Below, piece by piece: positions 1 through 64,000 of a stretch of DNA of 64,000 bases. The translations under genes and the position numbers were made by a program. The notes under the pieces are model-generated. The model did not search any database. It worked only from the letters and a program-made list of their open reading frames with translations, and was not told the DNA's origin. Source of the stretch: Cyanobacteriota bacterium. GTDB taxonomy: Bacteria > Cyanobacteriota > Cyanobacteriia > CACIAM-69d. The first letter of the stretch is position 1; each line of letters starts with the position of its first letter. The stretch is from assembly GCA_022402445.1 (NCBI GenBank), contig JAKRSF010000004.1, positions 381,876 through 445,875 of the forward strand, given 5' to 3'.

Positions 1-523
1 TCGTTAGCCGATAGAATTTCCAGGTCTCGCCATTGGTGACAATGCCGTAGCTATCGATGGTGAGCCCAGCCCGTTGATTGACCCAGGCGCAGGCATCCAT
101 TTCCACCAAACACTGGGCGAGTCCCTGTTCAAAGTCATCTTTTTTTGCTTCAATGACGCAGAGTAACGGGGTTGTGAGATAGGCTTTTCGGGGAGCAACT
201 AAATAATCCGCTTGGCCGATCGCATCATCGCTTTCTAGGGGGGCTGCTTTCCAAATTTTGAGATCCCGATGGCGATCAATCACCTCTTCGCAAAAGGCGT
301 CGATGACCAATTCCCGCGATCGCTCAGAAAAGGATAGGTCAAAATTCTCCAGGCGGCGGAGACGTTCTGCTAAGAAAGGGCTAGGTTCGTAGAGCTTTGC
401 TTCAATGGGCCAGGGAATCAGGCGATCCACCTGCAATTTCTCTAGGGCTTGCTGGGCCGTGAAGCCAGAGAATCGCTTTTTATGGGCTTTACCACGGCCA
501 GAACGATCCTTGGATTGTGCCAT
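1..523 (-). CDS. PD-(D/E)XK nuclease-like protein, partial
   Basis: The frame opens with ATG at 523 and runs without a stop to the window edge, giving about 174 residues; the C-terminus is missing. The second half reads SDDAIGQADYLVAP, then LLCVIEAKKDDFEQG, then YGIVTNGETWKFYRL. An acidic residue followed by a beta-strand ending in E-A-K is the usual PD-(D/E)XK nuclease-fold signature. The same pattern recurs in the protein at 16486-17097, so the two look like distant paralogs. Such proteins are often annotated as type I restriction R-subunit N-terminal-like, but no helicase or partner gene is visible here. The nuclease call rests on the motif only, and the biological role is unknown. Confidence 0.6.
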   Translation of the reverse strand, partial: MAQSKDRSGRGKAHKKRFSGFTAQQALEKLQVDRLIPWPIEAKLYEPSPFLAERLRRLENFDLSFSERSRELVIDAFCEEVIDRHRDLKIWKAAPLESDDAIGQADYLVAPRKAYLTTPLLCVIEAKKDDFEQGLAQCLVEMDACAWVNQRAGLTIDSYGIVTNGETWKFYRLT

Positions 524-577
524 CGGTCCTAACCCCATCTGGGGGCTGTTTTGGATCGTCAATATTGTCCTTGGTCG

Positions 578-958
578 TTAATTCGCCGGACGAAAGTCGC
601 GTCCGAAGGGGAACAACGCTAGGGCAATTAATTTGAAATGCTGCTGGGCGAAGGGCAGGCCAATGATGGTGATAGCGAGCAGCAGCCCATGGAGCAGGTG
701 GGACAGGGCAATGGGCCAGCCAAAGAAGAAGATCCAAATGCCGTTAAAAATGAGACGCAACAGGCTGTCGGGCTGCTGATCAATGGGGGTCACTTCCCGG
801 CCAAAGGGCACCATGGTGGCGACGCCGAGTTTGATGGATTGGACGCCGAACGGGATGCCGATGATCGTCAGGCACAGGCTGAGGCCGCCGATGATGTAGC
901 CGAGGCCCGAGAGGAAGCCGCCGAACAGGAGCCAGATGATGTTACCGAGGAGGGTCAT
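578..958 (-). CDS. YccF domain-containing inner-membrane protein
   Basis: 126-residue hydrophobic protein. It contains an internal duplication: each half has a W-x-hydrophobic-G segment, a hydrophobic helix, and an I-I-G-I/L-P-F motif followed by a strand ending in P-F-G-R. This two-copy arrangement is the YccF (DUF307) family pattern and the length is normal for it. The family has no established molecular function. It lies 54 bases downstream of the start of the truncated nuclease-like gene, on the same strand, with no obvious operon partner. Confidence 0.85.
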   Translation of the reverse strand: MTLLGNIIWLLFGGFLSGLGYIIGGLSLCLTIIGIPFGVQSIKLGVATMVPFGREVTPIDQQPDSLLRLIFNGIWIFFFGWPIALSHLLHGLLLAITIIGLPFAQQHFKLIALALFPFGRDFRPAN

Positions 959-1070
959 GGGATTTGATCCTAACTGGGTTTATGGGGGCGTTTTTGGGGA
1001 TGGTCCCGGTTTTGTTTGCCCCGCTTTCCATTGTGCCGGACCCGGTGGGGCCGATCGCGGCGGGATGCTT

Positions 1071-1550
1071 CTAGAATTCCCCACTGGAGGGGGCGCTGTC
1101 CGATGGGCTATGGGGGAGCGATCGCCGGTGGATCAGCAGATCTTCCACAATGCGCCCGCCGATGAGGTGTTCTTGAATGATGCGCTCGATCGCGTCCGGC
1201 GTCGCCCGTCGATACCAGACTCCATCGGGATAGATCAGCAAAATCGGCCCGTCCATGCACAGGCGCAAACAGTTCGCCTTGGTGCGGAAAATGTGGGGCA
1301 GGGTTTGATCTGGGGGTAGATCAGTCCCGTTAATCCCGCGATCGCCCGCTGACCCATCCAGCCCCAACTCCTTCAGCCGCCCCTTGAGGTAATCCCACGC
1401 CGCGATCGACACCTCCTTGGGGCAGCACTTCGGCTTGGTCTGATCCGCGCACAGAAACACATGGCGATCAATCCCATCAAGGCCCAGCGATCGCACCGCC
1501 GTCCCCATCGCCGCCGCCAGCACCTCGCCTTGATCCGCTCGCTCCACCAT
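1071..1550 (-). CDS. (2Fe-2S) ferredoxin domain, thioredoxin-like fold
   Basis: About 159 residues from the ATG at 1550; an in-frame GTG at 1571 is possible but less likely. The protein has [14 protein letters not shown] near the N-terminus and [12 protein letters not shown] about 70 residues later. This Cys-x(8)-Cys-Cys plus C-x3-C layout is that of thioredoxin-like 2Fe-2S ferredoxins (the family related to NuoE and to cobalt-pathway CbiW-type ferredoxins). The segment [23 protein letters not shown] is the typical last helix of the domain. It is probably a soluble electron carrier; its partner is not known. It is divergent from groES, and the groE control region lies just upstream of its start. 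Confidence 0.8.
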
Positions 1551-1587
1551 CACCAGCCACCCTCCAATCACGCCATCGGCCGCCCCA

Positions 1588-1603
1588 GTTCGGGAAACCG
1601 TAC
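1588..1603 (+). promoter_or_regulatory. K-box of the groESL promoter
   Basis: The sequence GTTCGG, GAAA, CCGTAC matches every fixed position of the K-box consensus GTTCGG-NNAN-CCNNAC described upstream of cyanobacterial groE operons, where it supports light and heat induction. It lies 11 bases upstream of the predicted -35 hexamer. Confidence 0.75.
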
Positions 1604-1614
1604 AGACCGCGCAG

Positions 1615-1643
1615 TTGCCCAGGGCCAGGGACTCCAGTAAATT
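1615..1643 (+). promoter_or_regulatory. groESL promoter (-35/-10)
   Basis: TTGCCC at 1615-1620, a 17-base spacer, and TAAATT at 1638-1643 form a sigma70-type promoter. The -10 element overlaps the first bases of the CIRCE operator, which is where a repressor would block transcription. The transcription start is inferred, not seen. Confidence 0.6.
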
Positions 1644-1668
1644 AGCACTCGGATGACGAGAGTGCTAA
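1642..1668 (+). promoter_or_regulatory. CIRCE operator (HrcA site)
   Basis: TTAGCACTC, a 9-base spacer, then GAGTGCTAA is a perfect match to the CIRCE inverted repeat recognised by HrcA. The hrcA gene is present at 19878-20978, so repressor and operator are both in the window. Confidence 0.97.
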
Positions 1669-1718
1669 ACCACCTCCGAATCCAATAGCCCTTAGCTATC
1701 GTTTGGAGTAATTCTCGT

Positions 1719-2030
1719 ATGGCAGCCGTATCCTTGAGCGTCTCGACCGTGAAGCCCTTGGGCGATCGCGTGTTCGTGAAGATCAGCGCAAGTGAAGAGA
1801 AGACCGCCGGTGGCATCCTGCTGCCCGACACCGCCAAAGAAAAGCCCCAGGTGGGTGAAGTGGTGCAAGTGGGTGCCGGCAAGCGCAACGACGACGGTTC
1901 CTACACGGCCCCCGAAGTGAAAGTCGGCGATCGCGTGCTCTACTCCAAGTACGCCGGTACCGACATCAAGCTGGGCAACGAAGATTACGTCCTCCTGTCG
2001 GAAAAGGACATCCTGGCCGTCGTTTCCTAG
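1719..2030 (+). CDS. groES: Co-chaperonin GroES
   Basis: 103 residues, normal for GroES. It starts [18 protein letters not shown] and carries the mobile-loop region [19 protein letters not shown]. It forms the heptameric lid of the GroEL folding chamber in the cytosol. It is the first gene of the groESL operon, with groEL starting 147 bases downstream. A GGAG ribosome-binding site lies about 10 bases before the ATG. Control by CIRCE/HrcA, and probably by the K-box, is visible directly upstream. Confidence 0.98.
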
Positions 2031-2126
2031 GCCAACCCTAGATCATTCCATTCATTTTGGTCGCCCTCGCCCCGTGGGGGATGCGATCGCCCGGGGGAGT
2101 TGAGCAGCAGCCTGCTTCATTGCTGA

Positions 2127-3821
<1,695 letters not shown>

Positions 3822-3924
3822 ACCGAAACCGTTGAACTGGGTCGGGGGTGATGGTTTGCGATACCGCGATCGCCCCCGGCCAGACCGTCTAGCGACACCT
3901 AATTGTTGATAGTTGTTGACGCGA

Positions 3925-3962
3925 TCGCGCTCCTAGCCTGTGGGTTGGGGGCGCTTCTTTTT
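3925..3962 (+). terminator. Rho-independent terminator after groEL
   Basis: GCGCTCC (3927-3933) can pair with GGGGCGC (3948-3954), with one G-T pair, and is followed by TTCTTTTT. It lies about 105 bases after the groEL stop codon. Confidence 0.6.
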
Positions 3963-4023
3963 AGATCGTCCGACTGGATGATCCATGGACAGCAGTCTCT
4001 ACGCCAATCAGTATAGGTATGAC

Positions 4024-4551
4024 CTACAGATTGCAGTTATAGTCATAGCCCCATTCCAGGGTTTCGGGTCGGAGATCCGGCTCAACTTCAACGCATTCAA
4101 ATGGTTGCATTTCACCCTCCTCGTTCAATCCATACAGGATTCCGAAACCCGTTCGATCCAAGCCAAAAATGACCAAGGATGCGGGACGGCACCGATCAGA
4201 AATGGCCTGGGCGTAGCTACCCATCAAGGACGGTGAACCCAGAAAACTCTCCGAGCGACTAGCTTCCGCATCGGTCGAGTTTGCTAGGGAAAACCGATAG
4301 GATCTGGGAAAAGGTTCACCGGTGGGGCTCAGGGGAATGTCGTAGCCGCTGTCCTCAACGCTGCCACTGCTGACGCTGGCTAATCCGACGCCATGGCGGT
4401 TTACCAGGCTGTCGCTGACCTCTTGGATGACCGCTTGGCATTCGCTTTCAACATCGGCGCGGGCGGGTTCACCTGTGGCTAGTCCTAGGGCGATCGCCGC
4501 AGACAGGGGCAGCAATCCTTTGAGGTTCCAAAAGTGCGTGTTCTGAAGCAT
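4024..4551 (-). CDS. Secreted protein of unknown function
   Basis: About 175 residues from the ATG at 4551, chosen because it is followed directly by a signal peptide: a basic/polar start, the hydrophobic run GLLPLSAAIALGLATG, and PARAD as a plausible cleavage site. In-frame starts further upstream (up to 4632) would bury the signal. The mature part has three cysteines, ESEC, DRCR and FECVE, plus a terminal CNL, which could form disulfides in the periplasm. I recognise no family. It is followed on the same strand by nothing obviously related; the neighbour upstream is a membrane protein. Confidence 0.6.
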   Translation of the reverse strand: MLQNTHFWNLKGLLPLSAAIALGLATGEPARADVESECQAVIQEVSDSLVNRHGVGLASVSSGSVEDSGYDIPLSPTGEPFPRSYRFSLANSTDAEASRSESFLGSPSLMGSYAQAISDRCRPASLVIFGLDRTGFGILYGLNEEGEMQPFECVEVEPDLRPETLEWGYDYNCNL

Positions 4552-4713
4552 TTGGCGGCAAACTGATGCGGTCTTGTGTGGGCTGGGCATGTGGTGAATC
4601 AGTTCTGAAGTGTTTGCAAGGATGAAGACCATCGGCGTCTTACCCTTGAAGATATCTTGAACGCTGGGGGTTTACCAGATGGATAGGGTGGTGAGGGTGA
4701 TGGAATGCGATCG

Positions 4714-5595
4714 CTAGCTTCGGGCAAAGGCCGCACGGGCAAGGTCCGTTTCAATAAAAGCGCCTGCCTGCCCCGTGGTGGCAAAATGGTAGAGGGACGC
4801 CTGAAAAATACCGTTAATTGCCCCCGTGATTAGGGCCATGGTGCCAAAGGCGAGAACCATGAACAAAATAGCCAAGGCCAATAGCACTGGAGAACTGAGG
4901 GACACCGCCACAAAGCCGATCGCGGCGGTCACAAACATAATGGCAAAGGGCACCAAACAGGACACGCCACCAATGACGGTTTTGCCCACGAATCCTTCCC
5001 CCCAGGTTTGTTTAAAAATGTCGGCGCTGCGGCGAATAGATGCGATCGCGCCGCGATTTTCCACCACATAGACGGGAATGGCGAAGAAGACAATTACATT
5101 CCATGCCCCCTGGATCAAGGAACCGAAAACTAGCGCCAAAACACTGGCCATGGCGTTGTCGTCGTCGCGATCGCGGTTTTTAGCCATCTGCAACAGGGTG
5201 CCAATCGTGGCGCTAATCAAGGCAAACAGCAAAATTTGGCCCCAACGGCCCATCGCGATCGCGACCCCATCCGCCACCGTGGCCCGCTCCCCTTTTAGAA
5301 GTTTGAGGCTCACCCCCACCAGGGCCGTATTGGCAAAGATAATGATCGTGTAGCAGATCAGATAAAACACAAAGGTGAACAGCGCCCCCCACCACCACAG
5401 GGCCGACTCTTCCGCCGCCGTCAAGGTCGCGTCGGGCTCTGGTAAATTTGCAATGAATGGCACCGCGATCGCCAGTGTCACCAGCGCCAGCGCAATCCCC
5501 GACAGTAGCGGAAAAATCAGCAATTGAGGATGTTGATTGAGGGCCTTCCAACATTGCTTAGCAATCTGGACCCCATTGCGGACTTGATGGGCCAT
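4714..5595 (-). CDS. Multi-pass membrane protein, DUF6159-like
   Basis: About 293 residues from the ATG at 5595, chosen because the conserved-looking N-terminus MAHQVRNGVQIAKQCWKAL begins there; an upstream in-frame start at 5685 adds only low-complexity sequence. The protein has about six hydrophobic segments and a short charged loop around KNRDRDDD. The layout (amphipathic N-terminal helix, L-I-F-P-L-L-S-G first membrane segment, repeated G-rich helices) fits the DUF6159 family of bacterial integral membrane proteins. Function is unknown. Confidence 0.6.
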   Translation of the reverse strand: MAHQVRNGVQIAKQCWKALNQHPQLLIFPLLSGIALALVTLAIAVPFIANLPEPDATLTAAEESALWWWGALFTFVFYLICYTIIIFANTALVGVSLKLLKGERATVADGVAIAMGRWGQILLFALISATIGTLLQMAKNRDRDDDNAMASVLALVFGSLIQGAWNVIVFFAIPVYVVENRGAIASIRRSADIFKQTWGEGFVGKTVIGGVSCLVPFAIMFVTAAIGFVAVSLSSPVLLALAILFMVLAFGTMALITGAINGIFQASLYHFATTGQAGAFIETDLARAAFARS

Positions 5596-5786
5596 AGGTC
5601 TAAAAAATGGACAGCGCAACAGCAGCGGAGCCCCATCAATCAGGCCCCACTTGCCATTGTCTGCCCCCAGCGGCGGAGCGTCCACAGGTCATCAATGCCC
5701 AGGGAAATTCTAGAAATAAGCCTAGAAATTCGCCACCCTAAGCAATCTCGTTATCCGCCAAGCGATTTAACCTAGGTCCTAGATTT

Positions 5787-6401
5787 TCACAAAGCGCTGG
5801 ATTCAATGACCTCGCCCAATCGATTTTTGAAAATACACAGAAAATTCTCAGCGTGCATCGCTCCTAACGCCTGAACTTCTGGGGGAAATGCGGTTAAGGG
5901 TGCAGCATGGCCTCGGATGCCAAATTTAGCAGCGCCCCCCTTCGTTCCGCCGTGCAAATGCACCGTCGATGGCTCCAGTTTCAACCAAGCCCCCAGTCGT
6001 CGCGCCACGTCGTAGGCTGTGACAGCCCCTAGGCGATAAACGCGACGGGTGATGGATTCTAGCCAATCATGTAAGTCCTCAAAACTCTCAAATGCTTCGG
6101 GTTGCTTGCCATCCTTTCGGGCAATTTCTAACCCTTGGACTAAGCGAGGGGAAACTCGGCGCTGATGGCCATGCATTTTACCGTCATGAAAACGGGAGTT
6201 CCAGGCCCGTTCCAGAGCCTGATCCCAACCCAAGGTTTGATCGCCCCACCACCGATCTTCTAGGGCATAGCAGTTTCCGTACTCGTGCAAGTATTCGTCA
6301 ATCAGGCATTGCAGGGCGCTGACGGAACGGGGTGAATCTTGCCCATTGCGGCCAGCAGAATCTCGCGACTTGCTCCGACAGTTGACCGGTGAAGTATCCA
6401 T
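5787..6401 (-). CDS. Conserved-looking protein of unknown function
   Basis: About 204 residues from the first ATG at 6401; a TTG at 6434 would add 11. The middle is rich in W, E and R (ALEDRWWGDQTLGWDQALE). The C-terminal third, GAVTAYDVARRLGAWLKLEP then VHLHGGTKGGAAKFGIRG, resembles a helix-rich binding motif followed by a glycine-rich turn and looks like the conserved core. There is no signal peptide or membrane segment. I do not recognise the family. It lies between a membrane protein and a response regulator, all on the minus strand but with separate spacing. Confidence 0.55.
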   Translation of the reverse strand: MDTSPVNCRSKSRDSAGRNGQDSPRSVSALQCLIDEYLHEYGNCYALEDRWWGDQTLGWDQALERAWNSRFHDGKMHGHQRRVSPRLVQGLEIARKDGKQPEAFESFEDLHDWLESITRRVYRLGAVTAYDVARRLGAWLKLEPSTVHLHGGTKGGAAKFGIRGHAAPLTAFPPEVQALGAMHAENFLCIFKNRLGEVIESSAL

Positions 6402-6478
6402 GGTGGCGATCGCGTGCCAAGGTTTCAGTTCCAAATTAACAGTTCTGACCCTGCCACGTCACGGATCTCACCCACTGA

Positions 6479-7186
6479 CTAATCCGTCGTCAAACCATGC
6501 TCTAGGGCATAGCGCACCAGTTCCGTACGACTGTTGGTACCCGTCTTGCTAAACAGGCGGCTCACATACTTTTCCACATTGCGAATACTGGTATCTAAAC
6601 GGCGGGCAATTTCCTTATTCATTAGCCCCTCCGCCACCAAATTCAACACACTTTGCTCCCGTGGCGTTAGATCGATTTTGATCGGCGGTGGCGTCGTGGT
6701 AATTCCTCCGGGCTGTTGGGTTAAGAGGGCTTTGATTTCTGCAATCTGCCGCGCCAAATCAGCGATGTCGTGATCGCCGCCCTCGCCCCCGGACGCGCCG
6801 GAACCGCCCCCCGTCGGTCGCCGCTCCAATAAATTCTCAACGATCGCGACCAACTCATCCGGGTCAAAGGGTTTTGATAAATAGGCATCGCAACCCGCCT
6901 GATAGCCCTGGATGCGATCGACCGTCATCCCCTTCGCCGTCAGGAAAATTACCGGGATCGATTTGAGGCGATCGTCCCCGCGCAACTGCTGCAAAAACTG
7001 ATAGCCATCCACCTTCGGCATCATCACATCGGAAATGACCAAATCCGGCACAAACTGTTGCAGCAAGCTCCAGCCTTCCGTCGCATCCCGCGCCACCCGC
7101 ACGGCAAAGCCGCAGTCCTCTAGGTAGGCTTGCACCGCCTCGCGCAGGCCCGGTTCATCATCGACTAAAAGTAGCTGTGCTGCCAT
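6479..7186 (-). CDS. ycf29: NarL/LuxR-type response regulator (Ycf29-like)
   Basis: 235 residues. Receiver domain 1-125 with the acidic pocket VDDEP (9-13), the phospho-acceptor Asp at 53 in ISDVMMPKVDG, and the conserved Lys in YLSKPFDPDEL. A glycine-rich linker follows (about 128-145). A LuxR-type helix-turn-helix occupies the last 65 residues (LTPREQSVLNLVAEGLMNK, then VEKYVSRLFSKTG). Receiver plus C-terminal LuxR domain is the Ycf29 layout of cyanobacteria and red-algal plastids, so that symbol is likely but other NarL-type regulators are possible. No cognate kinase is adjacent. Confidence 0.85.
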   Translation of the reverse strand: MAAQLLLVDDEPGLREAVQAYLEDCGFAVRVARDATEGWSLLQQFVPDLVISDVMMPKVDGYQFLQQLRGDDRLKSIPVIFLTAKGMTVDRIQGYQAGCDAYLSKPFDPDELVAIVENLLERRPTGGGSGASGGEGGDHDIADLARQIAEIKALLTQQPGGITTTPPPIKIDLTPREQSVLNLVAEGLMNKEIARRLDTSIRNVEKYVSRLFSKTGTNSRTELVRYALEHGLTTD

Positions 7187-7314
7187 GGGTGCCGGTCTCC
7201 GGCCTTGCCGGGTTCATCATCCTCAGGCCCTAGTCTAGACCGTTGCGGCGGTTGGCCCTAGGCGGGAGATTACGCCCCCGTGGGGAGGGAATACCCCCAG
7301 CGTGATCACCATCC

Positions 7315-8532
7315 CTAGGCGCTACGCAGGGCGATGATCGGATCGAGGCGGGCCGCTTGGCGGGCGGGAATGACCCCGAACCCCAGGCCGATCGCGCCGG
7401 AGATGCCCGTGGTGAAGGCGATCGCATCGAGGGACACCTGGGCATCGAAGTTCGCCACCACCCGGATCAGGGCAATGCCCCCCGTGCCGACGCCCGTGCC
7501 GATCGCGCCGCCCAGGACCGCCAAAATCGTCGCCTCGATGGTGAATTGGGTCAAAATATCGCGCGGCGACGCCCCCAGGGCTTTGCGTAGGCCAATTTCC
7601 CCCGTCCGCTCCGTCACGGACACCAGCATGATGTTCATGATGCCGATGCCCCCCACCAATAGGGAAATGCTCGCGATCGCGGCGAGGCCCACCTTGAGGG
7701 TGCCGGTGATATTCGCAAAGGTTTGCAGCAGATCCTTTTGGTTGCGCACGGTGAAGTCATCCTCGCCCGTGATCTTGTGGCGCAGGCGCAGGAGATTTTC
7801 AATCTGGAACTGGGCCGCCTGCATCACCTCCTCATTCTTGGCGCGCACGGCGATATAGGTCACGCCGATGCCATAGGGGGACGTGCGGCCCACCAGGCGA
7901 TCGGACAGGGTGGTGAGGGGCAAAAACAGGGTGGCGTCCATGTCCATGCCGAAGCTCGATCCCTTCGGTTCCATCACGCCAATGACGCGGAAGCTGAGGT
8001 TTCGGACCCGGAGGCTTTGGCCGATGGGGTCGCGCTGGCCGAACAGTTGCCGTGCCAGGGACGAGCCCAGCACCGCCACCCGCTGAAGGCGATCGACATC
8101 CAGCGGCGCAATGAACCGCCCCCGCTGCACATCAAAATCCCGCACCCGGGTGTAGTCCGGCAGGGTGCCGATGATGGTGGTGGAAATGTTGTTGCCCCGG
8201 TGGCTGACCCGTTCGCTGCTGGTGAGTTCCGGGGCGACCGCATCGACGGTGGGCACCTGGGAGGCGATCGCGAAGGCATCGGACAGGACGAGGGTTTGGG
8301 GCGGCAGGACTGGGCGGCGATCGGCTTCGGGGCTGCCACCGCGCACGAAGAGGATATTGGGGCCGAGGGATTGGATCTCCGCCGTGACGAAGTTCTGCGC
8401 CCCGTCCCCCACGCCGATCGTCGCGATCGTGGCCGCGTTGCCGATGGTGATGCCCAGCATGGTCAGGAAGCTGCGCATCTTGTTGGCGGCGAGGGTGCGG
8501 GTGGCCATCGATAGGCTTTCAACGGGATTCAT
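7315..8532 (-). CDS. ABC transporter permease, MacB/FtsX family
   Basis: About 405 residues from the ATG at 8532, where MNPVESLSMATRTL starts a typical MacB N-terminus. It has one membrane helix near the start (residues about 20-45), a large periplasmic MacB_PCD-type domain, and three C-terminal helices carrying GGIGIMNIMLVSVTERTGEIGLRKALGA, the FtsX signature. Length is normal for half-size MacB/DevC-like permeases. Such permeases pair with an ATPase and an HlyD-type adaptor for peptide, macrolide or glycolipid export. Neither partner gene is adjacent, so the substrate cannot be inferred. Confidence 0.9.
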   Translation of the reverse strand: MNPVESLSMATRTLAANKMRSFLTMLGITIGNAATIATIGVGDGAQNFVTAEIQSLGPNILFVRGGSPEADRRPVLPPQTLVLSDAFAIASQVPTVDAVAPELTSSERVSHRGNNISTTIIGTLPDYTRVRDFDVQRGRFIAPLDVDRLQRVAVLGSSLARQLFGQRDPIGQSLRVRNLSFRVIGVMEPKGSSFGMDMDATLFLPLTTLSDRLVGRTSPYGIGVTYIAVRAKNEEVMQAAQFQIENLLRLRHKITGEDDFTVRNQKDLLQTFANITGTLKVGLAAIASISLLVGGIGIMNIMLVSVTERTGEIGLRKALGASPRDILTQFTIEATILAVLGGAIGTGVGTGGIALIRVVANFDAQVSLDAIAFTTGISGAIGLGFGVIPARQAARLDPIIALRSA

Positions 8533-8622
8533 AGACTGGCCCTCAGGGTGGGGAAAAACGGCGGTGCGGGGGCGCGATCGCGGGGGGTCCAAAGGAATTT
8601 TCGGGAATTTTCCAGAAAACGT

Positions 8623-8654
8623 TTGACAAAACCCGATTTATCCTTCAGTATAGA
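8623..8654 (+). promoter_or_regulatory. Candidate promoter of tRNA-Asp
   Basis: TTGACA at 8623-8628 and TATAGA at 8649-8654, with a longer than usual spacing of 20 bases (AGTATA would give 18). It lies about 50 bases before the tRNA. Confidence 0.45.
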
Positions 8655-8702
8655 TATCGCTCAAGGGATGCGACGCCACCGGCCAAGCACAACCGAGCAA
8701 CT

Positions 8703-8776
8703 GGGACTGTAGTTCAATTGGTTAGAGCACCGCCCTGTCACGGCGGAAGTTGCGGGTTCGAGCCCCGTCAGTCCCG
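8703..8776 (+). tRNA. tRNA-Asp (GTC)
   Basis: A 74-base cloverleaf. The acceptor stem GGGACTG pairs with CAGTCCC and is followed by discriminator G. The D-loop region is GTTCAATTGGTTAGAGC, the anticodon loop CTGTCAC has anticodon GTC, and the T-arm contains GGGTTCGAGCCCC. CCA is not encoded. Confidence 0.97.
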
Positions 8777-8810
8777 TAGATTGAACACCATAAGCTGACG
8801 CAACGAAAAA

Positions 8811-8886
8811 CGTGCAACCCGTTCCGTTGTCGTAGGGGTTGGGTCTCCCAACCCGGCCCCACGCGATCGCCCCAAATCGTTTCAAC
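8811..8886 (+). repeat. Two-hairpin repeat, left-half copy (tandem unit 1)
   Basis: Starts CGTGCAACCCGTTCC and contains GTAGGGGTTGGG, TCT, CCCAACCC (a near-perfect hairpin) followed by a GC-rich tail with a HIP1 octamer. It repeats 94 bases downstream (from 8905) with few changes. It lacks the right-half hairpin of the full element. It fills part of the gene-free stretch 8777-9183, which otherwise holds nothing I recognise. Confidence 0.85.
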
Positions 8887-8925
8887 AGCCACCACAGCGC
8901 GAGACGTACAACCCGTTCCATTGTC

Positions 8926-9034
8926 GTAGGGGTTGGGTCTCCCAACCCGGCCCCGCGCGATCGCCCCAAACCACTGCAACCTTAAGCATTTCAGGGATCG
9001 CTGGAGCGAGCGGGCGAGAAAACCACGCCCCTAC
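8926..9034 (+). repeat. Two-hairpin repeat, full copy
   Basis: A 109-base element bounded by GTAGGGG at the left and CCCCTAC at the right, i.e. a 7-base terminal inverted repeat. The left hairpin is GGGTTGGG/CCCAACCC, and the right hairpin arm is GAGCGGGCG...CGCCCCTAC, here slightly degraded. Related copies lie at 12192-12296 and 54395-54510, and half copies at 8811 and 30427. It may be a non-coding miniature mobile element. Confidence 0.8.
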
Positions 9035-9183
9035 GGCTTGTCTGGCGGGAAGGGGATCAGGGGCGATTGTTGATGACCCCCTGGGTGACCCCGGATTTTT
9101 GATTCTTAAGTTTTGTTAAGTAAATTTGGCACAATGGGGCCATGGGCGTTTCGGCTGCGCGATCGCGGCGGCAATGGGAGGTC

Positions 9184-10728
9184 ATGGCCATGGCGGATGG
9201 ATTGGTGGATCAGCAACAGGATCAAAGTGGGGCGGCGCGATCGCTCCCGTTCCACCTCGAGCCGGGGCAGCTACCGGCGGGGGGCGATGATCCAAGCGGA
9301 TTTGACTGGCGCGAAGCCTGGTATCCGGTGCAGTTTTTGCGGGATTTGGATCGCGATCGCCCGACGCCGTTTGTGTTGCTCGATCGCGCGATCGTCCTGT
9401 GGTGGGACCGCTCGGCAGAGGCGTGGCGGGCCTTTGAGGATCGCTGTCCCCATCGGCTAGTGCCCCTGTCGGAGGGACGCATCACGGAAGACGGTCTGCT
9501 GGAGTGCCCCTACCACGGCTGGGCCTTTGATGGGGCGGGCCAGTGCGATCGCATCCCCCAGGCCCCCCCAGATTCGGCGGCGTGTACTTCCCCGCGATCG
9601 TGCGCCACGACCCTACCCACGGCGGAGCGGCAGGGATTGCTCTTTGTCTATGCTGGCGACCCGAACCGCAGCGATCGCGTCCCCATCCCCGTGGTGCCCT
9701 ACCTGGACGAAACGCCGGACGATTGGGTGTGCATGGACATCATGCGGGACTTGCCCTACGACGCCACCACGCTCCTAGAAAACGTCATCGATTCGAGCCA
9801 CATCTGCTTCACCCACCACAACACCATCGGCAAACGCACCAACGCGGCCCCCATGGATCTGGAGATTGCCGATCGCGATCGCCTAGGATTTCGCGGCATT
9901 TGGCCCGAGGGACCGCGCAAGGGCACCCTAGGCAGCCAGGAAACGATTTTTATTGCGCCCGCCACCCTCTGGCATGACCTGACGCTCAAGCGCGGGGGCC
10001 GCACCCTCACCGTGGTCTACGCCACCCCCACCCGCCGGGGCCAGTGCCGCACCTTTGCCCGGTTCCCCTTTGCCTTTCCGAGCAAGCTGCCGTCCCTGGT
10101 GATGAAGCTGACGCCCCAGTGGCTGTCGCACCCGAGCCAGAACGGCATCCTCGAAGATGACCAAATTTTTCTGCACCACCAGGAGCGCACCCTAGAAACC
10201 TGGGGGCCATTTCCTAACCATGCCCAGGCGTTCTATTTGCCCACGGCGGCGGATGCCCTGGTGCTGGCCTTTCGCCAATGGACCGAGCGCTACCGGAGTG
10301 ATCCGTTTCCGGGGCAGACCCTCGGGCCGGTGCTGGGGCGGCGGCAACTGCTCGATCGCTACGAGTCCCACACGGTCCACTGCAAAGCCTGCCGGACAGC
10401 CCTAGCACGGGTGCGGCAACTGCGGACGGCCCTGGCGATCGCGGCGGCGGCGGGGTGGACCGTGGCACCGATCCTGACGGCTTTGGGGCTGGGGATTGGG
10501 TTTGTGGCGTCGGCGGGGGCGATCGCCCTGGCCAGCGCGATCGGCTGGTGGCGACTCGGGGCGCTGGAGCGGGGATTTATTGAAGGGCGAACAGTGCCCC
10601 CCCGGAATTTCCCCACGCGGACGGATGCCAAGGCAAAGGCCCAAGCGATCGCGACAGAAAACGCAACAGCCACCGCAACCAACGAACCGGCGGCCTTGAA
10701 GTCTACCCCCACCTCTTCAGTACGGTAG
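9184..10728 (+). CDS. Rieske 2Fe-2S oxygenase, pheophorbide a oxygenase-like
   Basis: About 514 residues from the ATG at 9184; an ATG at 9142 adds 14 residues with no sign of conservation. The Rieske centre is CPH at 88-90 and CPYH at 108-111. The mononuclear iron site is NVIDSSHICFTHH, giving the N-x2-D-x2-H-x4-H pattern. A cluster HCKAC lies near residue 400; that motif is shared by PaO, Tic55 and related plant and cyanobacterial oxygenases. Two hydrophobic segments at about 420-465 would anchor the protein in a membrane. The family oxidises chlorophyll breakdown products or other ring substrates; the substrate here is not determined. Confidence 0.88.
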   Translation: MAMADGLVDQQQDQSGAARSLPFHLEPGQLPAGGDDPSGFDWREAWYPVQFLRDLDRDRPTPFVLLDRAIVLWWDRSAEAWRAFEDRCPHRLVPLSEGRITEDGLLECPYHGWAFDGAGQCDRIPQAPPDSAACTSPRSCATTLPTAERQGLLFVYAGDPNRSDRVPIPVVPYLDETPDDWVCMDIMRDLPYDATTLLENVIDSSHICFTHHNTIGKRTNAAPMDLEIADRDRLGFRGIWPEGPRKGTLGSQETIFIAPATLWHDLTLKRGGRTLTVVYATPTRRGQCRTFARFPFAFPSKLPSLVMKLTPQWLSHPSQNGILEDDQIFLHHQERTLETWGPFPNHAQAFYLPTAADALVLAFRQWTERYRSDPFPGQTLGPVLGRRQLLDRYESHTVHCKACRTALARVRQLRTALAIAAAAGWTVAPILTALGLGIGFVASAGAIALASAIGWWRLGALERGFIEGRTVPPRNFPTRTDAKAKAQAIATENATATATNEPAALKSTPTSSVR

Positions 10729-10784
10729 GCGCGATCGCGCGGGGCTAGGGATTTGGCACAATAGGAACCTGATTCTTAACGTCC

Positions 10785-12113
10785 ATGTCCCGAGGGGCCA
10801 CCGAATCAACTCCATCCATCGCCGCCGCGATCGCCCCGCCCCTCCCCTCGCCGCGAACACTCAGCCTCAACCACAGCCCTATGCAATCGGCCCAGACCCA
10901 ACCCACCCCCGCCCAGCCCATGGAAGTGCCCAAACTCGGGCTACCCGTGACGATCATCACCGGCTTCCTGGGCAGCGGCAAAACGACCCTGCTCAACCAC
11001 ATCCTCACGAACCAAGAGGGCCTCAAAACCGCCGTCCTGGTGAACGAATTCGGCGAAATCGGCATCGACAATGAGCTGATCGTCGATGTGGGCGACGACG
11101 GTTCCATGGTGGAACTGAGCAACGGCTGCATCTGCTGCACGATCAACAGCGATCTGGTGGAGGCGGTCTATCGGGTGCTGGAGCGGGACGACAAGATTGA
11201 TTACCTGGTGGTGGAAACCACGGGGGTGGCGGATCCGCTGCCGATCGCGTTGACCTTCTTGGGCACGGAACTGCGGGACATGACGCGGCTCGATTCGATC
11301 GTGACGATGGTGGACTGCGAGAACTTCAGCCTAGATCTGTTCAACAGCGAGGCGGCCTACAGCCAAATCGCCTACGGCGACACGATCGTGCTCAATAAAA
11401 CCGATCTGGTCCCCGGCGATCGCGTCGATGAACTGGAAAATCGCATCCGTGAAATGAAAGAGGGGGCGCGGATCCTGCGATCGCGCAAGGCCGAAGTTCC
11501 CCTGCCCCTGCTGTTGAGCGTGGGCCTGTGCGAATCGGACCGGTTCTTTGACACCGCCGAATCGGACGCCAAGGGGCACGATCACGGCCATGACCACGGC
11601 CACGATCATGACCACCACGGCCATGGGCACGACGCGCACGACGACCACGATCACAGCGCCTGCGACCACGACCACGGCCACTGCACCCACGAGCATGACC
11701 ACGGGCACGACCACGACCATGATCACCACGGCCACGACCATGACCACCATCACCATTCCCATCACCTAGAAAACGATGGGTTCGTGTCCATCTCTTTCCA
11801 GAGCGATCGCCCCTTCGCCATCAAAAAATTCCAGAGTTTCCTAGACAATCAACTGCCGGAGAGCGTCTTCCGCGCCAAGGGCATCCTGTGGTTTGAAGAG
11901 AGCCCCCAGCGCCACGTCTTTCACCTGAGCGGCAAGCGCTTCACCCTAGAAGACGATGATTGGAAGAAGGAACCCCAAAACCAACTGGTGCTGATCGGTC
12001 AAAACCTCGATCGCGACACCCTCCTGGCCCAGCTCGACGCCTGCCTGGTCAAAGTAAGCAGCGGCAAGGGCTACGGCAACGCCAACGCCAACGGCAAGAA
12101 GAAGAAAAAGTAG
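10785..12113 (+). CDS. CobW/COG0523 GTPase with histidine-rich metal loop
   Basis: 442 residues from the first ATG; M33 (10881), which begins MQSAQTQ, is an equally plausible start. The N-terminal GTPase has the Walker A GFLGSGKT at 60-67, the CICC metal motif at 115-118, and NKTD for guanine specificity. Residues about 262-330 form a low-complexity loop dominated by His and Asp, a likely zinc reservoir or sensor. The CobW C-terminal domain follows (FVSISFQSDRPFAIKKFQ onward). The family inserts or allocates metals, often zinc or cobalt. The protein ends in a run of lysines. No Zur box was recognised upstream, so zinc regulation is only inferred. Confidence 0.93.
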   Translation: MSRGATESTPSIAAAIAPPLPSPRTLSLNHSPMQSAQTQPTPAQPMEVPKLGLPVTIITGFLGSGKTTLLNHILTNQEGLKTAVLVNEFGEIGIDNELIVDVGDDGSMVELSNGCICCTINSDLVEAVYRVLERDDKIDYLVVETTGVADPLPIALTFLGTELRDMTRLDSIVTMVDCENFSLDLFNSEAAYSQIAYGDTIVLNKTDLVPGDRVDELENRIREMKEGARILRSRKAEVPLPLLLSVGLCESDRFFDTAESDAKGHDHGHDHGHDHDHHGHGHDAHDDHDHSACDHDHGHCTHEHDHGHDHDHDHHGHDHDHHHHSHHLENDGFVSISFQSDRPFAIKKFQSFLDNQLPESVFRAKGILWFEESPQRHVFHLSGKRFTLEDDDWKKEPQNQLVLIGQNLDRDTLLAQLDACLVKVSSGKGYGNANANGKKKKK

Positions 12114-12191
12114 GGCAATGGGGCGATCAATGGGGCGATCGCGGGACCGTTATAGGGCGTGTCATCCATTCCGTTATTCCGTTTCGTCGTT

Positions 12192-12296
12192 GTAGGGGTT
12201 GGGTTTCCCAACCCGATCCTGCGTGATCGCTCCAAACCGTCGCAACCTCAGGCATTCCAGGGATTGCAGGAGCGGGCGGGAAAACCCCGCCCCTAC
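12192..12296 (+). repeat. Two-hairpin repeat, full copy upstream of tRNA-Cys
   Basis: A 105-base element with GTAGGGG and CCCCTAC ends. The left hairpin is GGGTTGGG, TTT, CCCAACCC; the right one is GGGCGGG, AAAA, CCCCGCCC. The middle reads GCAACCTCAGGCATTCCAGG, close to the 8926-9034 copy. It occupies most of the gene-free stretch 12114-12418 between cobW and tRNA-Cys. Confidence 0.85.
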
Positions 12297-12358
12297 GGCT
12301 GATCGATTGAGGTAAGGGAAACATCGGGGCTGTAGCTCCGCCAATTCCCACCGTCCCA

Positions 12359-12386
12359 TTGCATTCGCCCCATTCAGTGCTAGAAT
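12359..12386 (+). promoter_or_regulatory. tRNA-Cys promoter
   Basis: TTGCAT (12359-12364), a 16-base spacer and TAGAAT (12381-12386), placed 32 bases before the tRNA. Confidence 0.6.
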
Positions 12387-12418
12387 CATTCACGCCGAAG
12401 CGGCAAAACGCTTCCAGC

Positions 12419-12489
12419 GGCGGCATGGCCAAGTGGTAAGGCAGGGGACTGCAAATCCCTTACCCCCAGTTCGAATCTGGGTGCCGCCT
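12419..12489 (+). tRNA. tRNA-Cys (GCA)
   Basis: A 71-base cloverleaf. GGCGGCA pairs with TGCCGCC and is followed by discriminator T, the usual base for Cys. The anticodon arm is GGGACTGCAAATCCC with anticodon GCA; the T-arm contains AGTTCGAATCTGG. Confidence 0.97.
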
Positions 12490-12651
12490 TTCTTAAAACA
12501 TTTCCTCGACATTCCCTCGGAAAGCCTGCGATCGCGTCAAGATCAGGGCCAAGATTGGGGCAAGAAATCGCCGTAACCGCCCATTCTTCGTGGTTTCGGC
12601 GAATTTGCTACAATCTGACCCGACGAATCTTCTCGTAAAAAGAGGTTGAAG

Positions 12652-13401
12652 ATGGCCATTCACCCCCAGTTGCAGTCTGCCCTTGAGCGTGGTCAAGCCC
12701 TCAAGGTGATTAGCGGCCTGAACAACTTTGACGCGGCGCAGGTGCTGACCGTGGTCAAGGCGGCTGAACTCGGTGGCGCAACGTTTGTGGACATCGCCGC
12801 CGATGCGGACCTGATCCGTCGCTGCAAGGCGGCCACGACCCTGCCGGTGTGCGTGTCTGCCGTGGAACCGCAGAAGTTTGTGGAGGCGGTGGCCGCCGGG
12901 GCCGACCTGATTGAAATCGGGAATTTCGATAGTTTCTATGCCCAGGGCATTCGCTTCGAGGCGGATGAGGTGCTGGCCCTGACGGTGGAAACCCGCCGCC
13001 TGCTGCCCCAGATCACCCTGTCGGTGACGGTGCCCCATATCCTGACGCTCGATCGCCAGGTGGCCTTGGCGGAGGCTTTGGTCGCGGCGGGGGCGGACAT
13101 CATCCAAACGGAGGGCGGCACCAGCAGCAGCCCCACCCACGGCGGCACCCTGGGCCTGATCGAAAAGGCGGCCCCGACCCTGGCGGCGGCGGCGGAAATT
13201 TCCCGGGCGATCGCGGTGCCGGTCCTGTGCGCGTCGGGTATTTCGAGCGTGACGGCTCCCATGGCGATCGCGGCGGGTGCATCGGGCGTGGGCGTGGGCT
13301 CGGCCATCAATAAACTCTCCAGCGAACTGGAAATGATCGCAACGGTGCGGGCGATCGTCGAGGCCCTGGAAACCGTCGTGCGCGATCGCGTGCGGGCCTA
13401 G
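12652..13401 (+). CDS. ycf23: Ycf23 (DUF561) TIM-barrel protein
   Basis: 249 residues from MAIHPQLQSALERG. It is a TIM-barrel-like protein with repeated beta-strand/glycine turns (GGATFVDIAAD, AGADLIEIGNFD, AGADIIQTEGGT) and a phosphate-binding-like end VLCASGISSVTAPMAIAAGASGVGVGSAI. This matches Ycf23, conserved in cyanobacteria and red-algal plastids. No enzyme activity is established for it. An ATG four codons upstream of the ribosome-proximal one is not needed. It follows tRNA-Cys and is probably transcribed alone. Confidence 0.9.
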   Translation: MAIHPQLQSALERGQALKVISGLNNFDAAQVLTVVKAAELGGATFVDIAADADLIRRCKAATTLPVCVSAVEPQKFVEAVAAGADLIEIGNFDSFYAQGIRFEADEVLALTVETRRLLPQITLSVTVPHILTLDRQVALAEALVAAGADIIQTEGGTSSSPTHGGTLGLIEKAAPTLAAAAEISRAIAVPVLCASGISSVTAPMAIAAGASGVGVGSAINKLSSELEMIATVRAIVEALETVVRDRVRA

Positions 13402-13629
13402 GGCTATCCCGGAGTCCCGACTGTTCTAAACAAACAACCGTCGGGGCTCTCCCCTGGCCTCCCCTAGACCGAGCACCCCGTCTCCCGCGATCGCGCCGTC
13501 CCAAATCTGAGAAAAAATCTCGAAGGGTTACGAACTGTTGCGGGATGTTGCCGTATGATTCTTAAGAACCATGCCGCGCAGGCCCTAGCCCGACTGCGCG
13601 GGACCGGGATGAAGTATTAAGGAGAAACC

Positions 13630-14595
13630 ATGACGATCGCGGCTGCCCCCCAGCCCAGGACGTTGCCCAGCGTCCCCCGCGAGTATCTCGATCCGCCCCA
13701 GGGATTGATCAATCCCACGCTGATGATGATGGTGGCGGCGACGGCGATCGTGGCCCTGTCGGCGGCGGGCTATTGGCTCTGGCATTGGCCGGACTGGGTT
13801 TGCTTTGGGGCCAATGTTTTGGCGCTGCACCTGTCGGGCACGGTGATCCACGATGCCTCCCACAATGCGGCCCACAGCAACCGCATCATCAATGCCATCC
13901 TGGGCCACAGCAGCGCCCTGATGTTGGGGTTTGCCTTTCCGGTCTTTACTCGGGTGCATTTGCAGCACCACGGCAATGTGAATGATCCGGAGAATGACCC
14001 GGATCATTTTGTCTCGACGGGCGGGCCGCTGTGGATGATTGCGGCGCGCTTTTTCTACCACGAGATCTTTTTCTTTAAGCGGCGGCTCTGGCGCAAGTAT
14101 GAACTGCTGGAGTGGTTCCTGAGCCGGATGGTGGTGGTGGCGATCGTCATGGCGGCGGTGCATTTTGACTTTCTGGGCTATGTGATGAACTTCTGGTTTT
14201 CACCGGCCCTCGTGGTGGGCATTGCCCTGGGGTTGTTTTTTGACTATTTGCCCCATCGTCCGTTCCAGGAGCGCAACCGCTGGCGCAATGCGCGGGTCTA
14301 TCCGAGCCGCATTCTGAATATTTTGATCCTGGGCCAGAATTACCACTTAATTCACCACCTGTGGCCGTCGATTCCCTGGTATCGCTACCAGGCGACCTAC
14401 TGGGCGGTGCAGCCGCTGCTGGATGCGAAGGGTAGCCCCCAGCGGTTGGGCATTCTGGAGGGGCCTCGGGATTTCTGGAATTTTATTTACGATGTGTTCC
14501 TGGGGATTCGGCTGCACCATGGGCCGGATGATGGGGCGGGCGATCGCGCGGCCAAGGATGCGCCCCAAAAATCGGACGGCACGACGGGCCATTAA
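13630..14595 (+). CDS. crtR: Beta-carotene hydroxylase CrtR
   Basis: 321 residues, membrane di-iron hydroxylase. Histidine boxes: HDASH-x3-H at 74-82, HLQHH at 110-114, and YHLIHHLWPSIPWYR near 238-252. Four hydrophobic helices surround them. This arrangement and length match cyanobacterial CrtR, which hydroxylates beta-carotene rings to make zeaxanthin in thylakoid or plasma membranes. AAGGAG lies six bases before the ATG. The last 20 residues are polar and poorly conserved-looking. The gene appears monocistronic. Confidence 0.93.
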   Translation: MTIAAAPQPRTLPSVPREYLDPPQGLINPTLMMMVAATAIVALSAAGYWLWHWPDWVCFGANVLALHLSGTVIHDASHNAAHSNRIINAILGHSSALMLGFAFPVFTRVHLQHHGNVNDPENDPDHFVSTGGPLWMIAARFFYHEIFFFKRRLWRKYELLEWFLSRMVVVAIVMAAVHFDFLGYVMNFWFSPALVVGIALGLFFDYLPHRPFQERNRWRNARVYPSRILNILILGQNYHLIHHLWPSIPWYRYQATYWAVQPLLDAKGSPQRLGILEGPRDFWNFIYDVFLGIRLHHGPDDGAGDRAAKDAPQKSDGTTGH

Positions 14596-14726
14596 CGGAA
14601 AAACGGGCAATTAGCAGGAAATTGATGATTAATTAGCCACGGCCATCGGCCCCGACTGGGTTGACCATTGCGGGGCCGGGGATAATGGGAAGTTCAGTTT
14701 GAATGGACATTCTGGGATCTGTGGCT

Positions 14727-15506
14727 ATGGATATTTTTCCGGCGATTGATTTGCTTGGGGGCCGCTGCGTGCGCCTGTTCCAGGGGGACTACGGCCAGTC
14801 GGAGACGTTTTATGAGGATCCGACGGTGCCAGCGCTCCAGTGGATTGGGGCGGGGGCGTCGTGGCTGCATTTGGTGGATCTCGATGGGGCCAAGACTGGG
14901 GAGCCGGTGAACCAGGGGGCGATCGCGGCGATCGCGGCGGCGGTGGGTCCGGACGTGAAAATCCAGGTGGGCGGCGGCATTCGATCGCGCGATCGCATCA
15001 AGGCGCTGCTGGATCTGGGGGTGACGCGGGCGATCGTGGGCACCGTGGCCGTCGAGCAGCCGGAACTGGTGCAGGAATGGTGCGCGGAATTTCCGGGGCA
15101 GATCGTGGTGGGCATTGATGCGCGCAACGGCCAGGTGGCGACGCGGGGCTGGCTGGAAACGTCGGCGGTGACGGCGATCGACCTGGGGCAACGGATGGCG
15201 GCGGCGGGGGCGGCGGCGATCGTCTATACGGACATTCACCGCGATGGCACGCTGACGGGGCCGAACCGGGAGGCGCTGCGGGAGTTGGCCCAGGCGGTGT
15301 CGGTGCCGATCGTGGCGTCCGGGGGCATTGGATCCCTGACGGATGTGCTGGGGCTGCTGTCCCTGGAGCCGTTGGGGGTGACGGGGGTGATTATCGGCAA
15401 GGCGCTCTATGGCGGCCAGGTGGATCTCAAGGAGGCGTTGCAGGCGGTGGGGCCGAATCGCCTTCAGGATGTGCCGCCGGATTTGGGCCAGTCGGCGTTT
15501 GCTTAG
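14727..15506 (+). CDS. hisA: HisA, ProFAR isomerase
   Basis: 259 residues from [22 protein letters not shown], the usual HisA N-terminus; an ATG at 14703 adds 8 residues. Phosphate-binding loops are visible in each half: [11 protein letters not shown] and [12 protein letters not shown]. It catalyses the fourth step of histidine biosynthesis, opening the ribose ring of ProFAR. As usual in cyanobacteria the his genes are dispersed: hisH is 47 kb away in this window. Confidence 0.96.
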
Positions 15507-15651
15507 GGAGCTGAGTGGTTTGATGTGAGATGCCCCCCGGTGGACGGATGCGCGATCGCTGGGGGGACGCGATCGCGGCGCTAGAATGGCGACAGATGGG
15601 CCATGGGCTTAGCGGCCAGTGGCGGAGATGTCAAAAATGTGAGGTGTTGCA

Positions 15652-16383
15652 ATGGTGGCGGCAACGGATACGCAGCGGGAAGGGCAGGCCGCGATCGCGG
15701 TGGCGGCGGCATCTCCTACCCAGGTTTCAGCACCGGCCCCGGTTTCAGAGCCCATTCCAGCGGCGCGGACCATTTCGGTGGAGGATTATTTTCAACTGGA
15801 AGCGCAATCCGAGGTGCGCCATGAATACCGTGATGGGGAATTAGTTGAAATGCCGGGTGGAACGCCAAATCATAACCAAATTACGGCAAATCTCATCTCA
15901 ATTTTGATTTTCGCCCTGCGTCGCCAGCCATTTCGCGCGTTTGTGGCGGATCAGCGCCTGTGGATTCCTGAGATGGATTCGTACGTTTATCCCGATGTGA
16001 TGGTGACGCGGGATCCGCTGGAACTGCTGGCGGGGCGGCGCGATACGGTGCTTAATCCGGTGCTGGTGGCGGAGGTGCTGTCGCGATCGACGAGTGCCTA
16101 TGATCGCGGCGAGAAGTTCCGGTGCTATCGTTCCATCGCGAGTTTGACGGAATTTTTGCTGATTGGGCAGGATGAGCCGTTCATTGAGCATTACGTGAGA
16201 ACTGAAACCGGCTGGCTCCTCCAGGATGTGATCGGTACGGAGGGCAAGCTATCGCTAACCTCGGTGCCGGTGGAACTGGATTTGGCGGATTTGTTCGATA
16301 AGGTGGCGTTCAATGCGGCGAATCCGGAACCCGTCGATGATGCGGCTTTGGGGCCTGAGATGCCGGAAAGTGAGGAGGCTTAG
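15652..16383 (+). CDS. Uma2 family (DUF820) putative restriction endonuclease-like protein
   Basis: 243 residues. After a 35-residue Ala/Pro-rich start, the Uma2 core runs from ISVEDYFQLEAQSEVRHEY. PD-(D/E)XK features are YPDVMV and VLVAEVLS, then DRGEKFRCYRSI and SLTEFLLI, all characteristic of the family. Uma2 proteins are massively expanded in cyanobacteria and their role is unresolved. It is followed by another nuclease-fold protein and then an R-M pair. A decayed relative lies at 49324-49583. Confidence 0.9.
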   Translation: MVAATDTQREGQAAIAVAAASPTQVSAPAPVSEPIPAARTISVEDYFQLEAQSEVRHEYRDGELVEMPGGTPNHNQITANLISILIFALRRQPFRAFVADQRLWIPEMDSYVYPDVMVTRDPLELLAGRRDTVLNPVLVAEVLSRSTSAYDRGEKFRCYRSIASLTEFLLIGQDEPFIEHYVRTETGWLLQDVIGTEGKLSLTSVPVELDLADLFDKVAFNAANPEPVDDAALGPEMPESEEA

Positions 16384-16485
16384 GCCGCGATCGCTGGTGC
16401 CATTGCCGACATGGGTAGCTCTTCACCGCGATCGCCCCGTGCCGCTAGCTAGCCCAAAGCAAAGCTCCCCACCGTCAGAAATCCT

Positions 16486-17097
16486 ATGCCTAAACAGCCG
16501 GTTATTCAGCGCGATCGCGCCTACAGCTTTGCCGATTACTTCAAGCTCAATTTTGCCCCCCAGGATATCCTGAGCTACTTCAACGTTTCCCTAGAACGGC
16601 AACTTTTAACCTTGCCGCACTTCCCCGGCCCCCTAGATCGCCTAGAGGATCTAAAATCGCGCCTTGTGGAAAGTTTGCCCCGCGTGGGCCTCAACAGTGA
16701 AATGGCGCGCCGCGAGTTTCTAATCGCGCCCGTCTTGATGGAAGTCTTGCACTATACCCAAGCCACCTTGAATGTGGAATATCCCATCGCCGTCAGCCCC
16801 CAGCTCAAGGAATCTCTGGATTATTTATTAGAAGCTAAAACTCAATTCCTAGTCATTGAAGCGAAGAATGAAGACCTAGAGCGGGGCTTTTTACAGTTGG
16901 CGATTGAACTCATTGCCCTAGATCGCTGGGTCGAGTCTGACTCACCCCTGTTCTACGGTGCTGTTTCAACGGGAACTATTTGGCAATTTGGTCTATTTAA
17001 CCGCACAAACAGCCAAGTCATTCAAGATTTAAATCTATATCGCGTACCGGCCGACTTGGAGAGCCTCTTGCCAATCTTGATTGGCATCTTATCCTAG
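16486..17097 (+). CDS. PD-(D/E)XK nuclease-like protein
   Basis: 203 residues, complete. The core is LDYLLEAKTQFLVIEAKNEDLERG followed by YGAVSTGTIWQFGLF. The acidic residue plus E-A-K on a beta-strand points to the PD-(D/E)XK fold, and the order of motifs parallels that of the truncated protein at 1-523. No extra domain is present, so it is a stand-alone nuclease-fold protein. Base composition is more AT-rich than the genes to its left. It is convergent with the methyltransferase gene, 62 bases away. It could be an accessory of the R-M system or an unrelated cyanobacterial family. Confidence 0.65.
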   Translation: MPKQPVIQRDRAYSFADYFKLNFAPQDILSYFNVSLERQLLTLPHFPGPLDRLEDLKSRLVESLPRVGLNSEMARREFLIAPVLMEVLHYTQATLNVEYPIAVSPQLKESLDYLLEAKTQFLVIEAKNEDLERGFLQLAIELIALDRWVESDSPLFYGAVSTGTIWQFGLFNRTNSQVIQDLNLYRVPADLESLLPILIGILS

Positions 17098-17159
17098 TGG
17101 TCAAATGTCTTTTGAATCTTTTTTGAACTAACATCACAGGCATTATCATCGAAGTCTTG

Positions 17160-18284
17160 TCAAAGTTTTAACTCCAACTGTAAACCAGAGTCGCTGACAG
17201 ATAAACCCATTGCCTTTCCAGCATTCTGTGCCTCATAAATATTTTGAATGAAGCGAGCAATACGATAGGAAAATTGTACTGGCACAGCATTTCCGATTTG
17301 CTTATGGATGTGTCGCTTATTGGCTCCGCGGAAAAACCAATCATCTGGAAAAGTTTGCAAACGCGCATATTCCCGATCCGTAAAGCAACGGAGACGGCTT
17401 GCGCTGATTCGCCACAATTTTAGATCAGTGTTCTGATTTCGCACAAATAAGCCATGAATCCTATCTTTCTCTTTTCTTTCGGCAATAACATGCCCCTGTG
17501 CCCATCCCCAGATGGTTGCGGTATCAACCGCTGGAAAGGGAAAATCAAGGGATCTAACTGGATGTCCATCTGATCCAGTGCGGGAAAATCTACAGGGTAC
17601 AGGCATTTCATGGGGGTCAAATGCCTCGCCCGTCGCTTTATGAACTCGACTATTAAAATTCCAATATGGCTCATGGTTATGCAGCTTCAGGGATGGATTT
17701 TCAGCAATATCGCCTAGGTACAAACTTGCTGGAGTTTCCGATTCTGGCAGGGGCCAATGGAATGAATCTGGAAACTCATCAAGGCTAGCAACAAAAATGA
17801 ATCGTCTTCTGGTTTGAGGAACGCCAAAATTAGACAGCCTAAAAATATTGTGCTTAACATGGTAGCCAATATCTCTGAAACTTTCTGAGATAATTTCTAT
17901 AAAAGAAAGTCCTGTACTAGGATCTTTCATTGTCCGCAAATTAAGAACATTTTCAATGATCACAAATCGTGGCCTTTTACCCTTAGCCAAACGAATTACC
18001 TCCCGAAAAAGAAAGTTTCTTTCGTCGTGTGCAAGGCGATTTCCCCCCAGAGAAAATCCCTGACATGGAAATCCCGCCAACATAACGTCACTGTCGGGTA
18101 GATCCCTGACGGCAAGATCTCTAACATCAGCCTCCTTTACATGCCAATCGGGCCGATTGTTACAAATTGTCTTGACACTCCAAGTGTCAATATCCGTCGA
18201 AAAGGCGTGCTTAAACCCTGCCATTTCAAAGCCGAGATCTAATCCGCCTGCACCGGAGAATAAACTCGTAAATGAAAGTCTCAT
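17160..18284 (-). CDS. DNA (cytosine-5-)-methyltransferase
   Basis: 374 residues with the ordered C5-methylase motifs: I (SLFSGAGGLDLGFEMAGF, AdoMet binding), IV (GFPCQGFS, catalytic Cys at 74), VI (VIIENVL), VIII (QTRRRFIFV) and IX-X (KQIGNAVPVQFSYRIA). The variable recognition region lies at about 190-310. The gene is clearly more AT-rich than its surroundings. It begins 21 bases after the stop of a PD-(D/E)XK gene on the same strand, the arrangement of a type II restriction-modification pair. The target sequence cannot be read from the protein. Confidence 0.95.
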   Translation of the reverse strand: MRLSFTSLFSGAGGLDLGFEMAGFKHAFSTDIDTWSVKTICNNRPDWHVKEADVRDLAVRDLPDSDVMLAGFPCQGFSLGGNRLAHDERNFLFREVIRLAKGKRPRFVIIENVLNLRTMKDPSTGLSFIEIISESFRDIGYHVKHNIFRLSNFGVPQTRRRFIFVASLDEFPDSFHWPLPESETPASLYLGDIAENPSLKLHNHEPYWNFNSRVHKATGEAFDPHEMPVPCRFSRTGSDGHPVRSLDFPFPAVDTATIWGWAQGHVIAERKEKDRIHGLFVRNQNTDLKLWRISASRLRCFTDREYARLQTFPDDWFFRGANKRHIHKQIGNAVPVQFSYRIARFIQNIYEAQNAGKAMGLSVSDSGLQLELKL

Positions 18285-18305
18285 TTTGAGTTGGCTTATC
18301 TGAAA

Positions 18306-19052
18306 TTAGACAATGAGCTTAACTGTTGGGCCTGATGAATCACATGAGCGAAATACTTGAAATCTATGCTGATTGCCTGCATTTGGATTGTCGATGAACG
18401 ATGGGGTCAAGCTATGGTCAACCATGTCGAAGTGATATCCTCGAATTAGCTTTGGGGACTCTACACGGATGATGGAGCCACAGGACTTGAGAGATTCTGT
18501 GGCTTGAAATCCAGTTGGAGTAATCAACGTAATCTGTCTTGCGGTTCCTTCTGTGAGGGCAAAGGGGGTAGGGGCAACATACATTTTGCGATCGCGGATC
18601 ATCATATCGCCATAGCTTCCAAAGCCCTTTATATTTTTGTTTTTGTGGACGTATGCATGATCGGCATTGAGAAAGTCGCCATGGCACATGACTAAATCAT
18701 AGACAGGATATTCCTGATCCCTTGTTTTTGCCGGATAGCGACCGAAAACATAGTAGATGCTTCTGCCATGATGTAAACCTGAGGGGATCTGACTATTACA
18801 ATCATAGTTGGCCTCTCTTCCGGGAAACCCGAGACCTTTCACCTCAAAACCAAGGGGAAAGTCAACCAGCCTAAAGTCGGGATATGTATTTCTGGAGGGT
18901 GAATCAAAATTCAGATTCAGTCTTTCAAGACGTGAACCAAACCAGTTCTGGAAACTAAACTCTTTATCTGTGGAGGAAATGCGGCTGATGCACTCGCTCG
19001 CATTAATGGCACGAACGCATTCTAGAAAAATCCTGACGATGATTTGATCCAT
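18306..19052 (-). CDS. Probable type II restriction endonuclease
   Basis: 248 residues from the ATG at 19052; a TTG at 19070 is less likely. The active-site pattern is YPDF (Asp59) followed by FEVKG (Glu70, Lys72), a compact PD-x10-E-x-K motif. No helicase, methylase or HNH motif is present. Position immediately before a C5-methyltransferase on the same strand, shared low GC, and almost no HIP1 octamers support it being the cognate restriction enzyme acquired as a unit. I do not recognise a named isoschizomer. The endonuclease gene is upstream of the methylase, so protection must rely on timing or a separate methylase promoter. Confidence 0.75.
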   Translation of the reverse strand: MDQIIVRIFLECVRAINASECISRISSTDKEFSFQNWFGSRLERLNLNFDSPSRNTYPDFRLVDFPLGFEVKGLGFPGREANYDCNSQIPSGLHHGRSIYYVFGRYPAKTRDQEYPVYDLVMCHGDFLNADHAYVHKNKNIKGFGSYGDMMIRDRKMYVAPTPFALTEGTARQITLITPTGFQATESLKSCGSIIRVESPKLIRGYHFDMVDHSLTPSFIDNPNAGNQHRFQVFRSCDSSGPTVKLIV

Positions 19053-19112
19053 CAATTTAAGTGTTGTCAATTAGGGTTTTCCATGAGTTTTTTGATGTAT
19101 TCTCAAAGGGTT

Positions 19113-19808
19113 TTATGGGGAAGTTGACGGCGGAACTGGGACAGGGGGGGAGTCGGAAGATTCGGTGAGTCGCGATCGCGCCATCAGATACGTCAACGGT
19201 CCCAGGAGCGGCAGCCAAACGATCGCGCGCCACAGCCAACTATTTTGATCCATCCCGCGCCGCGCCAGATCATCGGGGAGCAGGGCCGGAAACAAAAGGG
19301 AGAGGGCCACAAAATCTAGGCTCATCACATGGATAAAACGGCTGGTGCGCCATTGCTGCAAAAAATCGCCCCAATCGCCCCAGGCGCACCCATAGGCCAG
19401 CAGGGCGATCGCCCCCAGATTCAAAGCGATCGCAAGGCCCCGGCTATCCCAAAATCTGAGGGTTCGTGACAGGTTCCCCCCAAAGGTCGGATTGCGATCG
19501 CGCAGCGCCCCATAGGGCAACAGGGCAAACGCCCCCACCGCAAACGACCCCGCCAAAAAAGGCCACGCCCGCACCCGCTGGCCGCACCCATCCGCCAGCA
19601 GCACGGCCCCATAGACCATCGGCCAAATGCCCATCAAATTAAACAGGGCCACCACCAACGGATTCAGCGATGCCCAATCTCCCGCCACCAGCCGCGCGAT
19701 CATTGTGGCCGTCTCCGGCGAGTCCGGCGGCGCAAACCCAAAGGCATAGACCACAAACAACAGCCACAGGAGCCCAAATCCCCAGCGACGCAATCGAGTT
19801 GAATTCAC
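19113..19808 (-). CDS. Multi-pass membrane protein, possibly DUF2834-like
   Basis: 231 residues with a GTG start at 19808. There are about six hydrophobic helices and a short basic or Pro/Ser-rich C-terminal tail. The segment RFIHVMSLDFVALSLLFPALLPDDLARRGM resembles a DUF2834-type motif in a larger cyanobacterial/plastid membrane protein family. Length and composition (high GC, HIP1-rich) mark it as native, unlike the R-M genes next to it. Function unknown. Confidence 0.6.
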   Translation of the reverse strand: MNSTRLRRWGFGLLWLLFVVYAFGFAPPDSPETATMIARLVAGDWASLNPLVVALFNLMGIWPMVYGAVLLADGCGQRVRAWPFLAGSFAVGAFALLPYGALRDRNPTFGGNLSRTLRFWDSRGLAIALNLGAIALLAYGCAWGDWGDFLQQWRTSRFIHVMSLDFVALSLLFPALLPDDLARRGMDQNSWLWRAIVWLPLLGPLTYLMARSRLTESSDSPPVPVPPSTSP

Positions 19809-19877
19809 TTTTCTGAACCTATTCCCTAAAATTCTGCAACTGGGGTCTGGAATGCGCGGCCCTTGGGGCTCCGTTTC

Positions 19878-20978
19878 CTAGCGCACCGTCTCAGAAAGGT
19901 AGCCCGCCGTCGCTTCCACCACGGCGATCGCGTTGTCGTAGTCCATGCGCGTCGGCCCCAGCAGTCCCACACTGCCCACCGGAGCCTCCGCCGCCCCGTA
20001 GGGCGATGAAATTAAGCTATAGCCCTGGATGGGCTCCCAGGGATTTTCCGTGCCAATGCGGACGGTTACGGTGCGCGGGCGCGGCCCCGGCGGCGGCGTG
20101 CCATCGGTCCCCAGGGCGGGCGATCGCTCAAAGATCAGCGCCCCCAACTGCTCCTGCTCCTCCTCCAGCAACTGCACCAGGGTCTTCACCTGCCGCAGTT
20201 CCGCAAATTCCGGCTGCCGCAGCACTTCCGACACGCCGCCGATCAAAATGCTGGCCATGGGGGCCGGTTGGGTGCGGCGGGCCAAGGCTCCGAGGGCTTG
20301 GCGCAACAGATCGCCGTAGCGGTTAAATTCCCGCCCCAATTCCTGCCAATCCAGGGTGGACAGGTCCCCGATCGCGCGATCGCGCAGGTGATAGTTCAAA
20401 AAATTCGACAGCAGCGCCAGCTCCCGCTCGAAGGTTTCCCCATCCGGCAGGGGCTCTCCGGGCAGCGTCGGCACCGTCACCGTCACCGAATGGGTTTCCA
20501 GGGAATCGGTCACCACCACAACCACCACGCGATCAGCCTCCAGGGCCAACAGCCGCAGGTGCCGCACGCGCATTTGCTGACCTTGGGGCATCGTCACCAG
20601 GGCAATGCAGCCGCTGAGGCCCGCCAAAATCTGCGCCGCCCCCCGCAGCAGCAATTCCAAATGATCCTGGGACGGGTCGCAGCGATCGGCCAGCAGCCGT
20701 TCCGCCTCCCGGGCGCGGCGACGGGGGGGCGTGGCGTAGCGATCGACATAGACCCGATAGCCGGAATCCGACGGCACCCGCCCCGCCGAGGTGTGGGGTT
20801 GATAGAGCAACCCCGCCTTCTCCAGACGGCCCATGGCGTTGCGCACCGTTGCCGGACTGGCATCCAGTTGATATTCCTCCACCAGCACCTTGGAACCGAC
20901 GGGCTCGCCGGTGGAGATGTAGTGGCGAACGGTGGCCCACAGGACGCGCTCTTGGCGCTTGGAAAGGTTCAACTCCAT
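19878..20978 (-). CDS. hrcA: Heat-inducible transcription repressor HrcA
   Basis: 366 residues. The N-terminal winged helix is LSKRQERVLWATVRHYISTG, with EPVGSKVLVEEY and SPATVRNAMGRLEKAGL. A GAF-like domain follows, and the C-terminus contains YDNAIAVVEATAGYLSETVR. HrcA binds CIRCE and represses groE genes; a perfect CIRCE is upstream of groES in this window. No CIRCE is visible at hrcA itself, so autoregulation is not supported. It is slightly longer than typical because of a Gly/Pro-rich insert near residue 300. Confidence 0.97.
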   Translation of the reverse strand: MELNLSKRQERVLWATVRHYISTGEPVGSKVLVEEYQLDASPATVRNAMGRLEKAGLLYQPHTSAGRVPSDSGYRVYVDRYATPPRRRAREAERLLADRCDPSQDHLELLLRGAAQILAGLSGCIALVTMPQGQQMRVRHLRLLALEADRVVVVVVTDSLETHSVTVTVPTLPGEPLPDGETFERELALLSNFLNYHLRDRAIGDLSTLDWQELGREFNRYGDLLRQALGALARRTQPAPMASILIGGVSEVLRQPEFAELRQVKTLVQLLEEEQEQLGALIFERSPALGTDGTPPPGPRPRTVTVRIGTENPWEPIQGYSLISSPYGAAEAPVGSVGLLGPTRMDYDNAIAVVEATAGYLSETVR

Positions 20979-21195
20979 AGGGACATTTAGGATCGGGGGG
21001 ATCGGCGAGGGTGGGCATGGATGGAGGGGGGAACAGCCGGCCCGTGGGGGCAGCGCGGTCCCTTGCGATCGCCGCGATCGACTCGCGTTTCGCCGAAAAC
21101 ACCTGCCCTATCAGCGTTCGGCGGAAATCATGGGATAGGCATTAGGATAGCAAAAAGTTTTAGCGTAGCCGGTTTCGCAACGGGGGGAGGGGCCG

Positions 21196-21663
21196 ATGCA
21201 TGATCCTGCCATTGAGGCCCTAGTGGAGGCGTTGAAGAGTGATGATCCGGGGACGCGGGAAATGGCGACCCAGGAACTTTGGCGGCGGTGGTTTACCCAA
21301 AAGGGGGCCTATGGCTTTACGTTGCTCCAGCGATCGCAGGATTTGATTGATCAAGGGGATGTGGGTCAGGCGGAGGCGGTGCTGACGGAGTTGGTGGACC
21401 ATCAGCCGGATTTTGCGGAGGCGTGGAATCGGCGGGCGGTTCTGTACTACACCCTGGGGGACTATGGGCGGGCGCTGGCGGACTGCGATCGCGTGGTGGC
21501 GCTGGTGCCGTACCATTTCGGGGCGCTCCACGGCATGGGGTTATGTCATATGGCCCTGGGGCACTACCACGAGGCGATCGCGGCATTCCGGCGCGCCTCC
21601 GCAGTGCAACCCCACGCCCTGGCGAATCAGCGGCTGATCCTAGAATGTACGGCCCAGCTTTAG
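21196..21663 (+). CDS. Small TPR protein
   Basis: 155 residues. Two to three tetratricopeptide repeats run from about residue 40 (AEAVLTELVDHQPDFAEAWNRRAVLYYTLGDYGRALADCDRV, then HFGALHGMGLCHMALGHYHEAIAAFRRASAV). No signal peptide or membrane helix is present, so it is probably a cytosolic adaptor. The N-terminal 35 residues carry no recognised domain. It is divergent from hrcA and convergent with mgtE, 17 bases away. Confidence 0.8.
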   Translation: MHDPAIEALVEALKSDDPGTREMATQELWRRWFTQKGAYGFTLLQRSQDLIDQGDVGQAEAVLTELVDHQPDFAEAWNRRAVLYYTLGDYGRALADCDRVVALVPYHFGALHGMGLCHMALGHYHEAIAAFRRASAVQPHALANQRLILECTAQL

Positions 21664-21680
21664 GGGCAGCCCTGGAACCG

Positions 21681-23090
21681 CTAGCGGCCTTGGGTGAGGA
21701 TGATCCGCGCGATCGCGAAATAGGTCAGCACCCCTACCATGTCAATCACCGTAGTGATAAACGGCGCAGACATCAGGGACGGCTCGAACCCCAACCGGCC
21801 AAACAAAAAGGGCAACGCCGACCCGGCCACGGATGCCAGCACTGAAATGATCACCAAACTCACCCCCGCCGCGATCGCCACCGCCAGCGGATAGGCAAAC
21901 AGCAGCGCCCCCAGCACCACGATCGCCCCGAGGGCCACCCCCAGCAGCGCCCCCGCGATCGCCTCGCGCCCCACCGCCCGCCAATCCCCCAGGCGAATGC
22001 GATCAATACTCAACCCCCGAATCACCACCGTCGAAGACTGGGCCCCCACATTGCCCCCCGTCCCCAGCAGCAGCGGAATAAACGACGCCAGCAGCACCAT
22101 CTCCTGCAACAGATCATCCTGGGCGCGGATAATCCCCGCCGTGATGCCATTGGTCACCAGCAACACCAGCAGCCACACCACCCGCTGCCGCGCCACCGTC
22201 AATAAATTCGTCTGGAAATAATCATCATCGCCCCCCTGCAAGCCGCCGAGGGCATAGATATCCTTCGTGGTTTCCTGCTCCAGAATGTCGATGATGTCAT
22301 CCACCGTGACGATGCCCACCAGCCGCTGCTCGCGATCGACCACCGGCACCGCCAAAAAGTCGTAGCGCTGAATGATCCGGGCCACCTCCTCCTGGTGCTC
22401 CTCCGTCGTCACCGACACCACCGTGCGGGTCACCAGCTCGCCGATCAGTTGGCTGGGCTGGGCCGTGACGATATCCCGCAGGGACACGATGCCCGTGAGG
22501 CGACGGGTGCCATCGGTTACATAAAGGTAATAAATGGTTTCCGTCACGTCCGCCAACCGACGAATGCGCTCTAGGGCCTGCTCGACGGTCATCCCTTCCT
22601 TAAGGGAGATGTACTTCGGCGTCATGATCCGCCCCGCCGTGCCCGCTTCGTAGCCCAGCAGCAGGGCGGTGGCCTCCCGTTCGGCGCTGCTCAGTTGCCC
22701 CACCAGGCGGCGCACGAGGGTGGCGGGCAGTTCATCGAAGAGTTTGGCGCGATCGTCGGGGGACATTTTATCGACGATATCGAGCACCTCCTGCCGTTTA
22801 AAGTCCTCAATCAGCAGTTGCTGCACGCTGGAATCGAGGTGCTCATACACTTCCGAGGCGCGATCTTTCGAGAGGAGGCGAAACGCGATCGCCTGGATGG
22901 TTTCCGGGAGCCCTTCGATCGCCTCAGCGATATCCGGGGGTTGGACCGGCACCAGGAGCGCCTTGGCCCCCTGGAGGTTGCGTTGATCCAGGAGGGTCCG
23001 CAGTTGTTCGCGCACCAGGTCGCGCAGTTCTCGCCGCGAGACGCCCTGGGAAGCGGAGGGGGAGGGGTTGGGATCGCGATCCGTGGTCAT
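21681..23090 (-). CDS. mgtE: Magnesium transporter MgtE
   Basis: About 469 residues from the ATG at 23090; an earlier in-frame start at 23234 would add proline-rich sequence not seen in the family. Domains in order: MgtE N-terminal helical domain (to about 160), two CBS domains (about 160-285, including VTDGTRRLTGIVSLRDI and VPVVDREQRLVGIVTVDDI), then five transmembrane helices with GTGGNVGAQSSTVVIRGL lining the pore. It is a Mg2+ channel gated by cytosolic Mg2+. It is 80 bases downstream of a GAF/PAS gene on the same strand. Confidence 0.95.
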   Translation of the reverse strand: MTTDRDPNPSPSASQGVSRRELRDLVREQLRTLLDQRNLQGAKALLVPVQPPDIAEAIEGLPETIQAIAFRLLSKDRASEVYEHLDSSVQQLLIEDFKRQEVLDIVDKMSPDDRAKLFDELPATLVRRLVGQLSSAEREATALLLGYEAGTAGRIMTPKYISLKEGMTVEQALERIRRLADVTETIYYLYVTDGTRRLTGIVSLRDIVTAQPSQLIGELVTRTVVSVTTEEHQEEVARIIQRYDFLAVPVVDREQRLVGIVTVDDIIDILEQETTKDIYALGGLQGGDDDYFQTNLLTVARQRVVWLLVLLVTNGITAGIIRAQDDLLQEMVLLASFIPLLLGTGGNVGAQSSTVVIRGLSIDRIRLGDWRAVGREAIAGALLGVALGAIVVLGALLFAYPLAVAIAAGVSLVIISVLASVAGSALPFLFGRLGFEPSLMSAPFITTVIDMVGVLTYFAIARIILTQGR

Positions 23091-23170
23091 GGGTTTAAGG
23101 GGTGGTCGTCTCAAGGCGGGCGTCGTTCCCCCCCAGCCCAGGGGGCCAACGGGTTTTGAGGGGGTGGGCT

Positions 23171-24259
23171 CTAGTCCTCTAAGGTTAGGGTAAAGGGATT
23201 GCCGCCCTGATCGGCGATGGTGCTGCTCGACCACAGGCCGGAGGCGGCCCCGCGATCGCCCAGGGACTTGATCAGGCCAATGGTGCCCGGTTCGCCGGAG
23301 AAGTGGATCCGCTCGGCGTAGATTTCCAGATCCAGCAGGCGGCCATCCTGGTGGCGGCCAGGGATCACGCAGGAGATGGGTCGCTCCAGGTCTTGGATGC
23401 AGCGCTCCAGTTGGCGGGCGAGGTAGTCCTGATAGTCCACGGGGATCAGATCCAGGATGGAGTCCAGATCCCGCAGCTCCCGACGCCGATAGCCAAAGAT
23501 CGTGGCGAAGCGGCGGTTGACGTAGCGCAATTTACCTTCGGCGGTGGTGATATACAGGCCGCATCGTTCAATGCTGCGGGCTTCGCCGATGGAACTGGGC
23601 AGGCCAATGCCGGAGGGGAGGTCGTCCGGTTGGGGATCGAGGGGCTCGCCACCCTGGGATTGCTCCCCAAAAAGCTGGGCATTGTCCACCACGAGGGCGA
23701 TCGCGTCGGCGGCCATCTCCATCAGCCGGGCGGACTGTTGATTAAATTTTTGCGGCTCCGAGTGCATCAGGGTAACAATGCCCAGCAGGCGCTTCCCCCG
23801 CACCAGGGGCGCACACAGGGCCGATCGCACCGTATAGGGCTGGTTGGGCAAGGTGATCCAGCGCTCATCGTCGAGGGTTTCGGGGATGACGGCCACCTGG
23901 CGGTTTTCGATCGTCCAGGCGGCGAGGCCCTCGCTGAGGATTTGGCCCACAATTTCCCGCCGCTGCTCGCGAATGGTAGAACCGCGCGCCAGGAGACTCT
24001 CCGCGATCGACCCATCGGCATTGAGCAAAAACAAACTGCCCTGTTCCGCCTGGACCAGCTTCTGCACCACCTCTAGGATCTGCTGGGACAGGGCCTTGAG
24101 CATGAGGTTCCCAGCGGCCATCCGCACCGTCACCACCCAGGTGGCCAGGAGATCGTGCTGAATACTGAGGGCTGTGTTTTGGGCTTGGAGGCGAGCAACT
24201 TCGGCCTGGAGGGCTGCAAGGTCGGAGGTGGTGCTGGCCGATGTGCCGTTGTGCCCGCT
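23171..24259 (-). CDS. GAF and PAS domain sensory protein without output domain
   Basis: About 362 residues from MSGHNGTSASTT. A short coiled coil (residues 12-35, ALQAEVARLQAQNTAL) precedes a GAF domain (about 55-205, with VRSALCAPLVRGKRLLGIVTL) and a PAS domain (about 240-340, with LRYVNRRFATIFGYRRREL and a PAC-like end). There is no kinase, cyclase or HTH domain. The GAF domain lacks an obvious Cys for bilin attachment. It may act as a partner or input module; the adjacent mgtE may be co-transcribed but a functional link is unproven. Confidence 0.8.
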   Translation of the reverse strand, partial: SGHNGTSASTTSDLAALQAEVARLQAQNTALSIQHDLLATWVVTVRMAAGNLMLKALSQQILEVVQKLVQAEQGSLFLLNADGSIAESLLARGSTIREQRREIVGQILSEGLAAWTIENRQVAVIPETLDDERWITLPNQPYTVRSALCAPLVRGKRLLGIVTLMHSEPQKFNQQSARLMEMAADAIALVVDNAQLFGEQSQGGEPLDPQPDDLPSGIGLPSSIGEARSIERCGLYITTAEGKLRYVNRRFATIFGYRRRELRDLDSILDLIPVDYQDYLARQLERCIQDLERPISCVIPGRHQDGRLLDLEIYAERIHFSGEPGTIGLIKSLGDRGAASGLWSSSTIADQGGNPFTLTLED

Positions 24260-24408
24260 CATGGCTGCTCCTAGCGTGATGGAATCGGCGATGCAAGCTG
24301 GCTTCAAATATAACCACATCCTGCCCTGTGGCTACGGAGATCTTCAAGGGGCTCGCCGTCGCTAGCGCTGCCGCCAATGCTGGGGATGGGGCGGTGCGCG
24401 ATCGCCCC

Positions 24409-24939
24409 TTAGCTAGAGGGCACCAGCCGCCGCCGGAGGGAGGCCGCCCGCCGTTTCGCCACGTCGTTGGTGGGGTCCGCCTTGAGGGCGCTGTCGTAGG
24501 CATCGAGGGCCTGGGCGGTCAGTTGCTTTTTCTCGTAGGCAAACCCGAGGTTATTCCAGGCGGTGACGTAGTCCGGTTCGAGTTTGGTGGCTTCCTTATA
24601 GTTGCGGATGGCGAGGTCGTACTGTTCCTGGGCAATGTAGGCGTAGCCGAGGGCGTTGTAGATCAAGGCGAGGTTGCCCGGTTCTAGATCGTCCTTGGCC
24701 TTGAGGGCCTGTTGGAATTGCGCGATCGCCTGGGTGAAGATTTTTTTATCGAGGTAGAGGCTGCCCAGTTCGTAATGCTCGAGGGGCGTCGCTTGGCCGC
24801 TGGCCACCTGGCGCTCTAGCTTGGCGAGGGTGGTTTCAATGCGGCGGGTTTTGAAAACCTGTTTGATGACCAGCACGGCCACGATCGACAGCAGCACTAA
24901 CAAAATGCCGATATAAACGCTGGCGAAGTTAAATTCCAT
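24409..24939 (-). CDS. ycf37: Ycf37-like photosystem I assembly TPR protein
   Basis: 176 residues. One N-terminal membrane helix (residues 7-26, VYIGILLVLLSIVAVLVIKQ) is followed by three TPR units, e.g. ALIYNALGYAYIAQEQYDLAIRNYKEA and VTAWNNLGFAYEKKQLTAQALDAYDSA. This size and layout match Ycf37/Pyg7, a thylakoid protein needed for stable PSI assembly in cyanobacteria and plants. A generic TPR membrane protein is the alternative. The gene stands alone between a GAF/PAS protein and the rplT terminator. Confidence 0.8.
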   Translation of the reverse strand: MEFNFASVYIGILLVLLSIVAVLVIKQVFKTRRIETTLAKLERQVASGQATPLEHYELGSLYLDKKIFTQAIAQFQQALKAKDDLEPGNLALIYNALGYAYIAQEQYDLAIRNYKEATKLEPDYVTAWNNLGFAYEKKQLTAQALDAYDSALKADPTNDVAKRRAASLRRRLVPSS

Positions 24940-25027
24940 GGGGCTTGGGCGGGAATTGTTTTCTTAAAGAAGTCGAGCGGTCCAGTCAAATTTTAGGGGG
25001 CACGGGCGGCGGGGGGCTAGATATGGC

Positions 25028-25061
25028 AAAAGGGTTGCTAAGGCAAGTTCCCTAGCAACCC
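25028..25061 (-). terminator. Terminator of rpmI-rplT
   Basis: Read on the minus strand, GGGTTGCTA pairs with TAGCAACCC around a 12-base loop and is followed by TTTTGCC. It lies about 60 bases after the rplT stop. Confidence 0.85.
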
Positions 25062-25116
25062 TGGGGGGCTCGGGGCGATCGCCCCCGGCGGCCATCGGCC
25101 TCGATCTTTTAAGGAT

Positions 25117-25467
25117 CTATGACCCTTGGGCAGCGCTCACCACTTGGGCGAAGGCGTCCGCATCGAGGATGGCCAACTGGGCCAGCATTTTGCGGTTGAG
25201 GGCAATGTCGGCCTTCTTGAGGCTGCCGATCAGTTTGCTGTAGCTGGTGCCGTTGATGCGGGCGGCGGCGTTGATCCGCGCAATCCACAGGCGGCGGAAA
25301 TCGCGCTTACGGCGACGGCGATCGCGGTAGGCGTTGCGCAGGGCCTTCATGACCTGCTGATTGGCGGTGCGGAAGAGCTTGGAGTGGGAACCCCGGAAGC
25401 CCTTCGCCATCTTCAAAATCTTTTTGCGGCGCTTACGGGCGACGTTGCCGCGCTTTACTCTTGCCAT
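25117..25467 (-). CDS. rplT: 50S ribosomal protein L20
   Basis: 116 residues starting [19 protein letters not shown], then [20 protein letters not shown]; both are highly conserved L20 segments. It binds 23S rRNA early in large-subunit assembly. It is downstream of rpmI on the same strand with an unusually long 215-base gap, in which I see no further gene. Confidence 0.98.
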
Positions 25468-25682
25468 GGGTCAGACGATTGGGAATGAATGGACTGGACT
25501 GGTGGGAACTGGTGCGATGGAGGCCATCAGGATGGCACTGCTCTAGGGCTCTGTTGGCTGTCAGACCTGGGGCGTTTGGGGGGGCCGGAGGACGATGGTG
25601 CCAACACCGACGGGCGGTGGGGCATTGACGCGATCGCGGTCCCGAACCAAAACTCCCGGCCAATGGCCGCTTCGAGCAAGAT

Positions 25683-25880
25683 TTAGAGGTAGGGCAGCAT
25701 CAGTTCAACGTTTTCGGCATCGCGCTCGTTGACGAGGTTGTTGCCGAAGAGACGACGCCGACGCACCGGGCTCTTGTGCTCTAGCAGGTGATTACGGAAG
25801 GCTTTGCGGCGCACTAGCTTGCCGCTGCCGGTCTTGCGGAAACGCTTGGCGGCTGCCTTGCGGGTCTTTAATTTGGGCAT
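25683..25880 (-). CDS. rpmI: 50S ribosomal protein L35
   Basis: 65 residues, [20 protein letters not shown] onward, typical of L35; the upstream in-frame start at 25919 adds 13 unconserved residues. infC, the usual upstream partner of rpmI-rplT in many bacteria, is not present; a TPR gene is there instead. Confidence 0.97.
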
Positions 25881-25978
25881 GTTCGTACCTGTACTCGGCG
25901 CGATCTCAGATCCTATCATCGCGCCGCCAAAAGGGCAAAGGCGGTGAACAAAACTCAGGGTTCGGGGTTGGGTTAGGG

Positions 25979-26575
25979 CTAGCGGGCGTCGAGGCGTTCC
26001 TGGGCGAGGGTGCGGACGTGCTGGGCTTGGGGAAAGTCGGGAAGGATGGCGATCGCGCGGTCATAGCTTTCAATCGCCGCCTCCAGATCTCCCGGTTCAT
26101 CCCGCAGGAACAGGGCATAGCCTAGACCCAGGTAGGCGGCTGCGTGGGCGGGGTTGGGCGTCGTTGCGGGATCGTCGAGGAGGGCAAGGGCGGTGCGGTA
26201 GCTCGCGATCGCTTCCTCTAGGTTCCCCTGAATAGACAGCGCATTCCCCAGGTTATTGTGGGTCTCGGCAAGGTTGGGATTGAGGCGCAGGGCTTCGCGG
26301 TGGCTCGCGATAGCACCCTCTAAATTCCCTTGCTGACGCAGCGCATTCCCCAGGTTGTAGTGGACAATGGCATCGTTGGGAGTGCGGCGCAGAATCTCCC
26401 GGAAGATCTGTTCTGCTTCGGCGTAGTCCCCCCGTTCCTGGGCTCGGTTCCCGCGCTCAAAGAGTTGCTGAGTTGTTCCCACCTGAGCCGTGATCGCGGT
26501 GATTGCGGGGAGATCACAACCGGTTGCGCCCCCCAGCAACAGCACCAATCCACCAATCCAGAGTTGCTTCACCAA
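25979..26575 (-). CDS. Exported TPR protein (tandem copy 2)
   Basis: 198 residues with a non-ATG start (TTG at 26575, or the following GTG). The N-terminus [19 protein letters not shown] is a signal peptide, perhaps a lipoprotein one with Cys20. Four TPRs follow from about residue 38. The C-terminal half is near-identical to the upstream gene 26594-27094: bases 26049-26203 and 26670-26824 match exactly. This copy has an extra TPR pair ([11 protein letters not shown] and [11 protein letters not shown]). It is probably periplasmic or membrane-anchored; role unknown. Confidence 0.8.
26049..26203 (-). repeat. 155-base direct repeat, copy A
   Basis: Exact match to 26670-26824 (offset 621). It encodes the segment from [15 protein letters not shown] to YDRAIAI shared by the two TPR genes. 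Confidence 0.95.
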
Positions 26576-26593
26576 ACTTGCTCCAGCAGGGAA

Positions 26594-27094
26594 TTAAGGG
26601 TGTCGGGAATCGAGGCGTTCCTGGGCGAGGCGACGGAGTTCCTGGGCCTCAGAAAAATCCGGCACGATCGCGATCGCGCGGTCATAGCTTTCAATCGCCG
26701 CCTCCAGATCTCCCGGTTCATCCCGCAGGAACAGGGCATAGCCTAGACCCAGGTAGGCGGCTGCGTGGGCGGGGTTGGGCGTCGTTGCGGGATCGTCGAG
26801 GAGGGCAAGGGCGGTGCGGTAGCTGGCGATCGCGTCTTCGATTTTCCACTGCCGCCCCAGGGCAATTCCTAGCTCGATGTGGACATGGGCAGCGTCAGGA
26901 TCGAGGCGCACCGCCTCCCGGAAAAGCCGTTCCGCTTCGGTGTAGTCCCCCTGGTCTAGGGCGCGGTTACCCCGTTCGTAGAGTTGGTTAAGGGTTTCGA
27001 CCGGGGCCGCGATCGCGGCGCTCACCGGAGGCAAAGCACCCGGCCACCCCCCCAGCAGCAACACCAGCCCACCGATCCAGAATTGACGCCCCAT
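26594..27094 (-). CDS. Exported TPR protein (tandem copy 1)
   Basis: 166 residues. Signal peptide [23 protein letters not shown] with a likely cleavage after PVSAA. Two to three TPRs follow ([53 protein letters not shown]). It lies 18 bases upstream of its paralog on the same strand, so the pair is probably one transcript. Sequence conversion or a recent duplication has homogenised the shared segment while the N-terminal TPR regions have diverged. Function unknown; likely a periplasmic scaffold. Confidence 0.8.
   Translation of the reverse strand: MGRQFWIGGLVLLLGGWPGALPPVSAAIAAPVETLNQLYERGNRALDQGDYTEAERLFREAVRLDPDAAHVHIELGIALGRQWKIEDAIASYRTALALLDDPATTPNPAHAAAYLGLGYALFLRDEPGDLEAAIESYDRAIAIVPDFSEAQELRRLAQERLDSRHP
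26670..26824 (-). repeat. 155-base direct repeat, copy B
   Basis: Exact match to 26049-26203, inside the upstream TPR gene. Confidence 0.95.
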
Positions 27095-27153
27095 CGGCCT
27101 TGCTCCCGGTTACCCCGCCCGCCCGCGATTCGCCCCACCCCAGAACTGATCCC

Positions 27154-27495
27154 CTAGGCGATCGCCATGGACCGCTGGGCCGGATCAATCTTGCTATTGA
27201 CCTCATAGAAGCGCGTATCCGGCGGCGCAGCGAACAGGGGAGCCATATTCTTCAAAATCGCCTCACAGGCATCGCTGCGGGTCGCATCCATCGTATCAAT
27301 CTCGTCCCAGAACAGGATGGCAATGCCGCGATCGCTATTGGGCTCCTGAAGCAAATAGCCCCCCTCAAACCCCTCGCCATAGGTGGACACCGCCGCCTCA
27401 AAGAGGGCCTGGGCCTCGCCGAATTTGCCCGGTTTGAACTCGCCGATCGCCACGTAGGCGTACTGGTGCTTGAGGAAGTCAAGGAACTCGCTCAT
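27154..27495 (-). CDS. Dimeric alpha/beta-barrel (ABM-like) protein
   Basis: 113 residues with a strong GGAGGTTTCCC ribosome-binding site before the ATG. Predicted beta-alpha-beta-beta pattern: YAYVAIGEFKPGKFGEAQALFEAAV, then FEGGYLLQEPNSDRGIAILFW, then a final strand DTRFYEVNSKI. This resembles the antibiotic-biosynthesis-monooxygenase/EthD-like dimeric barrel. No catalytic residues are diagnostic. It lies 59 bases upstream of the TPR pair and could share their transcript. Confidence 0.55.
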   Translation of the reverse strand: MSEFLDFLKHQYAYVAIGEFKPGKFGEAQALFEAAVSTYGEGFEGGYLLQEPNSDRGIAILFWDEIDTMDATRSDACEAILKNMAPLFAAPPDTRFYEVNSKIDPAQRSMAIA

Positions 27496-27658
27496 GGGAA
27501 ACCTCCTGGATAGGGACGCGGGGACCGCCGACGGGCTGACATCCTGCTGCTTTTTGCCCTATCCAGTGTGCCGCGATCCCCCTGAACCGCTGCAAAAGTT
27601 TTGCATTTCGTAGGTTTTACTGCGGCGATTGATGCGTTTCTTTAAGGGGCCAGGGGGG

Positions 27659-28360
27659 CTACTGCCGTCGGGTCCAGTGCCGCCATGCCAGGGTCAGGGC
27701 TCCCGCGATCGCGATCGGCACCGCCAAGGAGGGCAGGATTCGGGTCAGGCTGGGGGGATTGGCCCTTGAGGCTGAAGTTGAATTTGCCGTGGATTCAGCC
27801 GCCGCGATCGCCCCCGGATCCGCTAGCGCTGGGCTGGGGGAAGTTGCCGCCGGAGCCGCACCGCCCAGGACCGTCACCCCATAACTCACCGAAAAAGGCG
27901 TAAAACCCTCCGGCGATCGCGGCTGCCCCGTCAGGACCAGTTCATAGGCCCCCGCTCGCGCAAACGTGACCGTAGCACCGGGGATGGCCCGAAACGTCTC
28001 CGCATCGATCTCCGTGAGGGGGGGCTGGCTTTCGGGGCGATCGCCCGGTTGGCGCGGCAGGGGATGGACCGTCAACACGCAGTCGCACTCCTCCAGGGCA
28101 ATGGGTTTACCGCCCGGTCGCGTCAGCACAAACCAGGCTTTTGACGGTTCGCCACTGCGGGGATTGTGGTTCGGCTCGATGTGAAAGGTCACTGCCACAT
28201 TGCCCGCTCGCTGCACCGTATGGGCCGCCCCCGGCGCGATCGCCCCGAGCCCCCACACCGCTGTGGTTAACAGGAATGACGCCGCCGCCGCCCGCGATCG
28301 CTCTCCCCCGCTGAAAATCTGCATCATTTTAATGAGGTTGAATGGATGTCCTTCAATCAT
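27659..28360 (-). CDS. Membrane-anchored extracytoplasmic protein, partner of TauE-like transporter
   Basis: 233 residues. The ATG at 28360 overlaps the TGA of the upstream transporter gene by one base, which implies translational coupling. Signal segment ASFLLTTAVWGLGAIAPGAAHT; an extracytoplasmic beta-rich domain (VAVTFHIEPNHNPRSGEPSKAWFVLTRPGGKPI... ECDCVLTVHP... YELVLTG) that recalls copper-handling YtkA/FixH-like folds; an Ala/Ser/Pro linker; and a C-terminal anchor LPSLAVPIAIAGALTLAWRHW. The CDC pair and several His could bind metal. The family is not recognised with certainty. Confidence 0.7.
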   Translation of the reverse strand: MIEGHPFNLIKMMQIFSGGERSRAAAASFLLTTAVWGLGAIAPGAAHTVQRAGNVAVTFHIEPNHNPRSGEPSKAWFVLTRPGGKPIALEECDCVLTVHPLPRQPGDRPESQPPLTEIDAETFRAIPGATVTFARAGAYELVLTGQPRSPEGFTPFSVSYGVTVLGGAAPAATSPSPALADPGAIAAAESTANSTSASRANPPSLTRILPSLAVPIAIAGALTLAWRHWTRRQ

Positions 28361-29658
28361 CAAATCGTCGGTTTGGGCGTGGCGATCGCCAGCCGCAGCC
28401 CCAGCACCGCCAGCACAATCGCCGCGATCGCCCCTGTCCGGAGGCTGTGGGCCTGGGTAATGTGCAGCGCCCCGAGGAAGTGAGACCCGAGGCAGCAGGT
28501 ATGGATCGCCGCCAAAATCAGGGCCGGAATCGACAGCAAATGCAGCAGCCGCCACCGCCTGCGCCCCAGAACCGCGATCGCGCGATCGCAACTGGTCAGG
28601 GCCAACGGCGTCATCAGCAGCGCCGCCCAAAAGCCCGTCCACACGCCCACCTGATGCAGCGGCACCATGAACCCCACCACATCCATCTGCCACTGGAACG
28701 TATGATCCATCATCCGCGCCCCGTGGGCCAGGGCCAAGCCGTAGGCCCCCACCCCAATGGCCCGCCGGTAGCGCAGGGGCCAGCCCCACCACCGCGACAG
28801 GGGCCGCGCCGCCAGGGCCAGCAGCAACGCCAGCAGCGCCCCATAGCCCGTGTAGTCGGTCATTTCGTCCGTCCGCAGCAGGGTCAGGATGCCGACGGTC
28901 AGGGTGATCCAGCCCGCAAGGCGATAGAGCTGGCTGCGGCGATCGCGGCTCAGAAAGCCCGCTGACACCCCCACGCCCCACATCATCGGCACCGTCCCCA
29001 GCCCAAAGGCCAGCATGGAGAACGCCCCCGCGATCGCGCCGCCGGACTCGACGGCCTTGATCTGGGCCGCATAGAGAAAGCCGCAGGGCATCAGCCCCCA
29101 CAGCCCGCCCACCGCCAACGGCATCCACCAGGTGCGCCGCGCCGCCAGAGTTTGAATGGTTTTGCCCAGGCGATCATGGCCCGCCGCCCCCGCCAGGGGA
29201 TGCCACAGGGGCAAGCTGGGCATCCAGTCGGGCCGCAACTGGGCCAAGCCAAACCACACCAGCATCGCCCCCGTCAGCAGGCTCAACCCCTGCCGCAGAT
29301 CGCTCTCGATGCCCGCCAACTGGCCGCTCGCCACCAACAGCGATCCAATCCCGCCAACCGCCGCCCCCACGATCGCGTAGCTCAGGATCCGCCCCAGGTT
29401 CAGCAGCCCATGGAAGCCCAGGTGCGATCGCCACGCCGCCGCCGTTCTGGAATTCAGGGTCTTGGATTCCTCAGCGCCATAGGACAGGGAAAAGGCGATC
29501 GCCAGGGGGCCGCACATGCCCACGCAGTGCCCAAAACTGCCCAAAAATCCCAAAGACATCAGCAGCGCCAAATCCAACAGCGCCTCGGGCCGCCCCAAAC
29601 CGTCTACGCCTAACACGCTCAGCACACCGTCACCCGCGATCGCGATCGCCTTCTCCAC
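28360..29658 (-). CDS. TauE/SafE (UreH-like) membrane transporter with C-terminal extension
   Basis: 432 residues, GTG start at 29658. The N-terminal part has GFLGSFGHCVGMCGPLAIAF, the signature of the UreH/TauE-SafE type linked to copper or nickel handling, followed by six helices and MPCGFLYAA. The last ~170 residues add about five more helices with His and Cys (DHTFQW, PLHQVGVW, IHTCCLGSHFLGALH), resembling ferric-reductase-like membrane modules. It starts 8 bases after the tenA stop and overlaps the next gene by one base. The transported species is inferred to be a metal or sulfur compound; not proven. Confidence 0.8.
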   Translation of the reverse strand: MEKAIAIAGDGVLSVLGVDGLGRPEALLDLALLMSLGFLGSFGHCVGMCGPLAIAFSLSYGAEESKTLNSRTAAAWRSHLGFHGLLNLGRILSYAIVGAAVGGIGSLLVASGQLAGIESDLRQGLSLLTGAMLVWFGLAQLRPDWMPSLPLWHPLAGAAGHDRLGKTIQTLAARRTWWMPLAVGGLWGLMPCGFLYAAQIKAVESGGAIAGAFSMLAFGLGTVPMMWGVGVSAGFLSRDRRSQLYRLAGWITLTVGILTLLRTDEMTDYTGYGALLALLLALAARPLSRWWGWPLRYRRAIGVGAYGLALAHGARMMDHTFQWQMDVVGFMVPLHQVGVWTGFWAALLMTPLALTSCDRAIAVLGRRRWRLLHLLSIPALILAAIHTCCLGSHFLGALHITQAHSLRTGAIAAIVLAVLGLRLAIATPKPTI

Positions 29659-29666
29659 TACCTGTT

Positions 29667-30356
29667 CTAGGTTCCCATTCCTGGGCCGCCATGGCCGACT
29701 TCGCGCCCCGCCAGAATCGCCGCCTCAAAAAAATTCAGCTCACAGTCCATGGCATAGCGATAGGCCGACTCAATCTCTAAACTCGCTTGGCCGTGGCGAT
29801 CGAGCAGCCCCTCCAGCCGCTGGGCCAGGGCCTCAAACTCCTCACCGCCATAGGTGGCAATCCAGGGGCCATAGGCATGGTCCGGGATTCCTGATCGCCC
29901 CAACTCCTGACCCAGATGGGCATACAGCCGCATGCAGGGCACCATCGCCGCCGCGATCGCGATCGGCCCCTGCCCCCACGCCGTCGCCAGCAAAAAATCC
30001 ACATAGCGCCGGGTCGCCGCCCCCGGCCCCACCGCCGCCAAATCCAGCCCCCACTCCTGGGCATAGCGCCCGTGCAGGTTTAATTCCTCCAAAACCCCCG
30101 TCGCGAGGCCATGGAACAGGGCAAAATCCTCCGTCGTGGTGGTCTTTGCCGCCGCAAGGCTGTAGGCGCGGGCAAAGGCTTGCAGGAAAAACGCATCCTG
30201 ACCCACGTAGTAAGCAAAGGCCGACCGGGGCAGCGTCCCATCCGCCAGCCCCCGCACAAAGGCACAGTGCAAACAGGCGTGAATCACGTCCCGATTGCGG
30301 ACCCAGAGTTGCTGGGACAGGGGGACCGTCAGGGGGATCGAAGCGTCGCTAGCCAT
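29667..30356 (-). CDS. tenA: TenA family thiaminase II-like protein
   Basis: 229 residues from the ATG at 30356 (MASDASIPLTVPLSQQLW). Conserved TenA features: FVRGLADGTLPRSAFAYYVGQDAFFLQAFARAY, a Glu/Tyr-rich pocket region, the segment RYVDFLLATAWGQGPIAIAAAMVPCMRLYAHLG, and C-terminal YRYAMDCELNFFEAA. The catalytic-type Cys lies in VPCMRLY-like or DCELNFF positions. TenA salvages the pyrimidine of thiamin. No TPP riboswitch was seen upstream. It is followed after 8 bases by a transporter gene. Confidence 0.93.
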   Translation of the reverse strand: MASDASIPLTVPLSQQLWVRNRDVIHACLHCAFVRGLADGTLPRSAFAYYVGQDAFFLQAFARAYSLAAAKTTTTEDFALFHGLATGVLEELNLHGRYAQEWGLDLAAVGPGAATRRYVDFLLATAWGQGPIAIAAAMVPCMRLYAHLGQELGRSGIPDHAYGPWIATYGGEEFEALAQRLEGLLDRHGQASLEIESAYRYAMDCELNFFEAAILAGREVGHGGPGMGT

Positions 30357-30426
30357 GGATTTAGGAACAGCAGGGAAAGGAGAAAAATTGAAGGCTGAAT
30401 CAGAAAACGTCCGAAATTCTGTCCCC

Positions 30427-30480
30427 GTAGGGGTTGGGTCTCCCAACCCTGCCCCACGCGATCGCCCCAAACCCATTCAA
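30427..30480 (+). repeat. Two-hairpin repeat, left-half copy
   Basis: GTAGGGGTTGGG, TCT, CCCAACCC and the GC-rich tail ending ATTCAACC, as in the left half of the full element. It fills most of the gap between tenA and the upstream TPR gene and ends directly at that gene's stop codon. Confidence 0.85.
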
Positions 30481-30481
30481 C

Positions 30482-31636
30482 CTAACCTTCGTCGCTCAGG
30501 AGCCAGGTGAACAGGTCACTGTGGCGCAGGGCATCGAAATCCGGCTCAGAGCGGGCGAGATCGCGGTAGGTGGCCGGATCTAGCTGGACGGCCCGGTGGA
30601 GGTGCTCGATCGCCAGTTCCCCCTTTTGCTGGGCGGCGTAACAGCAGGCTTTGCCGTAGTGGGGACCGGCGAAGTCTGGATCCAGTTGCAGGGCGCGATC
30701 GAAGGCCGCGATCGCCTCATCATAGCGCTGCAATTTGCCCAGGGAGGTGCCGCGATTGTTCCAGGCTTCGACGAAGTTGGGCTTGAGGCGTAGGGCGCGG
30801 TTGAAAGCGGCGATCGCGTCGGCGTGGCGCTGCAATTTGCCTAAAATCGTGCCCCGGTTGTACCACAGGCCGCCGTAGTCGGGTTTGAGGCGCAAGGCCC
30901 GATCAATCGCCGCGATCGCCTCCCGGTAGCGACCCATGCGATCGAGGACGTAGGCGCGGTTGGCCCAGGCGGCGTAGAAATCCGGCCGTGCTTCGAGGGC
31001 TTTTTCAAAGGCGATCAGGGCGTCGTCATAGCGCTGCAATTCACACAGGTTATTGCCCCGCACGTACCACAGTTCCGCATCGGCTCCGGCGATCGCCTCT
31101 GGGGGCTGCGGTGGGGCGATCGCGGCGGCCATGGGGACATTCGGAGCTTGCTCTAGCTGGTCGCGTAGGCGATCGAGATCCTGATAGACCCGTTCCAGGA
31201 GGGCTTGGTTTTGGCGATCGAGGTCCGTTTTGACCTGCTGCAACTCCTGCTGTAGGGCGCTCTGGAATTCCTGCCGGAGTTCCCGCCGCACCTCCTGGGC
31301 GATCGCGCCGCGATCCAACCGCGATCGCCCGGATCCCTTTTGACCCACCCTTTGGCCCAGGGTCAGCCACGCGATCGCCACCACCGGCAGGGCCACCGAC
31401 GCCGCCATCAGCCCATAGAACAGATTCAGCGTGGGGGTCAGCGATCGCGCGATCGCCCCCTGAACCGCCGCCTCTAGATTGTTAGCGCCACTATTAGCGC
31501 CTTGAACGTCCTGGAGCGCCGAATTTCCTTGCGCCATTCCCGACGGAGCCATCAGGGCCACCGCCATTCCCAGGATCAACGCCCCACCGAGGACAATCAC
31601 CGCGCGATCGCGCCGCCGCCCACGCCCTGCTCCCAT
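30482..31636 (-). CDS. Membrane-anchored TPR protein with coiled coil
   Basis: About 384 residues from the ATG at 31636; a start at 31723 would place a charged leader before the signal. Order: signal/anchor AVIVLGGALILGMAVALM; a second hydrophobic helix LFYGLMAASVALPVVAIAWL at about 65-85; a coiled coil about 100-165 (RRELRQEFQSALQQELQQV and onward); five TPRs to the C-terminus with near-perfect repeats such as AWNNRGTSLGKLQRYDEAIAAFDRAL. It probably scaffolds a membrane complex. First gene of a minus-strand run with tenA and tauE. Confidence 0.85.
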   Translation of the reverse strand: MGAGRGRRRDRAVIVLGGALILGMAVALMAPSGMAQGNSALQDVQGANSGANNLEAAVQGAIARSLTPTLNLFYGLMAASVALPVVAIAWLTLGQRVGQKGSGRSRLDRGAIAQEVRRELRQEFQSALQQELQQVKTDLDRQNQALLERVYQDLDRLRDQLEQAPNVPMAAAIAPPQPPEAIAGADAELWYVRGNNLCELQRYDDALIAFEKALEARPDFYAAWANRAYVLDRMGRYREAIAAIDRALRLKPDYGGLWYNRGTILGKLQRHADAIAAFNRALRLKPNFVEAWNNRGTSLGKLQRYDEAIAAFDRALQLDPDFAGPHYGKACCYAAQQKGELAIEHLHRAVQLDPATYRDLARSEPDFDALRHSDLFTWLLSDEG

Positions 31637-31740
31637 CACCCCACCCCGTCGCGGCCCCACCCCCGGCAGCTTAACCCGTACAATCCCATCAGCCCCATTC
31701 CTGGGGGTGTCCGCCCTGTCCATTCGTCCCCTCGCGTCCC

Positions 31741-32877
31741 ATGGATTTGTATCGCACTGCCCTGCGCCCGCTGCTGTTCACCGGCTGGTTCGGTGACCCG
31801 GAAACCCTCCATGGGCGCTCCATTGACCTGCTCACCTGGCTGGCCCAACAGCACCAGTATCCCCTTGGGCGGCTCCTGCGCGATCGCCTCACGGCCACCT
31901 ATGGCTGCCCTAGCGATCGCCTCTGTCAAACCCTCTGGGGCGTCCAGTTTCCCAATCCCCTCGGCCTTGCCGCAGGCTTTGATAAAGATGGCACCGCCGC
32001 CGCCGCATGGCAAACCCTCGGCTTCGGTTTCGCGGAACTGGGCACCGTCACCCACCGCCCCCAACCGGGCAACCCCCAACCGCGCCTGTTCCGCCTGCCC
32101 CGCGATCGCGCCGCCCTCAACCGCATGGGGTTTAACAATCAAGGGGCCGCCCGCCTCGCCGATAGCCTCCGCGACCTGCGCCGGATCACCCCCAGCCCCC
32201 TCACCATCCCCCTGGGCATCAACCTGGGCAAATCCAAAATGACCCCCCTCGACGGTGCCCCGGCGGACTACCTCGCCAGCTTCCAACTGCTCCAGGATTT
32301 GGGGGACTACTTCGTCGTCAATGTCTCCTCCCCCAACACCCCCGGCCTGCGGGACTTGCAGGACAGCGATCGCCTCGGGGCCATCCTCGACACCCTCCAG
32401 CGGGCCAACCAAGGGCAAAAACCGATCCTCGTCAAAATTGCCCCCGACCTCACCGACGACGCGATCGCCCAGGTCATCGCGATCGCCCAGCGGCACAATC
32501 TTGCCGGCATCATCGCCACCAACACCACCATCCGCCGCGACGGCCTGCTCACCCCCACCCTCACCACCGGCAACCGCCCCCAGGATGAACCGGGCGGCCT
32601 CAGCGGAGTCCCCGTGCGATCGCGCTCCACCGAAGTCATCCGCCTCATCTACCGCGAAACCGGCGGCACCCTACCCATCATTGGCGTGGGCGGCATCTTC
32701 AGCGCCGACGACGCCTGGGAAAAAATCACCGCCGGAGCCAGCCTCATCCAAACCTACACCGGCCTCATCTATGAAGGCCCCGCCCTCATACGCAAAACCC
32801 TCACCGGCCTTCTGCAACACCTCGATCGCCACAACCTACCCAATATCTCCGCCGCGATCGGCCTCGATCACCGGTAG
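31741..32877 (+). CDS. pyrD: Dihydroorotate dehydrogenase (quinone), class 2
   Basis: 378 residues. N-terminal amphipathic helix ([18 protein letters not shown]) for membrane contact, then [15 protein letters not shown], the class 2 catalytic-Ser region [18 protein letters not shown]-binding NTTIRRDG and [15 protein letters not shown]. It oxidises dihydroorotate to orotate with quinone as acceptor, in pyrimidine synthesis. Class 2 is the usual cyanobacterial type. It is divergent from the TPR gene and convergent with psbA. Confidence 0.97.
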
Positions 32878-32945
32878 AACCATCAAGTCCAGTCACAACA
32901 ACTCCAGGGCGCGATCGCAAAGCCCCCACCAAAAATAGCCAAAGC

Positions 32946-32978
32946 AAAAAGGGGGAGACCCAAACTGGATCTCCCCCC
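32946..32978 (-). terminator. psbA terminator
   Basis: On the minus strand GGGGGAGA (32977-32970) pairs with TCTCCCCC (32958-32951) around an 11-base loop and is followed by TTTTTGC. Confidence 0.9.
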
Positions 32979-33028
32979 TACTCGTATCTAGGTCAAAGCT
33001 TCAAGCTTTCTAAACCCTTTGCAAAATC

Positions 33029-34111
33029 CTAGCCGTTGATGGCGGGAGCTTGCAGAGCCACAGGCGCAGACTCGCCAGCAGCCAGGTCCAGAGGGAAGTT
33101 GTGAGCGTTACGCTCGTGCATCACTTCCATACCCAGGTTCGCACGGTTCAGCACGTCAGCCCAGGTCCCAACCACACGACCCTGAGAGTCGATGATCGAC
33201 TGGTTGAAGTTGAAGCCGTTCAGGTTGAACGCCATCGTGCTGATGCCCAGCGCCGTGAACCAAATACCCACAACCGGCCACGCACCCAGGAAGAAGTGCA
33301 GCGAGCGGCTGTTGTTGAACGAAGCGTATTGGAAGATCAACCGACCGAAGTAGCCGTGGGCCGCAACGATGTTGTAGGTCTCTTCTTCTTGACCGAACTT
33401 GTAGCCATAGTTCTGAGACTCGGCCTCGGTCGTCTCACGCACCAGGCTGGAGGTCACCAGCGAACCGTGCATGGCAGAGAACAGCGAGCCACCGAACACA
33501 CCGGCAACGCCCAGCATGTGGAACGGGTGCATCAGGATGTTGTGCTCGGCTTGGAACACGAACATGAAGTTGAACGTGCCCGAGATGCCCAGGGGCATAC
33601 CGTCAGAGAAGGAGCCTTGGCCGATCGGGTAGATCAGGAACACGGCGGTCGCAGCGGCCACAGGAGCGCTGTAAGCAACGCAGATCCAAGGGCGCATGCC
33701 GAGGCGGTAGGACAGTTCCCACTCACGACCCATGTAGGCGAAAACGCCGATCAGGAAGTGGAACACCACCAACTGGTAAGGACCACCGTTGTACAGCCAC
33801 TCGTCGAGGCTGGCGGCTTCCCAAATGGGGTAGAAGTGCAGGCCGATGGCGTTCGAGGACGGCACAACGGCACCGGAGATGATGTTGTTGCCGTACAGCA
33901 GGGAGCCAGCAACCGGCTCGCGGATCCCGTCGATGTCAACGGGAGGCGCGGCGATGAAGGCGATGATGAAGCAGATCGTGGCAGTCAGCAGGGTGGGGAT
34001 CATCAGCACGCCGAACCAACCCACGTAGATGCGGTTGTTGGTGCTGGTCACCCAGTTGCAGAACTGCTCCCACAGGTTCGCGCTTTGGCGCTGTTGCAGA
34101 GTTGCAGTCAT
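33029..34111 (-). CDS. psbA: Photosystem II D1 protein (Glu130 type)
   Basis: 360 residues from [17 protein letters not shown], the standard D1 start. Key residues are in place: Tyr161, Asp170, Glu189, His190, and the C-terminal extension of 16 residues after Ala344, which CtpA removes. Residue 130 is Glu (YMGREWEL), the form associated with high-light D1 in Synechococcus elongatus and with most psbA2/3-type copies. It binds P680, pheophytin and QB in the thylakoid. HIP1 octamers are absent from the gene, consistent with strong codon constraint. Other psbA copies may exist elsewhere. Confidence 0.99.
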
Positions 34112-34181
34112 GGTTAAGAGATAATTGCGTTGACAGTTGAAATGAAAAGGTATGAATGTCGGGCTTGCGTCCGATGAATCC

Positions 34182-34210
34182 ATATTAGGGCATTCGCTAA
34201 GTTTTGTAAA
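34182..34210 (-). promoter_or_regulatory. psbA promoter
   Basis: Minus-strand TTTACA (34210-34205), 17-base spacer, TAATAT (34187-34182); both hexamers are typical of cyanobacterial psbA. The leader to the ATG is about 65 bases. Confidence 0.85.
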
Positions 34211-34336
34211 GCATTCCGTAACGCAAATTCAGAAATGGGGGAAATCGCGATCGCCGCGCCCCGGTCGGTACGGCTGCGGGTACGGTTGGGGGATTGGGCC
34301 TATGGGGCCAAAGGGCTTGTGGAATAAAGGTTTAGG

Positions 34337-34777
<441 letters not shown>

Positions 34778-34838
34778 TCAACGGTTCCCCGCACCTAGGC
34801 CGCTGTCGCCGTCGTGGCCCCCAACCGCCTCGGAAACT

Positions 34839-34867
34839 TTGTTACATACGGTAATATTTAGTAAAAT
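34839..34867 (+). promoter_or_regulatory. rpaB promoter with HLR1-like repeat
   Basis: TTGTTA (34839-34844), 17-base spacer, TAAAAT (34862-34867). Overlapping it, GTTACATA (34841-34848) and GTAATATT (34851-34858) are spaced by two bases, like the HLR1 motif bound by RpaB; the first half matches the consensus fully, the second at six of eight positions. Autoregulation is inferred. Confidence 0.5.
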
Positions 34868-34958
34868 TCTGAAGCATCCCTAAGGACGGTTGCCCCGCCG
34901 GGGTTCTGGTGGAGGGCAGCCCGTCGTTTTTATAAGACATTCCGGCTTTTACAAATCA

Positions 34959-35711
34959 ATGGCAGCAGACACCGATCGCTCTCGCGGAAAGATTCTCATT
35001 GTCGATGACGAGTCCGCCCTGCGCCTGATTTTGACCACGCGCCTCGCCTTGGCGGGGTATGAGGTGGTGGCGGCGGCGGATGGGGAGGAGGCCCTGGAGG
35101 CGTACCAACGGGAATCGCCGGATTTGATTGTGCTGGATGTGATGATGCCGAAGCTCGACGGCTATGGCGTCTGCAAGGCGGTGCGTCAGGATTCGGATGT
35201 GCCGATTATTATGCTGACGGCCCTGGGGGATGTGGGCGATCGCATCACGGGGTTGCAGATGGGGGCGGATGATTATTTATCAAAACCGTTTTCGCCGAAG
35301 GAGTTGGAGGCGCGCATTGCCTGTGTGCTGCGGCGGGTGCGTGATCGCCTACCGAGTTCGACGCCGGAGGCTGATCGCATCCAGATCGGCAGTTTGCAGA
35401 TTGATATGCGCAAGCGGCAGGTCTATCGTCAGGATCGCCGCATTCGCCTGACCCACACGGAATTCAGTTTGCTGGAGCTGCTGTTCAACCGGCGCGGGGA
35501 GGCGGTGGCGCGGGCGGAGATTTTGCAAACCCTCTGGGGCTATGCGCCTCGGGTGCAGTCGGATATGCGGGTGGTGGATGTGCATGTGGCGCGGCTGCGC
35601 TCCAAGCTGGAGGATGATCCGCGCAATCCTGAAATCATCCTGACGGTGCGGGGGACGGGCTATGCGGCTCCTCGGCTGGCGCTGGAGCCGTCGGAGGCGA
35701 TCGGGGCCTAG
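34959..35711 (+). CDS. rpaB: OmpR-type response regulator RpaB
   Basis: 250 residues from MAADTDRSRGKILIVDDES; an earlier in-frame ATG at 34890 is unlikely. Receiver: acidic pair VDDE, phospho-acceptor Asp60 in IVLDVMMPKLDGYGVCKAVR, Thr in MLTALGDVGDRITGLQMGADDYLSKPFSPKEL. Winged-helix output: LTHTEFSLLELLFNRRGE, then VVDVHVARLRSKLEDDPRNPEIILTVRGTGY. The length of the inter-domain linker and these segments match RpaB/Ycf27, which binds HLR1 sites to control high-light and photosystem genes and works with the NblS kinase. nblS is not in the window. Confidence 0.85.
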   Translation: MAADTDRSRGKILIVDDESALRLILTTRLALAGYEVVAAADGEEALEAYQRESPDLIVLDVMMPKLDGYGVCKAVRQDSDVPIIMLTALGDVGDRITGLQMGADDYLSKPFSPKELEARIACVLRRVRDRLPSSTPEADRIQIGSLQIDMRKRQVYRQDRRIRLTHTEFSLLELLFNRRGEAVARAEILQTLWGYAPRVQSDMRVVDVHVARLRSKLEDDPRNPEIILTVRGTGYAAPRLALEPSEAIGA

Positions 35712-35765
35712 AATCGATCCGACCCTGGCCTAATGGCGGCTGGGCTGGGCGGTGGGGTGATCTCC

Positions 35766-37313
35766 CTAAAGCCAATCCAGAAAAGGTTTCCAGCGCCAGA
35801 TGCGGGCGGTCCAACCGGCGGAGTCGAGGGGCAGGCCGAGGTAAATGGGTAGCCAGAAGAGGAAGGCGATCGCGATCGCGGTGCCCACCCCCCAGGCGAG
35901 GGTGTGGTGCAGGCGGCGGTAAGGGCGCGGGCGACGGTCGGTGGCGGGGTGGGGGCCAACCAGGAGCCAGGCCAGGGCCAGGATGGCGAAGCACAGGGCT
36001 CCCATGTAGTGGTACAAAAAGGTGCAGCGGCTGATCCGAGCCCAGGGGAGCCAGTTTGCGCCGTAGTTAATCAGCCAGAAGGCGGCGATCGCGATCGCGC
36101 CGGAATCCCTGCGCCCACGGGACGAGCTTGAACGAATGCCCAACAATCCTAGGGTGACCAAAACCGCGATCGCCGCCGCCCACCACAGGAGCGGATTGCC
36201 CAGGGCATGGACATCGTAGATGGTGGGGGCCACCCCCGGCGGCAGCTTTGGCGTCAGGTCCGCGTAGTTGATGGGCGCTTCGGGGCTGACGGTGCGGGCG
36301 TAGAAGTAGGCAATGGGGCGCAGCAGCAGCGGCCAGGTATACCACCGGGAGCAGTAAGGGTGTACCTCCCGGCCATCGCCCACATTGCGGTGGTAGGTGA
36401 GAATTTGCTTATTGATTTCCCAGAGGTTGAGATCCGTGGCCCAGTGTAGATGGGGGATCCACAGGAGACCATAGGTGATCAGGGGCAGTGCGGCGAGGGC
36501 GATCGCCATGGGCACCGGGGACACCCGAGGGAGCCACCGCAGGGGAGTTATGGGGGCGGTGCGATCGGCGGGGGATTCAGGGCGATCGTCCCCCCGCCAC
36601 AGGTGAACCGCCATCGCTCCCGACCACAGCAGCCACGGCCCCACCAAAAAACCCAGGCCGTTCCATTTCACCGACAACGTGGCCCCAAAGCAAATCCCTG
36701 CCCCCAGCCACCAGATCCCGCGATCGCGCCACCCTGCCCCTGAGGTCTTGCGATCGCCAGCCTCACCAGCATCGCGATCGCCATAGGATTGCAGCGCCCG
36801 CAGCCAGCAGCCCTGGCCCAGGAGCCCAAACCCAACCAAATAGACATTATTCAAGCCATAGCGGGACTCCACCAAAAAGAGCCCATCGAGGGCCAGCAGC
36901 GCCCCCGCCGCCAGCCCCACCGCCCAGCGCCCCGTCACCAGCCGCCCCACCCAGGCCAGCACCAGCGGCAGCAGCGACCCCACCAGGGCATTGAGCCAGC
37001 GGTAACTCCAGGGGGACAGGTCCAGGCCCGTCTGCCCATTGGTCACCCCCTGGCCCCAGGGCAAATGCTGGCCGATCGCAATGCCCAAGGCAATCAAATA
37101 TTTACTCAAGGGCGGATGGCCATCGAAAAACGGCATCCGCCGCAAATAGTCCGCCGCGTACTGGACGAAGTAGACCTCATCAAACACCAGCGTATTAAAC
37201 CGCCCCAGCCCCCAAAACCGCAGGGCCGCCGCGATCGCCCACAGCCCCAACAGCCATAGGTAGGGCCGTCGGAAGGGCCGCTGAAGGGGAAACCGATCGC
37301 GCGATCGCCGCAT
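35766..37313 (-). CDS. PMT family (GT39) glycosyltransferase
   Basis: About 515 residues from the ATG at 37313. It has about ten membrane helices. The PMT signature is LVFDEVYFVQYAADYLRRMPFFDGHPPLSKYLI in the first luminal loop, with the catalytic Asp-Glu pair. A central RWYTWPLLLRPIAYFY loop and a C-terminal YHYMGALCFAILALAW helix complete the family. It should use a polyprenyl-phosphate-sugar donor to glycosylate exported proteins or lipids. It starts 21 bases after the LCP gene's stop on the same strand, so the two probably form an operon for cell-envelope glycosylation. Confidence 0.9.
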   Translation of the reverse strand: MRRSRDRFPLQRPFRRPYLWLLGLWAIAAALRFWGLGRFNTLVFDEVYFVQYAADYLRRMPFFDGHPPLSKYLIALGIAIGQHLPWGQGVTNGQTGLDLSPWSYRWLNALVGSLLPLVLAWVGRLVTGRWAVGLAAGALLALDGLFLVESRYGLNNVYLVGFGLLGQGCWLRALQSYGDRDAGEAGDRKTSGAGWRDRGIWWLGAGICFGATLSVKWNGLGFLVGPWLLWSGAMAVHLWRGDDRPESPADRTAPITPLRWLPRVSPVPMAIALAALPLITYGLLWIPHLHWATDLNLWEINKQILTYHRNVGDGREVHPYCSRWYTWPLLLRPIAYFYARTVSPEAPINYADLTPKLPPGVAPTIYDVHALGNPLLWWAAAIAVLVTLGLLGIRSSSSRGRRDSGAIAIAAFWLINYGANWLPWARISRCTFLYHYMGALCFAILALAWLLVGPHPATDRRPRPYRRLHHTLAWGVGTAIAIAFLFWLPIYLGLPLDSAGWTARIWRWKPFLDWL

Positions 37314-37334
37314 GGACCTCAAGGCAACCGAACC

Positions 37335-38765
37335 CTAGGGGCGATCGCCCGCCGCTGCCCCATCCCCCGACAGATCCAGCGCCGCCCCCGCCGCCGCCGT
37401 CCAGTCCACCCCCACCTGGATCGTCACATCCGAATCAAGATAGCCCGTACTCTCCACCCGCACCTCCCCAAACCCCAGGGCATCGCGCACCTGCTGGGCT
37501 AGGGCCACATTGCCGTTCTGGGCCACAATCCGCGTCGTCGTCAGGGGCTCGCTCCAGGGGCGAATCGTGAAGAAATTACGGTAGCCCTGGCCCCGCAACC
37601 CCGCCTGCACCGCCGCGATCGCCTCCTCACTGCCCGTACTGTTCTGGATGGCCACCCGCACCGCCCCCATCTCCTCCGCCACCCCATCGAGCATCCCCAC
37701 ATCAAAATGGGCCGCCATCATCTGCCGAATCCGCCGGGAATGGGGCAACCAGTAGCTAACACCGCCATAGGCCGACAGATCGCCAAATTCCCCCGGCAGC
37801 ATCATGAACTGCACATCCTGCCGCTCGATGCCCGAGGCAAACCCGGCCAGGGCCGCAATTTCCTCCAAGCTCAAGTTGGTGTCCAGGTTCTCGCGAATGG
37901 TCGCCATCACCTTGGGCAACCGCAGCAGGGTCGCGGGGCTGAGCAACTGTTCCTTAAAGGCGCGCAGGGCCATCTGCTGGCGCTGCACCCGGCCAATGTC
38001 CCCATATTCGTCATAGCGGAAGCGCAAAAACTGGAGGGCGCGATCGCCATTCAAATGCTGCCGCCCCTGCTTGAGATCGATATACAGATGCTGGCTTTCA
38101 TCCGTATATTTCATATCCCGGGGCACATACACCGTCAGGCCCCCCAGGGCATCGATCAGCTTCTCGACCCCCTGCACATTGATCCGCACATAGCGATCGA
38201 TGGGCACCCCTTCTAGCAAGTCACTGGTGCTGCGGGCCGCCAGGGCAGGGCCACCGTAGCTATTGGCCGCATTGATCTTGGCCGTCCCCAGCCCCTCCAC
38301 ATAGGTGCGCGTATCCCTGGGGATCGACAGCATGGTCATCTTGCCCAGCTTCGGATCAAACCGGGCCAGCATCATCGTGTCCGACAGGCCCTCAAAGGAG
38401 TTGACCAGGGCGTGGTAGCCATATTCCCGGGTGAGATTGTCATCCACATCGGAGGTGACCACCTTGATGCCCATGATCAAGATATTGACCGGGCGGGTCA
38501 GTTGGGGCATCTGGAGGCCGCTGCTGGAGATGCTTTCGTCCGGGTCGCTGAAGGCGTTTTGCTCGTCGCGGCTCAAGGCCCGCTGGCTGAAGGACGGGTC
38601 CGCTAGGGTGAGGGCCAACAGGGCTCCGGTGGTGGCGGAGACGCCTGCGACCGCCAGTAGGCCAATGCCGATCGCCAGCAGCCGCAGGGGGTTGAAACGG
38701 GGCTTTGGCGATCGCGGGGGGCGACGGTTCGGAACGGGGCGGCGGGCATCATCCGGATGGTCCAT
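37335..38765 (-). CDS. LytR-CpsA-Psr (LCP) family protein with LytR_C domain
   Basis: About 476 residues from MDHPDDARRPV. Order: basic, Pro-rich cytosolic tail; one membrane helix (about 28-52); LCP domain (about 90-290) with SDTMMLARFDPKLGKMTMLSIPRDTRTYV, AKINAANSYGGP, and GDRALQFLRFRYDEYGDIGRVQRQQ carrying the conserved Arg residues for pyrophosphate binding; LytR_C at about 365-460. LCP enzymes transfer undecaprenyl-linked polymers to peptidoglycan. Followed by the mannosyltransferase gene. Confidence 0.95.
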   Translation of the reverse strand: MDHPDDARRPVPNRRPPRSPKPRFNPLRLLAIGIGLLAVAGVSATTGALLALTLADPSFSQRALSRDEQNAFSDPDESISSSGLQMPQLTRPVNILIMGIKVVTSDVDDNLTREYGYHALVNSFEGLSDTMMLARFDPKLGKMTMLSIPRDTRTYVEGLGTAKINAANSYGGPALAARSTSDLLEGVPIDRYVRINVQGVEKLIDALGGLTVYVPRDMKYTDESQHLYIDLKQGRQHLNGDRALQFLRFRYDEYGDIGRVQRQQMALRAFKEQLLSPATLLRLPKVMATIRENLDTNLSLEEIAALAGFASGIERQDVQFMMLPGEFGDLSAYGGVSYWLPHSRRIRQMMAAHFDVGMLDGVAEEMGAVRVAIQNSTGSEEAIAAVQAGLRGQGYRNFFTIRPWSEPLTTTRIVAQNGNVALAQQVRDALGFGEVRVESTGYLDSDVTIQVGVDWTAAAGAALDLSGDGAAAGDRP

Positions 38766-38987
38766 AGCGCCGGGGGCGGCGGGGGGGTAGCTAGGCGGTC
38801 GTTGCGAGCTATGTGGCACGGGTAGGGTCGGGTTTCCGAGGGGTCCGAAGGTCCAGGAGAAGGGGGAATTTTTTCGGGGGCCAAAGCCCCAGAATGGGTC
38901 AGGGATGGAGCCCCTGGGGAACCGCAGCGGAGGGCAGCTACGGGGCAGGTGCCGCAGAACTGCCGTCATTCTAGCGGCGTTCTGAAT

Positions 38988-39419
38988 CTAGCGGCGATCG
39001 CGGTCCAGGATCCGGGCAAAATCGCTCACCCATCCCAGCCGGAGCGATCGCCGCCGCCAAACGCACCCCATCAGCCAGATGCAGCAGAGGAAATAGCCGG
39101 AGGAGATCGCCGTACTGCCCAGGGCGATCAGGGGGACACCGCCGAGCTCTGCGCCCCAATTGCTGCCCATCGTACAGGTCAAATTACCCATCGCCCAGAG
39201 GGCGGCCAGAAAAATGGCGGTGCGGGCTACGGCCACCTGTCGGCGATCGCGCGGTTCCGGGGCCGCCTTCAGGGTCCACAGGGCGGGCACCACCCCCACA
39301 ATCGGCGTGAGGCAAAGGTACAGCCACAGGCGATCGCCATAGGGATCCTGGAGATTTTGGTGGGCTTCGGCCTTGGCGGCGGCGAGGGTTTCCGTGAGGG
39401 GATCAAAGGGGGCGGCCAT
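38988..39419 (-). CDS. Small multi-pass membrane protein
   Basis: About 143 residues from the ATG at 39419. After a polar helix (DPLTETLAAAKAEAHQNLQ) there are three to four hydrophobic segments and a basic C-terminus. Cysteines at LTCTMGS and YFLCCIWLMGCVW lie in membrane segments. I recognise no family. It lies between the subtilase and LCP genes on the same strand, with gaps of 74 and 222 bases. Confidence 0.55.
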   Translation of the reverse strand: MAAPFDPLTETLAAAKAEAHQNLQDPYGDRLWLYLCLTPIVGVVPALWTLKAAPEPRDRRQVAVARTAIFLAALWAMGNLTCTMGSNWGAELGGVPLIALGSTAISSGYFLCCIWLMGCVWRRRSLRLGWVSDFARILDRDRR

Positions 39420-39493
39420 GGGGACTTTATAGGGGGTGCGATGGGGGCATTTGGACAGGCAGGGAGCATGGGCCGGGGGAACTGGGGGCGGGC

Positions 39494-41299
39494 CTAGGGG
39501 GCGGGCACGGTCCACCAGGCGAGGGCATAGTCCTCATTAATCCCTTCGCGGGCCTCGGGGTTGGCCGGTCCATTGGCCCGAGGCCCCTGGGCGAGGCGGC
39601 GCAGGATCACCCGCAATTTGTAGCGACCGGTTTTGGGGACGGGGCAGAAGATGTGCTCGACGCTATCGACGGCGCTCACGGAGGAGCAGGCGTGGAGCGG
39701 TGCCTCAGGATCGTCCACCGCCATGAGGTATAGGTCCAGGTCGCTGAGGCCGCGATCGCGGAACTGTTCCCCCAGGTTGTACTGCCCATCGCCATTTTGA
39801 TCGACCAACTCCACCTGACGGCTCCAGGCTAGGGTGGCCGACAGGTAGCCATTGCCCTTCAGGGGTTGTTCAAATACATAATCCCGCACCCGTGGGGCCA
39901 TTTCCACCACCGCCACCGATGGGGCGATCGCGTCCCCCTGGGCCTCTAAATTCCGCTGTGGTCCCTGGGGGGGCACCGGACGGGCCAGGGGCATCACCAG
40001 GCGGCTCCCGGCCAGATCCTCACCCCCATCGTCCCCGTCCGTCAGGCCCAGCCGATTGAAATCCCACCCGATCGGCGGCACCGGGCGATCGCTTCCATGC
40101 TGGCCGGGGGCGAACTGCCGATAGGCCCGCAGGGCGTTGAGCTGACCCGTCCCCAACTGGGCATCGAGGGGAATGGCGCGATCGCCGTAGGCATCCCCCT
40201 CGATCCAGGTTTTGACGTTCTCGGTCCAGACATCGCGCCCCATGCCCAGCCGCAGGCCGTCGCCGCGATCGCGCACCTTTTCCGCCGCATTCATCAGCAC
40301 CGCCTTCAGGGTTTGGTGCCGCCGACTGTCGAGGGTCCAATGGGGAGCCCCCGCCGCCAACTGGCGATCGCCATACTCCTGGATCAGCGCCACCGTCCCC
40401 AGCACGTGGGGAGCCGCAAAACTCGTGCCACTGGCATAGGACACCGAGCCATCTAGCCCCAGCAGGGCCACATCGCTCCCCGGAGCCACCAGATCCACCG
40501 ATCGCCGCCCCCCCACATTGCTCTCGCGCCCCACCAGCCGCGCCCCCACCCCCGTCAGCACATTGCCCAAATTGGCAAAATCCACCTGGGAAAAGGCCCC
40601 GCGAAACCGCCGCGTAAAGGCCACATTCACCCCATTGAACGTATCGGTGGGAATCGCAATGCCGCCGCCCCCCTGGTTCCCGGCAATGATATAGAGCACA
40701 TCATGGGCACGGGCGGACCAGTCAATGCACAGGGTCAAGAGCGCCCGACCGTCCAGGCGCGCATCCAGGCGCGGATCCCGGGTCAGGGGCTCCCCAAAGC
40801 TGAAATTAATCGCCCGCACATCGCCGCCATTTTGCAGCGCCACCTGCTGACTGGCCAGACATTCCTGCGACTGCCCATTGCCATCGCTGCCATAGCCCGT
40901 CGAGGCGGCATAGAGTTTGGCGTCGGGGGCCACGCCGGGGGCGTCCTTGCTGCGGCCGATCGCGATGCCCGCCACACTCTGGGCATGGCCATCGAGGGCA
41001 TCATCGGGGCTGCTGGGGCGGTCCATGTGAAAGGTCAAGGTCGGCACCACCGCCGGCGTGGCCAGTTGGTCAAAGCCCGGTCGGGCGGGGCGGCCAATTT
41101 CCACCTGACCGATGCCCACCTTGCGGCCCCGCAGATCGTAGGGGGCGTTCTGGAGTTGCAGGGCCTGGATTCCCTGATCGCCCATGGAATGGAAGCGGGG
41201 TTCTGGGCCGGTGGCCGGGGTGGCGATCGCCCCCGAGCCCCACCACAAGCCCCCCAACAGCACAATTCTCCGCCACCGCCGCCGCGATCGTTGCCCCAT
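39494..41299 (-). CDS. Subtilisin-like S8 peptidase with altered Asp motif
   Basis: About 601 residues from the ATG at 41299; one at 41326 adds 9. Arg-rich start then IVLLGGLWWGSGAIA as signal. The catalytic His is H105 in LDGHAQSVAGI, the oxyanion Asn is N208 in AGNQGG, and the nucleophile is S293 in GTSFAAPHV. The first motif, normally D-S/T-G, reads GIGQVEIGRP with Glu67. This Q-V/P-E-x-G-R-P pattern may define a subfamily. A C-terminal beta-rich domain of ~220 residues follows, with a Ca-like loop LVDQNGDGQYNLGEQ. It is probably secreted; substrate unknown. Confidence 0.85.
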   Translation of the reverse strand: MGQRSRRRWRRIVLLGGLWWGSGAIATPATGPEPRFHSMGDQGIQALQLQNAPYDLRGRKVGIGQVEIGRPARPGFDQLATPAVVPTLTFHMDRPSSPDDALDGHAQSVAGIAIGRSKDAPGVAPDAKLYAASTGYGSDGNGQSQECLASQQVALQNGGDVRAINFSFGEPLTRDPRLDARLDGRALLTLCIDWSARAHDVLYIIAGNQGGGGIAIPTDTFNGVNVAFTRRFRGAFSQVDFANLGNVLTGVGARLVGRESNVGGRRSVDLVAPGSDVALLGLDGSVSYASGTSFAAPHVLGTVALIQEYGDRQLAAGAPHWTLDSRRHQTLKAVLMNAAEKVRDRGDGLRLGMGRDVWTENVKTWIEGDAYGDRAIPLDAQLGTGQLNALRAYRQFAPGQHGSDRPVPPIGWDFNRLGLTDGDDGGEDLAGSRLVMPLARPVPPQGPQRNLEAQGDAIAPSVAVVEMAPRVRDYVFEQPLKGNGYLSATLAWSRQVELVDQNGDGQYNLGEQFRDRGLSDLDLYLMAVDDPEAPLHACSSVSAVDSVEHIFCPVPKTGRYKLRVILRRLAQGPRANGPANPEAREGINEDYALAWWTVPAP

Positions 41300-41381
41300 C
41301 CGTCCTCCCCTCCAACGCCCGATCAAAGGTCAAGATTTCCTTAGAAAACTAGCGAGAAAAACCCGGCGGCTTTCCAAAAAC

Positions 41382-41409
41382 TTGTTAACATTCTGTTAAA
41401 ACATATACA
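41382..41409 (+). promoter_or_regulatory. Candidate rpe promoter
   Basis: TTGTTA (41382-41387), 16-base spacer, TATACA (41404-41409), in a locally AT-rich stretch 84 bases before the rpe start. Confidence 0.6.
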
Positions 41410-41492
41410 AATCGTCACGAGACCCGCCCGCACCCGAGGGCTGCGGTTTCGCGCCAATGCCTTGCCAATACGTCTAGGAGAACGGAGTCACC

Positions 41493-42194
41493 ATGACCCA
41501 GAAGCCGATTGTTGTTGCCCCGTCTATTCTATCAGCGGACTTTAGCCGCCTCGGGGCCGAGATCGAAGCCGTGGATGCGGCGGGGGCGGACTGGATCCAT
41601 GTGGATGTCATGGATGGTCGCTTCGTTCCCAATATCACCATTGGGCCGCTGATTGTCGAGGCGATTCGCCCCTATACGAAGAAGCCGCTGGACGTGCATT
41701 TGATGATCGTCGAGCCGGAGAAGTACGTGGCGGATTTTGCGAAGGCGGGGGCGGATCAGATTACGGTCCATGCGGAGCATAATGCGTCGCCGCACCTGCA
41801 CCGGACGCTGCAACAGATTCGCGATTTGGGTAAGCAGGCGGGGGTGGTATTAAATCCTTCGACGCCGCTGGAGCTGATCGACTACGTGCTGGAACTGTGC
41901 GATGTGGTGCTGATCATGAGTGTGAACCCTGGCTTTGGTGGCCAGTCGTTCATTCCGGAGATGCTGCCGAAGATTCGCAAGTTGCGCCAGATGTGCGATG
42001 AGCGGGGCCTGGATCCGTGGATTGAGGTGGATGGGGGCCTGAAGCCGAACAATAGCTGGCAGGTGATTGAGGCGGGGGCGAATGCGATCGTGGCGGGGTC
42101 GGCGGTATTTAATGCGCCGGACTATAAGGCTGCGATCGAGGGGATTCGCAATAGCAAGCGCCCGGATTCGGCCCGCGAGTTGGTGACCGCTTAG
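41493..42194 (+). CDS. rpe: Ribulose-phosphate 3-epimerase
   Basis: 233 residues. TIM barrel with [14 protein letters not shown], metal-binding [46 protein letters not shown] and the phosphate end [15 protein letters not shown]. It interconverts ribulose-5-P and xylulose-5-P in the Calvin cycle and pentose phosphate pathway. A GGAG-containing ribosome-binding site precedes the ATG, and a strong terminator follows. Confidence 0.98.
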
Positions 42195-42274
42195 GTTTTT
42201 TGGGCCGTTTGAGGCTGTTTAGTTTCTAAGGTTTGGCGATCGCGGTGGCTGTTTCTAGTCCTGCCGCGATCGCG

Positions 42275-42312
42275 CCGCCGCAGTCTTCCACCCTGGGAGG
42301 CGGCGGTTTTTT
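42275..42312 (+). terminator. rpe terminator
   Basis: CCGCCGC (42275-42281) pairs with GCGGCGG (42300-42306), followed by TTTTTT. Confidence 0.85.
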
Positions 42313-42323
42313 ATGGGAATGCT

Positions 42324-43166
42324 TCAGGATTTGGGGGCCGTGGCCGTGGCCGTCAGCAGTTGGTCGATGCGATCGCCCGTCAGGTCCGTGACCCGCTCTA
42401 GGACCAGATCGGCCCCGGCGGCGATCAAGGTTTCCGTGTAGGCCCTCTGGCGATCGCGATCGCCCAACACATGGGGCGGCAAAATTCCCACCGCCAGCCA
42501 GACGCGATCGGGGGCCGCCGCCAACGCCCGCGTCACCGTCTGCATATCCGCCACCGTATCCCCCGCGTAGATCACCGGCACCGAAGCTGCATCTAGCTTC
42601 GACGGCGTGAGGCGATCGGCCACCGCCAGCAGCCCCTCCGGGTTAGGCTTATCCGGCGCATCCCCCATCGCCACCAGCAGCGGATCCACCAGCCCCAGCC
42701 GCCGCGTCAGCACATAGGTCGCCGAGGGCCGCGTCGCGCCGCTAAAAAATCCCCAGGCCACCCCCGCCGCCGTCAGGGCCTCAAAATAGGCCGCCGTCAC
42801 CAGCAGCGGTTCATCGTTGATGTAGCCCGTCCAGGTTTCTGGATCCTCCGGATTGGGGCCACGGTAGCGACATTGGAAAAAATGCACCAGCTCCCCGTAG
42901 TCCAACGGCACCGCCTCGCGCGATCGCCCCTGACCCTCGAAATAGCGATAGACCAACTCCTGGGAGGCGTGCCAATCATTATTCCAAGCCCCCTCCCCCT
43001 TCAGGCGATCGATCTCATCCATCGAAGGGCGAAACGCCTCATCGGTGAACCGTTCCACCGTATCCGCCAACGCGCGGCGGTAGGATGCCCCCACATCCCG
43101 AATCACCCCGTCAATATCGAACACTGCGATCGCGCCCTGAATCGCGCCCTGAATCTCGCTCTGCAT
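42324..43166 (-). CDS. HAD-type hydrolase, TIGR01548-like
   Basis: 280 residues. Motif I is FDIDGVIRDVG with nucleophile and general acid Asp; motif II FFSGATRPS; motif III Lys in DKPNPEGLL; motif IV VIYAGDTVADM. The long alpha-helical cap (EAFRPSMDEIDRLKGEGAWNNDWHASQELV) matches the cyanobacterial TIGR01548 group, once linked to histidinol-phosphatase-like activity. The actual substrate is unknown. It is convergent with rpe. Confidence 0.85.
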   Translation of the reverse strand: MQSEIQGAIQGAIAVFDIDGVIRDVGASYRRALADTVERFTDEAFRPSMDEIDRLKGEGAWNNDWHASQELVYRYFEGQGRSREAVPLDYGELVHFFQCRYRGPNPEDPETWTGYINDEPLLVTAAYFEALTAAGVAWGFFSGATRPSATYVLTRRLGLVDPLLVAMGDAPDKPNPEGLLAVADRLTPSKLDAASVPVIYAGDTVADMQTVTRALAAAPDRVWLAVGILPPHVLGDRDRQRAYTETLIAAGADLVLERVTDLTGDRIDQLLTATATAPKS

Positions 43167-43344
43167 CGTTAATAGCCACCCCTTTCGGGTGAGAAAGCGT
43201 CATTAAATCGTGCGATTACTTTCAGCGGTCAAACACCATGGGCTAATATAGAATGCTGTGGCATTCATGCCGTGCCATTGGCCGCGCCGCACCCCAATTT
43301 TCCACCTGTTCACCGTTAGCACTGAAAAACCGTCGGAGGAAAGC

Positions 43345-43644
43345 TTGGCAAGATTTGTCCTAAAGGTTCTGTGGCTCGAAGAGAACGTCGCCCTGGCGGT
43401 CGATCAAGTCGTCGGCAAGGGCACCAGCCCCCTCACGTCCTACTTCTTCTGGCCCCGCAATGATGCGTGGGAACAACTGAAGACGGAACTGGAGGCGAAG
43501 CACTGGATCTCGGAAACCGAGCGGGTTGATTTGCTCAACCAGGCCACGGAAGTGATCAACTACTGGCAGGAAGAGGGCCGCAAGCGCCCCATGGCCGAAG
43601 CCCAGAGCAAGTTTCCGGAATTGATCTTTACCGGTAGCGCCTGA
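43345..43644 (+). CDS. ycf65: Ribosomal protein PSRP-3 (Ycf65)
   Basis: 99 residues if it starts at the TTG at 43345, which has a strong GGAGGA four bases upstream. A longer frame back to 43258 adds residues unlike the family. The sequence [39 protein letters not shown] and [10 protein letters not shown]-like end are typical PSRP-3, a small-subunit protein of cyanobacterial and plastid ribosomes. It appears monocistronic. Confidence 0.93.
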
Positions 43645-43693
43645 GGTTCGATGCCCGTTAGGGGCTAGGCCAAGATGGTGACTTTTCCTTCTG

Positions 43694-43727
43694 CGCGATC
43701 GCTCCTCGGGGCGATCGCGTTTGCTTT
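43694..43727 (+). terminator. HIP1-based hairpin terminator
   Basis: CGCGATCGCTCC (43694-43705) pairs with GGGGCGATCGCG (43708-43719), 12 base pairs with one G-T, across a two-base loop, followed by TTTGCTTT. Two HIP1 octamers form the stem. It lies 50 bases after the PSRP-3 stop. Confidence 0.6.
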
Positions 43728-43806
43728 GGGCCATGATCCTGCTTCACCGCGATTAGGGCTGGGGGGATGGGCAGGCGATCGCCCCGAACCGTGCCCAAAG
43801 CAACCC

Positions 43807-43834
43807 TTGCCAGCCCGCCCGCCGTGCATAGAAT
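43807..43834 (+). promoter_or_regulatory. argG promoter
   Basis: TTGCCA (43807-43812), 16-base spacer, TAGAAT (43829-43834), 34 bases before the argG ATG. Confidence 0.6.
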
Positions 43835-43867
43835 AAGAGGTTGTTTTAACCTAAGCGAGCAACTCCC

Positions 43868-45073
43868 ATGGGTCGCGCAAAGAAAGTCGTGCTGGCATAT
43901 TCCGGCGGCGTGGATACCTCCGTCTGCATCCCCTACCTCAAGCAGGAGTGGGGCGTCGAGGAAGTCATCACCCTCGCGGCGGATCTCGGCCAGGGCGACG
44001 AGTTGGAACCCATCCGCCAAAAGGCCCTCGACTCCGGGGCATCGGTGTCCCTGGTGGCGGACGCCACGGCGGAATTTGTCCGCGACTACGCCTTTCCGGC
44101 CATCCGCGCCAACGCCCTCTACGAAAATCGCTATCCCCTCTCGACGGCCCTGGCTCGCCCCCTGATCGCTAAACTGCTGGTGGCGGCGGCGGCGGAATAT
44201 GGCGCGGATGCGGTGGCCCACGGCTGCACCGGCAAGGGTAATGACCAGGTGCGCTTCGATGTGGCGATCGCGGCCCTCAACCCCGACCTCAAGGTGCTGA
44301 CCCCCGCGCGGGAATGGGGCTTCAGCCGGGAGCAAACCATTGCCTACGGCGAAAAATTTGGCATCGCCTCCCCCGTCAAGAAAAAATCCCCCTACAGCAT
44401 CGATCGCAACCTCCTGGGCCGCAGTATCGAAGCCGGTCCCCTCGAGGATCCCTGGTACGAGCCGGAGGAGGAGGTCTTCGTGATGACCCAATCCCCCACC
44501 AAAGCCCCCGACGAACCGGGCTATGTGGAAATCACCTTTGAGCAGGGCTATCCCGTGGCCCTCGATGGCGAAGCCCTGGACCCGGTGGCCCTAGTGACGC
44601 GCCTCAACGACCTGGCGGGTACCCACGGCGTGGGCCGCATCGACATGGTGGAAAACCGCCTGGTGGGCATCAAATCCCGGGAAATCTACGAGGTGCCCGC
44701 CCTGAGCGTCCTGATCCTCGCCCACCGGGATCTCGAAAGCATGACCCTTACCTCCGATGTGACCCACTACAAGCAGGGCATCGAACAGACCTACAGTGAG
44801 ATGATCTACAACGGTCTGTGGTACAGCCCCCTCAAGGCGGCGCTGGATGCCTTCGTAGCGGAAACCCAAAAGCGGGTGAGCGGTACGGTGCGGGTGAAGC
44901 TCTTTAAGGGCACGGCAACGATCGCGGGGCGCAAGTCCGACCTGGCGATCTACTCCCCCGACCTGGCGACTTACGGTGAGGATGACAAGTTCGACCACCG
45001 GGCGGCGGAAGGGTTTATTTATGTCTGGGGTCTGCCGACGCGCATCTGGGCCGAGAAAACCCGCAACGATTAA
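43868..45073 (+). CDS. argG: Argininosuccinate synthase
   Basis: 401 residues. ATP-pyrophosphatase loop [18 protein letters not shown], then [30 protein letters not shown] and the C-terminal dimerisation region. It joins citrulline and aspartate using ATP in arginine synthesis. Length is normal and the N-terminus matches the family. It is monocistronic with its own promoter and is followed by a perfect 20-base palindrome. Confidence 0.98.
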
Positions 45074-45106
45074 TCCCTAGGGCTACCGGGTCAGTGACCG
45101 GTGGGG

Positions 45107-45126
45107 CAAGGGGCTTAAGCCCCTTG
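45107..45126 (+). repeat. Perfect palindrome downstream of argG
   Basis: CAAGGGGCTT followed by its exact reverse complement AAGCCCCTTG. It lies between the convergent argG and glycosyltransferase genes and could serve as a terminator or a dispersed cyanobacterial palindrome; the T-run after it is weak. Confidence 0.7.
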
Positions 45127-45157
45127 TCTTGCTCGGTGGTTTGGCGTGGCGTTGGGA

Positions 45158-46591
45158 TTAGGATTCCGCCGCGATCGCGGTGCCGTGGGCGGTTTTGACC
45201 CATTTGAGTTGCTTGGGCCGCACCGCCATCCGCAGCCCCGCAAAGACAATCACCACGAACCAATGGAGCATATAAACGCTGCACAGGGCCGTCAGGAACG
45301 CCGCCGAGCCCCAGCCCCGCACGCGATCGCGCCAACTTAGCGGTTCTGACGCCATGGCGATCGCCGCCCGCCGCAACCCCAGAAAGGCACTGGCATTCGA
45401 GAGGGTCAACCCCAGCGCCACCAACGGCACCAGCACCGGCGCTTCCCCGCGAATCAACGACAGGACCGTATCGGGCACCGTCGCCTGGGGCAGCAGGTAT
45501 TGGAACATGCAGAACAGCAGCAAATCCAGCCGCTTCGAGCCCCCCAAGGGATTAGCCAGGAGCGATCGCCAATAGTCCAAATAGCGCTGGTAGCCCCCCT
45601 CCGCCCAGCGGTTGCGCTGATGCCACAGGGGAGCCAACGCCGTCACCCCCTCCTCCTGGACCGCTGGCACCGTCAGGCACCCGATATCCCAGCCCGCCAG
45701 ATGGAGCCGCAGGGTCATGTCCAGATCATCGGTGATCGTTTCCTCATTGAAGCCCCCGCAGGCGGTGAGGGCCTCGCGCCGCAGAAATTCCCCATTGCCC
45801 CGCAGTTCCCCAATGCCCCCCACGGCGATGCGCTGCTGCTGCAAAAAACAGTCCAGGGCCATTTCCGCCTGTTGACCCCGCAGCCAGAAGTTGGTGCGAT
45901 CGCGATCGCGTGCCGGATCACCCCCCTCCACCTGCACCACCGCCTTGCGCAACTGCACCGCCCCCAGCCGCGATCGCCCAAACAGCGGCACCGCCCGCCG
46001 CAGCAGATCCGTCGGCACCTGGGCATCCGCATCGAACACAACTAACAATTCCCCCGCCGTGAGGGTCGCCGCATCATTGAGGGCACCGGACTTGCCGCCC
46101 CCCGCCCCCGGCGATCGCCGCAGCAGCCGCACCCGTTCATCCGTCTGGGCGATCGCCTCCACAATCGCCCCGGTGCGATCGCCGCTCGCATCATCCACAA
46201 TCACAATTTCTAGGCGATCGCGCGGATAGTCCAACCCCTGCAAACTCCGCACCAGACGGCCAATCACCGCCTCCTCATCCTTCGCCGCCACCAGGATCGC
46301 CACCGACGGCCAGGACTCCAGATCCTCCCTGGCCCCCGCCAACGGCAGCCCCAGCGTCACCTCCGCCGCCGGACGCGCCAGCAGCAGCCGCACCGCATAG
46401 ATCCCCGCGATCGCCGCGATCGCCACCACCAGCCCCCGCCCCCAGACAAACCAGTGCAGCAGCGTCACCAGCCCCCAGAGCACCGCCAGCACCAGCGCCG
46501 CCTTCAGCCGACGGCCCTCGCCCCGGAAAAACTCATTCTCCGGGAACGGAAAATCCCCCATCGGCAACGGGTCCGTCATGGACGATCGCAT
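45158..46591 (-). CDS. mgdA: GT2 glycosyltransferase, probable monoglucosyldiacylglycerol synthase
   Basis: About 477 residues. Two N-terminal helices, then GT-A domain motifs VDDASGD, FDADAQVP, TDDLDMTLRL and QRNRWAEGGYQRYLDYW (QxxRW), then four C-terminal helices. Size, helices and motif set match the GT2 enzyme that makes monoglucosyldiacylglycerol in cyanobacteria (MgdA), the first step of galactolipid synthesis. A related processive GT2 is the alternative. ATG at 46591 or 46579 are both possible; a TTG at 46603 is unlikely. Confidence 0.75.
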   Translation of the reverse strand: MRSSMTDPLPMGDFPFPENEFFRGEGRRLKAALVLAVLWGLVTLLHWFVWGRGLVVAIAAIAGIYAVRLLLARPAAEVTLGLPLAGAREDLESWPSVAILVAAKDEEAVIGRLVRSLQGLDYPRDRLEIVIVDDASGDRTGAIVEAIAQTDERVRLLRRSPGAGGGKSGALNDAATLTAGELLVVFDADAQVPTDLLRRAVPLFGRSRLGAVQLRKAVVQVEGGDPARDRDRTNFWLRGQQAEMALDCFLQQQRIAVGGIGELRGNGEFLRREALTACGGFNEETITDDLDMTLRLHLAGWDIGCLTVPAVQEEGVTALAPLWHQRNRWAEGGYQRYLDYWRSLLANPLGGSKRLDLLLFCMFQYLLPQATVPDTVLSLIRGEAPVLVPLVALGLTLSNASAFLGLRRAAIAMASEPLSWRDRVRGWGSAAFLTALCSVYMLHWFVVIVFAGLRMAVRPKQLKWVKTAHGTAIAAES

Positions 46592-46845
46592 GGCACTCCT
46601 CAAAACAATTCAACACACCGGGGGCCACCCCCCACGGGGACGATCGCCGCCCCCCTCCCAGCCCATAAATTCCGTCCAAAGAATACCATTGCCCGCCCCT
46701 AAGGTTTGCTAAGCTCGGATGGGGCTAACCAAAGCGCCAATCGCCGTCCCCATCAGCCCTTTAACCCTTTTTTTGCCCCCATCGCCCCCACCCCGACGGC
46801 CCAGACCCCATCACCCTTCCTTGCGAACCCGCTCAGCAGTTAAGT

Positions 46846-47220
46846 ATGTCATTAGATAAACTCGAACCGGCCTCAAAGGGGGCCGTCGCCGTCTATATCC
46901 CCTACTACCAGGGCACCAAACGCAGTATCTTGCCCTTTGCGATCGGCCTGTACCAAAAGGGCTCCATCGAAGGGAAACGCTCCGTCGAAGGGGGCGAAGA
47001 TATTCCCTTTGTGGCCACCTGGAGCGTCTCCACCCTGCCGTCGGACCTGAGCCGCTGTCGGGTGCAGTTCGATGGCAACGCCGAGCTGAGCTATGAGGTG
47101 ATGATGCCCAACTTCGAGTTCATCGGTTGCCTAATCGACATGCTCATCCACTTCAAAAAGGCGCGGCGGACGGATTTTTCTAAGAAGTTCTATCGCAAAC
47201 TCCTGAACTACGAAAGCTAG
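46846..47220 (+). CDS. ebsA: EbsA-like type IV pilus accessory protein
   Basis: 124 residues, soluble, no signal. It reads VAVYIPYYQGTKRSILPFAIGLYQKGSIEGKR, then PFVATWSVSTLPSDLSRCRVQFDGNAELSYEV and FEFIGCLIDML. This resembles EbsA, a small cyanobacterial protein that associates with Hfq and the type IV pilus motor and affects biofilm formation and competence. The assignment is from recall of the family, so it is moderate. No pilus genes are adjacent. Confidence 0.65.
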   Translation: MSLDKLEPASKGAVAVYIPYYQGTKRSILPFAIGLYQKGSIEGKRSVEGGEDIPFVATWSVSTLPSDLSRCRVQFDGNAELSYEVMMPNFEFIGCLIDMLIHFKKARRTDFSKKFYRKLLNYES

Positions 47221-47467
47221 GGCAACGGCAACGGGGCCATCCGCAGGGGCCATGAATTGGGCCGGGGGCGGGGATTGATTGTGCAATACTTTTTGAAGAT
47301 GGGCTAAGCATCGGCCGCGTCAAAGCTTCATTGCCAGCGTTTCCCTTCCCCTGTGGATTTGGCCGTGCGGCCCATCGAGCCCCCCCTGCGGCGATTGGTT
47401 AGGCTGTTGTCGGCCCCTGGCTAGCCCCCTTTTTCTATAGGATTTTCAGCGTTCAAGGAGCGATCGC

Positions 47468-48544
47468 GTGCCCAAGCGTCCCAAGCATCTCATCATCGGT
47501 TCGACAGAGGATTACAGCGGTAAATCAACGGTGCTGCTGGGTCTGGGCCGCCAATTTGCCAATCGCCAAATTCCCATTGCCTACGGAAAGCCCCTGGGGA
47601 CGCTGCCCAGTGAAACCGATGGCATGGATGAGGATGTGCGGCTGGCGGCGGAGGTTTTGAATTTGCCGTCGGAGCGGGTGGGGCCAACCCTGGCGTTTTT
47701 GAATGAGACGGCGATCCTGCGGCGGCTCAGCGGCGAGGATGGGACGGACTATGGGGCGGCCCTGGGGGACTATGCTCCCGGTGGGGGGGATTTGGTGCTG
47801 GTGGAGGGGGCGGGCTCCCTAGATGAGGGGCGGCTCTTTGGGCTGGCGGTGCCGGAGGTGGCGGCGACCTTGGGGGGGGCGGTGATGCTGGTGGTGCGCT
47901 ATGACCCGACCCTGTGTGTGGAGCGGATTTTGGCGGCCCAGGCGCTGCTGGGCGATCGCCTGATCGGCATTGCGTTCAATCGGGTGCCGGAGGGGGCGCG
48001 GGCAACGCTGGAGGGGGCGATCGCGCCGTTCCTGGAGGCCCAGGGGATTCCGATTCTGGGGCTGCTGCCGTCGAGTGCGCTCCTGCGCAGTGTGAGTGTG
48101 GGGGAGCTGGTGGAGCAGTTGCGGGCGGAGGTGCTCTGTCGGCCTGATCGCCTGGATCTGATGGTGGAGGATCTCAAGATTGGGGCGATGAATGTGAATT
48201 CGGCCCTGAAGTATTTCCGCAAGGGCAACAATATGGCGGTGGTGACGGGGGGCGATCGCGCGGACATCCAGCTTGCGGCCCTGGAAACCTCGACCCACTG
48301 TTTGATTTTGACGGGGCAGATGCCGCCGGACCCGACGATCGTGAGCCGCGCCGAGGATATGGAGGTGCCGATTTTGTCCGTGGCCCTCGACACCCTCACG
48401 ACAGTGGAGATTATTGATCGGGCCTTTGGGCAGGTGCGCCTGCGGGAACCGGCAAAGGTCCACTGCATCGAGCAGTTGATGGGGGAATATTTCGATTTCG
48501 ATCGCCTGCTGGGCCAGTTGGGTCTGGAGGCGGCGGCGGTTTAG
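47468..48544 (+). CDS. BioD-like/DRTGG domain phosphotransacetylase-family protein
   Basis: 358 residues with a GTG start at 47468. The N-terminal ~215 residues form a BioD-like P-loop ATPase (IIGSTEDYSGKSTVLLGLG) with VLVEGAGSLDEG as a Walker B-like strand. The C-terminal ~130 residues are a DRTGG domain (LDLMVEDLKIGAMNVNSALKYFRKGNNMAVVTGGDRADIQLAAL). This is the layout of the N-terminal part of Pta enzymes, but the PTA_PTB catalytic domain is missing, so it is not itself a phosphotransacetylase. Probably a nucleotide-sensing regulatory protein. The UDG gene follows 42 bases later on the same strand. Confidence 0.85.
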   Translation: MPKRPKHLIIGSTEDYSGKSTVLLGLGRQFANRQIPIAYGKPLGTLPSETDGMDEDVRLAAEVLNLPSERVGPTLAFLNETAILRRLSGEDGTDYGAALGDYAPGGGDLVLVEGAGSLDEGRLFGLAVPEVAATLGGAVMLVVRYDPTLCVERILAAQALLGDRLIGIAFNRVPEGARATLEGAIAPFLEAQGIPILGLLPSSALLRSVSVGELVEQLRAEVLCRPDRLDLMVEDLKIGAMNVNSALKYFRKGNNMAVVTGGDRADIQLAALETSTHCLILTGQMPPDPTIVSRAEDMEVPILSVALDTLTTVEIIDRAFGQVRLREPAKVHCIEQLMGEYFDFDRLLGQLGLEAAAV

Positions 48545-48586
48545 GGCGATTGTGCAGGGTGGGGCGAAGGGTTCCCGTTGAGTGCC

Positions 48587-49297
48587 ATGTCTGAGGAACA
48601 AATCAATCTGTTTGATCTCTCGGCGGTGGCCCCCGCTGCGTTGACGGAGCCGCCGCCGCCGCAGTTTGATCCGGCGACGATTCCGACGGATGGGCGGGTG
48701 CCGATTCCCCAGGGCACCTATGACTCGTTGGCGAGTTTGGCGGCCCACTGTGGCCAGTGCCAGCGCTGTGGTTTGGCGGCGGGGCGGACCCAGGTGGTGG
48801 TGAGTCGGGGGGCTCCGAAGGCCGCGATCGCGATCATCGGCGAGGGGCCGGGCCAGAGTGAGGACGAGCAGGGCATCCCCTTCGTGGGGAAGTCGGGCCA
48901 GTTGCTCGAAAAAATTCTGGCGTCGGTGCGGTTGGATATGGACCGGGATGTCCATGTGTGCAACGTGGTGCGCTGTCGGCCGCCGGGGAATCGGGCTCCG
49001 ACGCCGGAGGAGATTGCGGCGTGTCGTCCCTATCTGATGGAGCAGATCCGTTTGGTGGATCCCAAGATTATTTTGCTGACGGGGGCGACGGCGGTGAAGG
49101 GGGTGACGGGCCGCAAGGAGGGCATCACAAAGATTCGCGGCCAGTGGATGGAGTGGGAGGGGCGGCTGTGTATGCCGATCTTCCATCCGGCCTATTTGCT
49201 GCGGAATGCGTCGCGGGAGAAGGGCAGTCCGAAGTGGTTGATGTGGCAGGATATCCAGGCGGTGCGGGCGAAGTTTGATGAACTCCAGGGGGCCTAG
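48587..49297 (+). CDS. Family 4 uracil-DNA glycosylase
   Basis: About 236 residues. After a Pro-rich start come Cys residues for a 4Fe-4S cluster: HCGQCQRCG, CNVVRC, and ACRPY. Motif A is GEGPGQSEDEQGIPFVGKSGQLLE and motif B is FHPAYLLRN. These define family 4 thermostable-type UDGa, which removes uracil from DNA in base-excision repair. It lies downstream of the DRTGG protein; a shared transcript is possible. Confidence 0.95.
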   Translation: MSEEQINLFDLSAVAPAALTEPPPPQFDPATIPTDGRVPIPQGTYDSLASLAAHCGQCQRCGLAAGRTQVVVSRGAPKAAIAIIGEGPGQSEDEQGIPFVGKSGQLLEKILASVRLDMDRDVHVCNVVRCRPPGNRAPTPEEIAACRPYLMEQIRLVDPKIILLTGATAVKGVTGRKEGITKIRGQWMEWEGRLCMPIFHPAYLLRNASREKGSPKWLMWQDIQAVRAKFDELQGA

Positions 49298-49323
49298 GGG
49301 GCGCGATCGCGCGGTGGGCAAGG

Positions 49324-49583
49324 TCAGTCCAGGCCGCGATAGAGGTCACTGATGGGGAAATCAAGGCGGATGCTCTGGAGGGCGGGGCGATCGCCGGGGC
49401 CGTAGGGGGTGGTGTGCCAGGTGTTGTCGGCGGTGCGGCGGCGGACTTCGACCGTTTGGTGATCCTGGGCAATGGGGACGTATTCTTCGAGGCTGTCGAG
49501 TTGGCAATAGTCGTCTAAATGGGGCTTTGGTGCTCTAGGGAAAGGTATTCGGCGGGGTCGATGGGGTTGGGGATGGCTGCCAT
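49324..49583 (-). pseudogene. Decayed Uma2 family gene
   Basis: From the ATG at 49583 the frame gives MAAIPNPIDPAEYLSLEHQSP, a Uma2-like N-terminus, then stops at TAG. In another frame the following bases read DDYCQLDSLEEYVPIAQDH and on to DFPISDLYRGLD-stop, a typical Uma2 C-terminus. The whole PD-(D/E)XK core between these is missing, so an internal deletion with a frame change has destroyed the gene. The stretch from here to 49767 otherwise holds no gene I can see. Confidence 0.8.
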
Positions 49584-49767
49584 GGCGCGATCGCGGGGGG
49601 CGTCTGGCTTGATTCTAGCGATCGCGGGAACCCATGACGCAGCCCAACGGATTCAGCGGCTAGGGTTTGCTTCAATGGCGATCGCCGCTTGAGTTCCCTC
49701 CAAAACGAGGGCACACTGATAGGGCCGTTTCGCCCCTCCCACGGCCGATCGCCGGGGAGCGCTGTCC

Positions 49768-51540
49768 ATGCAAGCGATCGATTGGCTGGTGGTACTGGTT
49801 TACCTGGTACTGTCCCTGGCTTTGGGGCTGTGGCTCTCGCGCCGCGCCTCTAAAAATGTCGAAGAATTTTTCCTGTCCGGGCGATCGCTCCCCTGGTGGC
49901 TAGCGGGCACGAGCATGGCGGCCACCACGTTCTCGATCGATACGCCCCTGTACGTCGCGGGCATCGTCGCCACCCGAGGCATCGCGGGCAACTGGGAATG
50001 GTGGAGTTTTGGCATCGCCCATTTGGTCCTGGTGTACGTCTTTGCGCGGCTGTGGCGGCGATCGGAGGTGGTTACCGATGCGGAACTGACGGAACTGCGC
50101 TACGGCGGCGCTACGGCGGCATGGCTGCGGGGCGTGAAGGCGTTTCTATTCGCCGTGCCCCTCAACTGCATCGGCATCGGCTACGCCATGTTGGCCATGG
50201 TCAAGACCGTTGATGCCCTCCAGCTTTGGCAGAGTTTGGGTGTGGAACCGGCGGAGGCCACCAAACTGTGGAGCGTGGTGGGGGTGAGTGTGTTCGTCCT
50301 GATCTACTCGGGCTTTTCGGGCCTGTGGGGGGTGGTGACGACGGATTTTTTGCAGTTTTTCCTGGCGTTGGCCGGGGCGATCGTGGTGGCGATCGTGGCG
50401 GTGGTGGACCTGGGGGGCATGGGGCCGCTGCTGGAGCGCGCCCAGGCGGCGACGGATCAAGATGTGCTGGGCTTTTTGCCCCTGACCTGGGAGGGGTGGG
50501 GCTCGGGCATTGCCTGGAATGAGGCGGCGGGCATTAGCGCCAGTACGTTTGCGGCCTATCTGGGGATCCAGTGGTGGGCGTTCCGCCGCAGTGATGGGGG
50601 GGGCGAGTTTGTGCAGCGGCTGCTGGCGTCGAAGGATGAGGCGGAGGCCCAGAAGGCGGCCTGGTGGTTCAATATCCTCCACTACGGGGTGCGGACTTGG
50701 CCGTGGATTGTGGTGGCGCTCGCCGCGATCGCGCTCTATCCGGATTTGGCGGATCCGGAGCAGGGCTATCCGCTGCTGATGCTGGAGTTTTTGCCGCCGA
50801 TTTTGCTCGGGGTGGTGGTGGCGTCGCTGATTGCGGCGTTTATGAGTACGGTGTCCACGTCGATTAATTGGGGGGCGTCGTACCTGACAACGGATCTCTA
50901 TCAGCGGTTTATGCGGCCTGAGGCTCCCCAGGCGGAGTTGGTGCTGGTGGGGCGCATCGCGTCGGTGCTGGTGACGGGCCTCGGGGCGATCGCGGCGTTC
51001 TATTCCGATGATGTGGCGACGGTGTTCCGGCTGGTGATTGCGATCGGGACGGGGCCGGGGGCGGTGCTGATTTTGCGGTGGTTCTGGTGGCGGGTGAATG
51101 GGGCGGCGGAACTGGCGGCGATGGTGTCTGGTTTGGTCGTGGGCTGGGCCACCAGTGCGGTGGAGGAGCTGAAGATCGAGGATTTTGGCCTGCGGCTGCT
51201 GGTGACGGCGGGCCTGTCGGCGGCGATTTGGCTGACGGTGCTGGCCCTGACGCCGCCGGAGTCCGATGAAACCCTCGATCGCTTTTACACAAAAGTGCGT
51301 CCACCGGGGCCAGGGTGGCGGCGGCAGCGCGATCGCACGGGCCTAGCGCCGTTGGGGGATTTGCGCATCGATCTGCTGCGGGTGGTGGCGGGGGTGCTGC
51401 TGCTGTTTGGGGTCACCTTTGCGATCGGTGGGTTCCTGCTGTGGCAGTCGTTGACCGGGTGGCTGTCGCTGGCGATCGCGGCGATCGGGGCCATGTGGCT
51501 GCGATCGCTCAACCGCCAAGGGCGACGGGTGGAAGGGTAA
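49768..51540 (+). CDS. Sodium:solute symporter (SSS family)
   Basis: 590 residues with about 13 to 15 membrane helices. Family features include FFLSGRSLPWWLAGTSMAATTFSIDTPLYVAG near the N-terminus, and the Na-site region ASLIAAFMSTVSTSINWGASYLTTDLYQRF. It uses a Na+ gradient to import an organic solute or ion; the substrate is not deducible. The start ATGCAAGCG has little Shine-Dalgarno sequence. It seems to be transcribed alone. Confidence 0.93.
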   Translation: MQAIDWLVVLVYLVLSLALGLWLSRRASKNVEEFFLSGRSLPWWLAGTSMAATTFSIDTPLYVAGIVATRGIAGNWEWWSFGIAHLVLVYVFARLWRRSEVVTDAELTELRYGGATAAWLRGVKAFLFAVPLNCIGIGYAMLAMVKTVDALQLWQSLGVEPAEATKLWSVVGVSVFVLIYSGFSGLWGVVTTDFLQFFLALAGAIVVAIVAVVDLGGMGPLLERAQAATDQDVLGFLPLTWEGWGSGIAWNEAAGISASTFAAYLGIQWWAFRRSDGGGEFVQRLLASKDEAEAQKAAWWFNILHYGVRTWPWIVVALAAIALYPDLADPEQGYPLLMLEFLPPILLGVVVASLIAAFMSTVSTSINWGASYLTTDLYQRFMRPEAPQAELVLVGRIASVLVTGLGAIAAFYSDDVATVFRLVIAIGTGPGAVLILRWFWWRVNGAAELAAMVSGLVVGWATSAVEELKIEDFGLRLLVTAGLSAAIWLTVLALTPPESDETLDRFYTKVRPPGPGWRRQRDRTGLAPLGDLRIDLLRVVAGVLLLFGVTFAIGGFLLWQSLTGWLSLAIAAIGAMWLRSLNRQGRRVEG

Positions 51541-51677
51541 CCGGCGCGATCGCGCTGCCCCCCAGCGGGCACCCCCCAAGGGCCAACCAAAAGGCAACGG
51601 CCCCCGCCGCCTAGGGCACTACAAGCGTTATGCTGGCGTCGTGTGTGTGTGGAGTGAAGGGTTTTTACAGGCAACCT

Positions 51678-53750
51678 ATGGGTATTTGGTATCGTTCCGT
51701 TGCGACCAGTTTTGGGGCCGCCGTTGTCCTATGTCTAACCTCATCGGTGCTGTTACCGGTGGTCGCTGCTGCGGAGTCGGGGGAACGCCCTGAAGAACCT
51801 ACGCCTGCCCCCCAAGGGACCCCGACGGACCCGGAGCAGCCCCTCCCCACGGTGACCGCTGCCCCTGGGCCGGATCTCACGCCCGTCGAGGCGATCGCGC
51901 CCCCCGCAGCAGCCCCTTCAGAGGTGGCCCTAGAAACGGCCCCGGAAGCGGTGGCAGAACCGGAAACCCTGGCCCAAACCGCCACCCCCCCAGCGGCCGA
52001 TGGAGCGGATGAGGCCGACGCAAACGACGGCGATCCCTTCCCTGAGGTTGATCCCGTCAATGGCGGCGAGCAGAACGGCGACCCTGACACCGAACCCAAA
52101 GCGGATCAAGACGCTGCACCCGAGACCGATTCAGAGCCAGAGGCAGGTCCAGCGCCAGAAACCGTCCCCGGCCCGAACCTAGATCCCCTCGACGCCGTGC
52201 CCCCGGTCCCCGACCGCGATCGCCCCGAACGGCTCCCCCAGCCCCAGCGTCTGAATTTGCTCGATGACGACGCGATCGCGCCGATGGACCCCAACGCCGC
52301 CGACCTCGATCGCTTCGAGTCCAACCCCAACCCCCTGCAATTTCCCACCCTGCCCGAAGAGGTGGAAATTCTTTTGCGGCAGCCGCTGACCCTCGAACAA
52401 AGCCTCGAAATTGGCCGCCGCAACAGCCGCACCCTCAAGGACGCCCGCCTCGCGATCGAACGGAGCCGCTACGCCCTGCGCCAAGCCCTCGCCGCCAACT
52501 ATCCCCAACTGCGCCTCAACGCCAACCTCACCCAAAGCCTCGGGGCCGGAAACCGCCTGAGCACCCTCATCAGCAACCGACAGCTCCGCGAAGCCGGCCA
52601 AGGGGACCAGCAGCGCGACCCCCAAAGCCAACTGTCCGCCAACGCCAACCTGGAACTGTCCTACAACATCTACACCTCCGGCCAGCGCCCCGCCAACATC
52701 CAAGCGGCCCAGCTTCAGCTCCGGGCCGACGAACTGGCCTTTGAAGCCCTCTACGAAGATGTCAAATTCGACATCACCGATCGCTACTACCAACTGCAAC
52801 AGGAAAACGCCCAGCTCGAAATTGACCAGTCCGCCGTCCAATTCCGCGAGCGCAGCGTCCAGGATGCCCAGGCCCTAGAACGTGCTGGCCTCGGCACCCG
52901 CTTTGAAGTGCTCCAGGCCCAGGTGGAACTGGCCAACGATCGCCAGCAAGTCGTCCAAACCCGCGATCGCCAAACCCAGCGCCGCCGCGACCTGGCCCGC
53001 ATCCTGAGCCTGCCCCAGCAGATCGACCTCCAGACCGCCGAAGACATCGCCAAGGCCGCCGACTGGACCCTCACCCTCGAAGAAAGCATCGTCCTGGCCT
53101 ACCGCAACCGCGCCGAACTGGAGCGGCAACTGGCCCTGATGGACATCAACGACGCCCAGCGCCGCGCCGTCCTTGCCCAGCTTGGCCCCCAGGTGTCTGC
53201 CTTTGGCCGCTTTGAGTTGCTAGATATCCTGTCGCCGTCCGATGACTTCGGCCCCGTGGATGGCTACGCCGTGGGATTGCAGATGCAGTGGCTGCTCTAT
53301 GACGGCGGCGCGGTGCAGGCGGCGGCCCGTCAGCAGGAGATCAACCGGGAGCGGGAGGCCAACCGCTTCGCCCAAATCCGCGAGCAAATCCGCTTTGATG
53401 TGGAGCGATCCCACTCGAACCTCAAGGCCAACGAGGAAAATATCCGCACGGCCCTCCAGGCGATCGAAGCGGCCCGCGAGGAGGTGCGCCTTGCCCGTCT
53501 GCGCTTCCAGGCGGGGGTGGGCACCCAGACGGACCGCCTGAACGCGGAAACCCGCCTCACCCGCGCGAGGGGGAATGTCCTCTTTGCCGTGGTGGGCTAC
53601 AACCGCGCCCTGGCCGCCCTGCGCCGCGCCGTCACTAACTTGCCCGATGGGGTGCTGCAACCGTCGGCGGAACCGCTGGATCTCCCGGCCCTGAGCGATT
53701 TTGGCCCCGATTCCCTGACCCCAACCCCCGGCGCGGGGGCGAGTCCCTAA
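51678..53750 (+). CDS. TolC family outer-membrane protein with acidic Pro-rich N-terminus
   Basis: About 690 residues from the ATG at 51678, which is followed by a signal peptide (VATSFGAAVVLCLTSSVLLPVVAAAE). Residues about 30-215 are a low-complexity stretch rich in Pro, Glu, Asp and Ala. A POTRA-like or linker region (LPEEVEILLRQPLTLEQSLEIG) leads into two OEP repeats (about 240-660), with ANLELSYNIYTSGQRPANIQAAQLQL and MQWLLYDGGAVQAAARQQEINR. TolC forms trimeric export channels. No inner-membrane partner is adjacent. Confidence 0.93.
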   Translation: MGIWYRSVATSFGAAVVLCLTSSVLLPVVAAAESGERPEEPTPAPQGTPTDPEQPLPTVTAAPGPDLTPVEAIAPPAAAPSEVALETAPEAVAEPETLAQTATPPAADGADEADANDGDPFPEVDPVNGGEQNGDPDTEPKADQDAAPETDSEPEAGPAPETVPGPNLDPLDAVPPVPDRDRPERLPQPQRLNLLDDDAIAPMDPNAADLDRFESNPNPLQFPTLPEEVEILLRQPLTLEQSLEIGRRNSRTLKDARLAIERSRYALRQALAANYPQLRLNANLTQSLGAGNRLSTLISNRQLREAGQGDQQRDPQSQLSANANLELSYNIYTSGQRPANIQAAQLQLRADELAFEALYEDVKFDITDRYYQLQQENAQLEIDQSAVQFRERSVQDAQALERAGLGTRFEVLQAQVELANDRQQVVQTRDRQTQRRRDLARILSLPQQIDLQTAEDIAKAADWTLTLEESIVLAYRNRAELERQLALMDINDAQRRAVLAQLGPQVSAFGRFELLDILSPSDDFGPVDGYAVGLQMQWLLYDGGAVQAAARQQEINREREANRFAQIREQIRFDVERSHSNLKANEENIRTALQAIEAAREEVRLARLRFQAGVGTQTDRLNAETRLTRARGNVLFAVVGYNRALAALRRAVTNLPDGVLQPSAEPLDLPALSDFGPDSLTPTPGAGASP

Positions 53751-53943
53751 GGTGGTTTGGGGGGCGATCGCGTGGCCCCCATCGGTCCCTCGCCGCTGTG
53801 CTGGTAGACTGGAGGGGTTTTAACAAAACGCAACAATTGACCGGTGTCAGGGGCCGCGATCGCTCCGGCGCGATCAACCGTCGCCCCTGGGCCGTGGGAT
53901 ATGGTCCCTGTCAGCGGGCGACCCCGAGCGATTCCATCGAGTC

Positions 53944-53979
53944 CTTACGTTGTCTTACGTTGTCAAGTCATCACGTTGT
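53944..53979 (+). repeat. ACGTTGT repeats upstream of ferredoxin gene
   Basis: CTTACGTTGT occurs twice in direct tandem (53944-53963) and a third ACGTTGT lies at 53973-53979, just before the ferredoxin start at 54000. Possible regulatory site or leader element. Confidence 0.5.
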
Positions 53980-53999
53980 AGGAGCGCCATCAAGGAGCC

Positions 54000-54299
54000 A
54001 TGGGCACAATCAATTTCGTCAATGAGAACAAGCAGGTGGTGGCCGCCGACGGGGCCAATCTGCGCATCAAGGCCCTCGAAAATGGGGTCGATATCTACAA
54101 ATTGATGGGCAAGATGATGAACTGCGGTGGCTACGGCCAGTGCGGGACCTGCCTGGTTGAGGTGGTGGAGGGGATGGAAAATCTTTCGCCGCCGACGGAT
54201 TTTGAGCAGCGCAAGCTTCGGAAAAAGCCGGATTCTTACCGGTTGGCCTGTCAGGTGTTGGTCAATGGGCCGGTAACGGTAAAGACGAAGCCCCAGTAG
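54000..54299 (+). CDS. Plant-type 2Fe-2S ferredoxin
   Basis: 99 residues. The cluster motif is [10 protein letters not shown] with a final Cys in YRLACQ, the C-x5-C-x2-C...C layout of 2Fe-2S ferredoxins. It lacks the exact PetF sequence (usual CRAGACSTC), so it is a specialised ferredoxin rather than the main photosynthetic one. AAGGAGCC precedes the ATG. It carries electrons to an unknown partner. Confidence 0.9.
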
Positions 54300-54394
54300 A
54301 TCAAAAATCGCGGGCGGCGGGGCGCGATCGCGACGGGTCTAGGTCCCATGTCATCATCCCGCGTCATCATCCCGCGATCGCCTCACCCCACCGG

Positions 54395-54510
54395 CCACCC
54401 CCAACCCGGCCCCACATGATCGCCCCAAGCCTGTTCAACCTTGGCTCCATCGGTGATCGCGGGGGCAGAGCAAAACAGGGCGGGGCTGGGCGGGGAAACC
54501 CCGCCCCTAC
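54395..54510 (+). repeat. Two-hairpin repeat, degenerate copy
   Basis: The left part is eroded (CACCCCCAACCCGGCCCCA remains) but the HIP-like core and AGCCTGTTCAACCTTGGC are recognisable, and the right hairpin GGGCGGGGAAACCCCGCCC with CCCCTAC is perfect. It fills most of the gap between the ferredoxin and RNase D genes. Confidence 0.7.
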
Positions 54511-54560
54511 GGGGGATCGGAGGAAATGATACGGGGCTGTGGGTGAATGGATGGTCGGCC

Positions 54561-55199
54561 CTAATGCTCGAACACGTTTTCGTAGTGCAGCAAATCCAGC
54601 GTAATTAGGGTGTCGAGGCTGCGGAAACAATCCTGGGCCAGGGGCCAGCGTTCTTCTCGTTTCAGCATGGCTTCGAGCTTGGCCCGCAGGGGAATCAGGT
54701 AGCGCACGTCATTGCTGGCGTATTCAAGCTGTTCATCCGTGAGGGCGGCGGCGTTGCCCCAGTCGGAACTTTGGGCGGTTTTGTCGAGATCGATGCCTTC
54801 GAGTTCCTGGACGATCGCCTTGAGGCCGTGGCGGGGGCTGTAGGTGCGGGCGAGTTTGCTGGCGATTTTGGTGCAGAAAATCGGCTGACATTGAATGCCC
54901 AGGTGGTAGCGCAGCATGGCCACATCGAACCGGGCAAAGTGGAAAATTTTGGTGGCGGCGGGATTTTCGAGCAGGGTTTTGAGTTGCGGGGCGCTGGTTT
55001 GGCCGCGATGGATCCGCACGACGCTCACCTGACCGGCCCCGTTGCACAGTTGCACCAGGCACAGGCGATCGCGCCAGGGCAGCAGGCCCATGGTTTCCGT
55101 ATCGATCGCCAGGTCCGGATCGGCGAGGTAGGCATCGAGGGCGTCCGCCGAAAGGTCACCGTCAAACACCTGAAAGGCGGAAAGGGCAAAGTCTGCCAT
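54561..55199 (-). CDS. rnd: Ribonuclease D-like 3'-5' exonuclease
   Basis: About 212 residues from MADFALSAFQVFDGDL. DEDDy exonuclease: AIDTETMGLLPWRDRL (Exo I), KIFHFARFDVAMLRYHLG (Exo II), and LEYASNDVRYLI (Exo III, Tyr and Asp). It is half the length of E. coli RNase D and lacks the HRDC domain, as in many cyanobacteria. It trims the 3' ends of stable RNAs. Confidence 0.92.
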   Translation of the reverse strand: MADFALSAFQVFDGDLSADALDAYLADPDLAIDTETMGLLPWRDRLCLVQLCNGAGQVSVVRIHRGQTSAPQLKTLLENPAATKIFHFARFDVAMLRYHLGIQCQPIFCTKIASKLARTYSPRHGLKAIVQELEGIDLDKTAQSSDWGNAAALTDEQLEYASNDVRYLIPLRAKLEAMLKREERWPLAQDCFRSLDTLITLDLLHYENVFEH

Positions 55200-55264
55200 G
55201 GGATGGGAGGCCAAATGAATGAAGGATGGGGATCGGTCAGGAACCAGTTAGATGATCTCAATCA

Positions 55265-55720
55265 TCAGTTGAATTGTGAGAGATCTTCGGGTTTGCTGCG
55301 GCTCCCGGCGATCGCCCAATCCTCATCCTCGCCGCCAATGCTCAGGCGCACAATCGGCACAAATTCCCGCGACAGTTGCCCCAGGGCATTGATCAACACA
55401 TCCAGGGCGATCGCGTCGCTCGTGCCCAGATCAAACCAGCAGCGGGCGCGGGTGCCTTCAAATTCAATCTCGCCCATGTTGTGCATGAACGCTTGCAGGG
55501 TTTGATCACTTGAATCCGTTTGGTAGGCCATGTAGCTCAGTTCGAGCCCCTCATCCTGGGCCTGCAAATTTTCCGCATTGAAGCCCCCCAATTTGCCCAG
55601 GAAAAACCAGGAGTCAAATACCTCTTCGATATATTGCTGCTCCATCGGCGCGATCGCGGTCTCGAATTCGAGCCAAAACCACACATCAAAGGGATTGAAT
55701 TCGCGAAATTCCACTTGCAC
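55265..55720 (-). CDS. DUF3531 family protein
   Basis: About 151 residues from the GTG at 55720 (VQVEFREFNPFDVWFW); an upstream start adds 12 hydrophobic residues. It contains LEFETAIAPMEQQYIEEVFDSWFFLGKLGGFNAENLQ and MGEIEFEGTRARCWFDLGTSDAIALDVLINAL. This cyanobacterial and plastid-lineage family has no known function. No signal or membrane segment. Confidence 0.85.
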   Translation of the reverse strand: MQVEFREFNPFDVWFWLEFETAIAPMEQQYIEEVFDSWFFLGKLGGFNAENLQAQDEGLELSYMAYQTDSSDQTLQAFMHNMGEIEFEGTRARCWFDLGTSDAIALDVLINALGQLSREFVPIVRLSIGGEDEDWAIAGSRSKPEDLSQFN

Positions 55721-55891
55721 AGCCAGCACCAACCATAACGACAACGGCGACGGCAACGGACGCTTCAGGAGCCTTTCCGGGGCGGACCCCCAAGGGGCGG
55801 AAAACCGGCGCGATCGCGCCCTTTGTCTCCCGAGGGAATAGTACTACCATGAAAGACGGTTGACTCGACACCGAATCATCGGTCTTGCCGC

Positions 55892-56728
55892 GTGTTCGAA
55901 ATCCTAAAGGCAGATTTTCGCATCATCTTTGAGCGTGACCCCGCTGCCCGCAATTGGCTGGAGGTGCTCCTGTGCTACCCCGGTTTGCAGGCGCTGGTGT
56001 TCCATCGGTTTGCCCATGCCCTCTACCGCTGGCATCTGCCGGTGATTCCGCGCGTCATCTCCCACCTGAGCCGCTTTTTGACGGGCATCGAAATTCACCC
56101 CGGTGCCACGGTGGGGAAGGGGGTGTGCATTGACCACGGCATGGGGGTGGTCATTGGTGAAACCGCGATCGTGGGGGACTATTGCCTGATCTACCAGGGG
56201 GTGACCCTGGGGGGCACGGGCAAGGAGTCGGGCAAGCGACACCCGACCCTCGGGGAGAATGTGGTGGTGGGGGCCGGGGCGAAGGTGCTCGGCAATTTAC
56301 AGATTGGCTCGAATGTGAGAATTGGGGCCGGGTCCGTGGTGCTGCGGGATGTGCCGTCGGACTGCACGGTGGTGGGGGTGCCCGGCCGGGTGGTCTACCG
56401 CTCGGGAGCGAAGGTGGAGCCGCTGGCCCACGGGCGTTTGCCGGATTCGGAGGCCCAGGTGATTCGGCTGCTGCTTGATCGCATCGAGTCGTTGGAAAAG
56501 CAGGTGGAGGAGTTGCAAAATCGCCCCCATCCGCAACCGGCGTTTGTGTCGGCGATCAATTCCCTGGAAGAGGAAGGGGAAATGCCGGACTGGGATCGGC
56601 TGGCGCGGATGCTGGCCCAACCGGAGGCGATCGCGATGGGGAATTCAGGCGATCGCGCTGCCGCTGCCCAAAGTTGCCGAATCCGCGATCGCGCGATCGA
56701 GGAATATTTCGACGGCATGGGTATCTAA
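55892..56728 (+). CDS. cysE: Serine O-acetyltransferase CysE
   Basis: 278 residues with a GTG start. The helical SAT N-terminus is followed by left-handed beta-helix hexapeptides [29 protein letters not shown], with catalytic His/Asp and the CoA-binding [19 protein letters not shown]-terminal coiled coil ([17 protein letters not shown]) and polar tail extend beyond the minimal enzyme. It makes O-acetylserine for cysteine synthesis. A terminator follows. Confidence 0.96.
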
Positions 56729-56777
56729 ACCCGCCTCCAAAGAAACGAAGTGGGAGCCTAGAAAACCCCCACCCCAA

Positions 56778-56810
56778 CCCCTCCCCCAGATCAGGAGAGG
56801 GGCTTTTTTT
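56778..56810 (+). terminator. cysE terminator
   Basis: CCCCTCCCC (56778-56786) pairs at eight of nine positions with GGAGAGGGG (56794-56802), followed by C and seven T. The C-rich run in front of it resembles a dispersed cyanobacterial terminator-like repeat. Confidence 0.8.
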
Positions 56811-56831
56811 GTTTTGCTTTGGCTTAACTTC

Positions 56832-58187
56832 CTAGCGCATGGTCACGAACTCTTCGGCGGAGCTGGGGTGAATGGCGACGGTGGCGTCGAAGTCCGCCTT
56901 GGTGGCCCCCATCTTCACCGCGATCGCGACGCCCTGGATAATTTCCGCCGCGTAGTCGCCGACCATGTGAGCCCCGAGGACGCGATCGCTCTCCTTGTGG
57001 ACGATCAGCTTCATCAGGGTTTTTTCCTCCATGTTCGGCAGGGTGTAGTACATGGCCCGGAACCGGCTGCGGAAGACCTTGATGCCATCCTCGCCGTATT
57101 TCGCCACCGCCTCCGCCTCGGTCATGCCCACCGTGGACGCTTCAGGGGACGTGAAAATCGCCGTGGGGATGTTGTCATAGGTCACCCGCTTATCCTTGCC
57201 GCCAAAATGGGTATCGGAAAAGGCGCGGCCCTCCGCGATCGCCACCGGCGTCAGGTTCACGCGATCGGTGCAATCCCCCACCGCGAAGATATTCGGCTCA
57301 GCGGTCTGGCCAAACTCATCCGCCACGATCGCCCCGCGATTCACCTGCACCTTCGTATTCTCGATGCCCAGGCCCGTCAGGAGCGGCCGCCGCCCCGTCG
57401 CCGCCAGCCCCACCGCATCCGCGATCGTCGTCACTTCCCCGTCGGGGCCTTGGGCCGTCACCTTCAGGCCCTCATCCGTCTTCTCGATGCTGCTAATCGT
57501 CGTCCCCGTCAGCACCCGGATGCCGTGGCGCTCCATGGCCCCCTGCACCTCCGCGCGGATGTCGTCATCAAACCCCCGCAGCAGGCGATCGCCGCGAATG
57601 ATCTGAGTCACCTCCGTCCCCAGGCCATTCAAAATCGCCGCAAACTCGCAGCCAATGTAGCCACCCCCCAGCACCACCAGCCGCTTCGGATGGGTCGGCC
57701 AGGAAAAAATATCATTCGACGTAATGGCGTGCTCAATCCCCGGCACCCCCTCGGGCACCACCGGCTCGCCCCCCACGGCAATCAAAATCTTGTCCGCCGT
57801 ATAGGTCTCATCCCCCACCGCCACCGTGTGGGCATCCACCAGCCGACCCCGGCCCCGCACCACCGTCACCTTCGAGTTCTCCAGCATCCGCGCGTAGATG
57901 CCATTGAGGCGCGTCACCTCCTTCTCCACCGCATCCACCAGCGATCGCCAGTCGAACGTCGTTTCCCCCACCGTCCAGCCATAGCCCGCCGCCGCGTGGA
58001 ACGCCTCCGGGAACCGGGAGGAATAGACCATCAACTTCTTCGGCACGCAGCCGCGATTCACACAGGTGCCCCCGAGGCGGTCAAATTCCGCGATCGCCAC
58101 CTTCGCCCCATATTCCGCCGCCCGTCGGGCCGACGCAATGCCCCCCGAACCGGCCCCAATCACAAACAAATCGTAGTCGTAAGCCAT
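56832..58187 (-). CDS. gor: Glutathione-disulfide reductase
   Basis: 451 residues. FAD site DLFVIGAGSGGIASARRAAEYG, redox disulfide GGTCVNRGCVPKK, NADPH-binding region VVLGGGYIGCEFAAILNGLG, second FAD motif IFAVGDCTDRVNLTPVAI and C-terminal His-Pro AIHPSSAEEFVTM. It reduces GSSG. The NADPH motif has GGGYIGCE instead of GxGYIAxE, as seen in cyanobacterial enzymes. It is upstream of the peroxiredoxin gene in an oxidative-stress cluster. Confidence 0.94.
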   Translation of the reverse strand: MAYDYDLFVIGAGSGGIASARRAAEYGAKVAIAEFDRLGGTCVNRGCVPKKLMVYSSRFPEAFHAAAGYGWTVGETTFDWRSLVDAVEKEVTRLNGIYARMLENSKVTVVRGRGRLVDAHTVAVGDETYTADKILIAVGGEPVVPEGVPGIEHAITSNDIFSWPTHPKRLVVLGGGYIGCEFAAILNGLGTEVTQIIRGDRLLRGFDDDIRAEVQGAMERHGIRVLTGTTISSIEKTDEGLKVTAQGPDGEVTTIADAVGLAATGRRPLLTGLGIENTKVQVNRGAIVADEFGQTAEPNIFAVGDCTDRVNLTPVAIAEGRAFSDTHFGGKDKRVTYDNIPTAIFTSPEASTVGMTEAEAVAKYGEDGIKVFRSRFRAMYYTLPNMEEKTLMKLIVHKESDRVLGAHMVGDYAAEIIQGVAIAVKMGATKADFDATVAIHPSSAEEFVTMR

Positions 58188-58451
58188 CTTCCACCGTCCC
58201 CAACTTGAACCCTGGTCTACTCACGCAATCAATTCACCCAGCCCATGGGCTGGCGATGGGCTGGCCCCCGACCCTGGAGACCCCCCCAAACAGCATAGCG
58301 GGGCACCCGAACTGGATACCCCGCCCCGCTGGCTGGTGGCGGATTTGGCCGACCTAGCGGACCTCGCCCCTGGCGATCGCCCCCGGCCCCCGCACCCCAG
58401 CCCCGTCAACTTTAGCTAGGCCAAAACCTAAACCCAAGCTGGGCCAAAGCC

Positions 58452-58988
58452 TTACGCCTTCGCTTCCTTCAGGTAAGCCAGCATCGTATCGGCATCCGAC
58501 ACCTCGAACGGGTCGGTGGGGCAGTTGTCGCCGTACTCGGGCTCGACGAACATCTTCTCGATCGCGCCGTCGCTGACCACCATCGAGTAGCGCCAGGACC
58601 GCATCCCGAAGCCCAGGTTGGTCTTCTCCACCAGCATCCCCATCTTGCGGGTGAACTCCCCGTTGCCATCCGGCAGCAGGAACACCTTTTCGGCACCCTG
58701 CTGTTTGCCCCACTGGAACATCACGAAGGCATCGTTCACGGAGATGCAGATCACCGCATCCACCCCCTGGGCGAGGATTTCATCGTAGAGCTCCTCATAG
58801 CGGGGCAGGTGGGTCGAAGAGCAGGTGGGCGTGAACGCGCCGGGCAGCGAAAACACCACCACCCGCTTGCCACCAAACAGTTCCGCCGTGGTCACATCTT
58901 GCCAGCGGAACGGGTTCGGCCCTTCAACGGACTCGTCACGAACACGGGTCTTAAACGTAACGTCGGGCACTCGCGTAATAGCTGCCAT
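58452..58988 (-). CDS. Type II (Prx5-like) peroxiredoxin
   Basis: About 178 residues from [18 protein letters not shown]. Peroxidatic Cys56 in [18 protein letters not shown], then [18 protein letters not shown], and the C-terminal [20 protein letters not shown]. It removes H2O2 and alkyl peroxides with thiol reductants, here probably glutathione/glutaredoxin or thioredoxin. It is divergent from the PerR-like gene across a 377-base gap, so it may be a PerR target. Confidence 0.93.
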
Positions 58989-59193
58989 ACCTGAATATCC
59001 TCCGGATCGCCGGGGCGATCGCGCTAACGATGGTTGAACGGTGGGCATTTGGCCTCCCGAGGGAAGCCTGAACGGAAAATCACGAAAAATTTGGCCCAAG
59101 TCGCCATTCCCGCCCCGCCACACTCTCCCGCACGCCCCAACGCTCGGTGGGGGCACTGGGCAGGCGGACCGGTGAACTTGACTGGCTCGCTTC

Positions 59194-59214
59194 TCAGACT
59201 AATTCTTAGATTGA
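59194..59214 (+). promoter_or_regulatory. Palindromic operator candidate between prx and perR
   Basis: TCAGACTAA, TTC, TTAGATTGA is an inverted repeat with seven of nine pairs matching. It lies in the 377-base gap, 206 bases from the peroxiredoxin start and 152 from the regulator start. The rest of the gap shows no gene. A PerR/Fur box is inferred from position and symmetry only. Confidence 0.4.
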
Positions 59215-59365
59215 GCTTTGTCAAGGGTCAGTTTCATTTGAGGGCCGTAGCCAGTCTGAAATTGAACCCACTCTGAACGGTGCGCTAGGATGAAGGTAAC
59301 GATTGGGTTAAGGTTCTAGGTCATCCGGCGGGGCTGCCGGTGCGGAAGGAAGTGAGGGCGGCGTA

Positions 59366-59803
59366 ATGGTACAGGCAAGGGTTGGGGCAGAGGCGGTGGT
59401 GCAAACCCTGAAGGCGAGGGGCCTGCGGGTGACGCCCCAGCGCTGCGCCGTGTATGCGAATTTGTTGCGGCGGACGGACCATCCGACGGTGGAGCAGATT
59501 TTGAATGATCTGAACCGGGAGTTGCCGGTGTCGTCGAAGGCGACGGTTTACAGTTCGCTTCAGGCCCTGCGGGATGTGGGGCTGGTGCGGGAGGTGCTGC
59601 TCCAGGAGGGGGTGTCGCGCTATGACGCGAAGGTGGAGCCGCACCATCATTTCCTGTGCGATCGCTGTGGGGCGATCCATGATTTGCCGTGGGCTCAGTT
59701 TGGTGAGTTGTCCCTGTCGGTGCTGCCCCAGGGGTTGCGGGGGGTGGCCTATGAGGTGACGGTGCGCGGCACCTGCGGCGACTGCGGGGGGATGGAGGCT
59801 TAG
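59366..59803 (+). CDS. perR: Fur family regulator, probably PerR
   Basis: 145 residues. Winged helix with RGLRVTPQRCAVYANLLR and SSKATVYSSLQALRDVGLV, then HHHFLCDRCGAIHDL for the regulatory metal site, and structural zinc cysteines C98-C101 and C137-C140. The absence of Fur-type iron-uptake genes and the divergent peroxiredoxin favour PerR over Fur or Zur. Its stop codon overlaps the stop of the convergent kinase gene. Confidence 0.85.
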   Translation: MVQARVGAEAVVQTLKARGLRVTPQRCAVYANLLRRTDHPTVEQILNDLNRELPVSSKATVYSSLQALRDVGLVREVLLQEGVSRYDAKVEPHHHFLCDRCGAIHDLPWAQFGELSLSVLPQGLRGVAYEVTVRGTCGDCGGMEA

Positions 59804-61209
59804 GCGATCGCGGATTGGGTGGCGGGCTGGTGGGTTGCGGGGGCGATCGCGGGGGGCTGGGCCACGCGGGGCAGTTCCACAACGAAGGTTGTCCCCTGGC
59901 CGACCGCAGACGCGCAGGTGAGCCGTCCGCCGTGTTTGGTTTCCACCACGTCGTAGCTAATGGACATGCCGAGGCCGGTGCCCTTGCCGACGGGTTTGGT
60001 GGTGAAGAAGGGGTCAAAAATACATTTTTGGATCTCGGGGGGAATGCCGGGGCCGTTGTCGGCGATGGTGATGCGGATGCGATCGCCGGGGGCCGTTTCG
60101 ATCCTCAGATCAATGCGGCTGGGGTTGCGGTGGCAGTCCTCGGGCGATCGCGTGGTGTCCCGTTCCTCCAGGGCATCGATCGCATTAACCAGAAGGTTCA
60201 TGAACACCTGATTCATGGGGCCAGGGTAGCCAATGATTTGAGGGATCTCTCCATAGCTTTTGGTGACCACAATGCCCGGTCGATCCAGTTGCGGCTTGAG
60301 GCGATTTCGCAAAATAGAAAGGGTGCTTTCAAGGCCATCCTGGAGGCAGTAGGGCACGACTTTTTGATCGTCGGTGCGGCTGAAGATCCGCAAGGAATTC
60401 ACGATGTTGCAAATCCGCTCCGCCCCGCCCCGCATCGATGCCAGCAGTTTCGGAAAATCCTCCTCCAGAAAATCTAGGTCCGTATTTTCCAACAGTTCCT
60501 GAAGGTCATAGTCCGGCTGGGGCACGCGATCGCGGTAGGCTTCCACCACCTGCAAAAGCTGTTCCGCATAGATCTTGGCATGGGCCAAATTGCCATAGAT
60601 GAAATTCACCGGATTATTAATTTCATGGGCCACCCCCGCCACCAACTGCCCCAGGCTCGATAGTTTTTCCGTTTGAATCAATTGCAGTTGCGCCCGCTGC
60701 AAATCCTGAAGGGTCTGTTCAAGGCAGGCGTTCTGGGCATGGAGGGCCGCCTCGATTGACCGCCGCTCCTCAATTTCCATGGTCAGGGCCTGGTTGAGCT
60801 GCTCCAGTTCATCGGGACTCCGCAGGGCCAGGGCCTGGGGCACCACGGGCACCGCCGTCGCCGCCGTGGCAACGGACACCAGGGCTGTGGCCCCCTTGAG
60901 CACACCCGCGCTCCAGTAGTTGGGGTGCCACAGGGTCCAAATTTCCATTACGTGCGTGAGGCCGCACAGGACAATAAATGCGCCAAACAGGGCAAACAGT
61001 CCCTTGAAGGGCAGGTCGCGGCGGCGCAGGGCAAAGTACAGCAGCGTCGCGGGAATCGAAAAATAGGCCAGGGCCGTGAGGGCATCGGCGGCAATATGTA
61101 AACCCACCAGGGGTGTTTGCCACAGGTAACAATGGCCGTGGGGAATGTAGCCTAAGGGTGCGATCGCATCGGCCCCCACCGACGCGATCGAGAACGGAGA
61201 ATGTAGCAT
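59800..61209 (-). CDS. Histidine kinase with ethylene-receptor-like sensor domain
   Basis: 469 residues. Three N-terminal helices contain [23 protein letters not shown] and [20 protein letters not shown]. The residues that bind copper and ethylene in ETR1 (D25, Y32, I35, P36, C65, H69) correspond to D42, Y49, I52, P53, C82, H86 with identical spacing. A fourth helix region and a coiled coil (about 130-190) follow, then HisKA ([17 protein letters not shown], His phospho-site) and HATPase ([28 protein letters not shown]). There is no GAF or receiver domain. The sensed ligand is inferred. Confidence 0.92.
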
Positions 61210-61493
61210 GGTGGGCGATCTGGACGTGGATCGGAATTAATGAAGGAGCGAAACGGACGCAGAGGCACCGGGGCGAGGGCAAGCCTGGTCAGCCCGAAAT
61301 CCCATGACAACGCCAACCGGTGAGGGCTGATGGGCTGGCTGGTGACAGATGTCATCGATGCTAACAAAAAATTTTTTGATGCTTCAATAGCGGAGCTATC
61401 AGAGAAATTAATCGAAGCCATGGGAGCCCCACGGTGTGCCCCTGGAAGGGAGGCGCTCGGGGCTTCAAAAAAAGTTTAAATACCTAGGATTTG

Positions 61494-62213
61494 TTAATGG
61501 AGTGGGTGATGTTGAGCGGTTTCGGGCGTGGGGGGTGCGGCTGGGGCGGACGGGCGGGGGTATAGGTGAGTCAGGCGCAATAATACCGTCTGGAAATCCG
61601 CCAGGATGGCGCGGCGGTTGGTGGCGGTGAGGGGCGGTACGTGGATGAAGAGGGGCGGCGGGGCGATGGGTGGGGGCTTTGCCCCGATGGGTGGGGGCTT
61701 TGCCCCGATCGCGGGGGGATGGCGGTGGTAATCGGCCAGCAGGGCGGCGTAGAGGCCATTGCAGACGAAGGTGCCTGCGTCATCGCTAGGGATGGTGGTC
61801 GGTAGGTTCCGGCAGAGGTCGGCGATGGGGAAGGGGCTCGTGAAAACCTGATCGCCTTGGCGGCCGTGCCATTCGAGGGTGAGGTGCGATCGCCCTTCCG
61901 CCATGCCGCAGGCCACGATCGCCCAGGGATGGTATTGCGCGATCGCGCGGCGCACGGTGGCAGGGGCCGCCTCGAACGAGACCGGCAGGTTCCGCAGTAG
62001 AATGCAATGGCCCAGCCCTGGGGTGCGATCGCCCGATTTCTGCCGCGCCAAACCCTGCCCTGCCAAGGCCCGATGGGTTGTGAGATCCTGGAGCGCCCGC
62101 AGCAGATCATCAGACGCATTGGAGCGCTGGTGGGGTAGCCAGGTCTGAAACGAGGTCAGCAGCAGGGGCGGCGGCTTGGGGGTGGACGCCGTGGGTGGAT
62201 CGGCCATGACCAT
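61494..62213 (-). CDS. Pyroglutamyl-peptidase (C15)-like protein
   Basis: 239 residues. Triad candidates in the expected order: Glu106 (ACGMAEGR), Cys151 (DAGTFVCNGLYAAL) and His191 (LFIHVPPL). The N-terminus LLLTSFQTWLPHQRSNASDDLL matches the C15 fold. A proline-rich insert between the Cys and His contains two identical IGAKPPP units from a 21-base DNA duplication. Divergent from hisH with only 23 bases between the starts. Confidence 0.82.
   Translation of the reverse strand: MVMADPPTASTPKPPPLLLTSFQTWLPHQRSNASDDLLRALQDLTTHRALAGQGLARQKSGDRTPGLGHCILLRNLPVSFEAAPATVRRAIAQYHPWAIVACGMAEGRSHLTLEWHGRQGDQVFTSPFPIADLCRNLPTTIPSDDAGTFVCNGLYAALLADYHRHPPAIGAKPPPIGAKPPPIAPPPLFIHVPPLTATNRRAILADFQTVLLRLTHLYPRPSAPAAPPTPETAQHHPLH
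61665..61706 (-). repeat. In-frame 21-base tandem repeat in the C15-like gene
   Basis: Two exact copies of a 21-base unit (61665-61685 and 61686-61706) encode IGAKPPP twice. A partial third copy follows. Confidence 0.95.
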
Positions 62214-62236
62214 TGAGAAAGGAAGGAGGTTGACCG

Positions 62237-62896
62237 ATGGGGACCATCGCCGTAGTGGATTATGACATGGGCAATTTGCACTCCGCCTGTAAGGGGATTA
62301 CGGAGGCGGGCGGCACCGCGATCGTCACGAATGTGGCGCGGGAGATTGAGCGGGCCGATGCGGTGCTGTTGCCTGGGGTGGGGGCCTTTGACCCGGCGGT
62401 GGATCACCTGCGATCGCGCAATCTGGACCGGCCCATCCGGGAGGCGATCGCGGCGGGCAAGCCATTCTTGGGCATTTGTTTAGGGCTGCAAATTCTGTTT
62501 GATGGCAGCGACGAGGGCACCGAACCGGGCCTGGGGATTGTGCCCGGTCGGGTGCGCCGCTTCCAGCCGGAGCCCGGACTCACGGTGCCTCACATGGGCT
62601 GGAACCAGTTGACCCTCACCCAGCCGGACTCGGCCCTGTGGGCGGATCTGCCGACGGATCCGTGGATGTATTTCGTCCATTCCTACTATGTGGATCCGCG
62701 CGATCGCGCCGCCCGGGCCGCCACCACCACCCACGGCCAGCAAACCGTCACCGCCGCCATCCACTGCGCCGCCCTCGGATCTGGCCGCAAAAATGTCATG
62801 GCCGTCCAGTTCCACCCGGAAAAATCCGCCAGCTCGGGCCTGAAGGTCTTGGCAAATTTCGTGGCGATCGCCAACGCCATCCCCGCCCCCTGCTAG
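62237..62896 (+). CDS. hisH: Imidazole glycerol phosphate synthase, glutaminase subunit HisH
   Basis: 219 residues. The class I amidotransferase nucleophile lies in FLGICLGLQILFDGS, with His and Glu in QFHPEKSASSGL. The start IAVVDYDMGNLHSACKGI is typical. It supplies ammonia to HisF. GGAGG precedes the ATG. Histidine genes are scattered; hisA is at 14.7 kb. Confidence 0.96.
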   Translation: MGTIAVVDYDMGNLHSACKGITEAGGTAIVTNVAREIERADAVLLPGVGAFDPAVDHLRSRNLDRPIREAIAAGKPFLGICLGLQILFDGSDEGTEPGLGIVPGRVRRFQPEPGLTVPHMGWNQLTLTQPDSALWADLPTDPWMYFVHSYYVDPRDRAARAATTTHGQQTVTAAIHCAALGSGRKNVMAVQFHPEKSASSGLKVLANFVAIANAIPAPC

Positions 62897-62991
62897 CGAT
62901 CATCTGGGCGGATCACCCCTCCGGCGGGGCGCGATCGTCCGGGAGCCGTCGTATCCTAAGGCTTGCCCCCAGCTCGTCGTGACTCCCGCCC

Positions 62992-64000
62992 ATGGCCGCC
63001 GCCCCCGATAGTTTCGTCCTCGATCTGGCCAAAGTCCTCAGCACCGCCGCCGCCGGTGGGTACCTGGCCAATCGCCTCAAGCAGCCGGTCCTGTTGGGCT
63101 ATATCCTGTGCGGCGTTGCGATCGGCCCCCTGGGATTCAAGCTCCTGACGGATCCGGACCAAATCCGCGCCCTGGCCCAATTGGGGGTTGCCTTTTTGCT
63201 CTTTGCCCTGGGGGTGGAATTTTCCCTGGCGGAGCTCAAGCGCATCAAGGATATCGCCCTCCAGGGCAGTTTGCTGCAAATCGGCGGCACCATGGCCGTC
63301 GTGGCGGCGGTCACCTTTGTCCTGGGCTGGACCGAAAGCTGGACCGAGGGGATTTTTGTGGGGGCGGTGCTGTCGCTATCGTCCACGGCGGTGGTCCTCA
63401 AAACCCTGACGGAGCGTGGCGAAACGGGGACGATCCACGGACAAATTGCCCTGGCGATTTTGATTGCTCAAGATCTGGCCCTCGGGCTCATGCTGGCGGT
63501 GCTGCCCGCCCTCCAGCAGCCCGATCGCATCCTCATGGCCCTACAATTGGCGGCCCTCAAGGCGGCGCTAGTGTTTCTGGCGGCCCTGGTGCTGGGGCGG
63601 TGGGTGGTGCCTCGGCTGATGGACGCGATCGCGGCGACCGAGAGCAAGGAGCTGCTGCTGCTGACCACGATCGCCCTGTGCCTTGGCGTCGCCTTGGGGA
63701 CCGCCTCCCTGGGCCTGTCGGTGGAAATGGGGGCCTTCATCGCCGGGTTGATGGTGTCCAATAGCGATCGCGCCGACCAGGCCCTCACCCGAATCCTGCC
63801 CCTGCGGGACACCTTTGCGAGCCTGTTTTTTGCCTCCATTGGCATGTTGATCGATCCCCTCGTCCTCTGGCAGAACGCGGGCATTGTTTTGGGGCTCGTG
63901 CTTCTGGTGATGGTTAGCAAAGCCCTGATTGTGTTCCCCATCGTCCTGCGCTTTGGCTACTCCTTCAAAACCGCCCTCAGCACCGCCGCCACCATTAACC
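62992..64000 (+). CDS. Kef-type K+/H+ antiporter, CPA2 family, partial
   Basis: 336 residues from MAAAPDSFVLDL to the window edge; the C-terminus is missing. It has about nine membrane helices so far. Family features: LLGYILCGVAIGPLG, AQLGVAFLLFALGVEFSL, LSLSSTAVVLKTL, IAQDLALGLMLAVLPAL, and ASLFFASIGMLIDP. CPA2 antiporters exchange K+ or Na+ for H+. Whether a TrkA-N regulatory domain follows cannot be seen. Confidence 0.92.
   Translation, partial: MAAAPDSFVLDLAKVLSTAAAGGYLANRLKQPVLLGYILCGVAIGPLGFKLLTDPDQIRALAQLGVAFLLFALGVEFSLAELKRIKDIALQGSLLQIGGTMAVVAAVTFVLGWTESWTEGIFVGAVLSLSSTAVVLKTLTERGETGTIHGQIALAILIAQDLALGLMLAVLPALQQPDRILMALQLAALKAALVFLAALVLGRWVVPRLMDAIAATESKELLLLTTIALCLGVALGTASLGLSVEMGAFIAGLMVSNSDRADQALTRILPLRDTFASLFFASIGMLIDPLVLWQNAGIVLGLVLLVMVSKALIVFPIVLRFGYSFKTALSTAATIN

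Follow-up and report, generated by a model that had tools for sequence, protein, structure and literature searches.

Does the minus-strand gene at positions 59800 to 61209 of the window (the whole stretch of 64,000 nucleotides analysed here) encode a genuine ethylene sensor, and if so, how can its signal reach the cell with so little between sensor and kinase? An earlier note on this DNA had read the gene as a histidine kinase without GAF, PAS or receiver domain. Coordinates and domains proved right when compared with Pfam, and the gene can be divided in the following way:

59800 to 61209, minus strand: histidine kinase gene with an ethylene-binding domain (EBD), 469 aa, ATG to TAA.
60823 to 61110, minus strand: ethylene-binding domain ETR1_N (PF25487), residues 34 to 129, from Pfam, the alignment with ETR1 and the AlphaFold2 model.
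60628 to 60822, minus strand: linker, residues 130 to 194, without Pfam domain and predicted by the model to be a helical rod leading from TM3 to the kinase.
60583 to 60654, minus strand: HisKA match, residues 186 to 209, with the phospho-acceptor H195 in HEINNP (codon 60625 to 60627).
59866 to 60219, minus strand: HATPase_c catalytic domain, residues 331 to 448, from Pfam and motifs.

The ETR1_N match is strong (E=3.8e-39, 133.3 bits, for a gathering cut-off of 27 bits) and runs from position 2 to position 97 of the 97 of the profile. The HisKA match is partial, and the motifs of the kinase are intact: HEINNP with H195, N338, DNGPGIP at 384-390 (G1), FDPFFTT at 398-404 (F) and GKGTGLGM at 408-415 (G2). 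No GAF, PAS, phytochrome or receiver domain was found by Pfam in the whole 469 aa; in the layout of plant receptors and of the SynEtr1 type, by contrast, EBD and kinase are separated by a GAF, PAS or phytochrome domain. NCBIfam returned kinase models only, none of which reached its cut-off; T2SS_HK, matching the kinase half, scored best. Around the gene, a scan for promoters and terminators gave sites no more numerous than in shuffled sequences.

We aligned the N-terminal part with Arabidopsis ETR1, and by both profile and alignment the matched residues are homologous to those of ETR1. Thirty-eight of 92 residues of the EBD are identical, and seven binding residues correspond at a constant offset of 17: D25 to D42, Y32 to Y49, I35 to I52, P36 to P53, I62 to I79, C65 to C82 and H69 to H86. 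The signalling lysine K91 of ETR1 aligns with K105, past a gap of three residues. The ETR1 sequence served for the residue numbering. Each of the seven positions is conserved in 87 to 93 of the 97 rows of an EBD alignment which takes in ETR1, the window protein and its paralogues. On sequence grounds, the window EBD is homologous to the ETR1 domain and the residue match is far beyond chance, because the profile is matched over its whole length while none of 14 control genomes contains PF25487.

These seven residues are reported to be necessary for ethylene binding to ETR1 (PMC6682694, PMC11819568). The note had presented six of them (D42, Y49, I52, P53, C82 and H86) as a complete set of copper/ethylene ligands. 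The six and their offset are confirmed, and the seventh, I79, had been missed; all are indeed required for binding, but only C65 and H69 are credited with a role in copper coordination, D25 having a supporting role (PMC11819568) and the remaining residues being needed without a demonstrated ligand role (PMC6682694, PMC11819568). In Synechocystis SynEtr1 and Azospirillum AzoEtr1 all seven are present and ethylene is bound, and SynEtr1 loses this binding when the cysteine of its copper site is mutated (PMC6682694, PMC11819568). By analogy with these proteins, the window protein very probably does sense ethylene.

Hence we favour, with good confidence, the reading in which it is an orphan membrane receptor-type histidine kinase for ethylene, with Cu(I), whose response regulator is encoded at another place of the genome. 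In a transmembrane domain of three helices, C82 and H86 would hold the Cu(I) that binds ethylene, and D42, Y49, I52, P53 and I79 would support the copper site. Binding would shift TM3, and the shift would be passed on to the DHp helix by a dimeric helical rod without interruption (residues ~132-228), changing the autophosphorylation of H195 and hence phosphotransfer to that unlinked regulator. For copper, ethylene, dimerisation, the direction and sign of the signal and the output, we rely here on homology to tested receptors.

The AlphaFold2 model (a monomer built with 25 sequences, mean pLDDT 79, pTM 0.50) predicts three helices of transmembrane length, at 32-62, 69-94 and 98-127, followed by a single unbroken helix, 132-228, which spans the linker together with the first helix of the DHp domain and carries H195. 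The best 50 matches of this model in Foldseek are all kinase structures, and a sequence search for a solved structure covering the EBD sensor gave nothing beyond chance matches to light-harvesting peptides. For a rigid coiled coil one expects linker lengths to cluster with a period of 3.5 residues. Eight distinct lengths from homologues of the HExNNP kinase type (45, 66, 73, 77, 91, 98, 112 and 130) do concentrate at this period (R=0.835, Rayleigh p~0.004, n=8), these being few lengths from one homologous group with several periods tried. The signal is weaker at 3.6 (p~0.015) and absent at the other periods tried, and linkers of another kinase class have no signal at 3.5. This gives modest support to a continuous rigid coiled coil carrying the signal.

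As to the partner, receiver domains are matched 89 times in the genome. The one closest to the kinase, in a protein with a receiver and a Trans_reg_C domain at window positions 34884-35708, lies ~24.5 kb away, and no candidate cognate regulator is found by proximity within 24 kb of the gene. The locus is therefore not a canonical two-component pair, with its adjacent regulator gene. Most homologues with a short linker are also devoid of a receiver gene in the flanks of a few kb that were fetched, which means that the partner is presumably encoded elsewhere, unlinked.

The immediate neighbours of the gene are of another kind:

59366 to 59803, plus strand: Fur-family regulator, PerR-like, convergent with the kinase gene, the 3' ends overlapping by 4 bp.
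58455 to 59156, minus strand: redoxin gene, beyond the Fur gene.

The earlier note had remarked that the kinase sits beside a peroxide-response pair, and Fur-family and redoxin genes are indeed next door (among NCBIfam models the Fur protein matches PerR best, at a score far below the cut-off). The functional link that this hinted at is not supported. The kinase and Fur genes are convergent and so share no transcript, and no Fur or peroxiredoxin gene lies near any other locus fetched that encodes an EBD kinase. When 17-19 kb around the two closest homologues, those of the genomes G377 and G036, were compared with window positions 52-64 kb, only the kinase itself matched. In G001, a genome of the window's own family, the Fur homologue and the EBD kinase are on different contigs, and no redoxin gene occurs within ~1.5 kb flanks of the Fur homologues of G001 and G003. 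As these neighbours are not conserved beside the homologues, a connection of the kinase with the peroxide response is unsupported. On the other side, upstream of the kinase gene, the minus-strand gene at 61497-62213 has only a partial match to Peptidase_C15 (pyroglutamyl-peptidase) over 47 residues; a relative adjoins a hisH-like gene in L078.

The copper site could also be kept for another purpose, the physiological signal being copper, redox state or a small unsaturated gas other than ethylene, and ethylene binding being incidental. Copper coordination by C and H is intrinsic to the EBD site, peroxide-related genes adjoin the kinase gene, and EBDs occur in many cyanobacteria (PF25487 is present in 73 of the 291 genomes sampled in the phylum and in 50 of 115 genera), of which few have been tested for a response to ethylene. 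Nevertheless the residues D, Y, I, P and I, which ETR1 requires for ethylene, are kept besides C and H, the bacterial homologues that were tested do respond to ethylene (PMC6682694, PMC11819568), and the peroxide neighbours are not conserved. We regard this alternative as rather unlikely.

Another possibility is that the EBD is inactive and serves as a membrane anchor, the kinase being constitutive or driven by a partner protein. The window genome has two further ETR1_N matches, both fused to GGDEF (diguanylate cyclase), of which the second speaks for this possibility:

859 to 1920 of locus L002 (G000:C8:147155-147439), minus strand: EBD fused directly to GGDEF, set of seven residues intact.
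1393 to 2376 of locus L003, plus strand: EBD-GGDEF protein, a degenerate paralogue whose ligand positions read HCLPLLQ.

The L003 sensor has lost its ligand residues, which shows that loss of sensing occurs in the lineage of the window. The window kinase, however, keeps all seven residues and the lysine, and the seven are also kept in its sister clade (G377 and G036), so that an inactive anchor appears very improbable. That kinase, Fur and peroxiredoxin form one sensor unit for the peroxide response is hardly credible: the genes are immediately adjacent in the window genome, but their orientation precludes a shared transcript, no other EBD kinase locus fetched has them, G377 and G036 share the kinase only, and G001 has its Fur homologue and its kinase on separate contigs.

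The proteins encoded by L002 and L003 are 40% identical over 306 aa. A further EBD-GGDEF protein in G314 (L160) is similar to that of L002 and has an intact-looking sensor, and two genomes of the same family as the window, G001 (L145) and G003 (L144), have GGDEF proteins with sensors that diverge in a way similar to L003. The loss of ligand residues in L003 may therefore be old and retained. Returning to the orphan ethylene receptor that we favour, one can tentatively imagine a minimal ethylene network, which we hold to be possible but doubtful: the orphan EBD kinase and the intact EBD-GGDEF protein would wire the same gas to a phosphorelay and to c-di-GMP, while the paralogue without ligands, with its relatives in the family, would read something else or be uncoupled.

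The earlier note stressed that the sensor is joined almost directly to the kinase, unlike in plant receptors and Synechocystis Etr1. The layout is as it described, but its exceptional status is not: at least 20 colinear, near-full-length homologues (45-58% identity, four families) were found in 17 other genomes of the 390 sampled, a lower bound as the class-wide search with the whole protein scored four candidates per genome. The layout occurs, among others, in Stenomitos rutilans, Nostoc parmelioides, Nostoc sp. CHAB 5715 and 5844, a Leptolyngbyaceae MAG and Phormidium tenue, and Pfam confirmed EBD-HisKA-HATPase_c without any other input domain in five loci (L057, L058, L060, L062 and L178). 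In 36 of the 95 rows of our EBD tree (94 gathered EBDs and ETR1, not a random sample) only a linker of 44-130 residues stands ahead of the H-box of the kinase. We accordingly rejected the idea of a unique layout, since EBD, linker and kinase recur in this order in several families of cyanobacteria, with Nostoc, Leptolyngbyaceae, Stenomitos and Phormidium among the carriers. Bacterial EBD proteins range from simple to complex outputs, as already reviewed (PMC7700396). The layout is of a known type, widespread in cyanobacteria, to which the window protein adds one more member.

Among the nearest known systems, plant receptors (ETR1 and ERS1) have a GAF domain, and ETR1 a receiver too, and they signal largely via CTR1. 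SynEtr1 of Synechocystis (slr1212, also UirS or PixA) is likewise a cyanobacterial histidine kinase with an N-terminal EBD and the essential residues (PMC6682694), but it has a cyanobacteriochrome between the two and signals via slr1213 and slr1214, whereas the window kinase has a helical linker only and no linked regulator. GeiEtr1 and GeiEtr2 of Geitlerinema, which binds ethylene, are EBD kinases with all seven residues (PMC6682694); unlike the window kinase, the former has a GAF domain and the latter PAS, GAF and receiver domains. AzoEtr1 is, like ours, a short EBD kinase, and its residues 1-130 bind ethylene (PMC11819568), but it contains a PAS domain, and the gene of a response regulator lies next to its own. 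Direct homologues of the EBD kinase are the proteins of L057, L058, L060 and L062 (from Nostoc, Stenomitos, Leptolyngbyaceae and Phormidium) and of G377 and G036, which consist of EBD, helical linker, HisKA and HATPase_c only and are 48-55% identical to the window protein over almost their full length. Their neighbouring genes differ, and the linker has 45 residues in L057 and L060 and 98 in L058, compared to 66 in the window protein. The window kinase is thus among the simplest layouts of ethylene receptor: a binding domain and a kinase whose motifs are complete, with a helical rod to join them. It could serve as a compact model of how ethylene at Cu(I) changes kinase activity, for which the multi-domain receptors of the plant or phytochrome type are harder material; its value is that of a tractable model, the receptor type itself being widespread.

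In the EBD tree, the window protein groups with G377 and G036 in a supported clade (SH-aLRT 99); these two belong to another family of the same class. The EBDs of the window and of G377 are 75% identical, and all three proteins have the linker of 66 residues. The EBD kinase of G001, with a linker of 77 residues, is placed elsewhere in the tree despite coming from the window's own family; this placement may reflect horizontal transfer or differential loss. The tree is otherwise weakly resolved (of its 92 inner branches, built on 111 columns, 46 are unresolved, and the branch of ETR1 is long), so that we used only the clade of the window, G377 and G036. Placing ETR1 and tracing the loss of GAF with the same tree was dropped, for want of columns and resolution and because of the long branch of ETR1.

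Finally, we must note some other arrangements of EBD genes. In G152, an EBD protein of ~212 aa (L163, 4315-4950) has no kinase or GGDEF domain that we could find. Four loci (L061, L147, L151 and L171) carry tandem EBD genes, a direct EBD kinase with a linker of 112 residues and then a large EBD protein that includes a receiver and in L061 has the order GAF-PAS-GAF-HK-REC. L147 is cut at the end of the locus; in L061, L151 and L171 a further receiver gene follows the tandem pair.
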